Shown here one piece after another: positions 1 through 32,255 of a stretch of DNA of 32,255 bases. Both the position numbers and the translations under genes were made by a program. The stretch comes from Clostridia bacterium. Its GTDB lineage: Bacteria; Bacillota; Clostridia; Oscillospirales; CAG-272. Under the pieces are notes generated by a model, which was not told the origin of the DNA, ran no database searches, and saw only the letters and a list, made by a program, of their open reading frames with translations. The stretch lies in NCBI GenBank assembly GCA_017625065.1, contig JAGALS010000060.1, positions 1 through 32,255 on the forward strand, in the 5' to 3' direction. Position 1 is the stretch's first letter. The number at the start of each line of letters is the position of its first letter.

Positions 1-2
1 AC

Positions 3-932
3 ATGATCACCGGTGCCGCTCAGATGGACGGCGCAATTCTGGTTGTTGCAGGTACCGACGGTCCTCTTCAGCAGACCCGTGAGCACGTTCTGCTTGCTCG
101 TCAGGTAGGCGTTCCCGCAATCGTTGTTTTCATGAACAAGAAGGACCTTGTTGATGACGACGAGCTGCTGGATCTGGTTGAGATGGAGATCCGTGATCTT
201 CTTTCTCAGTACGATTTCCCCGGCGACGACACCCCCATCATCCGTGGCTCTGCTCGCGATGCTCTGGAGTCCTCCAACACCGACGTCAATGCTCCCGAGT
301 ATGCTTGCATCCTTGAGCTGATGGACGCTGTTGACTCCTTCATTCCCACCCCTGCTCGTCAGGCTGATCTGGACTTCCTGATGCCCGTCGAGGACGTCTT
401 CTCCATCTCCGGCCGTGGTACTGTTGCTACCGGTCGTGTTGAGAGAGGTACCGTTAAGGTTGGTGACGTTGTTGAGATCGTTGGTCTTTCCGACGAGTCC
501 AAGAACACCACCGTTACCGGTGTCGAGATGTTCCACAAGCTGCTTCCTCAGGCAGAGGCTGGTGACAACATCGGCGCACTGCTTCGTGGCGTTGCTAAGG
601 ACGAGATCGAGCGCGGACAGGTTTTGGCTAAGCCCGGCTCCGTTCATCCCCACACCAAGTTCGTTGGCACTGTGTACGTTCTGACTGAGAAGGAAGGCGG
701 CCGTTCCAAGCCCTTCTTCGCTGGCTACCGTCCTCAGTTCTACTTCCGTACCACCGACGTTACCGGCACCATCGAGCTCCCCGAGGGCGTTGAGATGTGC
801 CGTCCCGGCGACAACGTTGAGATGACCGTTGAGCTGATCACCCCCATCGCTTGCGAAGAGGGTCTGCGTTTCGCTATCCGTGAGGGTGGCAGAACCGTTG
901 GTTCCGGCGCTGTTGCTAAGATTCTTGGCTAA
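3..932 (+). CDS. tuf: Elongation factor Tu, C-terminal part (5' end outside window)
   Basis: EF-Tu is the GTPase that delivers aminoacyl-tRNA to the ribosome. About 309 residues are present of a protein normally near 400. The first visible methionine is internal ([15 protein letters not shown] region of the G domain), so the true start lies left of the window. The NKKD guanine-specificity motif is visible near residue 45 of the fragment, followed by domain II (around [13 protein letters not shown]) and domain III up to the usual ending GAVAKILG. Codon use is strongly biased (gtt, gct, ggt, cgt), as expected of a very highly expressed gene. A strong terminator follows directly. In related bacteria the gene usually lies after fusA, but that part is not visible. 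Identification is secure. Confidence 0.98.
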
Positions 933-965
933 TCCGAATTGATTAACTGAAATCTGAAACAAATC

Positions 966-995
966 CCCCCGCCGCCTTTGGCGGCGGGGGCTTTT
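966..995 (+). terminator. Rho-independent terminator of tuf
   Basis: An 11-bp GC-only stem (966-976 with 980-990, loop TTT) is followed by CTTTT. It starts 33 nt after the tuf stop codon and fits a strong intrinsic terminator. Confidence 0.93.
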
Positions 996-1004
996 ACATC
1001 GGTG

Positions 1005-1085
1005 GTCGCGCGTCAGATCAAGGATGAGAAGGCGTGATCGCGAAGGCGTCGCCGTATTATATACGGCAGTCCGAGTGAGCGCGAC
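1005..1085. other. Inverted-repeat-bounded intergenic element, possible structured RNA or small repeat
   Basis: The 519-nt gap between tuf and ribU holds no gene before the riboswitch. This 81-nt segment is bounded by GTCGCGC (1005-1011) and its exact complement GCGCGAC (1079-1085). Inside is a perfect 7-bp hairpin, GCCGTAT-TAT-ATACGGC (1051-1067). It is much GC-richer than the AT-rich DNA just downstream. A second, separate hairpin, GAGATCT...AGATCTC, lies at 1110-1134, and ATCAAGG...CCTTGAT arms lie at about 1178-1206. No coding potential is evident. It could be a degenerate palindromic repeat or a folded RNA; only one copy is present here, so the class cannot be decided. Confidence 0.45.
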
Positions 1086-1221
1086 TAAAAAAACGCATAT
1101 AATAAAAATGAGATCTGCGCTGCGCGAAGATCTCTACAAAAATGTTTAACGATTAAAATAACGACTTGCTAAAAAGCATCAAGGTGCGTTTTTGTTCTCG
1201 CCTTGATATGTCGTGCGAATA

Positions 1222-1346
1222 TTCTTCGGGGATTGGTGTAATTCCATACCGGCGGTGAATGATCATATCATAAGCCCGCGAACTCCTAACGGAGCCGAAC
1301 AGGTGAAATTCCTGTGCCGACGGTAAAGTCCGGATGATAGAAGAAG
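1222..1346 (+). promoter_or_regulatory. FMN riboswitch (RFN element)
   Basis: The conserved RFN segments occur in order: TTCTTCGGGG at the 5' P1 side, an AATTCC/ACCGGCGGT block (1241-1256), AAGCCCGCGA (about 1272-1281), a second GTGAAATTCCTGTGCCGACGG-like block (about 1303-1322), AGTCCGGATGA, and the closing GAAGAAG that pairs with the 5' TTCTTC. This aptamer binds flavin mononucleotide. It lies just upstream of a RibU-type riboflavin transporter and is followed by an intrinsic terminator, so FMN should switch the gene off by premature termination. I found no convincing complete promoter upstream; a TATAAT at 1098-1103 lacks a good -35. Confidence 0.96.
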
Positions 1347-1377
1347 AGCCAATGAGGGCAGAGTGTTTCTGCCGCCC

Positions 1378-1417
1378 CGACAATACCCAAGATGGGAATT
1401 GTCGATTTTTGTTTTTT
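1378..1417 (+). terminator. Terminator of the FMN riboswitch expression platform
   Basis: CGACAAT (1378-1384) pairs with ATTGTCG (1398-1404), with an inner CCC/GGG pairing. The stem is followed by TTTTTGTTTTTT (1406-1417). It lies between the aptamer and the ribU ribosome binding site, as expected of an attenuator formed when FMN is bound. A GGCAG/CTGCC hairpin (about 1357-1373) separates it from the aptamer. Confidence 0.9.
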
Positions 1418-1450
1418 GGCACTTCTTTCACAGATGAAAGGAGAAATTTT

Positions 1451-2188
1451 ATGAGATCTGAAAGAAAAAGCAGTCAAAACCTTCGGCGCATGGTTATGGT
1501 GGCAATGTTTACCGCAATGTCGTATGTGGCAATGCTGTTTATTCATATTAAAGTTGGCTTCCTGACCATGGACATCAAGGATGCCGTTATTACCTTGTGT
1601 GGGCTGTTTTTTGGCCCCGTTTCGGCACTTTTTATATCCGTATTGGTTCCTTTTATCGAGCTTTTGACGATGAGTGATACAGGACTTTACGGCTTGATTA
1701 TGAACATCATCGGCTCGGCTGCATTTTCTGTGACCGTAGCATTATTTTATAAATGGAAAAAGACACTTTGGGGCGCTGTGGCAGGGCTTGTTTCGGGCGC
1801 GCTGATCATGACGGCTGTTATGATGCTTGCCAATCTCTTTATTACCCCCTATTATATGGGAACGACGATGGATGCCGTTCGCCAAATGATCCCGACACTG
1901 CTGTTGCCCTTCAATCTGCTGAAAGGCGTTATCAACGTGGGCGCGGTGCTGCTGCTTTATAAGCCCTTGTCAAGAGCGCTGCATAAAATGGGAATTCTTG
2001 CTTCCAAAGCTACGCGTGTGCCCGATGAGGCGGATTTCGAAAATGGCGAAAACTCACCCCGTTATGGCACTAAATCCGCATTCAACAAGACCAGCATCGC
2101 AGTCAGCATTGTTGCTGTTTTGCTGATCGCAGCCTCACTTGTGCTGATCTTTACGGTGCTTGGCGGAAAATTCGATTTCGGATTGTAA
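1451..2188 (+). CDS. ribU: Riboflavin ECF transporter S component, RibU-like
   Basis: This is the substrate-binding membrane subunit of an energy-coupling-factor transporter. It captures riboflavin and works with shared EcfA/EcfT subunits encoded elsewhere. The 245-residue protein has hydrophobic segments typical of S components over residues 12-175, including the N-terminal RRMVMVAMFTAMSYVAM segment. The start is ATG 1451, preceded by GAAAGGAG at about 1436-1443. The reading frame stays open upstream to 1334 but would run through the riboswitch and terminator. Control by the FMN riboswitch supports riboflavin as the substrate. The C-terminus is unusual: after a polar linker (about 185-212) there is an extra hydrophobic segment (about 215-236) beyond the six helices expected of S components. 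I am sure of the family; substrate choice rests largely on the riboswitch. Confidence 0.93.
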   Translation: MRSERKSSQNLRRMVMVAMFTAMSYVAMLFIHIKVGFLTMDIKDAVITLCGLFFGPVSALFISVLVPFIELLTMSDTGLYGLIMNIIGSAAFSVTVALFYKWKKTLWGAVAGLVSGALIMTAVMMLANLFITPYYMGTTMDAVRQMIPTLLLPFNLLKGVINVGAVLLLYKPLSRALHKMGILASKATRVPDEADFENGENSPRYGTKSAFNKTSIAVSIVAVLLIAASLVLIFTVLGGKFDFGL

Positions 2189-2197
2189 TACAAGGGG

Positions 2198-2226
2198 TTG
2201 ATTTTTTCGGCGCAGTTGTGTATAAT
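2198..2226 (+). promoter_or_regulatory. Sigma-A-type promoter for the COG2426-like gene
   Basis: TTGATT (2198-2203), a 17-nt spacer and a perfect TATAAT (2221-2226) lie just after the ribU stop. Transcription should start near 2233, about 30 nt before the next start codon, which makes the membrane-protein gene independent of the FMN switch. Confidence 0.85.
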
Positions 2227-2264
2227 AAGCATATTGTGCGAATTTTATCGAAAAGGAGAGCAAT

Positions 2265-2768
2265 ATGATCGATGCGATTAAGACGTTTTTGATCGATGTG
2301 CTGGGTGCGCATTTTGGCGTTATGATCTGTGCCATGATCCCGATCATTGAGCTGCGCGGTGCCATTCCGCTTGGTATGGGATTGGGGTTACAATGGTGGC
2401 AGAGCTATCTGTATGCCGTGATCGGCAATATGATACCCGTGCCCTTTATTTTGCTGTTTATCACCAAGGTCATCGCATGGATGACGCGAAGCCGCGTAAA
2501 ATTTTTTAATAAGATCGGCACTTGGCTCACGAACAAAGCCGAAAAGAACCGCGCAAAGATCGAAAAATACTCTTTCTGGGGCGTTTGTCTCTTTGTGGCA
2601 ATTCCTTTGCCCGTCACGGGTGCCTGGACAGGCTCTCTGGTCGCTTCAACCATCGGTATGAAGTGGTGGAAGGCGTTTTTCTCCTGCCTTTTAGGCGTTA
2701 TGATCGCCGGCGTGATCGTCACATTGATCGCATACAGCGCGCTTGCGGCATTTACCTGGCTTTTGTGA
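2265..2768 (+). CDS. COG2426-type small membrane protein (annotated family 'small multidrug export protein')
   Basis: A 167-residue polytopic membrane protein resembling the Sm_multidrug_ex/COG2426 family. Hydrophobic segments lie at about 15-35, 42-68, 100-125 and 135-165. Family-like signatures include PIIELRGAIPLGMGLG near the N-terminus and PLPVTGAWTGSL in the middle. The re-entrant-looking proline-rich stretches recall DedA-like architectures. Despite the family name, multidrug export is not established, and nothing in the sequence fixes a substrate. ATG 2265 follows AAAGGAGAG at a good distance. The gene has its own promoter, and no terminator is seen before the metK promoter. The family assignment is good; the function is unknown. 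Confidence 0.85.
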   Translation: MIDAIKTFLIDVLGAHFGVMICAMIPIIELRGAIPLGMGLGLQWWQSYLYAVIGNMIPVPFILLFITKVIAWMTRSRVKFFNKIGTWLTNKAEKNRAKIEKYSFWGVCLFVAIPLPVTGAWTGSLVASTIGMKWWKAFFSCLLGVMIAGVIVTLIAYSALAAFTWLL

Positions 2769-2786
2769 TAAAGTGCGACAAAGTAC

Positions 2787-2815
2787 TTGTAATTTCGTTT
2801 GATCTATGCTATAAT
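2787..2815 (+). promoter_or_regulatory. Promoter of the SAM riboswitch-metK unit
   Basis: TTGTAA (2787-2792), 17 nt, then TATAAT (2810-2815). The predicted transcript would begin near 2822, right at the 5' edge of the SAM aptamer, which supports both calls. Confidence 0.88.
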
Positions 2816-2819
2816 AATA

Positions 2820-2910
2820 ACATCATCAAGAGTAGGGGAGGGACAGGCCCGTTGATCCTACAGCAACCTCCCGCTTTGGAAAGGTGCTAAATCCCGAGAG
2901 ATGAGTGAAG
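2820..2910 (+). promoter_or_regulatory. SAM-I riboswitch (S box) aptamer
   Basis: Conserved S-box elements appear in order: ATCAAGAG, GAGGGACAGGCCC, CAGCAACC, GGTGCTAAATCC and a closing GATGA (2900-2904) that can pair with TCATC (2823-2827). This RNA binds S-adenosylmethionine. It precedes the SAM synthetase gene and is followed by an intrinsic terminator, so SAM, the product, should reduce metK transcription. Confidence 0.96.
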
Positions 2911-2918
2911 CTGACGTG

Positions 2919-2951
2919 AACTCCCCCTCGGGTCGCCGAGGGGGAGTTTTT
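2919..2951 (+). terminator. Terminator of the SAM riboswitch
   Basis: A perfect 13-bp stem (2919-2931 with 2936-2948, loop GTCG) is followed by a T run to 2951. The metK ribosome binding site follows at about 2962. It is the off-state structure of the SAM switch. Confidence 0.93.
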
Positions 2952-2972
2952 AATCAAATTTGGAGGAATATT

Positions 2973-4160
2973 ATGAAATCCCGTAAAATGCTTTTTACAT
3001 CCGAATCCGTCACCGAAGGACATCCCGATAAAATTTCCGATAAGATCTCCGACTCCATTCTGGATGCGATGCTTGCGGCAGATCCGATGTCCCGCGTTGC
3101 CTGCGAGACCTTCTGCACCACGGGTATGGTCTGCGTGATGGGCGAGATCACGACCGAGGCATACGTTGATATTCAAAGCATCGTGCGCGAGACCGTGCGC
3201 GAGATCGGCTACGACCGCGCAAAATACGGCTTTGACTGCGATAGCTGTGCCGTGATCAGCTCGATCCACGAGCAGTCTCCCGACATCGCGATGGGCGTGA
3301 ATAAGGCGCTTGAGGCAAAGGAAGGCAGGATGCAGGACGATCTGGATACGGGTGCGGGCGACCAGGGTATGATGTTCGGCTACGCTTGTAACGAAACGCC
3401 CGAGCTGATGCCTCTGCCCATTTCGCTTGCGCATAAGCTCGCGCTGCGCCTCACAGTCGTTCGTAAGAACGGTACGCTGAACTATCTGCGTCCCGACGGA
3501 AAAACGCAGGTCACCGTGGAATATGTGGACGATCAGCCCGTTCGCGTGGATACCGTGGTCATTTCGACCCAGCATTCGCCTGATGTGGACGGTGACACCA
3601 TTCGCCGCGATATGATCGAGCACGTCATCCATACGACGATCCCCGCAGATTTGCTGGATGCCGATACCAAGATCTTTGTCAACCCCACGGGTCGCTTTGT
3701 TGTGGGCGGTCCTGCAGGCGATACGGGCCTTACGGGCAGAAAGATCATCGTTGATACCTACGGCGGCTATGCCCGTCACGGCGGCGGCGCGTTTTCGGGC
3801 AAGGACCCCACAAAGGTCGACCGTTCCGCTTGCTACGCCGCGCGTTATATCGCGAAAAACGTGGTTGCCGCAGGTCTTGCGGACAAGTGCGAGGTGCAGG
3901 TCGCTTACGCCATCGGCGTAGCGCGTCCCGTATCGGTTATGATCGATACCTTTGGCACGGGTAAGGTGGACGAGGAGAAGATCTCTGAGGCAGTACAGAA
4001 GCACTTTGATCTTCGCCCTGCCGCCATCATCAAGCACTTTGACCTTCGTCGCCCCATTTACGCACAGATCGCGGCTTACGGCCATATGGGTAGAGAAGAC
4101 CTCGACATCCCGTGGGAAAAGCGCGATCTGGCGCCGATTTTGGCGGCAGAGCTGCTGTAA
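2973..4160 (+). CDS. metK: S-adenosylmethionine synthetase
   Basis: Makes S-adenosylmethionine from methionine and ATP in the cytoplasm. The 395-residue length matches the family. The N-terminal [10 protein letters not shown] motif (GHPDK 16-20), the GAGDQG loop (127-132) and the glycine-rich [16 protein letters not shown] segment (270-285) are all intact, so the enzyme should be active. ATG 2973 follows TTGGAGGAA. An in-frame ATG at 2901 lies inside the riboswitch and its terminator, so it is not used. Transcription is under the SAM-I riboswitch, which gives product feedback. A long hairpin with no U tract follows the stop codon. Confidence 0.98.
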
Positions 4161-4204
4161 TTGCTGCAGGGCTAATGTGTTCGGCTCTCGTGCGGCTAAC
4201 CAAA

Positions 4205-4242
4205 CTCACCCTTTCGGCATACACTCATGCCGAGGGGGTGAG
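4205..4242 (+). promoter_or_regulatory. Long hairpin overlapping the ribosome binding site of the next gene
   Basis: Positions 4205-4220 pair with 4227-4242 as a 16-bp stem (two G-U pairs) with a six-nt loop ACACTC. The 3' arm contains AGGGGGTGAG, the only Shine-Dalgarno-like sequence before ATG 4246. No U run follows, so it is a poor terminator. It may instead mask the translation start of the 100-residue protein. Confidence 0.6.
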
Positions 4243-4245
4243 TTC

Positions 4246-4548
4246 ATGTATATCGAGCTGATTGCCGAAATTTTGCTGGCGGTGCTTGCCGTATTCGGGC
4301 TGTATGCCATGATGCGGCTGTTTGTAACGTCGCGGCTGTTGCCGGCACGCGCGGGATTTTTGATTGAGATCCGCGAGGGCACCACAGCGCAGGATGTGCC
4401 ACTGCTTTTGAACCGTGTAAAAGACGCCTTGTTCCTTTGCGGAACGGGGCGTATTGTTGCATTGATAGACCTTGCGCTCAAAGAAGAAACAGCACTTTTG
4501 GATGCCCTGCGCGAGGAGGGTGTCGCGTTTTATTTTGTAAACCTTTGA
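4246..4548 (+). CDS. Small membrane-anchored protein of unknown function
   Basis: I do not recognise this 100-residue protein. It begins with one strongly hydrophobic segment (about residues 4-26, MYIELIAEILLAVLAVFGLY), then a short basic linker and a soluble domain of about 70 residues containing EIREGTTAQDVPLLLNRV and ending VAFYFVNL. The alternating pattern suggests a small alpha/beta domain on the cytoplasmic side of a single membrane anchor. ATG 4246 is 4 nt after a stem that contains its GGGGGTGAG ribosome binding site. Its stop precedes the GTG of recD2 by 17 nt, and the recD2 ribosome binding site lies in this gap, so the two are probably cotranscribed. No catalytic motif is visible. 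Confidence 0.7.
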   Translation: MYIELIAEILLAVLAVFGLYAMMRLFVTSRLLPARAGFLIEIREGTTAQDVPLLLNRVKDALFLCGTGRIVALIDLALKEETALLDALREEGVAFYFVNL

Positions 4549-4565
4549 TGAAAGGAGGAGGGGAC

Positions 4566-6812
4566 GTGGAAAACGAGGGACGTAACACGCCAAGCGAGCA
4601 GGAAAAGCTCAGCGGCAGTGTGGAAAGCATCATTTATGCCAACGAAGAAAACGGCTATACGATCCTTGATTTCGGCACCGATCAAAACGAGCTTGTGACG
4701 CTGGTCGGCACGATCCCGTACGTTGCCGAGGGCGATGAATTGACCGTATACGGCAAATGGGTACATAATCCCAAGTACGGCAGACAGTTTCAGGTGCAGC
4801 AGTTTGAAAAACGTTTGCCCTCCGATGCGGCAGCGATACTGCGCTACCTTTCGTCGGGGGCCGTGAAGGGCATCGGACCGAAAAAAGCGCAAAAGCTGGT
4901 CGAGCTGTTTGGAGAGGATACCTTCGACGTGATCGAAAATCATCCCGATTGGATGGTGCAGATCCCGGGCATCAGCCACCGCATGGCGGGTGAAATTTCC
5001 GAGGAGTTTGCCCGTCAGGCGGGCATTCGCTCAGCAATGATGTTTTTCCGAGACTTTTTTGGCGCGGCGCTGACCGTTCGCATCTATAAGGCGTGGGGCA
5101 GTGCCGCCGTGGACCGCGCCCGTGAAAATCCTTACCGCCTTTGCGAGGAGATCGAGGGCATCGGCTTTGAAAAGGCTGACGATATGGCGGAAAAGATCGG
5201 CTTTGACCGTATGGGTGAGGAGCGCATCAAAAGTGGTATTTTGTACGTGCTGACCTACAACGCGGCACTGAACGGACACACGTGCCTGCCTGCCGAGCGG
5301 CTTGTCGAGGCGGCTGTTGCAATGCTGGACGTGCCAAAGGAGCGCGTAGAGAATGCCATCGCAATGCTGATGAAGGAGCAGAAGCTGCGCCGCATCCACG
5401 TCAGAACCGAAAAAGGGGCAGAGGACTATTTTTTTGACCGCGCTTCTTATGACTGTGAGCGCGTGATCGCCGATAAATTGGTCGTTTTAGACCGCACCTG
5501 CGTGAAGATCGAAAACAGAGACATCGACCACTTTATTACCCGTGAGGAGCGCAGCGGCGGCATTGCGTATGCGTATCTGCAAAAGGAAGCGATTGCGGGC
5601 GCGCTTGAAAACGGAGTCTTGATCTTAACGGGCGGACCGGGTACGGGAAAGACCACCGTTGTCCGTGCGTTGCTGCGCATTTTCCGCAGCCTTGACTTCC
5701 GTGTGGCGCTTGCGGCACCCACGGGTCGTGCCGCCAAGCGTATGTCCGAAGCAACCTCAGCGGAAGCAAAAACAGTACACCGTTTGCTTGAAATGAGTTA
5801 CACGGACGGCAAAAAGGCGCAATTTGCCCGCAACGAAAAGGACCTTTTGGAGGAGGACGTCATCATCGTGGATGAAAGCTCGATGATGGACTCTGTGTTG
5901 ACCGCCGCGCTCTTGAAGGCGATCAAGCCGGGCGCACGCCTCATTCTGATCGGCGATGCCGATCAGCTTCCGTCGGTCGGGGCGGGGAACGTTTTGCACG
6001 ATCTGATCGCATCGGGACGTTTTACGACTGTTGCGCTCACCGAGGTCTTTCGCCAGGCACAGCACAGCCTGATCGTGACAAACGCACACGCGATCAACCG
6101 CGGTGAAATGCCGCGGTTGAATGTCAAGGATAACGACTTTTTCTTTCTTGCACGTGAGAGCGACGGTGCGATCGCCGCGACCGTTGCCGAGCTTTGCCAT
6201 ACCCGCTTGCCCAGGGCTTACGGCGCGCAGATCGTGGGCAATATACAGGTGATCTCTCCCTCGCGAAAAGGCGAGGTTGGCACCGAAAATCTGAACCGTT
6301 TGCTGCAAAACACACTCAATCCCCCTCGCGCCGGCAAGCGCGAGCACACCGTGCGCGATCTTGTGTTTCGTGAAGGCGATCGCGTGATGCAGATCCGCAA
6401 TAATTACGATTTAATGTGGGAACGGGGTGAGGAAAATGGGTGCGGTGTCTTTAACGGGGATATCGGTATCATCGAAAATATCTCCCCGAAGGACAGAAGC
6501 GTTGAGGTGCTTTTTGACGACCGTCACGTGACCTATGACTTCACGGCATTGGACGAGCTGGAGCACGCCTTTGCCGTGACCGTTCATAAAAGTCAGGGCA
6601 GTGAATACCCCGTGGTGATCCTGCCGCTTTACAGCGCGCCGCCGATGCTGCTCACCCGAAATCTGCTTTACACAGCGGTCACAAGAGCCCAAAAAATGGT
6701 GATCCTGGTGGGGCGTGAGGATATCGCCGCGCAAATGGTGAAAAACAACCGCCAGGCGATGCGTTATACAGGCCTTTGTGCAAGACTGTTTGCGGGTGGT
6801 GAAAAGCAATGA
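4566..6812 (+). CDS. recD2: RecD2-type ATP-dependent DNA helicase
   Basis: A 5'-3' superfamily 1B DNA helicase acting without RecBC, linked in other bacteria to DNA damage tolerance. The 748-residue protein has the long N-terminal region of RecD2: an OB-like start (about 15-95) and helix-hairpin-helix repeats (about 97-150, with GAVKGIGPKKAQKL). Helicase motifs follow: Walker A GGPGTGKTT (356-364), PTGRAAKRM, DESSMMD (436-442), GDADQLPSVGAG, and HKSQGSEYP (about 674-682) near the C-terminus. GTG 4566 is chosen because AAAGGAGG lies about 8 nt upstream; the in-frame ATG 4548 overlaps the previous stop and has no ribosome binding site. It overlaps comF by 4 nt (ATGA). Confidence 0.95.
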   Translation: MENEGRNTPSEQEKLSGSVESIIYANEENGYTILDFGTDQNELVTLVGTIPYVAEGDELTVYGKWVHNPKYGRQFQVQQFEKRLPSDAAAILRYLSSGAVKGIGPKKAQKLVELFGEDTFDVIENHPDWMVQIPGISHRMAGEISEEFARQAGIRSAMMFFRDFFGAALTVRIYKAWGSAAVDRARENPYRLCEEIEGIGFEKADDMAEKIGFDRMGEERIKSGILYVLTYNAALNGHTCLPAERLVEAAVAMLDVPKERVENAIAMLMKEQKLRRIHVRTEKGAEDYFFDRASYDCERVIADKLVVLDRTCVKIENRDIDHFITREERSGGIAYAYLQKEAIAGALENGVLILTGGPGTGKTTVVRALLRIFRSLDFRVALAAPTGRAAKRMSEATSAEAKTVHRLLEMSYTDGKKAQFARNEKDLLEEDVIIVDESSMMDSVLTAALLKAIKPGARLILIGDADQLPSVGAGNVLHDLIASGRFTTVALTEVFRQAQHSLIVTNAHAINRGEMPRLNVKDNDFFFLARESDGAIAATVAELCHTRLPRAYGAQIVGNIQVISPSRKGEVGTENLNRLLQNTLNPPRAGKREHTVRDLVFREGDRVMQIRNNYDLMWERGEENGCGVFNGDIGIIENISPKDRSVEVLFDDRHVTYDFTALDELEHAFAVTVHKSQGSEYPVVILPLYSAPPMLLTRNLLYTAVTRAQKMVILVGREDIAAQMVKNNRQAMRYTGLCARLFAGGEKQ

Positions 6813-7588
6813 TCCCGTTTTTACGTATCGCTTCCGAACTTTTGTTTCCACCCTGCTGCGTTGGCTGCGGAAAACGGATCCGACCCTCAACAAGCAAAGA
6901 AAAAACGCCTTATTTTTGTTCCGAGTGTGCATTGGAATGGGAAAAGAGCCTGCTTTCGCAGTGCCCGGATTGCTTTGCGCCCTATTGTGAATGCAACTGT
7001 CAGCCCCACTTGATGAAGCGTGTGGGCAGCAAGGGACTGATCAAATTAGCACCTTATCACAAGGAAGAGCATTACCGCACCGTCAGTCACGCGATCCATA
7101 GTATGAAGCGCACGCCACGCGCTCGTGTGTTTGATTGCTGTGCGGAAAATCTCGCTCAACCGCTACTGAAAGCCGTTTGCACAGCGGAGGAAAAAACGCC
7201 GATTTCTCATACCGTTATCGTACATTTGCCGCGTTCTGTGCGAAATGCAAGGCGCTATGGCTTCGATCAGGCAAGAGAGCTTGCGAAGGCATTATCCCGT
7301 AAAACATCCTATCCACATCTTTCTGCTTTGAAGCGCGTGGGAAGAAATAGAGAGCAAAAGAAGCTGACCGTCAAGGAAAGACAAGCCAACCTGAGGGGTG
7401 CATTTACATTGACGGGAGACGTTCGCGGCTGCCGTGTTATTTTGGTGGATGACGTGGTCACGACAGGGGCGGGTATGGCTGAAGCGATCAGGGTTCTGAA
7501 ACGGGGCGGAGCCGCCGAAATTCTACCTGTTTGCGTTGCCGCCACCCTCAAAAAGCGCCAAGAGCCCACATTTCCAAAATTTTCTTGA
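6809..7588 (+). CDS. comF: ComF family phosphoribosyltransferase-like protein
   Basis: ComF proteins are needed for DNA uptake in competent Gram-positive bacteria and resemble phosphoribosyltransferases. The 259-residue protein starts with a zinc-ribbon-like region (CCVGC at 16-20, FCSEC, CPDC and a Cys-rich CECNC). The C-terminal domain carries the PRPP-binding loop VILVDDVVTTGAG (210-222) and the conserved GFDQA segment. The start ATG overlaps the recD2 stop as ATGA, so translation is coupled. Its last codons contain the -35 box of the downstream mreB-like gene. No other competence gene is in the window, so a DNA-uptake role is by family only. Confidence 0.92.
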   Translation: MIPFLRIASELLFPPCCVGCGKRIRPSTSKEKTPYFCSECALEWEKSLLSQCPDCFAPYCECNCQPHLMKRVGSKGLIKLAPYHKEEHYRTVSHAIHSMKRTPRARVFDCCAENLAQPLLKAVCTAEEKTPISHTVIVHLPRSVRNARRYGFDQARELAKALSRKTSYPHLSALKRVGRNREQKKLTVKERQANLRGAFTLTGDVRGCRVILVDDVVTTGAGMAEAIRVLKRGGAAEILPVCVAATLKKRQEPTFPKFS

Positions 7589-7616
7589 CAATTTGCTTAT
7601 TTAGTGTTAATATAAT
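7585..7616 (+). promoter_or_regulatory. Promoter upstream of the MreB-like gene
   Basis: A consensus TTGACA (7585-7590) overlaps the comF stop. A TAATAT hexamer at 7608-7613 gives a 17-nt spacer; the perfect TATAAT at 7611-7616 would give 20. The exact -10 is therefore uncertain, but a promoter here is likely. Confidence 0.75.
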
Positions 7617-7657
7617 ACCATATATCATATAATAAAAAATCGGAAAGGAGGAACGGT

Positions 7658-8626
7658 ATGCTGCGTAAAAATCTTGGCATTGACATCGGCACAAAGCAGA
7701 TATCGATCTATTCGATAGAAGAAGGACTCTTACTGCACGAGCCATCGGTCGCCGCGGTGGATGTTGACACGAACGATGTGGTTGAAGCGGGCAAGCCCGC
7801 ATTGCGGCTTGTTGATGCGAATCCCGATCGCTTGCGCTTGTGCTGGCCTGTATGGGACCCCATCGTCAAAAGCGCGGATATTCTGTCCTCTATGCTCCGT
7901 ATTTTGCTTCGCCGCGCGGTGGGACGTACGATGCTGCGCCCACAGATCATGGTCTCGATCCCTTGCGATCTCACCGAAGCGCAGACCAATGCCTTGGAGG
8001 ATGCCGTCCTTTCGGCAGGCGCTTCCAGAGTGCATTTGCTGGAATCGCCGCTTTGCGCCGCCTTGGGCGTGGGGCTTGACTTTTCCTCACCCGTTGGTCA
8101 GTTGATCGTACACATCGGTGCATCGCGCACTGAGGTCGCTATGATCTTCATTGGCGAAATGGTCACGCACCTGACCGTTCCCGTCGGTGGCTCTGCCTTC
8201 GACAGCGCGATCATTGAGTATATGCGTAAACGGCATAATCTCTTTATCGGAAAACGCACTGCGGAGCAGATCAAGCTTCGCATCGGTACGATCGCCAAAT
8301 CCGCCGAGGAAAAGCATTTGGATGTGAAGGGGCGCTGTATGAAGACAAAGGAGCCCCGTATCGTAACGCTATCCTCAAAGGAGATGCTGGGCGCGCTGAC
8401 CGAGCCGTTGACCTCTATTCTGGATGCGATCGTTTCGGTGATCGAGCAGACAGGAGACGATATGCGTGCCGATATTGCCAAGGGGGGCGTGGTCCTCACG
8501 GGTGGCGCCGTGCTTTCGGGTATGGATCAGTTCCTGGATGAGGTGATGGGCTTGCGGATCCGTCTTGCCGCCAATGCCGAGACCGCCGCCGTTGAGGGTG
8601 CCGCAGTGGCACTTTCCCGTTTATAA
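7658..8626 (+). CDS. Divergent MreB/Mbl-like actin homologue
   Basis: MreB-family proteins form membrane-associated filaments that guide cell-wall synthesis. The 322-residue length and domain order fit: GIDIGTKQIS (phosphate 1, residues 7-16), LRPQIMVSIPCDLTEAQ, LLESPLCAALGVGL, VGGSAFDSAIIEYM, RTAEQIKLRIGTI and a C-terminal VLTGGAVLSGMD (adenosine motif). The phosphate-2 segment is odd. Canonical MreB has an aspartate and three glycines there (VDIGGGTTE), but this protein reads VHIGASRTE with His at position 152. Nucleotide hydrolysis may thus be altered or lost. ATG 7658 follows AAAGGAGG. No mreC or mreD follows; a terminator does. It could be a paralogue with a specialised, perhaps regulatory, cytoskeletal role. 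Confidence 0.87.
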   Translation: MLRKNLGIDIGTKQISIYSIEEGLLLHEPSVAAVDVDTNDVVEAGKPALRLVDANPDRLRLCWPVWDPIVKSADILSSMLRILLRRAVGRTMLRPQIMVSIPCDLTEAQTNALEDAVLSAGASRVHLLESPLCAALGVGLDFSSPVGQLIVHIGASRTEVAMIFIGEMVTHLTVPVGGSAFDSAIIEYMRKRHNLFIGKRTAEQIKLRIGTIAKSAEEKHLDVKGRCMKTKEPRIVTLSSKEMLGALTEPLTSILDAIVSVIEQTGDDMRADIAKGGVVLTGGAVLSGMDQFLDEVMGLRIRLAANAETAAVEGAAVALSRL

Positions 8627-8629
8627 GTC

Positions 8630-8664
8630 AAAGGGTCGGCGCAAAATTGTGCCGACCCTTTTTT
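8630..8664 (+). terminator. Terminator after the MreB-like gene
   Basis: AAAGGGTCGGC (8630-8640) pairs with GCCGACCCTTT (8651-8661), extended inward by GCAA/TTGT, with a run of T to 8664. The pepD ribosome binding site begins right behind it. Confidence 0.9.
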
Positions 8665-8677
8665 AAGGAGAACGATT

Positions 8678-10105
8678 ATGCCAAATGTCATCAATGCTTA
8701 CGTGTCAGAGCTTCCCGCTCGCTTTTTTGAAGAGATATCGGCGATCCCGCGTGTTTCTTATCACGAGGAGGGAATCGCGGATTATCTTGTTGAGTTTGCT
8801 ACCGCGCGCGGTCTTGCGGTCTATCGGGACGCGTCGCACAATGTTTTGATCAAAAAACAGGGCACCGTAGGGCGCGAAAATGAACAACCGCTTCTTTTGC
8901 AAGCGCATACCGATATGGTCGCCGAGCTTGCTTTCGGTGCTATCCACAATTTTGAAACCGAGGGCTTGGAGCTGCAGCGAAAGGGAAATATTTTGTCGGC
9001 AAAGGGAACGACACTTGGTGCTGACGACGGCTTTGGCGTGGCGCTGATGCTTGCTGCTTTGGAGAGTGCGGAGTCCCATCCGCCGCTTGAATGTCTCTTT
9101 ACCGCCGCCGAGGAGGTGGGGCTTGTGGGCGCTACCGCATTTGATTATGGCAGAATTTCAGCCACACGTATGATCAATTTTGATTCCGCCGAGGAGCATT
9201 TGGTGATCACGGGCTGCTGTGGCGGTGTCCGCACCGGCATCACCGTTCCCGTTTGCTTTGAGGATATCAAGGCGCAGGGCATTGAGATCGCCCTGCACGG
9301 GCTGTGCGGCGGACATTCGGGCGAGGACATTCACAGAGGTCGCGCCAATGCGCTTTGTGTGATGGGCGCGATTTTAAAAAAACTGCGAAAACTCACCCCG
9401 TTCAGGGTCGTTTCTATGCACGGCGGCGATAAAGACAACGCCATTCCGCGTGATTGTGTCGCTGTGGTCGTGCCCGATGATATGGGCGCGGCAGTTGATT
9501 TCTTTTCAAATTCCGAAGCCTTGCTGCAAGCGCTTGTAACAAGCCCCGATGACAGCAAGCGCTCTCTTGACGTGCGCGCCATTACGGTAGAGCAAGCCTT
9601 GCCCCATACCGATACCGAATGGCTTTTGAAGGTGCTTGGAGTTCGTAACGGCGTGCTTCAAACCCGCGCGGATGGTTCGCCCCAGACCTCACGCAATCTT
9701 GCGCGTGTGCGCTTTCTTGCAGACAAGGTCGATTTTGCTTTTTCGTCCCGTTCACCCGATGAAAAGTGCCTGAACGAGTGCAAAGAGGAGCTTGAGGCCT
9801 TGGCGAGCAGCATCGGGGGCAGCGTTTCGCATCACGGGCAGTATCCCGGGTGGGAAAGCGAGGCGGACTCGCCCGTGAGTCTGCTTTGGCAAAGCTGCTA
9901 CCGTGCCGTGACGGGCCGGGAGATCTCCTCTACCGTGATCCACGCGGGGCTTGAAAGCGGTCTGATCTCCGCCAGAATTTCGGGGCTTGACGTGATCGCT
10001 GTTGGTTGTAATATTTACGATCTGCACACGCCTGCCGAGCGTATGGAGCTTGATTCCTTCGAGCGCATCTATCAGACCTTACTTGCTTTTTTGAAAAAAT
10101 GTTGA
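8678..10105 (+). CDS. pepD: Xaa-His dipeptidase (aminoacyl-histidine dipeptidase, M20 family)
   Basis: A cytoplasmic dizinc peptidase that hydrolyses dipeptides, in the PepD branch of M20. The 475-residue protein shows the metal and catalytic residues in order: QAHTDMV (H77, D79), LGADDG (D116), TAAEEVG (E145, E146), FDSAEE (D169) and HAGLESG (H422). The spacing matches the PepD pattern of an inserted lid domain between residues about 185 and 390, where the polar HGGDKDNAIPRD segment lies. ATG 8678 follows AAGGAGA. It is separated by 24 nt from the next gene, so the two are probably cotranscribed. No promoter was found directly upstream; transcription may come by read-through or from within the previous gene. 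Confidence 0.95.
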   Translation: MPNVINAYVSELPARFFEEISAIPRVSYHEEGIADYLVEFATARGLAVYRDASHNVLIKKQGTVGRENEQPLLLQAHTDMVAELAFGAIHNFETEGLELQRKGNILSAKGTTLGADDGFGVALMLAALESAESHPPLECLFTAAEEVGLVGATAFDYGRISATRMINFDSAEEHLVITGCCGGVRTGITVPVCFEDIKAQGIEIALHGLCGGHSGEDIHRGRANALCVMGAILKKLRKLTPFRVVSMHGGDKDNAIPRDCVAVVVPDDMGAAVDFFSNSEALLQALVTSPDDSKRSLDVRAITVEQALPHTDTEWLLKVLGVRNGVLQTRADGSPQTSRNLARVRFLADKVDFAFSSRSPDEKCLNECKEELEALASSIGGSVSHHGQYPGWESEADSPVSLLWQSCYRAVTGREISSTVIHAGLESGLISARISGLDVIAVGCNIYDLHTPAERMELDSFERIYQTLLAFLKKC

Positions 10106-10129
10106 AATCTATCACTAAGGGGGATTGCT

Positions 10130-12337
10130 ATGAAAATCAAGGAAAATTACGTTGCCATTAAACAAAAAAGTCTGCCGAGCGACACCGATCTGCACGAGGT
10201 CTATGCCCTGATCGGGCGTGTAAGCAGCAAGGCATACGCGGACGCTGTTTTGCTGGAGCTGTACGAGGGCGACGGCTTTGACGCTTATGAGGTGAGCGAT
10301 GCGGACGGCAAGATCCTGATCCGCGGCACGTCGGGGGTTGCGCTTGCTTCCGGCTTTAACGCCTACCTCAAGGAGCGCTGCGGATACAGCATCGGCATCC
10401 TTTCCACAAGCGGCACGTTGCCCTTGGTACCGCCTGCCGTTGGTGAGCCGATCAAGCGCAAGAGCAAGTTTTTGTACCGCTATTTCTTCAATTATTGCAC
10501 GTTTTCTTATACGTATGCCTTTGATAATTGGGAGGAATGGGAAAAAACACTTGACTATCTCTTGCTATCGGGCTACAATTTGATCCTCAATCCCATCGGG
10601 CTTGAAACCGTTTGGCGCAACACGCTGCTTTCGATCGGTTACACCGAAAAGCAAGCAGACGAATTTTTGTGCGGACCTGCCTTTTATGCTTGGCAATGGA
10701 TGATGAATATGACGGGTTGGGCAGGCGGTGTACCAAAGTGGTGGTACGAGGACCGTAAGGCGCTTGCAGGCAAGATCAACCTGCGCTTGCATGCCCTTGG
10801 GGCATCTGCGCTTCTTCCCGGATACGTCGGTATGGTTCCGCGCGATTTTAAGGAGCATTTCCCAAATGCCAAGCTCATCGATCAGGGCAGATGGATCGGT
10901 CTTATGGACCGTCCTGCGCTTTTGATGCCTGAGGATCCGCTTTTTGACCGTATTGCCGATGCCTTTTATGCAGAGTTAAAAAGCATCGACGGTGCCGAGT
11001 ATATGCACTATTATTCCGTGGATCCCTTCCACGAGGGCGGTATTACCAACGGCATTGATCTGTTTGATTATGCGCAGCGAACCTTTGCAAAGATGCGTGA
11101 AATAGATCAGGACGCGGTTTGGACCTTCCAGGGCTGGGGACATTCGCCCAAGGCGGATATGATCCGTGCGATACCCGACGGCCGTGTCTTGATCACCAAT
11201 CTTATGGCAAGGGCAAATTGCGAAAAGGAAGATCTGTATGCCGGTGCGCCTTGGTGCTACTGCGCAGTCTATTGCTTTGGGGCACAATATTATTTACCGG
11301 GTGATGCCGAAAATATTTTGGTCAAGCCCCATAAGTGTCTTGAGGACGAAAATATCAATATGATCGGCATCGGTTATATGCCCGAAGGTGTGAATGGTAG
11401 CGAGATCATTTTTGAGATCCTTGCATACAATGCGTTTGCCAAGGATGGCGATCTTGAAGCGTTCATTTCGTATTATCTGAAGACCAGATACGGCCTTTGC
11501 AACGAAAACCTGGTCCGTGCTTGGACCTTGCTTTGTACAGAGGTATTGAGCGGCAAGCAGCACATGAACGGCGAGTCGGCGCTTTGTGCGCGTCCGAATT
11601 TGGCGGTCTCCCGTACCTCTGCGTGGGCGGGTCGCCCCAACCCCTTTGTGGATCAAACCTTGCTTTTGGAATACGTTTCAGCGCTTTTGGACGAATATGA
11701 TGCTCTAAAGGATAACAACGCCTATCGCAAGGATCTGGTGCTGGCGGCACGCCAGACGATCAGTAACCTTTCGTGGTATTTTGCCAAAAAGATCTGCCTG
11801 TCCTATACCGAAAAGGACGTGGAAGCGGTTTCTTACTATGGCAAGGAGCTTTTGTCTTTGTTTGATTTGCAGACAGCCATTGTTGCAACGGACGATGATA
11901 TGCTGCTTGGCAAATGGCTGGAAAAGGCAAAGCGGCACGGCAAGACCGATGCCGAGCGTGCGTATTTTGAATGGAACGCGCGGGTGCAGATCACACTTTG
12001 GGCAGACCGAGAGGGAGCTATCAAGCTGCGCGATTACGCGGCAAAGGAATGGCAAGGGCTTTTGGAGGACTTTTACCGTCCCCGTTGGGAAAGCTTTATT
12101 TCCCGTCTTGAGATCTCGCTGCTCACCGATCGCCCCTTGGAGGAGATCCACCATTATGACGAGGAGCTGCCCTTTGTTTACCGCAAGAACGTATACACCA
12201 CGACCCCCTTTGGCGATCTGAGGGATGCGGTGTGCGCGGCGCTTGATAAGATCCGCTCGACCAAGATCGTGCATGAGGTCGAAAAGGAAAAGCAAGCAAG
12301 CTTTGAAGAAAATGTTATGCAGGATATTGGTCAATGA
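10130..12337 (+). CDS. GH89 family alpha-N-acetylglucosaminidase, apparently cytoplasmic
   Basis: GH89 enzymes remove terminal alpha-linked N-acetylglucosamine from glycans such as mucin O-glycans and heparan sulfate. The 735-residue protein contains the family's YRYFFNYCTFSYTYAFDNW signature (about 123-141), GYVGMVP near 225, DPFHE (E302, candidate acid/base) and MPEG (E419, candidate nucleophile). The 117-residue gap between these glutamates is close to that recalled for characterised GH89 enzymes (about 118-130). There is no signal peptide and none of the carbohydrate-binding or cell-wall modules often found on secreted gut GH89 enzymes, so it probably acts on imported oligosaccharides. 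ATG 10130 follows AAGGGGGA. It lies after pepD and faces a carbohydrate-related operon across a shared terminator. Confidence 0.92.
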   Translation: MKIKENYVAIKQKSLPSDTDLHEVYALIGRVSSKAYADAVLLELYEGDGFDAYEVSDADGKILIRGTSGVALASGFNAYLKERCGYSIGILSTSGTLPLVPPAVGEPIKRKSKFLYRYFFNYCTFSYTYAFDNWEEWEKTLDYLLLSGYNLILNPIGLETVWRNTLLSIGYTEKQADEFLCGPAFYAWQWMMNMTGWAGGVPKWWYEDRKALAGKINLRLHALGASALLPGYVGMVPRDFKEHFPNAKLIDQGRWIGLMDRPALLMPEDPLFDRIADAFYAELKSIDGAEYMHYYSVDPFHEGGITNGIDLFDYAQRTFAKMREIDQDAVWTFQGWGHSPKADMIRAIPDGRVLITNLMARANCEKEDLYAGAPWCYCAVYCFGAQYYLPGDAENILVKPHKCLEDENINMIGIGYMPEGVNGSEIIFEILAYNAFAKDGDLEAFISYYLKTRYGLCNENLVRAWTLLCTEVLSGKQHMNGESALCARPNLAVSRTSAWAGRPNPFVDQTLLLEYVSALLDEYDALKDNNAYRKDLVLAARQTISNLSWYFAKKICLSYTEKDVEAVSYYGKELLSLFDLQTAIVATDDDMLLGKWLEKAKRHGKTDAERAYFEWNARVQITLWADREGAIKLRDYAAKEWQGLLEDFYRPRWESFISRLEISLLTDRPLEEIHHYDEELPFVYRKNVYTTTPFGDLRDAVCAALDKIRSTKIVHEVEKEKQASFEENVMQDIGQ

Positions 12338-12340
12338 TCA

Positions 12341-12376
12341 AAAAAGTGCCGAGGAAATGCTTCCTCGGCGCTTTTT
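12341..12376. terminator. Bidirectional intrinsic terminator between convergent operons
   Basis: A 16-bp stem (12341-12356 with 12361-12376, loop ATGC) has five A on the left and five T on the right, so it gives a U-tailed hairpin in both directions. It lies between the GH89 stop (12337) and the stop of the last minus-strand MBL gene (12380). Confidence 0.93.
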
Positions 12377-12379
12377 GCT

Positions 12380-13561
12380 TTATTTGTTTTCAAAAACGAA
12401 GGTGTGATTTCCGTCGGGCTGATAGATCATCTGCTCGGTGGTATCGACAAGATATTTGATGTGCGGGCGCTGGAAGCGAGAGCCGTTCTTGTATTCCAAG
12501 ACCTCCTTGCCGCAGGGCCAGTAGGCAATTTTGGGGTTGCATAGCATATACAGATCGGTGTGGTAGCAGCCGATGCCGTGGTGGGCGATCTGCATCACGT
12601 CGCACTTCATATGCTTGCCGTACATATCGATCAGGCACTGCGCGCCGTCGGGATGCAGGTCCGCAAGAAAGACAAAGCGCGTTACGCCCTTTCTCACGGC
12701 CTTTTTTGTGACCTTGCCTTTGACGACGGCATCAACGACCAGGCTGGTATCGTTATAGTTGTGCATCATATCGGGGAAGATATCCTCATGGGTGTAAAGC
12801 ACCGTCAGCGTGATACCGGGCAGGTGGAATTGCTGACCCGTGTGTGCCTTCATATAGACACAGCCCTCAAAGCGCTCGCTTGTGGCGGCGAAGTTAAAGT
12901 GGCGCACAAAGCCGTCAAGACAGCTTTGATAAACAAGATCGGGGGCATCGTTGCCGACCAGCATCTTCACGGTGACCTTGTCGGCGTAATTGGTTGCAAA
13001 TTTGCAGAACACGCCGCAGTGGTCGCCGTGGCCGTGCGTCACGATCCACGCCGAAATGACGATGTCGTCGATGCCGTCGGGCTTTTGCTCAAGCATCGTG
13101 TTATAAAGCAGCTCCGCGTTGTAATCAAAGCCCTTGCCGCCGTCGATCACGACGAAGGTGCCGTCCTCAAGGCGGATGAGGTATCCCATGCTTGTATAGA
13201 CCTTGGGATCAAAATAGAGCCCCAGCTGCGTGACGGCAATGTCGCAAAGCTTCTTGTATTCGGCCGGGTTGGTCGGTAGGATCGCGTTGTTTTGCGCGAT
13301 CGCGCGCAGCTCCGCCGTTTTCTTGAGGTAGTAAACGTGGATAGAGAATTGCTCTTTGCAGTAACTAGCGCTGCAAATACAAGGATTTTCAAGCTCCTGA
13401 TGCTTGGTAAAGCCAAGCTCTTCCAGCTGCGCGGTGTAGGCAAGCATCATGTTTTTGCTTGCGTTTTTCCAAAAAAACATCGTGGCTCCGTCGGAGCAAT
13501 CGTAAAGCGCGTCATAATGCTTTTCGTTTATATAGCGGGGAAGTCCGGGATAAATACTCAT
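12380..13561 (-). CDS. MBL-fold metallohydrolase, ComEC-like type, tandem paralogue 1
   Basis: The last of three adjacent paralogues. The 393-residue protein has an N-terminal domain of about 120 residues that I do not recognise, rich in Cys and His (C61, C63, C68, H75), then a metallo-beta-lactamase fold. Visible fold motifs are MGYLIRLEDGTFVVIDGG (125-142), the metal site THGHGDHCG (H176, H178, D180, H181), FLADLHPDGA (D301) and QIAHHGIG (H327, H328). This order resembles the metallohydrolase domain of ComEC/Rec2, but no membrane segments are present. ATG 13561 (MSIY start shared by the three) is preferred over the in-frame TTG at 13567; GAAAGGA lies 9 nt upstream. Substrate unknown. Confidence 0.85.
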   Translation of the reverse strand: MSIYPGLPRYINEKHYDALYDCSDGATMFFWKNASKNMMLAYTAQLEELGFTKHQELENPCICSASYCKEQFSIHVYYLKKTAELRAIAQNNAILPTNPAEYKKLCDIAVTQLGLYFDPKVYTSMGYLIRLEDGTFVVIDGGKGFDYNAELLYNTMLEQKPDGIDDIVISAWIVTHGHGDHCGVFCKFATNYADKVTVKMLVGNDAPDLVYQSCLDGFVRHFNFAATSERFEGCVYMKAHTGQQFHLPGITLTVLYTHEDIFPDMMHNYNDTSLVVDAVVKGKVTKKAVRKGVTRFVFLADLHPDGAQCLIDMYGKHMKCDVMQIAHHGIGCYHTDLYMLCNPKIAYWPCGKEVLEYKNGSRFQRPHIKYLVDTTEQMIYQPDGNHTFVFENK

Positions 13562-13584
13562 AATCAAAATTCCTTTCGGGCGCT

Positions 13585-14760
13585 TTATTGTTTGTCAAAA
13601 AAGAAGGTGTGATTTTCGTCCGTGCGGTAAATGATCTGATCTGTGGTCTCAAGCAGATATTTGAGATGCGGGCGTTGCAATCGCGCGCCGTCCTTGTACG
13701 TTAAAACGGCTCTTCCGCAGGGCCAATAGGCGATACGGGGGTTGCACATGGCATACAGATCGTAAAGAGAGGGACCGATGCCGTGATGGGAGATCTGCAT
13801 GATGTCGCATCTCATATAAGCGCCATACGCGTTGATCAGGCGTTGCGCTCCGTCGGGGTGAATGTCCGCAAGAAAGACAAAGCGCGTCTCTCCTTTTTTT
13901 ATAGGCTTTTCCGTGATCTCTCCCTGAATGCCGGCATCCACCACGATGCTGGTATCATTATAGTTACGCATCATATCGGGGAAGTAATCCTCGTGGGTAT
14001 ACAGCACGGTCATCGTCACGCCCGGAAAACGGAATTGCTGTCCCGTGTGCGCTTTCATGTAGCAACAGCCCTCAAACCGCTCGCTTACAATGTTGTAATT
14101 AAAGTTGCGTCCCCAAGCACAGCCCTGATACGTAACATCGGAAATGTCATTTCCGATCAGCATTTTCACGGTGACCTTATCGTTGTAATTTCTCAAAAAA
14201 TTTCTAAGGACTCCGTAATGATCACTGTGTCCGTGTGTCAGGATCCACGCCGAAATAACGATGCCGTCAACGCCGTCAGGCTTTTGCTCCAGCATCGTGT
14301 TATAAAGCAGCTCGGCGTGGCTGTCAACGTCCTTTCCGCCGTCGATCACAACGAAGGTGCCGTCCTCAAGGCGGATCAGATACCCCATGCTCGTATAGAT
14401 GTTTGGGTCGTTGTAAAGTCCCGTCTGTGTGACGGCAACGTCGCACACCTTTTTGTAGTCATAATCGTTGATCGGCAGAACCGCATCCTTTTGTACGATC
14501 ACACGGAGCTGAGCTCTTTTTTTGAGATAGTACGTGTGAATCGATAGCTGCTCCTTGTAATAGGTCGCGCTGTGCACGCAGGGGTCATCAAGCTCCTGAT
14601 GCTTTGTGAAGGAAAGCTCTTCTAGCTGTGATACATAGGAGAGCATCATTTCCTCGGTCGCTTTCTCCCAAAGAAGCATTGTCGCGTTATCCGAGCAATC
14701 GTAAATGGCATCAAAGTATTTTTCGTTTGCGTAGTGGGGAATTCCTCCGTAAATGCTCAT
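13585..14760 (-). CDS. MBL-fold metallohydrolase, ComEC-like type, tandem paralogue 2
   Basis: The middle paralogue, 391 residues and colinear with its neighbours from MSIY to the C-terminal HTFFFDKQ. The metal site reads THGHSDHYG, so the ligands His-His-Asp-His are kept while the neighbouring Gly and Cys found in the other two are replaced by Ser and Tyr. FLADIHPDGA and QISHHGIG are also kept, so the protein is probably active but may differ in substrate. The region between them shows several changes, for example GRNFNYN in place of the longer VRHFNF stretch. ATG 14760 follows GAAAGGA, 2 nt after the stop of paralogue 3; the in-frame TTG 14766 would give an N-terminal MIM not shared by paralogue 3. 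Function unknown. Confidence 0.85.
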   Translation of the reverse strand: MSIYGGIPHYANEKYFDAIYDCSDNATMLLWEKATEEMMLSYVSQLEELSFTKHQELDDPCVHSATYYKEQLSIHTYYLKKRAQLRVIVQKDAVLPINDYDYKKVCDVAVTQTGLYNDPNIYTSMGYLIRLEDGTFVVIDGGKDVDSHAELLYNTMLEQKPDGVDGIVISAWILTHGHSDHYGVLRNFLRNYNDKVTVKMLIGNDISDVTYQGCAWGRNFNYNIVSERFEGCCYMKAHTGQQFRFPGVTMTVLYTHEDYFPDMMRNYNDTSIVVDAGIQGEITEKPIKKGETRFVFLADIHPDGAQRLINAYGAYMRCDIMQISHHGIGPSLYDLYAMCNPRIAYWPCGRAVLTYKDGARLQRPHLKYLLETTDQIIYRTDENHTFFFDKQ

Positions 14761-14762
14761 GA

Positions 14763-15950
14763 TCAATAATCCTTTCTTTCAAATACAAAAGTGTGGCTGC
14801 CGTTTGCCTGATGGATGATCTCTTCTGTGGTCTGGACAAGATATTTGATGTGCGGCCGCTGGAAGCGGATGCCGTCCTTGTATTCCAGAACGGTCGTGCC
14901 GCAGGGCCAATACGCAAAGCTCGGATGGCAAAGGGTGTAAAGCTCGTAATGGGGGCATCCGATGCCGTGGTGGGCGATCTGCATGACGTCGCACCGCATG
15001 TGCTCGCCGTACATACGGATCAAATTCTGATTACCCTCGGTGATATCCGCAAGAAAGACAAAGCGTGTTTCCCCCGCGGTCACAGGAGCCTTTGCCACCT
15101 CACCCTTGACGACGGCATCCACGACGATATTAACGTCGTTGCAGGCGCGCATGATAGCGGGGAAGAAATCCTCATGCGTGTACAGAACCGTCAGCGTGAC
15201 ACCCGGCAAGCGGAATTGCTGTCCCGTGTGCGCCTTCATATGCACGCAGCCGCCGAATTTACCGTTTGCGCTGTTGAAGTCGAACCACCGTCCGTGACCG
15301 TCAACAAAGCTTTGGTAAACAAGATCGGAGGCATCGTTTCCGATCATCATTTTGACAGTGACCTTATCCTCGTATGCGTCCATGAATTTGATGAAAACGC
15401 CGCAGTGATCGCCGTGTCCGTGTGTCACGATCCACGCCGTGATCACGATGTCGTCAATGCCATCGGGCTTTTGCTGAAGCATCGTGTCATAAAGCAGCTT
15501 TGCATCGTATTCGGGCGTTTGACCGCCGTCGATCACAACAAAGGTGCCGTCCTCAAGGCGGATCAGATACCCCATGCCCACATAAACGGCGGGGGCATTG
15601 TACGTGCCAAGCTGCGTGACGGCAACGTCGCAGACCTTTTTGTAGTCATAATCGTTGATCGGCAGCACCGCGTCACTCTGCACGATCACGCGCAGCTCAG
15701 CCGTTCTTTTGAGATAGTAAACGTGCATCACAAGCTGATCCTTGCAGTAGGTCGCGCTGTGGATACAGGCGTTGTCAAGCTCCTGATGCTTTGTGTATTC
15801 CAGCTCTTCAAGCTGCGCTACGTAGGAGCGCATCGTCTCCTCGGTGGCGTTCTTCCAATAGAACATCGTCGCGTTATCGCGGCAATCGTAAATGGCGTCG
15901 TAATCTCTGTTCTCGGCGCGGCGAGGAACGTTTGTTCTGTAAATACTCAT
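14763..15950 (-). CDS. MBL-fold metallohydrolase, ComEC-like type, tandem paralogue 3
   Basis: The first transcribed of the three paralogues (395 residues). It has the same N-terminal domain with AIYDCRDNATMFYW and KHQELDNACIHSATYCK, then MGYLIRLEDGTFVVIDGG, THGHGDHCG, FLADITEG and QIAHHGIG. The FLAD segment differs from HPDGAQ of the others, being followed by EGNQNL, though the Asp is kept. ATG 15950 follows GAAAGG. It lies 26 nt downstream of the esterase-like gene, so the three paralogues belong to the same minus-strand operon as the esterase and the epimerase. No signal peptide or membrane segment is seen. Whether they act on a nucleotide, a phosphodiester or another ester is not readable from the sequence. 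Confidence 0.85.
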   Translation of the reverse strand: MSIYRTNVPRRAENRDYDAIYDCRDNATMFYWKNATEETMRSYVAQLEELEYTKHQELDNACIHSATYCKDQLVMHVYYLKRTAELRVIVQSDAVLPINDYDYKKVCDVAVTQLGTYNAPAVYVGMGYLIRLEDGTFVVIDGGQTPEYDAKLLYDTMLQQKPDGIDDIVITAWIVTHGHGDHCGVFIKFMDAYEDKVTVKMMIGNDASDLVYQSFVDGHGRWFDFNSANGKFGGCVHMKAHTGQQFRLPGVTLTVLYTHEDFFPAIMRACNDVNIVVDAVVKGEVAKAPVTAGETRFVFLADITEGNQNLIRMYGEHMRCDVMQIAHHGIGCPHYELYTLCHPSFAYWPCGTTVLEYKDGIRFQRPHIKYLVQTTEEIIHQANGSHTFVFERKDY

Positions 15951-15976
15951 AAAAAACCTTTCAAGCAGTCAAACGT

Positions 15977-17134
15977 TTATTCCTTTTCGGGGCATTTCCA
16001 ACGGTAAATGAGCTCCGGCTCCTCAAAGGGGGTCGAGAAAAATCCGTCGTCAAGCGGCTCGCCGTAGCGTTGATGTCGGATCACCGATACCAGCATGCGA
16101 AGGTCCTCGGGCTTGTGGCAATGCTCGCCGTGTCTGAAGTACCAGAACAGGTTTTCCTCCTTGCCGTAAAGCCGATAGACCCCCTTTACAGCCTGCGTTG
16201 TCATCCACGAGCCGATTGGGTTTGTCCAGATGTCGCTTGCCGCCTCGGCGACAAGGAGCGTGCGGGGGGCGACCATTGCCTTGGTGAAGTGCGCGTCGAA
16301 GGGAAGCTCCGCCTCGCGCCCTGCATAGTCACCAAGCTCGGGACCAAACCAGAAGGGGAAATTCTTGTGAATGTCGGCAAGCGTTTCGCTTCTGAATTCT
16401 TTTCCGTTCTCCTTGATCGCCTTCATGTGGATGCGATAGCAGCTGCACGAGCCCGCATTTGTTTCGTTGGGGGCAACGATCCTTGCTCTTTGGTCAAGAA
16501 CACCTGCCAGCATCGCCGTTTTACCGCCACGCGAGTGACCCGTAAAGGCGATCCAATCCATGGCAAAAAGGTCCAACTGCTCCAACGCGTCAACGCAACG
16601 CGAAAATCCCCACGCCCAAGCGCCGAGCGCACCGAAGGTGCGGTCGGGATAGCAGTCGTAAAGCGGGGAGTGCCTGCCCGCATCCTTGATATCGGGCGCA
16701 AGCTCGGTGCGGTTGAACAGCACAAGACCAATGCCCGCATCAAGCGCGACCTTTCTGAATTTCTCATCAAACGCATAATCCCAGCAAAGGTCGCCATCCA
16801 CGATCACGGGTGTCTTTCCCTCTGCTTTGGGTTGATACACGCGCATTGTGAAGGATACGGGATGATCGTGCCTGCCTGTTACGATGCGATAGCACAGTAG
16901 CCGCCCCCAATCCTTGCGGCTGTTATTCAGCAGCTCCACCTTCAAAAACTCGGGGGCAGGGGGCATCGTGCCGTACTGAAGCTCAACGACGCTTTTGTAA
17001 AGCTCCTTTTTGTGCTCGTCAAATCCTTTGGCGCTCGCCACTCTTGTGCCGTCTGCTCGAAGGAAAGGATCGGGCAGCTCGCCCAGCACCTTGTAATCGG
17101 TTATTTTGATGATCTTTTCTTTGAAATTTGCCAT
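15977..17134 (-). CDS. CE15-like alpha/beta hydrolase (possible glucuronoyl or other carbohydrate esterase)
   Basis: A 385-residue alpha/beta hydrolase. The segment GFSRCVDALE, then FTGHSRGGKTAMLAG (nucleophile Ser201 in G-H-S-R-G-G-K) and APNETNAGSCSCYR closely follows the pattern of bacterial CE15 glucuronoyl esterases, which carry G-x-S-R-x-G-K. A HGEHCHKPED segment supplies the likely catalytic His338, 137 residues after the serine, similar to the family spacing. The acid may be E224 or a later Asp. CE15 enzymes cleave ester bonds between glucuronic acid and lignin alcohols, and no signal peptide is present here, so this exact role is doubtful; deacylation of an imported sugar is an alternative. 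ATG 17134 follows AGGGAGA, whereas the in-frame GTG 17140 would be too close to it. Confidence 0.78.
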   Translation of the reverse strand: MANFKEKIIKITDYKVLGELPDPFLRADGTRVASAKGFDEHKKELYKSVVELQYGTMPPAPEFLKVELLNNSRKDWGRLLCYRIVTGRHDHPVSFTMRVYQPKAEGKTPVIVDGDLCWDYAFDEKFRKVALDAGIGLVLFNRTELAPDIKDAGRHSPLYDCYPDRTFGALGAWAWGFSRCVDALEQLDLFAMDWIAFTGHSRGGKTAMLAGVLDQRARIVAPNETNAGSCSCYRIHMKAIKENGKEFRSETLADIHKNFPFWFGPELGDYAGREAELPFDAHFTKAMVAPRTLLVAEAASDIWTNPIGSWMTTQAVKGVYRLYGKEENLFWYFRHGEHCHKPEDLRMLVSVIRHQRYGEPLDDGFFSTPFEEPELIYRWKCPEKE

Positions 17135-17150
17135 TTTCACTCTCCCTACA

Positions 17151-17924
17151 TCAGTTCTTTGTAACAGATGTCCACAGCTCGTAAAATTCTTTTACAGCGC
17201 TTTCAAAATCAGGATGGAAGCTACCCTCAAGGCTCATGCGCTTGCAACGCCTTGCGTTTTGCAGCGCCGTCCAAAACTCGATCAGATCGGCTGCGTCCTC
17301 TTTTGCGGGAATGCGGCGGTCGTCGTTGCGTCTTGCGATGTGCGCGTGCAGAATATGCTCGCTGTATGTCGTGATATCCGCCAAGTCCTCACCGTTCTTG
17401 TAAGCATGGAACAGATCCACGATGCAGCCAACGTCGTTCCTGCCGATCGCCTCGCAGATCTCGGCGGCTTCGGCAAGGGTATTGGCAAGGTTGGTCTCCT
17501 TGCGATTCAACGGCTCAATGGCAACCTTGATCCCGTGGGCGGATGCCACGTCGGCGATGGTGCACAGCGCGCGCTTGAAATTATCCTTTGCCGCGTTGAC
17601 ATCGAACCCTTCTGGGAACCTTCTCGCCCCGCCACTGCCGACTACAAGGATCTCACAGCCAAGGCGCTCTGCTCTTGGCAGAGCTATTTTGCAATATGCC
17701 TTGATGGCGTCAAGATCAACGTCGTGGGATAAATGAAGATCGGACGGGCAAAAGCAGCTGAAGACCTCCGCACGCAGCTGCGTGCGGGTTACTGCATCAT
17801 GGGCGGCGTCAAGCTCCTCGTCGCTCCATTTTGCCGTTGAAGTCAGGTTGAATTCCGCATAATCGTATCCCAGCGATTTGATAAAATCCAACCGAGTCGG
17901 CTTTGCGCATACGCCTATTTTCAT
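17151..17924 (-). CDS. Sugar phosphate isomerase/epimerase-like TIM barrel protein
   Basis: A 257-residue protein of the xylose isomerase-like TIM barrel superfamily (AP_endonuc_2 type). The expected metal ligands are present: E137 (VAIEPLNR), D170 (IVDLFHA), H195 (HAHIAR) and E233 (SLEGSF). These enzymes interconvert ketoses or act on inositols and keto-sugars through a divalent metal. Which sugar is used cannot be told. ATG 17924 follows CGGAGGAAC; an upstream in-frame start at 17969 lacks a ribosome binding site. It is the first gene of the minus-strand operon leading into the esterase-like and MBL-fold genes, with only 16 nt to the next start, so it probably acts on the same sugar pathway. 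Confidence 0.85.
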   Translation of the reverse strand: MKIGVCAKPTRLDFIKSLGYDYAEFNLTSTAKWSDEELDAAHDAVTRTQLRAEVFSCFCPSDLHLSHDVDLDAIKAYCKIALPRAERLGCEILVVGSGGARRFPEGFDVNAAKDNFKRALCTIADVASAHGIKVAIEPLNRKETNLANTLAEAAEICEAIGRNDVGCIVDLFHAYKNGEDLADITTYSEHILHAHIARRNDDRRIPAKEDAADLIEFWTALQNARRCKRMSLEGSFHPDFESAVKEFYELWTSVTKN

Positions 17925-17997
17925 GTGAAGTTCCTCCGTTTTGGACAAAAATGATAAAAAGCAACACAAGAGAGAAGCGATTGCTTTCTATGCTTAC

Positions 17998-18056
17998 ATT
18001 ATACAATACTTTTGCAGAAAACTTCTTGCAAATATTGCGATTTATATTGCAAATAT
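17998..18056 (-). promoter_or_regulatory. Probable promoter and operator of the epimerase-esterase-MBL operon
   Basis: Read on the minus strand, GTATAAT (18004-17998) is a good -10 box, but no TTGACA-like -35 lies 16-18 nt upstream. Instead two identical 10-mers, TTGCAAATAT on the plus strand (18026-18035 and 18047-18056), lie 21 bp apart, two helical turns. A further TTGCA half site is at about 18012-18016. This suggests a promoter that depends on, or is blocked by, a DNA-binding regulator. The 255-nt gap 17925-18179 holds this site, an AT-rich leader and the terminator below. Confidence 0.6.
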
Positions 18057-18109
18057 CTTCAACTTTATCGCGCGTGCGTTACAAAATCACAATTTATATC
18101 CCACAAGGT

Positions 18110-18148
18110 AAAAACAAGAGGGTGCATCCATACCGTCGGATCGCACCC
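18110..18148 (-). terminator. Terminator of the URO-D-like gene (minus strand)
   Basis: On the minus strand, GGGTGCGATCC (18148-18138) pairs with GGATGCACCC (18129-18120) with one bulged base, followed by TCTTGTTTTT. It lies about 30 nt after the URO-D-like stop codon. Confidence 0.8.
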
Positions 18149-18179
18149 CCTTTCATTGTTTTCGCCTGACACGAGAATA

Positions 18180-19412
18180 TTATACTTTGTCGTAATATTG
18201 GTCCAATACGTCGCTGACGGTCTGCGCCCAAACGATCAGGTTTTCGGGCTTGTGTGAGACCGTGCTGATGTCCTTGAGCACAAACTCGCAAGGGCAGCCG
18301 TGCTTGATGCACGCTTTGACTGTGTCCTCGATTTCCTTGCGGATCACTGTGGGATCGGTCTCGATGGCGACGTTTGCAGGGTTTGGCTTTCTCGCGTAAA
18401 CGTAATCGCCCCCGATCTGCTCCGCCGAGGATTCGATATCCGCCCAAGGCGACACACCGATCTTACGCAGATTTTTGATCTCCTTGATGACGTCCATCTT
18501 GTCGTGCAAAGGCTCGCAGCAGCCGTAATAGGTGTAAGCGCAACGCTCGGCAAGGTGCTTGACGTGGTCGATCTCAAATTCCTTGAACATATCGGGTGAC
18601 ACGCTGGTCAGTGCCTGTGCCGTACCTCTGAACCAGGTTGCCTTCAGTCCGTCCTCGGCAAGCCCGGACACCATAGCAGGGGTGCAATGCAGGTTGGGAT
18701 CGGTGGGATCCATGTGTAGCTTTTCCTCATAAAAGTCCATCCACGTCTCGGTGATCTTGCAGAATCTGTCCATCAGCGCGTGCATATATTCGGGACGGTC
18801 ATACAGATCGTACATGATGGGCTCAATGCCGCGGAAGTTTGCGATCTGATCCCAGATGTTTGCATAGATACGGCCGTGACCGCAGATCTTCACGGGCATC
18901 ACGTCGCCAAGCAGCTCGGAAAAATATTCCATATTGTCCGCATCCTTGTCGGGGCGGTGGGTGAGCTCGGGGATCAGGATCTTTTCCAGCATCGATTCAT
19001 CCTCAAGGATGTCCTCATAGCAGTGGGAAACGATGTTGTTGGTCGAGTCGGTGCGGATGATCGCTTCTTTTTTCTCGATACCGATGCCGGTCGAATCCAC
19101 CGCCATTTTGATCCTGTAAAAGGGCTCGAACAACGTATCCGCCTTGAAGTGCTTCCAACGGTAGATGGCACGCCGCAGGAAGGTCTCCAGATTTTGAATG
19201 CGCTTGCCGCTTGTGCAAACGCAGGTCAGCTCATCGTCGATGTTGATCTGATACCACGGAATTTCGTCGATCAGAACGGGCGGACGTACGATCTTAAGGT
19301 CGTTGGTCGCCTTCATACGCTCATTCATGCGCCGCTGCTTGTCGGAAGCTGCCATTTCCATGTATTGCTTTGCAAGATCGCGAATCACCTGTTTTTCCTT
19401 AGTGTCTATCAT
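18180..19412 (-). CDS. Uroporphyrinogen decarboxylase/cobamide methyltransferase-superfamily protein
   Basis: A 410-residue protein with URO-D superfamily features: VPVKICGHGRIYANIWDQ-like core near 172-190, LMDRFCKITETWMDFY (about 213-228), and TYYGCCEPLHDKMDVIKEI followed by LRKIGVSPWADIE (about 294-327). In this superfamily, similar positions in MtaA/MtbA-type methyltransferases bind zinc through Cys and His. Here C298, C299, C373 and C375 are candidates. No corrinoid protein gene is nearby, and true HemE is shorter (about 340-360) and differs in sequence, so haem synthesis is unlikely. ATG 19412 follows AAAGGAG. It has its own promoter and terminator, so it is a single-gene unit. The substrate is unknown. 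Confidence 0.78.
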   Translation of the reverse strand: MIDTKEKQVIRDLAKQYMEMAASDKQRRMNERMKATNDLKIVRPPVLIDEIPWYQINIDDELTCVCTSGKRIQNLETFLRRAIYRWKHFKADTLFEPFYRIKMAVDSTGIGIEKKEAIIRTDSTNNIVSHCYEDILEDESMLEKILIPELTHRPDKDADNMEYFSELLGDVMPVKICGHGRIYANIWDQIANFRGIEPIMYDLYDRPEYMHALMDRFCKITETWMDFYEEKLHMDPTDPNLHCTPAMVSGLAEDGLKATWFRGTAQALTSVSPDMFKEFEIDHVKHLAERCAYTYYGCCEPLHDKMDVIKEIKNLRKIGVSPWADIESSAEQIGGDYVYARKPNPANVAIETDPTVIRKEIEDTVKACIKHGCPCEFVLKDISTVSHKPENLIVWAQTVSDVLDQYYDKV

Positions 19413-19456
19413 GGTGTTTTCTCCTTTCGGGATGCTTTTCCGCATCACTTGTGTTA

Positions 19457-19485
19457 AGTTTAGCATAAAAAGCATCACGTGTAAA
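19457..19485 (-). promoter_or_regulatory. Promoter of the URO-D-like gene with flanking direct repeats
   Basis: On the minus strand, TTTACA (19485-19480), a 17-nt spacer and TAAACT (19462-19457). Two similar 12-mers, GCATCACTTGTG (19442-19453) and GCATCACGTGTA (19472-19483), lie 30 bp apart around the -10 and may be regulator sites. From 19413 to 19783 there is no gene. That gap holds this promoter, an AT-rich stretch with nothing recognisable (about 19490-19600) and the repeat element below. Confidence 0.7.
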
Positions 19486-19601
19486 TAGGGTTTTCATCCT
19501 TTTTTGTGTGTGCTTTGCATGGAAACCCGATAGAGAAGCGTTTAAAAAACCAAATTTAAAGAAGTTTTATAAAGATTAAGGGCTGTACGTGAGAGGAAAA
19601 T

Positions 19602-19741
19602 AAAAAAGGCTCCCTTGTGCAAAGGGAGCTGTCAGCGAAGCTGACTGAGGGATTGTTTGCGTGTGATTTATCGCTTTTTACAATCCCTCCGTCGCGGCTT
19701 ACGCCACGCCACCTCCCCTTACACAGGGGGGAGGCTTTTTT
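19602..19741. repeat. Palindromic intergenic repeat element, complete copy, with outward terminator hairpins
   Basis: An element of about 140 nt bounded by AAAAAAGGCTCC and GGAGGCTTTTTT. It contains a GCTCCCTT/AAGGGAGC hairpin, a GTCAGC-GAA-GCTGAC hairpin, long arms GAGGGATTGT and ACAATCCCTC, and a CCTCCCC/GGGGAGG hairpin. On the minus strand the left hairpin is followed by CTTTTTTATTTT and looks like a working terminator for the aro operon ending at 19784. On the plus strand the right hairpin is followed by CTTTTTT. A partial second copy lies at 32178-32255. It has MITE-like form but no coding capacity, and I saw no clear target-site duplication. Confidence 0.85.
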
Positions 19742-19783
19742 GCAATTTCGCTTTAACGCGACGGCGTCTTTTGTCAATAAAAT

Positions 19784-20215
19784 TTATTCCTCACCCAGCA
19801 CAAGGAAGCGCACCGCACGGCGGTAGCCCTCAAAGCCGAGCCCCATATAGGTCTTTTTGGCGACCAGGGAAACGAAGGAATGGTGTCTGAACGCCTCACG
19901 TTCCATCACGTTGGAAATATGCACCTCGACCGTCGGGATAGCAACTGCGGAAAGCGCGTCAAGGATCGCCACGCTCGTGTGGGTGTAAGCACCGGGATTG
20001 ATGACGATGCCGTCAAATTTCCCATACGCCTCTTGAATTTTATCCACGATCGCGCCCTCGTGATTGGATTGATACAGCTCGCATTCAGCGCCGACCTCAG
20101 CGACCGCCGCTTTGATGAATTCGCAAAGCGCGGCAAAGCTTTGGTCGCCGTAAATGCCGGGCTCACGGATGCCGAGCATATTGAGGTTCGGACCGTTTAT
20201 CACAAGCAATTTCAT
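19784..20215 (-). CDS. aroQ: 3-dehydroquinate dehydratase, type II
   Basis: Converts 3-dehydroquinate to 3-dehydroshikimate, the third step of the shikimate pathway. The 143-residue length and the start MKLLVINGPNLNMLGIREP are diagnostic of the type II enzyme. Y22 in the PGIYG segment is the expected catalytic tyrosine, NPGAYTHTSVAI (about 73-84) is the substrate loop, and VEVHISNVMEREAFRHHS carries the conserved histidine and the Arg/Glu lid. ATG 20215 overlaps the stop of the aroEK gene by 4 nt, so translation is coupled. It is the last gene of the minus-strand aro operon, with a T-tailed hairpin downstream at 19602-19631. Confidence 0.97.
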   Translation of the reverse strand: MKLLVINGPNLNMLGIREPGIYGDQSFAALCEFIKAAVAEVGAECELYQSNHEGAIVDKIQEAYGKFDGIVINPGAYTHTSVAILDALSAVAIPTVEVHISNVMEREAFRHHSFVSLVAKKTYMGLGFEGYRRAVRFLVLGEE

Positions 20216-21453
20216 TGTGTAAGTACCTCCAGGATCTTTGTCATATTTGCCTCGATATCCCGTGAGATGGGGATGATCACATCGGCGGCGGCACGGTAAA
20301 GGGGCAAGCGCTCGGCGTATAGCACGGTGGGCGTTTTCTTTTGCGAAAGGGGTCTGCCGTCGGTGGGCAGGTCGTCGGGCTTGATATCAAGGAACAGCAC
20401 CGTTCCGTTTTGATGCATCAAGGGCAGATTACGTTTCTTTGTGACAGCACCGCCCCCCGTCGCCACTAGAAGCCCGCTTTCCTTGCAAATATCGGCAAGC
20501 ACCGCCGTTTCACGGGCACGGAAGCCCTCCTCACCCTCGCTTGCGAAGATGTCGGGGATGCTTGTGCCTGCGGCCTTCACGATCTCGGCATCGCAGTCCA
20601 CAAATTTGCGCCCAAGGCGCTCGGCGATCAGCTTACCAAGCGTCGATTTGCCGCAGCCGGGCATACCGACAAGCACGATGTTTTCGGTCTCACGCGCGAT
20701 CGACTCGGTGATCCTTTTGACCTCAAGATCGTCGATCGTTGTGTCTAAAAACAGCTCCGCCGCGCGTCTTGCCTGCGACACAAGCATCAAAAGCCCGTTG
20801 CGGTGGGGGATGCCTCTTGCCTCGGCTTCGAGCAAGAGCGCCGTGCGCGCAGGGTTGTAGATCATATCAAAAACCGCTTCAAGCCTTGGAAAAGCATCAA
20901 GCGAAACAGGTGAAACGCCGTTTTTGGGGTACATCCCGACGGGTGTCGCGTTGATCAGAATTTCAGCGTCTGCGTGGCGGTCAAGGTTGCTATAATTGTC
21001 CTCGCCGCTGCGCGAGATCACCACAACGGCGCGCGCGCCCATATCGGCAGCGACTGTGATCGCCGTGCGGGAAGCGCCGCCCGAGCCAAGCACGACCACC
21101 TTTTTACCCTCAAGCGACACGCTCAAGTCCTTTACAAGATCGGAAAAGCCCGCATAGTCGGTGTTGAAGCCCGCAAGAGAGCCGTCTGGGCGGCGCACGA
21201 CGGTATTGACCGCGCCGATGCGCTGCGCCTCGGGCGAGATCTCGGCAAGGTGGGGCATCACGGTCTTTTTATAGGGGATGGTGACGTTCAACGCGTCAAA
21301 TTTTCCGCTTTTCAGGAAATCGCCGACCTCGTTTTCCTCAAGCTCAATGAGATCGTAGCGGTAATCGGCAAGCTCCCTGTGGATACGGGGGGAAAAGCTG
21401 TGCGAAAGCTTTGCGCCGATCAGCCCCGCGCGGATCTTGGTTCCTTCGATCAT
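20212..21453 (-). CDS. aroE-aroK: Bifunctional shikimate dehydrogenase-shikimate kinase fusion
   Basis: Residues 1 to about 250 are AroE: LSHSFSP (shikimate site, S17/S19), NVTIPYK with K62 as the catalytic lysine, FNTDY with D99, and the NADP loop VLGSGGASRT (121-130). Residues about 257-413 are AroK: Walker A GMPGCGKST (263-271), VDCDAE (D286/D288), the GFRARE arginine (R312), GGG at 333-335 and GRPL with R367. All key residues of both enzymes are present, so one chain should catalyse two consecutive-order pathway steps, dehydroshikimate to shikimate to shikimate 3-phosphate. The 413 length equals the sum of two single enzymes with a short linker and no frameshift. ATG 21453 follows GAGGTG, 9 nt after pheA. 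Confidence 0.95.
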   Translation of the reverse strand: MIEGTKIRAGLIGAKLSHSFSPRIHRELADYRYDLIELEENEVGDFLKSGKFDALNVTIPYKKTVMPHLAEISPEAQRIGAVNTVVRRPDGSLAGFNTDYAGFSDLVKDLSVSLEGKKVVVLGSGGASRTAITVAADMGARAVVVISRSGEDNYSNLDRHADAEILINATPVGMYPKNGVSPVSLDAFPRLEAVFDMIYNPARTALLLEAEARGIPHRNGLLMLVSQARRAAELFLDTTIDDLEVKRITESIARETENIVLVGMPGCGKSTLGKLIAERLGRKFVDCDAEIVKAAGTSIPDIFASEGEEGFRARETAVLADICKESGLLVATGGGAVTKKRNLPLMHQNGTVLFLDIKPDDLPTDGRPLSQKKTPTVLYAERLPLYRAAADVIIPISRDIEANMTKILEVLTQ

Positions 21454-21462
21454 CGGCGCACC

Positions 21463-22623
21463 TCACAGCATCTCGCGATAGGTCCCGAGGTAGCGGAACT
21501 TTTCGCTGCTGCTCTCAAGCTCACCAAGCAGACGCAAAAGAGCAGGGGATTCGATGGGGGATTCCAAATCGAAATAAAACAGAAACTCAAAATCGTGTCC
21601 GGGCATCGGACGGGACTCCAGCTTCGTCAGGTTGATGTTCATCGCGTCGATCTGCGTGAGCAGCCTTGAAAGGCTACCGGGCTTGTGCGGCACTGTCAGA
21701 ACGATAGAGGTCTTGTCAGCCCCCGGGTAAATTTCGGGCGTTTTGGAAATACAGATAAAACGGGTATAGTTGTTGCCGTTATCCTGAATGTCCTCCTCCA
21801 GCACCGTAAGACCGTAAATGTTTGCACAGTCCTTGTTGGCGATGGCAGCGTAGCCCTCGCCCGCGTCCTTTACGAATTCAGCCGCCTTTGCCGTATTGGG
21901 GAAGGCAGTCGCCTTCACGCCGTTCATGCCTGCGATATAGCCCGCGCATTGCGACAGCGCCTGCTGATGCGACACGATTTCCTTAATATCCTCTTTTTTG
22001 GTGCCGGGCTTGGCGAGAAGACAGTGATCGACCTTCAAGCGAAGGGCGCGCACAATATAGAAGCGATGGTTGCTCATCAGATCATAGATCTGCGTGACCG
22101 ATCCCGCTGTACTGTTTTCAATGGGCAGAACGCCGTAACGGCACTCGCCGCGGTCAATGGCGGCAAACACGTCGTCAAAGGTCTTGTAAAAGCTGACCTC
22201 GGGGCAGGCAAACAGCTTTTCGGTCGCCTTGAGGGAATACGCGCCCTCCACCCCTTGACAGGCGACCTTGGCGCGTGCGGGGAAGAAGGGGGAGGTTTCC
22301 TTCACGGCAGTGGAGATCTTCTTTTCAAGCTTTGAGGAGGTGTTCAGTCGCTCGTGCTGATATGCCTTTGAGATCGAAAGGATCGAGGCGTAAAGGGTGC
22401 GCGCGTACTCCTCCATTTCGGGGCCCGCCAGCTCCGAGACCTTGCAAAGCAGCGCGCGCTCACGCGCCGCGTCGGTCACCGCCTTGCCGACCGAGCGCTT
22501 ATATTCCGCTACGTCTGCGCAAACGTTCATGCGCTCGCAGAACAGCTTCACCAGCTCGCGGTCGATGCGGTCAATGGCTTCGCGTGACTGTTCCAGAGAG
22601 GGGATGTTTTTTTCGTTGCTCAT
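21463..22623 (-). CDS. pheA: Bifunctional chorismate mutase-prephenate dehydratase (P-protein)
   Basis: Makes phenylpyruvate from chorismate by way of prephenate. The 386-residue protein has an N-terminal AroQ-type helical chorismate mutase (about 8-95, REAIDRIDRELVKLFCERM), a prephenate dehydratase domain (about 115-290, with QGVEGAYS, GVLPIENSTAGSV and NNYTRF, the TRF being the catalytic motif), and a C-terminal ACT domain (about 300-385, VPHKPGSLSRLL and KLESRP) expected to bind phenylalanine for feedback inhibition. ATG 22623 follows GTGAGG; an in-frame GTG at 22635 is less well placed. Eight nt separate it from the aroC stop. Confidence 0.96.
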   Translation of the reverse strand: MSNEKNIPSLEQSREAIDRIDRELVKLFCERMNVCADVAEYKRSVGKAVTDAARERALLCKVSELAGPEMEEYARTLYASILSISKAYQHERLNTSSKLEKKISTAVKETSPFFPARAKVACQGVEGAYSLKATEKLFACPEVSFYKTFDDVFAAIDRGECRYGVLPIENSTAGSVTQIYDLMSNHRFYIVRALRLKVDHCLLAKPGTKKEDIKEIVSHQQALSQCAGYIAGMNGVKATAFPNTAKAAEFVKDAGEGYAAIANKDCANIYGLTVLEEDIQDNGNNYTRFICISKTPEIYPGADKTSIVLTVPHKPGSLSRLLTQIDAMNINLTKLESRPMPGHDFEFLFYFDLESPIESPALLRLLGELESSSEKFRYLGTYREML

Positions 22624-22631
22624 AATTTGCC

Positions 22632-23711
22632 TCACTTATCAAGTAAAAGATCAAGCACCGTAATGGCGGCAGCTGCCTCTACCACGGGTACGGCGCGCAC
22701 GACCACGGTGGGATCGTGACGGCCTGGGACGGAAATGGTGGTGTTTTCCATACGGGAAAGCGAAACGGTGTCCTGCTCCTTCGCAATGGAAGGGGTGGGC
22801 TTGAAGCCGACGCGGAACACAAGGGGCATACCGTTGGTCATACCGCCCAGAATACCGCCGCAGTGGTTGGTCGCGGTGACAACGGATTTGCCGTTGGTGC
22901 GGTAGCTGTCGTTGTTTTCACTGCCAAAGAGCGCGCTTGCGCCAAAGCCCTCGCCAAACTCCACACCCTTTACGGCAGGGATCGAGAAAAGAAGTGCGGA
23001 AAAACGACCTTCAACGCCCGAAAACATATGCTCGCCAAGTCCCGCAGGCAGTCCTGTCACGGCACATTCGATCACGCCGCCAAGCGAATCCTTTTCAGCG
23101 CGCGCGGCGACGATCGCTGCTTGCATCTGCTCACCCGCATTGCTATCCAGCACAGGGAAGGGCAAGGATTTTAAAGCCTCCAGCTCCGTTGCCGACACGT
23201 TAACGGCATCAAAGCGCTTGTCCTTGACGGTATGGATCGACTCGATGTGCGCGCCGATGTGGATGCCGCGCGCCGCAAGATATTGCAGCGCCATGCCGCC
23301 CGCGATGCAAAGGGGGGCGGTCAGTCTGCCCGAAAAGTGTCCGCCGCCGCGCAGATCGACCGTGTTGCCGTACTTGCAAAGTGCGGCGTAATCGGCGTGC
23401 CCGGGGCGAGGGGTGTCGTAAATGAAGGAATAATCCTTGGAATGGGCGTTGGTGTTTCGGATGATGGCGTGCAGCTCCTCACCGTTGGTCGTGTCGTCCG
23501 TCAGCCCCGTGAGAAATTCGGGGGTGTCAGGCTCTTTTCGGGGGGTGGAAAAAGCACCGCCGTTCGGCGCGCGCCGTGCCATAAAGGCTTGCAGCGCCTC
23601 GCGGTTAAGGGCAAAGCCACGGGGGAAGCCCGAAAGGCGCATGCCGATCTCGGCATCGTGTGAGCCGCCGTATATCGAAAGATGCAGATTGTTGCCGTAT
23701 TGATTTGCCAT
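22632..23711 (-). CDS. aroC: Chorismate synthase
   Basis: Converts EPSP to chorismate with reduced FMN as cofactor. The 359-residue protein has GNNLHLSIYGGSHDAEIG at the N-terminus (the conserved His after GGS), a RRAPNGG segment, the diagnostic GRPGHADY-like PRPGHADYAALCKYG and SGRLTAP, NDSYRTNG and a C-terminal PGRHDPTVVVRAVPV with the conserved HD pair. The first motif is of the GGSHD variety seen in some Clostridia rather than the common GESHG. ATG 23711 follows GAAAGGAG; the upstream in-frame start at 23726 has no ribosome binding site. It is placed between aroA and pheA in the operon, the order of the pathway. Confidence 0.96.
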   Translation of the reverse strand: MANQYGNNLHLSIYGGSHDAEIGMRLSGFPRGFALNREALQAFMARRAPNGGAFSTPRKEPDTPEFLTGLTDDTTNGEELHAIIRNTNAHSKDYSFIYDTPRPGHADYAALCKYGNTVDLRGGGHFSGRLTAPLCIAGGMALQYLAARGIHIGAHIESIHTVKDKRFDAVNVSATELEALKSLPFPVLDSNAGEQMQAAIVAARAEKDSLGGVIECAVTGLPAGLGEHMFSGVEGRFSALLFSIPAVKGVEFGEGFGASALFGSENNDSYRTNGKSVVTATNHCGGILGGMTNGMPLVFRVGFKPTPSIAKEQDTVSLSRMENTTISVPGRHDPTVVVRAVPVVEAAAAITVLDLLLDK

Positions 23712-23722
23712 AAAAGCTCCTT

Positions 23723-24994
23723 TCAATCCGCAGATTTGATCAGTTCAAAGAAGGTGGGATAGGATTTTGACACCGCCTCTGTACCGAGAATGGTCACGTC
23801 GCCCGAAGCGCACAGCGCGGCGATGGCGGCACTCATTACGATGCGGTGATCACCCGCACCCTCAACCGTGCCACCCGTCAACGCACGTCCTTCGACGATC
23901 AGCCCGTCCTCGGTTTCGCACACACAGCCGCCCAAGGCGCGCAGAAGCGCCGCCGTGGTGGCGATGCGATCGCTTTCCTTCAGGCGCAGACGCGCCGCAC
24001 CCGAAATGACGGTCTTTCCCGTTGCCACCGAGGCAACGACCGCGAGAATGGGCACAAGATCGGGGATCTGCTTCGCGTTGATCGTGATGCCGCGCAAGGG
24101 GGCAGGGAAAACGGTAACAGCGCCGTTTTCGGCATCCTTTTCAACCTTCGCACCAAAGCGTTGCAAGAGGTCAAGAATTGCCATATCTCCTTGCGAGGAG
24201 GCAAGGTCAAGTCCCGTCACCGTGACGGGGTGATCGCCCACAGCACCCGCCACAAGCGGGAAGGCAGCGCCCGAAAAATCGCCCTCGGGATAAAGCACCT
24301 CTGGTGAGTGCAAGGGCTGCTGCAAGCGACCGGGAATGCGGTAAACACGCCCGTTTTCAAGGTGTTCGGGCGTAGCACCGAAGGCGGCAAGGGCGTTCAC
24401 CGTCATATCAATATAGGGTGCTGACTCGATTTCACCCGTTAAGGTGAGAGTCGAGGGGGCATTCAAGAGCGAGAGGGCAAACAGCAGCCCCGTGATAAAC
24501 TGCGAGGAAACATTTGCCGCGATCGAATACTCACCCGCTGTCAGTTGCCCTTTGACAGAAAGCGAGCCGTCGCTGTTGTCGGTACAGACAACACCGTGCC
24601 GCAAAAGCTCACTCGTCAGCGGCTCCATCGGGCGGTCGGGTAAGCGCCCGTGCCGCAGAAACGTGGTATCCGCCCCCAGCGCCGCCGCAACGGGCACAAG
24701 AAAGCGCAAGGTAGAGCCAGATTCGCCGCAATCGGCAATTGCCCCATAAACGGGTGTGGAAATCGGTGTAATATATAGCCATTCGTTTGTGCTTTCAGCA
24801 GTCATTTCCGCACCTGCGCCAAGCGCCTTCAGCACGCGCAAGGTCGCGGCAATATCCTCGCCCGCACCCGAAAGGCGTATGCGCGTTGGCGCATCGGCAA
24901 AGGCGGCGGCGATCATCATACGGTGCGCCGCCGATTTCGAGGTCGGCGCAACCGTTTCACAAACGAATTTCGGCTTACGTAATGTAATATTCAT
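23723..24994 (-). CDS. aroA: 5-enolpyruvylshikimate-3-phosphate synthase
   Basis: Joins phosphoenolpyruvate to shikimate 3-phosphate. The 423-residue length fits. Visible motifs: the N-terminal PTSKSAAHR (S, K, R bind substrate), GESGSTLRFLVP (about 89-100), RPMEPL, SSQFITGLLFALSL, a PDLVPILAV catalytic-aspartate segment and RLRLKESDRI, with a final EGAGDHRIVMS. The start MNITLRKPKF is at ATG 24994 after AGGAGA. It is 11 nt upstream of aroC. An unusual 135-nt gap with direct repeats separates it from aroB, in an operon otherwise packed within about 12 nt. I could not classify it as glyphosate sensitive or resistant by eye. Confidence 0.96.
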   Translation of the reverse strand: MNITLRKPKFVCETVAPTSKSAAHRMMIAAAFADAPTRIRLSGAGEDIAATLRVLKALGAGAEMTAESTNEWLYITPISTPVYGAIADCGESGSTLRFLVPVAAALGADTTFLRHGRLPDRPMEPLTSELLRHGVVCTDNSDGSLSVKGQLTAGEYSIAANVSSQFITGLLFALSLLNAPSTLTLTGEIESAPYIDMTVNALAAFGATPEHLENGRVYRIPGRLQQPLHSPEVLYPEGDFSGAAFPLVAGAVGDHPVTVTGLDLASSQGDMAILDLLQRFGAKVEKDAENGAVTVFPAPLRGITINAKQIPDLVPILAVVASVATGKTVISGAARLRLKESDRIATTAALLRALGGCVCETEDGLIVEGRALTGGTVEGAGDHRIVMSAAIAALCASGDVTILGTEAVSKSYPTFFELIKSAD

Positions 24995-25028
24995 ACATTC
25001 TCCTGTGGTAATGGGTTCAAACTCCCTC

Positions 25029-25078
25029 GTAGAGACCGGCGTCCTCGACGCCCAATGTAGGGACCGGCGTCCTCGACG
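25029..25078. repeat. Two tandem 22-nt GC-rich repeats in the aroB-aroA gap
   Basis: GTAGAGACCGGCGTCCTCGA at 25029-25048 recurs as GTAGGGACCGGCGTCCTCGA at 25057-25076, with one difference and a 28-nt period; both continue CG. The 135-nt gap 24995-25129 otherwise holds GC-rich sequence with short CCGG/CCGGAC palindromes. It is probably a small repetitive extragenic element inserted in the operon. No coding capacity of note. Confidence 0.75.
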
Positions 25079-25129
25079 GTCCGCAACGACGGAATAGCGA
25101 GCCTGCGAGCGTCCGGTTCGTTTTCAATC

Positions 25130-26182
25130 TCACAACCCGCCCTTAAAAAATTCGCAAAGCGTATCCGCGGGAACGGGGTAAAGACGGCTGTTGCCGATCT
25201 TATCGGGCAGAACCAGCGTGATGCTGCCGCCCTTGCGCTTTTTATCGGAAAGCGCCACCTTCGCCAGCGCATCCGCGCCGTAAGGGCATTCGGTGGGCAG
25301 ATGATAGGCCTTCAGCATCGCTTCGATATGCGTGGGAACGTCCTTTTCGCAAAGCCCTGCGGCGACCGCAGCCTTTGCCATCAGCACCATACCGATGGCG
25401 ACTGCGCTGCCGTGGGAGATCGTAAAATCCGAAAGCATTTCGATCGCGTGTCCTGCCGTGTGTCCCAAATTGAGCAGCTGCCTTGCGCCCGTATCGCGCT
25501 CGTCCGCCTCAACAAGATCACGCTTGTCCGCAACACAGTGGGCAATGATCTCGTCGGGGGCATCGGCAAAGGGCTTTTTCAGCATTTCCAAAAGCTCGGG
25601 GTCGTTGATGTATCCGTACTTGATCACCTCAGCGCATCCGTCGGCAAAAATATTGTCGGGGAGTGTTTGCAGAGTGTCGGTGTCGCAAAAAACAGCCGAG
25701 GGCTGATGAAAAGCGCCGATCAGATTTTTGCCGATGGCAAGATCGGCACCCGTTTTGCCCCCCACCGAGGAATCGACCATCGCAAGCAGCGTGGTGGGGA
25801 ATTGCACAAAGGGGATGCCGCGCAGATAGGTCGCCGCGGCAAAGCCCGCCATATCACCGACAACACCGCCGCCAAGAGCTGCAACGAAATCGGTACGGGT
25901 GAGGTTTGTTTTTGCCAGCGCTTCCCAAAGCGAAACGATGGTCGCCGCAGTTTTGGAGGCCTCGCCGTGGGGGAATACAAATTCAAAAACGGTGTAGCCC
26001 GCACTCTCAAGGGATGCGATCAAGAGGTCGCCCCAAAGCGCGCGTACCGTGTCGTCCGAAACCACCATCACCTTGCGCGGTGTGGGGAAGAGCGCTTGCA
26101 GCGAAGCGCCCGCACTCTGCAGCAGACCGCTGCCGATCTGTACGTCATAGGTCCTGGAAGCTCTTACCGTAACGGTCTTCAT
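25130..26182 (-). CDS. aroB: 3-dehydroquinate synthase
   Basis: Converts DAHP to 3-dehydroquinate, the second step of the pathway, using NAD and a metal ion. The 350-residue protein has PHGEASKT, the NAD motif GGGVVGDMAGFAAATYLRG (about 104-122), FPTTLLAMVDSSVGGKTG, CAEVIKYGYI with the metal-binding glutamate, LNLGHTAGHAIE and ISHGSAVAIGM (two metal-binding histidines), and SDKKRKGG. All key residues are intact. ATG 26182 overlaps the tyrA stop by 4 nt (ATGA) and follows GAGGAG. Codon use and motifs resemble the other aro genes, with no sign of recent transfer. Confidence 0.97.
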   Translation of the reverse strand: MKTVTVRASRTYDVQIGSGLLQSAGASLQALFPTPRKVMVVSDDTVRALWGDLLIASLESAGYTVFEFVFPHGEASKTAATIVSLWEALAKTNLTRTDFVAALGGGVVGDMAGFAAATYLRGIPFVQFPTTLLAMVDSSVGGKTGADLAIGKNLIGAFHQPSAVFCDTDTLQTLPDNIFADGCAEVIKYGYINDPELLEMLKKPFADAPDEIIAHCVADKRDLVEADERDTGARQLLNLGHTAGHAIEMLSDFTISHGSAVAIGMVLMAKAAVAAGLCEKDVPTHIEAMLKAYHLPTECPYGADALAKVALSDKKRKGGSITLVLPDKIGNSRLYPVPADTLCEFFKGGL

Positions 26183-27039
26183 GCCTGCTCCTCGCTTCCT
26201 TGGTCGACGCGTTCTTTTGCAAGACGGCCCTCGCGCAAAAGCGCCTTCAAGCGCTTTGCGTCACCTGCCGCCATCGCGTCACGGTAGGCGGTCAGCGCGC
26301 TGATGATGCCGTCGATCTCCTCGGTCAGATAGTCGCTGTTTTCCATAAACAGCTCGGTCCACATCTGCTCGTTGAGCCAAGCCACACGGGTCAGATCCTT
26401 ATAAGAGCCTGCGGAAAAGCCCTTGTGCACCTGCGCGTTGGGGCTCTTGACGTAGGCATTCGAGACCACGTGAGCAAGCTGCGAGGTAAAGGCGATGATG
26501 CGGTCGTGCTTCTCGGCAGTCGATACCGTGATCGAGCCAAAGCCGACGGGCAGCAACAGCTCGCGTACACGCGAAAGCAACGTCTCGTTCTCGGGATCCT
26601 CGGGCACGATTACCATCGGTGCGCCGCGGAACAGCCCGTCCTTGCTGTTTTCAAAGCCCGAATACTGCGTGCCCGCCATGGGGTGTCCGCCGACGAAGTG
26701 GAAGCCGTATTCACGTGCCATACCAAAGCAAGCGCCGCAAATGCCGCGCTTGGTGCCGCACAGGTCGATCACCACCGACCCCTTGCGCAGATGGGGTGCG
26801 CTGACGCGCAGCCAGGCCATAGCGGCAGCGGGGTAGACCGCAAGAAAAATGACGTCGCACTCGGATGCGGTCTCGGCGGTGAGCTTACCGCAGATCGCGT
26901 TCTGCGCAAGTGCGCCCTTCAATGCTTCTTCGCTGATATCGTGAGCCAGCACGGCGTGTCCTGCCGTACTGTATGCTCTTGCCATAGAGCCGCCGATCAG
27001 TCCGAGACCGACCACGCCGACCTTTAATTGATTACTCAT
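26179..27039 (-). CDS. tyrA: Prephenate dehydrogenase
   Basis: Oxidises and decarboxylates prephenate to 4-hydroxyphenylpyruvate, the tyrosine branch. The 286-residue protein has an N-terminal NAD-binding GLGLIGGS (about 11-18), IDLCGTKRG, GGHPMAGT with the catalytic histidine, HDRIIAFTSQLAHVVS and a helical C-terminus. No ACT or chorismate mutase domain is fused, so chorismate mutase activity must come from PheA or another enzyme. ATG 27039 follows GAAAGGA. The start lies 8 nt inside the 3' end of the tetR-like gene, so the two are probably translated together. Confidence 0.96.
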   Translation of the reverse strand: MSNQLKVGVVGLGLIGGSMARAYSTAGHAVLAHDISEEALKGALAQNAICGKLTAETASECDVIFLAVYPAAAMAWLRVSAPHLRKGSVVIDLCGTKRGICGACFGMAREYGFHFVGGHPMAGTQYSGFENSKDGLFRGAPMVIVPEDPENETLLSRVRELLLPVGFGSITVSTAEKHDRIIAFTSQLAHVVSNAYVKSPNAQVHKGFSAGSYKDLTRVAWLNEQMWTELFMENSDYLTEEIDGIISALTAYRDAMAAGDAKRLKALLREGRLAKERVDQGSEEQA

Positions 27040-27589
27040 TTTCGTTTGTTCCTTTCTTGATGTGACAGCCATCGCAGGTGAGACGGCAGCAGATCTCAGC
27101 CATTTCCTCACAGCTTTCCTGCCGCCCGTTTTTGAGCCATTCGATGAATACGTTATAAAACGCACCCGCCAGATACAAATGCCGATAGCGCGCCTCGGCG
27201 CTGTCGTTTTCGGGGCGGAAGGTGATCGCCATATTTTTGTTGATGTTCTCTAAGATCAATTCGCCAAGGTGCGCGCGGTAGGCGGTGATGCCAAGATCAC
27301 GGTAAGCGCCAAGCTGCCCGAACAGCTCGCGGTAATAATCCAATATTTCCTCGCGGGTGTTCATACCCGATATTTTTTCGTGAATGGAAATGCCCACCTC
27401 TTCCATATACTTGTTGAGAATGTCTTCTTTTGAGGTGTAGTTGCGGTAATACGCCATACGGGAAACACCCGCTTTGCGGGTGATCTCGGTAATCGAGATC
27501 GAATGATAATCCCGTACCTTCATCAGCTCGATCAGCGCTGTGACGATGTATTCCTTTGCCAATCGGTTGGATTCGTTTTTGATTTTCAT
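27032..27589 (-). CDS. TetR family transcriptional regulator at head of the aro operon
   Basis: A 185-residue regulator with an N-terminal TetR DNA-binding domain: EYIVTALIELMKVRDYHSIS followed by ITEITRKAGVSRMAYYRNYTSKEDIL (helix-turn-helix about 34-53). The C-terminal ligand domain is helical and ends in a cysteine-rich tail (C150, C157, C158, C162, C165). ATG 27589 follows TTGGAGG; the frame stays open to 27697 but this would run through the promoter and operator. It is the first gene of an eight-gene operon and overlaps tyrA by 8 nt. A palindrome near its own transcription start makes autoregulation likely, and the same site touches the opposite promoter. Ligand unknown; an aromatic intermediate or an acyl compound are possibilities. 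Confidence 0.9.
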   Translation of the reverse strand: MKIKNESNRLAKEYIVTALIELMKVRDYHSISITEITRKAGVSRMAYYRNYTSKEDILNKYMEEVGISIHEKISGMNTREEILDYYRELFGQLGAYRDLGITAYRAHLGELILENINKNMAITFRPENDSAEARYRHLYLAGAFYNVFIEWLKNGRQESCEEMAEICCRLTCDGCHIKKGTNENE

Positions 27590-27630
27590 GAACAAACCTC
27601 CAAAAAATGTCACAGAAGTCATAGAAAAGA

Positions 27631-27659
27631 TTGACAGTTTATAAATAAAGTGGTAAAAT
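27631..27659 (+). promoter_or_regulatory. Promoter of the fakB-fakA-DAHP synthase unit
   Basis: TTGACA (27631-27636), a 17-nt spacer, TAAAAT (27654-27659). Transcription should begin near 27666, at the first base of the palindrome below, and run rightward into the opposing promoter, giving a leader of about 88 nt before the fakB start. Confidence 0.85.
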
Positions 27660-27665
27660 CTTAAT

Positions 27666-27679
27666 GTTACGAATGTAAC
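27666..27679. promoter_or_regulatory. Candidate TetR operator shared by two opposing promoters
   Basis: GTTAC-GAAT-GTAAC is a perfect 5-bp inverted repeat with a 4-bp centre. It lies midway between the -10 boxes of the plus (27654-27659) and minus (27688-27693) promoters, and covers both predicted start points. TetR proteins bind such short palindromes near start sites, and one is encoded first in the minus-strand operon. Confidence 0.65.
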
Positions 27680-27687
27680 TGTTCTAA

Positions 27688-27716
27688 AGTGTAGCACGCG
27701 AACGGGCGCTTGTCAA
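27688..27716 (-). promoter_or_regulatory. Promoter of the tetR-tyrA-aro operon
   Basis: On the minus strand, TTGACA (27716-27711), a 17-nt spacer and TACACT (27693-27688). Transcription should begin near 27681 and give a leader of about 92 nt before the tetR start. No T-box or leader peptide was recognised in that leader. Confidence 0.85.
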
Positions 27717-27753
27717 GTGCTTTTTCGCATCTTTGCAGAAAGGAAATCAAAAA

Positions 27754-28617
27754 ATGAGTTCTTATGTGATCGTGACCGACTCCTCCTCCGACCTGTCGCC
27801 CGAGCTGTTGGAGCGTTATAATGTGCTTTCTATCCCGCTTGCCGTTACCATGGACGGGATGGAGCCTGTTCCCAATGATGAGATAGATACCAAAGAGTTT
27901 TATGCGTTTTTGCGTAGCAAGAAGGGGGCAAAGACCTCCGCTGTCGCAATCGAGACCTTTAAAGATTTCTTCAAGCCCTACCTGGACGAGGGGAAGGATA
28001 TCCTTTACCTTGGCTTTTCGTCCGGTCTTTCCAGCACCTATAACGCGGGCTTTGTCGCGGCAAAGGAGCTGTCGGAGGAATATCCCGACCGCACCGTTGC
28101 CACCGTTGATACCCTGTGTGCTTCCTTGGGGCAGGGCTTGCTCGTCTACCACGCGGCAAAGAGACGCGACGAGGGTGCCAGCCTTGAAGAGGTCCGCACC
28201 TGGGTGGAAGAGAACAAGCTGAATCTTGTACACCTGTTTACGGTGGACGATCTGTTCTTCCTCAAGCGCGGCGGACGTGTCAGCGCGGTGACCGCGGTGG
28301 CGGGCTCAGCGCTTGGCATCAAGCCCATTATGCACGTGGATAACGACGGGCATCTGATCAAGATCGGCATCAAGCGCGGCAGACGCGCTTCGCTTGACGG
28401 GCTTTGCAGCCGTATGAAGGAGCTTGCCTTTGACCCCGCAAACCAAATGGTATTCATCAGCCACGGTGATTGCGAGGAGGATGCCAAGTATCTGGCAGAC
28501 CGTATTCGCCAGACCATGGGTGTTCAGAATTTTGTGATCGATTTCGTCGGCCCTGTGATCGGTGCACACTCCGGTCCCGGCACGATGGCATTGTTCTTCC
28601 TTGGAAAGGAGAGATGA
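27754..28617 (+). CDS. fakB: DegV/FakB family fatty-acid-binding protein
   Basis: DegV proteins bind one long-chain fatty acid. As FakB they present it to the kinase FakA, giving acyl-phosphate for phospholipid synthesis. The 287-residue protein begins IVTDSSSDL with the conserved TDS motif, then TSAVAIETFKDFF, the fatty-acid carboxylate-binding GFSSGLSSTYN (about 89-99), KRGGRVSA, and a C-terminal GPVIGAHSGPGTMALFF. ATG 27754 follows GAAAGGAA. It ends 1 nt before the fakA start, so the pair is translationally coupled, which supports the FakB role over a stand-alone DegV. Confidence 0.92.
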   Translation: MSSYVIVTDSSSDLSPELLERYNVLSIPLAVTMDGMEPVPNDEIDTKEFYAFLRSKKGAKTSAVAIETFKDFFKPYLDEGKDILYLGFSSGLSSTYNAGFVAAKELSEEYPDRTVATVDTLCASLGQGLLVYHAAKRRDEGASLEEVRTWVEENKLNLVHLFTVDDLFFLKRGGRVSAVTAVAGSALGIKPIMHVDNDGHLIKIGIKRGRRASLDGLCSRMKELAFDPANQMVFISHGDCEEDAKYLADRIRQTMGVQNFVIDFVGPVIGAHSGPGTMALFFLGKER

Positions 28618-28618
28618 G

Positions 28619-30250
28619 ATGAAGTTAGACGGTAGAAAATTCAGTGAAATGTGTATTTCGGCTGCCAACGCGTTGAATAACGATCAGGCAGTCATCAACG
28701 CCCTTAATGTATTTCCCGTTCCCGACGGTGATACGGGCGTGAATATGAGCCTGACGATGAGCACCCTGCAGCAGCTCACCAACTTTGACGGCACCGTTTC
28801 GGATTGCGCGACAAAGGTGGCGGACTATATGCTCCGCGCCGCAAGAGGCAACTCGGGTGCGATCCTGTCGCTGTTCTTCCGCGGCTTTGCAAAGGCGGTG
28901 AAGGGACTTGACGAGGTGGATGCGCTGGACGTGGCAAAGGCGCTCAATCAGGGCACCAAAGAAGCTTACGGCGCCGTTATGACCCCCACCGAGGGCACGA
29001 TCCTGACGGTTATGCGTATGTGTGCCGAGCGCGCGATCGAAGCGACCGAGCGCGGTGAATATCAGGGCGACATCGTGGGACTGTTCGGGCTTATCCTGCG
29101 CTCCGCAAACGAAGCGCTTGCTATGACCCCCGACCTGCTTCCCGTTCTGAAGGAAGCCAACGTCGTGGATGCCGGCGGCAGCGGCTTTGTGACCGTGATT
29201 GCCGGTATGCTTGCGGCACTCAATGGCACGCCCGTTGAGCGTGTGGGCGGTAATGATACTGCTGTAAGTACCCCCGGTGTTGCCGATTTCGGTAGCTTTG
29301 ACAGCGCCGATATCAAGTTTGGCTATTGCACCGAGTGTATCGTTGATAAGAGCGACTCCTTCAAGGGAGAGGGTAAGTGCGACGATCTGCGCGATTATCT
29401 GGCAGGTCTTGGCGACAGCCTTGTGTTCATTGACGACGAGAATATGATCAAGATCCACGTGCACACCAACCATCCCGGCAAGGTGCTGGAAAAGGCACTG
29501 CGCTATGGCTCGCTTTATACCGTTAAGATCGAAAATATGCGTAATCAACATACCGAGCTGATCGAAGAAGCACCCGCGGCTCAAAAGGAGCCTCGCAAGC
29601 CCGTTGGCTTTGTTTCCATCGCCGTGGGAGAGGGCGTTGCCGCCACCTTCCGTGATCTTGGCGTTGGATATATCGTGCCGGGCGGTCAGACGATGAACCC
29701 CAGCACCGACGACGTGCTGAAGGCGATCGATGCCGTGAATGCCGATACCGTGTTCATTTTGCCGAACAATAAAAATATTTTCCTTGTTGCCGAGCGCGCC
29801 GCCGAAATGACCGAGGACAAGAAGATCATCGTCATTCATACCGCGCACTTCACGCAGGGCTTTACCGCTATGATGATGTATGACGAGACGGTCAGCCCCG
29901 AGGAAAATGCGGCTGTGATGGAGGAAGTGATCCAGGGTGTCACAACGCTTTCCTTTACCCGTGCCGTGCGCGATGCCGATATTGACGGACTTTCCATCAA
30001 GGATGGCCAGGTGCTTGGACTTGTCGGGGGAAAGGTCAAGGCGGTTGCCGCTGAGATCCCCGAAGCGCTTGAGAAATTGCTTGCGTTTGTCGACGCCCCC
30101 TCCTTCCTTTCTGTCTATTGCGGTGCCGATGCGACCGACGAGCTGACCGCGAAGATCGAGGAGATCCTCGGTGCGAAGCTGCCCGATGCCGAGCTTACCG
30201 TGCTTGACGGCGGCCAGCCCCTTTACGACTACGTTATTGCTGTTGAATGA
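28619..30250 (+). CDS. fakA: Fatty acid kinase catalytic subunit FakA (DAK2/DhaL-domain protein)
   Basis: Phosphorylates FakB-bound fatty acids to acyl-phosphate using ATP. The 543-residue protein has an N-terminal DhaL-like ATP domain (about 1-200) with the Mg-binding NVFPVPDGDTGVNM (D36, D38 and N42) and RAARGNSGAILS, a middle domain including the CTECIVDKSDSF segment and HVHTNHPGKVLEKAL (about 280-294), and a C-terminal domain (about 320-543). The order matches FakA (YloV) rather than dihydroxyacetone kinase subunits. ATG 28619 follows GGAAAGGAG. In many Firmicutes this gene follows an asp23/yloU-type gene, whereas here it follows fakB. Confidence 0.92.
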   Translation: MKLDGRKFSEMCISAANALNNDQAVINALNVFPVPDGDTGVNMSLTMSTLQQLTNFDGTVSDCATKVADYMLRAARGNSGAILSLFFRGFAKAVKGLDEVDALDVAKALNQGTKEAYGAVMTPTEGTILTVMRMCAERAIEATERGEYQGDIVGLFGLILRSANEALAMTPDLLPVLKEANVVDAGGSGFVTVIAGMLAALNGTPVERVGGNDTAVSTPGVADFGSFDSADIKFGYCTECIVDKSDSFKGEGKCDDLRDYLAGLGDSLVFIDDENMIKIHVHTNHPGKVLEKALRYGSLYTVKIENMRNQHTELIEEAPAAQKEPRKPVGFVSIAVGEGVAATFRDLGVGYIVPGGQTMNPSTDDVLKAIDAVNADTVFILPNNKNIFLVAERAAEMTEDKKIIVIHTAHFTQGFTAMMMYDETVSPEENAAVMEEVIQGVTTLSFTRAVRDADIDGLSIKDGQVLGLVGGKVKAVAAEIPEALEKLLAFVDAPSFLSVYCGADATDELTAKIEEILGAKLPDAELTVLDGGQPLYDYVIAVE

Positions 30251-30271
30251 TTTTTAAAAATCAAAATAAAT
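30243..30271 (+). promoter_or_regulatory. Weak promoter-like region with perfect 14-bp palindrome
   Basis: The 51-nt gap before the DAHP synthase gene contains TTGAAT (30243-30248), a perfect palindrome GATTTTTAAAAATC (30249-30262), and ATAAAT 17 nt from the first hexamer. The -10 match is poor. It may be a weak internal promoter, a regulator site or a weak hairpin; read-through from fakA is equally likely. Confidence 0.35.
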
Positions 30272-30301
30272 CCTAAAAAAGAAAGAAGTGTAACATTCCC
30301 C

Positions 30302-31330
30302 ATGCAAATGAATTTCATCCGCAAGCTTCCCATTCCCCAGGAAACCAAGGACAAGTACCCCGTGCCGCTGAAGGCAGTCGAGCAAAAGGAATTGCGCGAC
30401 ATTGAGATCAAAAAGATCTTCAGCGGGGAATCCGATAAGCTGTTGCTTGTGATCGGTCCTTGCTCCGCCGACAGTGACGAGCCCGTTATGGAGTATGTCC
30501 ATCGTCTTGCCCGCCTGCAGGAGCAGGTCAAGGATAAGATCGTCATCGTCCCCCGTATCTACACCAACAAGCCCCGTACCACGGGCGACGGCTATAAGGG
30601 TATGCTGCATCAGCCCGACCCCTCGGGTATGCCCGACGTTTATAAGGGGATCCTTGCCATCCGTGAGCTGCACACCCGTGTGCTGACCGAAACCGGACTT
30701 TCCACCGCGGATGAAATGCTCTATCCTGCCAACCACCGTTATCTGTCCGATCTGCTTTCCTATGTGGCGATCGGTGCGCGTTCTACCGAAAACCAGGAGC
30801 ATCGTCTGGTCTCCAGCGGTCTTGGTATTCCCGTCGGCTTGAAGAATCCCACGGGCGGCGATCTCAGCGTTATGATGAACTCGATCACCGCCGCACAGCA
30901 TGCCCATTCCTTCATTTACAGAGGTTGGGCAGTCGAAACGCAGGGCAATGAGCACGCTCATGCCATTCTGCGCGGCTACGTCGACGAGCAGGGCGCAAGC
31001 CACCCCAACTATCACTATGAGGATCTTGTGCGCTTGGTGGCACTCTATGAAAAATCGGGCTTGCAGAACGCTGCCGTTATCGTGGACTCCAACCATGCCA
31101 ACTCCGGCAAAAAGTACGGCGAGCAGCCCCGTATCTGTAAGGAAGTGCTGCATTCCTGCCGCCACAATGCCGACGTGAAGAAGATCGTCAAGGGCTTCAT
31201 GATCGAAAGCTACCTGGAGGACGGATGCCGCAAGATCGGTGAAGAGGGCTTTGGCAAGTCGATCACCGACCCCTGCCTTGGCTGGGAAAAGACCGAAAAG
31301 CTGATCCTTGATATTGCTGATCTGGCTTAA
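30302..31330 (+). CDS. aroF: 3-deoxy-7-phosphoheptulonate synthase (DAHP synthase, AroG/F/H type)
   Basis: Joins erythrose 4-phosphate and phosphoenolpyruvate, the first committed step of aromatic synthesis. The 342-residue length and the motifs VIGPCSADSDEPVMEY (metal cysteine), PRIYTNKPRTTGDGYKG, GARSTENQEH, GLKNPTGGD, QGNEHAHAILRG and IVDSNHANSGK identify the type I-alpha (E. coli AroFGH-like) enzyme. No ACT or chorismate mutase domain is attached; in this type feedback comes through the N-terminal region. The start ATG 30302 has a weak ribosome binding site (AGAAAGAAG); an alternative ATG lies at 30308. It is the only aro gene on the plus strand here, third in the fakB-fakA unit. The isozyme symbol is not decidable. 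Confidence 0.94.
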   Translation: MQMNFIRKLPIPQETKDKYPVPLKAVEQKELRDIEIKKIFSGESDKLLLVIGPCSADSDEPVMEYVHRLARLQEQVKDKIVIVPRIYTNKPRTTGDGYKGMLHQPDPSGMPDVYKGILAIRELHTRVLTETGLSTADEMLYPANHRYLSDLLSYVAIGARSTENQEHRLVSSGLGIPVGLKNPTGGDLSVMMNSITAAQHAHSFIYRGWAVETQGNEHAHAILRGYVDEQGASHPNYHYEDLVRLVALYEKSGLQNAAVIVDSNHANSGKKYGEQPRICKEVLHSCRHNADVKKIVKGFMIESYLEDGCRKIGEEGFGKSITDPCLGWEKTEKLILDIADLA

Positions 31331-31340
31331 AAACAACAAA

Positions 31341-31376
31341 AAAAGCGGACGGAATAAAAAATCGTCCGCTTTTTCT
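31341..31376 (+). terminator. Terminator after the DAHP synthase gene
   Basis: AAAAGCGGACG (31341-31351) pairs with CGTCCGCTTTT (31363-31373), followed by TTTTC. It lies 10 nt after the stop codon and immediately before the mscL promoter. Confidence 0.92.
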
Positions 31377-31404
31377 TGACAGATGCTGTCGAATATGATA
31401 AAAT
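31376..31404 (+). promoter_or_regulatory. Promoter of the mscL-like gene, very close to its ribosome binding site
   Basis: TTGACA (31376-31381), a 17-nt spacer and TAAAAT (31399-31404). The predicted transcription start near 31411 falls inside the AAGGAGG ribosome binding site (31407-31413), only about 10 nt before ATG 31421. Confidence 0.8.
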
Positions 31405-31420
31405 TTAAGGAGGAAGACCC

Positions 31421-32062
31421 ATGGGCAAAAAAGATATGGAGGTATTGGAGGCAAGGATCGCCGAAGGAGAGGCGAGAGAGGCAGCCGCAAGAAAAAAAGA
31501 AATGAAAGAAAAGCTCAAAAAGAAGAAGAAAAGCTTCTTCGCCGATTTCAAGAAGTTCATCACGAAGGGCAATATCGTGGATATGGCCGTCGGTGTTATC
31601 GTCGGTAGTGCGTTTACCGCGATCATCACCGCGCTCAGTAACGGTATTCTCAAGCCCGTCATCAACTTTATCCTTGCAAAGATCTTGGGCAAGGATTCGC
31701 TCAGCGAGGTCTATACCTTCCTGCAGAAGGCGTATAAGACCGGCGAAGCGGGCGAGCAGGTCGTTGACCTTGCGAACTCGATCTACATCGATTGGGGCGC
31801 ATTCATCAATGCTATCATCAACTTCCTGTTGGTCGCGTTCACACTGTTCGTTATCGCGCGCATCGCTCGCAACATTATGAACAGAGCAAAGGCAAGAGAG
31901 CTGGAGGCCGCCAAGGCAGCAGAAGAGAAGAAGAAGGCAGAAGAGAAGGCAAAGGCAGAGGCTGCCGCTGCTCTTGCTGCCGAGAAGGAAGCACAGCTTC
32001 AGGCATTCTACGCAAACGTGGCTCGTCAGACCGAGCTGCTGGAGCAACTCTCCAAGAAATAA
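31421..32062 (+). CDS. mscL: Large-conductance mechanosensitive channel MscL with N- and C-terminal extensions
   Basis: MscL opens under membrane tension and lets solutes out during osmotic downshock. The conserved core starts at residue 39 with FFADFKKFITKGNIVDMAVGVIVG (first helix about 51-73) and includes the second helix (about 123-148) before the charged C-terminus. The protein has 213 residues against roughly 130-150 for typical MscL. The extra parts are a 38-residue Lys/Glu/Ala-rich N-terminal segment with a run of five lysines and a C-terminal Ala/Glu/Lys-rich coiled coil of about 45 residues (155-198). ATG 31421 follows AAGGAGGAAG. A later methionine (M28) would shorten it but has no good ribosome binding site. 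Confidence 0.92.
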   Translation: MGKKDMEVLEARIAEGEAREAAARKKEMKEKLKKKKKSFFADFKKFITKGNIVDMAVGVIVGSAFTAIITALSNGILKPVINFILAKILGKDSLSEVYTFLQKAYKTGEAGEQVVDLANSIYIDWGAFINAIINFLLVAFTLFVIARIARNIMNRAKARELEAAKAAEEKKKAEEKAKAEAAAALAAEKEAQLQAFYANVARQTELLEQLSKK

Positions 32063-32068
32063 TAATCA

Positions 32069-32103
32069 AAAACCGCTCGCGGAATTTTCCGCGAGCGGTT
32101 TTG
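32069..32103 (+). terminator. Terminator after mscL
   Basis: A 15-bp stem (32069-32083 with 32088-32102, loop ATTT) with A residues at the 5' base and T residues at the 3' base, about 7 nt after the stop codon. It is nearly symmetric and could also act on the minus strand. Confidence 0.93.
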
Positions 32104-32115
32104 TTGTATCCTGAA

Positions 32116-32138
32116 AACCACCAGCAGTGCTGGTGGTT
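32116..32138. repeat. Perfect inverted repeat next to the second repeat-element copy
   Basis: AACCACCAGCA (32116-32126) and TGCTGGTGGTT (32128-32138) form an 11-bp palindrome around one base. It is followed by AAGCTTTAGCTTT and a TTCCGC/GCGGAA hairpin (32164-32179), and then the repeat element. The 193 nt after mscL hold no gene. Confidence 0.8.
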
Positions 32139-32177
32139 CCAAAAAGCTTTAGCTTTGCACAGTTTCCGCCGCAGCGG

Positions 32178-32255
32178 AAGGCTCCCCTGTGTAAGGGGAG
32201 CTGTCAGCGCAGCTGACTGAGGGGTTGTACTCGTGAAAAATCAGAAAAAACAATC
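32178..32255. repeat. Palindromic intergenic repeat element, second copy cut by window end
   Basis: From AAGGCTCCCC onward, 51 nt align with the start of the element at 19602-19741 with 5 differences. The first hairpin is GCTCCCCT/AGGGGAGC and the second GTCAGC-GCA-GCTGAC. Two of the five differences form a compensating T-A to C-G pair in the first stem, and one lies in the second loop. The rest of the element lies outside the window. Confidence 0.85.

Follow-up and report, generated by a model that had tools for sequence, protein, structure and literature searches.

A putative face-to-face promoter region shared by two aromatic-biosynthesis gene units and probably controlled by the adjacent TetR-family regulator

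An 86-bp region within the window (the whole 32,255-nt stretch of DNA that was analysed) is proposed here to serve an aromatic-biosynthesis gene cluster as a common control region. We consider it likely that an autorepressing TetR-family protein governs the common aromatic pathway, together with the phenylalanine and tyrosine branches, through this one face-to-face region. A previous sequence-only reading of the same DNA had suggested a single switch acting at a shared site, and the comparison of relatives described below supports this suggestion, pointing to one site, probably bound by the adjacent TetR protein, that would control both units.

Results

Two inward-pointing promoters enclose an operator-like palindrome

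The two predicted promoters point toward each other between positions 27631 and 27716. On the plus strand, promoter P+ (27631..27659) consists of a -35 box TTGACA (27631-27636) and a -10 box TAAAAT (27654-27659) separated by a 17-nt spacer and would drive degV-fakA-aroF. On the minus strand, promoter P- (27688..27716) consists of a -35 box TTGACA (27716-27711) and a -10 box TACACT (27693-27688), again with a 17-nt spacer, and would drive tetR-tyrA-aroB-aroA-aroC-pheA-aroEK-aroQ. Direct reading together with a consensus scan gave 11 of 12 consensus matches for P+ and 10 of 12 for P-, each with a TG ahead of the -10 box, verifying the near-consensus, inward-facing promoters with 17-nt spacers that had been described in the sequence-only reading. 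The -10 boxes lie 28 bp apart, and the palindrome GTTAC-GAAT-GTAAC stands in that gap, again as previously claimed. This operator-like palindrome (GTTACGAATGTAAC; 27666..27679, no strand) spans both predicted start points. When starts were assumed to lie 7 nt past each -10 box, the earlier figures of 88 and 92 nt for the leaders and 16 nt for the overlap of the 5' ends were reproduced, and the predicted start points lay approximately 15 bp apart. An operator-like half site, TGTGACA (27608..27614, minus strand), is situated at a constant distance ahead of the tetR start codon.

Judged from sequence alone, the region therefore has the form of a face-to-face operator, with two complete inward promoters whose transcripts would overlap at a shared site. 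It does not have the form of a pseudo-symmetrical bidirectional promoter, because its two inward -10 boxes are separate and 28 bp apart; promoters of that class are described as having a symmetric -10 region from which transcription starts in both directions, commonly with 10, 18 or 23 bp between the starts (PMC12825309).

The two units encode one biosynthetic pathway

The minus-strand genes begin with tetR (27032..27589), whose 185-aa product has profile matches to TetR_N and TetR_C_8. They continue, all on the same strand, with tyrA (prephenate dehydrogenase; 26179..27039, overlapping the end of tetR by 8 bases), aroB (3-dehydroquinate synthase; 25130..26182), aroA (EPSP synthase; 23723..24994), aroC (chorismate synthase; 22632..23714), pheA (chorismate mutase-prephenate dehydratase; 21463..22623), an aroE-aroK fusion (shikimate dehydrogenase N domain plus shikimate kinase; 20212..21453) and aroQ (type II dehydroquinase; 19784..20215). 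The plus strand carries degV (DegV/FakB-like protein; 27754..28617), fakA/yloV (fatty acid kinase A-like, DAK2; 28619..30250) and aroF (class I DAHP synthase; 30302..31330), as well as mscL. Because the gene spacing is tight, we infer a single transcription unit on each strand. Jointly, the genes of the two strands span the route from DAHP through chorismate to the precursors of phenylalanine and tyrosine. Both arms thus belong to one biosynthetic pathway, with aroF of the window standing third on its strand after degV and fakA. The sequence-only reading had placed the tetR gene first in one unit, which holds; what it lacked was the pathway under control, here the aromatic amino-acid genes.

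No riboswitch or T-box was matched at the promoter locus at the Rfam gathering score. Elsewhere in the same genome seven T-box matches were obtained, four of which exceed the cut-off, and FMN and SAM riboswitches at 1218-1349 and 2820-2906 of the window score over the gathering threshold. The window also contains two similar adjacent open frames on the minus strand (12380-13567 and 13585-14766; LIMSIY...), an apparent tandem duplication.

The facing arrangement, rather than the palindrome by itself, exceeds chance expectation

Within 4 kb, three promoter-like sites were counted against a shuffle mean of 2.2 (sd, 1.2), which is not clearly above chance. The exact motif GTTACN4GTAAC occurs at three places in 2 Mb, against approximately 1.9 estimated for equal base use, and the lone palindrome was accordingly dropped as evidence. 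One of the other two exact occurrences lies in a long hairpin (L001) and one inside an open frame (L002). With up to one mismatch allowed, the motif was rarer in this genome than in the reversed control (25 versus 89). The combined arrangement was searched for as TTGACA-N17-TANNNT opposite another such promoter at 15-45 bp. This facing pair is beyond chance, since it was found once in the 1.99 Mb of the genome and 0 times in the reversed control. Across 21 genomes of the genus, the search returned 16 places, 14 of them the present locus and 2 in G306, a genome without a TetR match; the reversed control again gave 0.

Both promoters and the palindrome are conserved within the genus

Near relatives with named records are metagenome-assembled genomes of Clostridia or Oscillospiraceae whose source, where stated, is deer, goat or sheep gut. 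A TetR match was present in 19 of the 21 genus genomes (own included), among them 6 of 6 with a completeness of 90% or more; the two genomes without one are 82% and 70% complete. Eighteen loci from relatives plus the window made up the comparison set of 19, of which 18 have a divergent partner. In all 18 relative loci aroB lies downstream of tetR, with tyrA between them in 16 (it is absent there in L072 and L078). Opposite tetR, aroF follows directly in 10 relatives, degV-fakA in 7, and neither in 1 (L078). Behind degV-fakA, aroF was found in six of those seven relatives, and the contig of the seventh stops before that point.

Since degV and fakA come directly behind P+ in the window, as they also do in seven relatives, a fatty-acid signal is conceivable, whereby TetR would couple lipid uptake to aromatic synthesis. 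We regard this as quite unlikely, however, given that ten relatives possess the same TetR and operators with aroF directly opposite and no degV-fakA.

Wherever the divergent gene order is found among same-genus relatives (17 of 17), both promoters and the palindrome are retained. The sequence-only reading had proposed, as a check, to look for relatives that preserve this order but lack the palindrome; 0 of 17 lack it, and three have one arm mismatch. P+ is present in all 18 divergent-partner loci, window included (with TTGACT in L070 and L077 and an 18-nt spacer in L069), and P- in all 19 loci, with an 18-nt spacer in L066 and 17 nt otherwise. The arms of the central palindrome are exact in 16 of 19 loci and carry one mismatch in L068, L069 and L070. 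To quantify conservation, pairwise identity among 18 loci was computed for the 51 columns of the predicted elements (promoters, palindrome with its centre, and upstream half site) and was 0.92, versus 0.46 in the other 66 columns of 27600-27716; the promoter and palindrome columns had been fixed beforehand by the sequence-only reading, and the half site was picked after viewing the alignment. None of 5,000 random column draws, which ignore shared descent, reached 0.92. The relatives are not independent of one another, because one arrangement was inherited by all of them.

The distance between the -10 boxes is 28 bp in 13 of the 18 divergent-partner loci and ranges from 27 to 33 bp across all 18. 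The sequence-only reading had raised the idea that colliding polymerases or alternate use could set a ratio. This conserved gap, together with a distance of about 15 bp between the predicted starts and a 16-nt overlap of the transcripts, would also suit a ratio-setting or bistable switch in which the facing promoters, besides being repressed, interfere by exclusion or collision, so that the outputs of the TetR operon and the aroF operon are anticorrelated. Competition of this kind is described at strongly activated bidirectional promoters of E. coli, but in the same account basal transcription was too low for competition at all five E. coli promoters tested (PMC12825309). Anticorrelation would moreover be metabolically odd for two units serving one pathway, and a shared operator explains the fixed spacing equally well. 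Interference therefore appears to us a rather unlikely addition to joint repression from the shared site.

A relocated aroF in L078 leaves the putative operators in place

In L078 (G246), aroF and pheA- and tyrA-like genes lie upstream of tetR and in the same direction. No credible facing promoter was found in this locus, where the best match carried 4.5 penalty points versus 0.5-1.5 in the other 18 loci. P- and two exact palindromes are retained, and the stretch from operator to tetR is shortened. The relocated aroF has a promoter of its own (TTGACA-17-TATAAT), and ahead of aroF-pheA-tyrA, from 12978 downwards on the minus strand, lies a leader open reading frame, MTASKFFYYFYYFAKGCPTFVKSEM, encoding FFYYFYYF. 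This leader looks like a Phe/Tyr attenuator and points to phenylalanine and tyrosine as a relevant signal. A simple scan found no terminator behind it, so that the peptide alone speaks for attenuation. As a natural experiment in one species, L078 is suggestive only.

An aroF match was present in 133 of 196 genomes of the family. Upstream stretches of up to 500 bases were surveyed at 30 aroF loci, 4 of them from the present genus, with G246 outside the sample. A short open frame with four consecutive aromatic residues was found at 1 of these 30 loci (L133, LFFFY). The Phe/Tyr leader was consequently dropped as a family-wide device, and the one in L078 is apparently local.

Relatives with aroF directly opposite tetR possess a putative operator array

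Where aroF directly faces tetR (ten loci), imperfect copies of the palindrome are positioned exactly 15 bp on either side of the central site, where they coincide with both -10 boxes. On the aroF side the copy is present in 10 of 10 loci; on the tetR side it is strong in 9 of 10, L077 having a weaker one. At the corresponding positions of the window, the sequence is degenerate. The central site of the sequence-only reading thus stands as a palindrome between the promoters, but in relatives it belongs to a more extended operator region with partial repeats.

Each locus contributed one central site to the training of a site matrix. In 293 kb covering the 18 relative loci, 41 sites scored at least 13, of which 39 lie upstream of tetR; 18 of the 39 had been used in training and 21 had not. 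High scores of central sites are circular as a result of this training, and the informative matches are the flanking and outside-genus sites. Across the 21 genus genomes, GTTACANNNGTAAC matched at the present locus in 16 and at 9 further places. These further places amounted to 10 strand matches versus 26 in the reversed control, leaving a second target, and with it a wider regulon, unsupported. No recurrent site away from the locus was shown in the genus, and other sites were few. A second palindrome, TGTGACAAATTTTGTCACA, was observed between the -35 box of P- and aroF in L071, L072, L073, L074 and L079.

The half site GT[GT]ACA was seen in 18 of 19 loci, always equally far ahead of the tetR start (for L068, a GTG start was used). 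In its longer form, TGT[GT]ACA, it is 28 bases from the end of the tetR start codon and shows a pairwise identity of 0.95. It may be either a half operator or an RNA or translational element. TGTGACA was also seen directly ahead of the ribosome site in two homologues from outside the genus, L021 and L022.

The central palindrome could itself function at the RNA level, by folding into a 5' hairpin that protects the two messages. Each 5' end is predicted to form a 5-bp stem with a 4-nt loop, and in L068 and L069 a G-U pair can still form on one strand despite the altered arm. The stem is short, however, and the deviations in the three mismatched loci are one-sided, none of them compensatory, with the pair broken on at least one strand. 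A hairpin would also leave unexplained the outer copies on the -10 boxes of ten relatives, although each of these lies within the leader of the opposite transcript as well. On balance, we judge an RNA role highly improbable and favor a site read in DNA by a regulator.

The site tends to accompany the TetR protein

The TetR_N helix-turn-helix profile scored 32.2 bits against a cut-off of 24, which places the protein in the TetR family, and an inverted repeat with the appearance of an operator lies near its own promoter, as is typical of the family. The profile of the dihydroxyacetone kinase regulator DhaS (TIGR02366) scored 27.5 bits, below its equivalog cut-off of 129. A PDB sequence search returned 34 TetR-type sequences, the best by profile being 4mk6, deposited as a probable dihydroxyacetone kinase regulator; no ligand clue emerged from these 34.

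Of 23 homologues outside the genus, 22 were scored for sites, L023 being excluded as a short match; the resulting p values come from 22 tests and are uncorrected. Among the three with the recognition helix SRMAYYRNY, GTTAC-type palindromes occur upstream in L051, as two tandem copies 15 bp apart, and in L021, while no site in L022 was convincing (shuffle p, 0.14). With the helix SRMTYYRNY, sites of the type GTGACA-N2-TGTAA were found in L035 (p, 0.003) and L036 (p, 0.023); L034 was weak (p, 0.083), and L033 and L037 had none. L040 (GRASFYRNF), L044 (GRATFYRNF) and L046 (ARASFYRNF) have GATACA-N2-TGTATC in place of the GTTAC type, and six GRVSFYRN-type homologues have less perfect forms.

The aro genes of the window are absent beside the outside-genus homologues in 20 of 20 stretches (L082-L101, 6.6-19 kb), so the pairing of this TetR with aro genes is local to the genus. 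L051, from another genus but with the same helix, has its two site copies, and the 12 kb inspected there contain no aro genes; this links the site to TetR and not to the aro genes. The site thus tends to go with the protein and not with the pathway, as far as these sequences indicate. No common theme was seen among the neighbors of distant homologues, judged from open frames only. Beside L051 (G041:C86), a possible facing promoter was noted by eye, together with an open frame that we take, from its N-terminal letters, to resemble a lipid glycosyltransferase.

These observations bear on whether a different regulator might read the site, with tetR a mere neighbor. Palindromes of such size are common targets, and L022 shares the helix yet lacks a convincing site. 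Against this, recurrent sites are restricted to the present locus within the genus, in another genus the site is found with a TetR of the same helix and no adjoining aro genes (L051), and it has survived in L078 despite the departure of the partner gene, tetR having stayed. We hence consider a different regulator very unlikely and take the adjacent TetR protein as the one that probably binds the site.

Discussion

In the mechanism that we propose, TetR bound to the palindrome would cover both start points and silence two mutually exclusive promoters together, from which autorepression and joint control of both pathway halves would follow. RNA polymerase has a footprint of about -55 to +20, and because the two footprints overlap here, both promoters would not be occupied simultaneously. 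The P- arm would be an eight-gene operon comprising tetR and the enzymes from dehydroquinate synthase to chorismate along with those of the Phe and Tyr branches, and the P+ arm would be a transcript carrying aroF, the entry enzyme. In the ten relatives, three tandem sites with a 15-bp period would widen the block to include both -10 boxes. A metabolite or end product of the aromatic pathway, on the Phe/Tyr side, would most likely set its release or tightening; an aromatic ligand is suggested by the gene content and by the replacement in L078. We infer binding, repression, transcription as operons and the ligand from the comparisons given above.

More tentatively, and with a slight lean against it as a whole, we can envisage a dedicated master regulator of the aromatic pathway in one genus, a TetR protein sensing a pathway metabolite or Phe/Tyr. 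It would act at one to three 14-bp sites with a 15-bp period, the outer ones fused with the -10 boxes, and graded filling of these sites would balance the entry enzyme against the rest of the pathway. Where aroF escaped, a Phe/Tyr-rich leader would have replaced the array.

Face-to-face promoters around one operator are found in E. coli at bioA/bioBFCD, regulated by BirA, and at argECBH, regulated by ArgR. In these systems, as proposed for the present locus, two arms of one pathway are regulated jointly from facing promoters that enclose a common operator. Their regulators are BirA and ArgR, whereas here it is a TetR protein; the genes for BirA and ArgR are located away from their bio and arg operators, and we know of no tandem 15-bp array in either system. 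The BirA-biotin complex is described as binding the 40-bp bioO and thereby repressing the bio operon, that is, bioA and bioBFCD (PMC4382993).

Other systems share single features with the present one. In E. coli acrR/acrAB, the TetR-family autorepressor AcrR is described as acting from one compact region on acrR itself and on the divergently transcribed operon (PMC12825309); that region, however, is a bidirectional promoter serving efflux, whereas here two complete facing promoters with overlapping 5' ends serve biosynthesis. McbR of Corynebacterium, a regulator of sulphur metabolism, is likewise a TetR-type protein governing amino-acid biosynthesis, but it is presented as a master regulator with many operators, 23 of them predicted in C. 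variabile (PMC3219685), while the regulon predicted here is one locus and aromatic. The TyrR and TrpR regulons of Proteobacteria are described as controlling aroF, tyrA and other aromatic genes (PMC5343134); these regulators belong to other protein families and have several targets, in contrast to a local TetR within the operon. Finally, the Pc/Pr switch of pLS20 with RcoLS20 also consists of divergent promoters that overlap, and the regulator gene is transcribed from one of the two, but RcoLS20 is reported to be tetrameric, to loop DNA and to control conjugation (PMC4207663), whereas the present system is known through its sequence. No TetR regulator of the aromatic or shikimate pathway was found in titles and abstract openings of open-access papers, among the matches listed. 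The architecture is a known one, and the pairing of regulator and pathway is probably new.

The genus supplies natural variants of this region, with one site, with three sites and with the partner gene moved, which make the logic of facing promoters testable. Within it, the common aromatic pathway and its phenylalanine and tyrosine branches appear to be under the control of a local TetR protein whose operator is readable.
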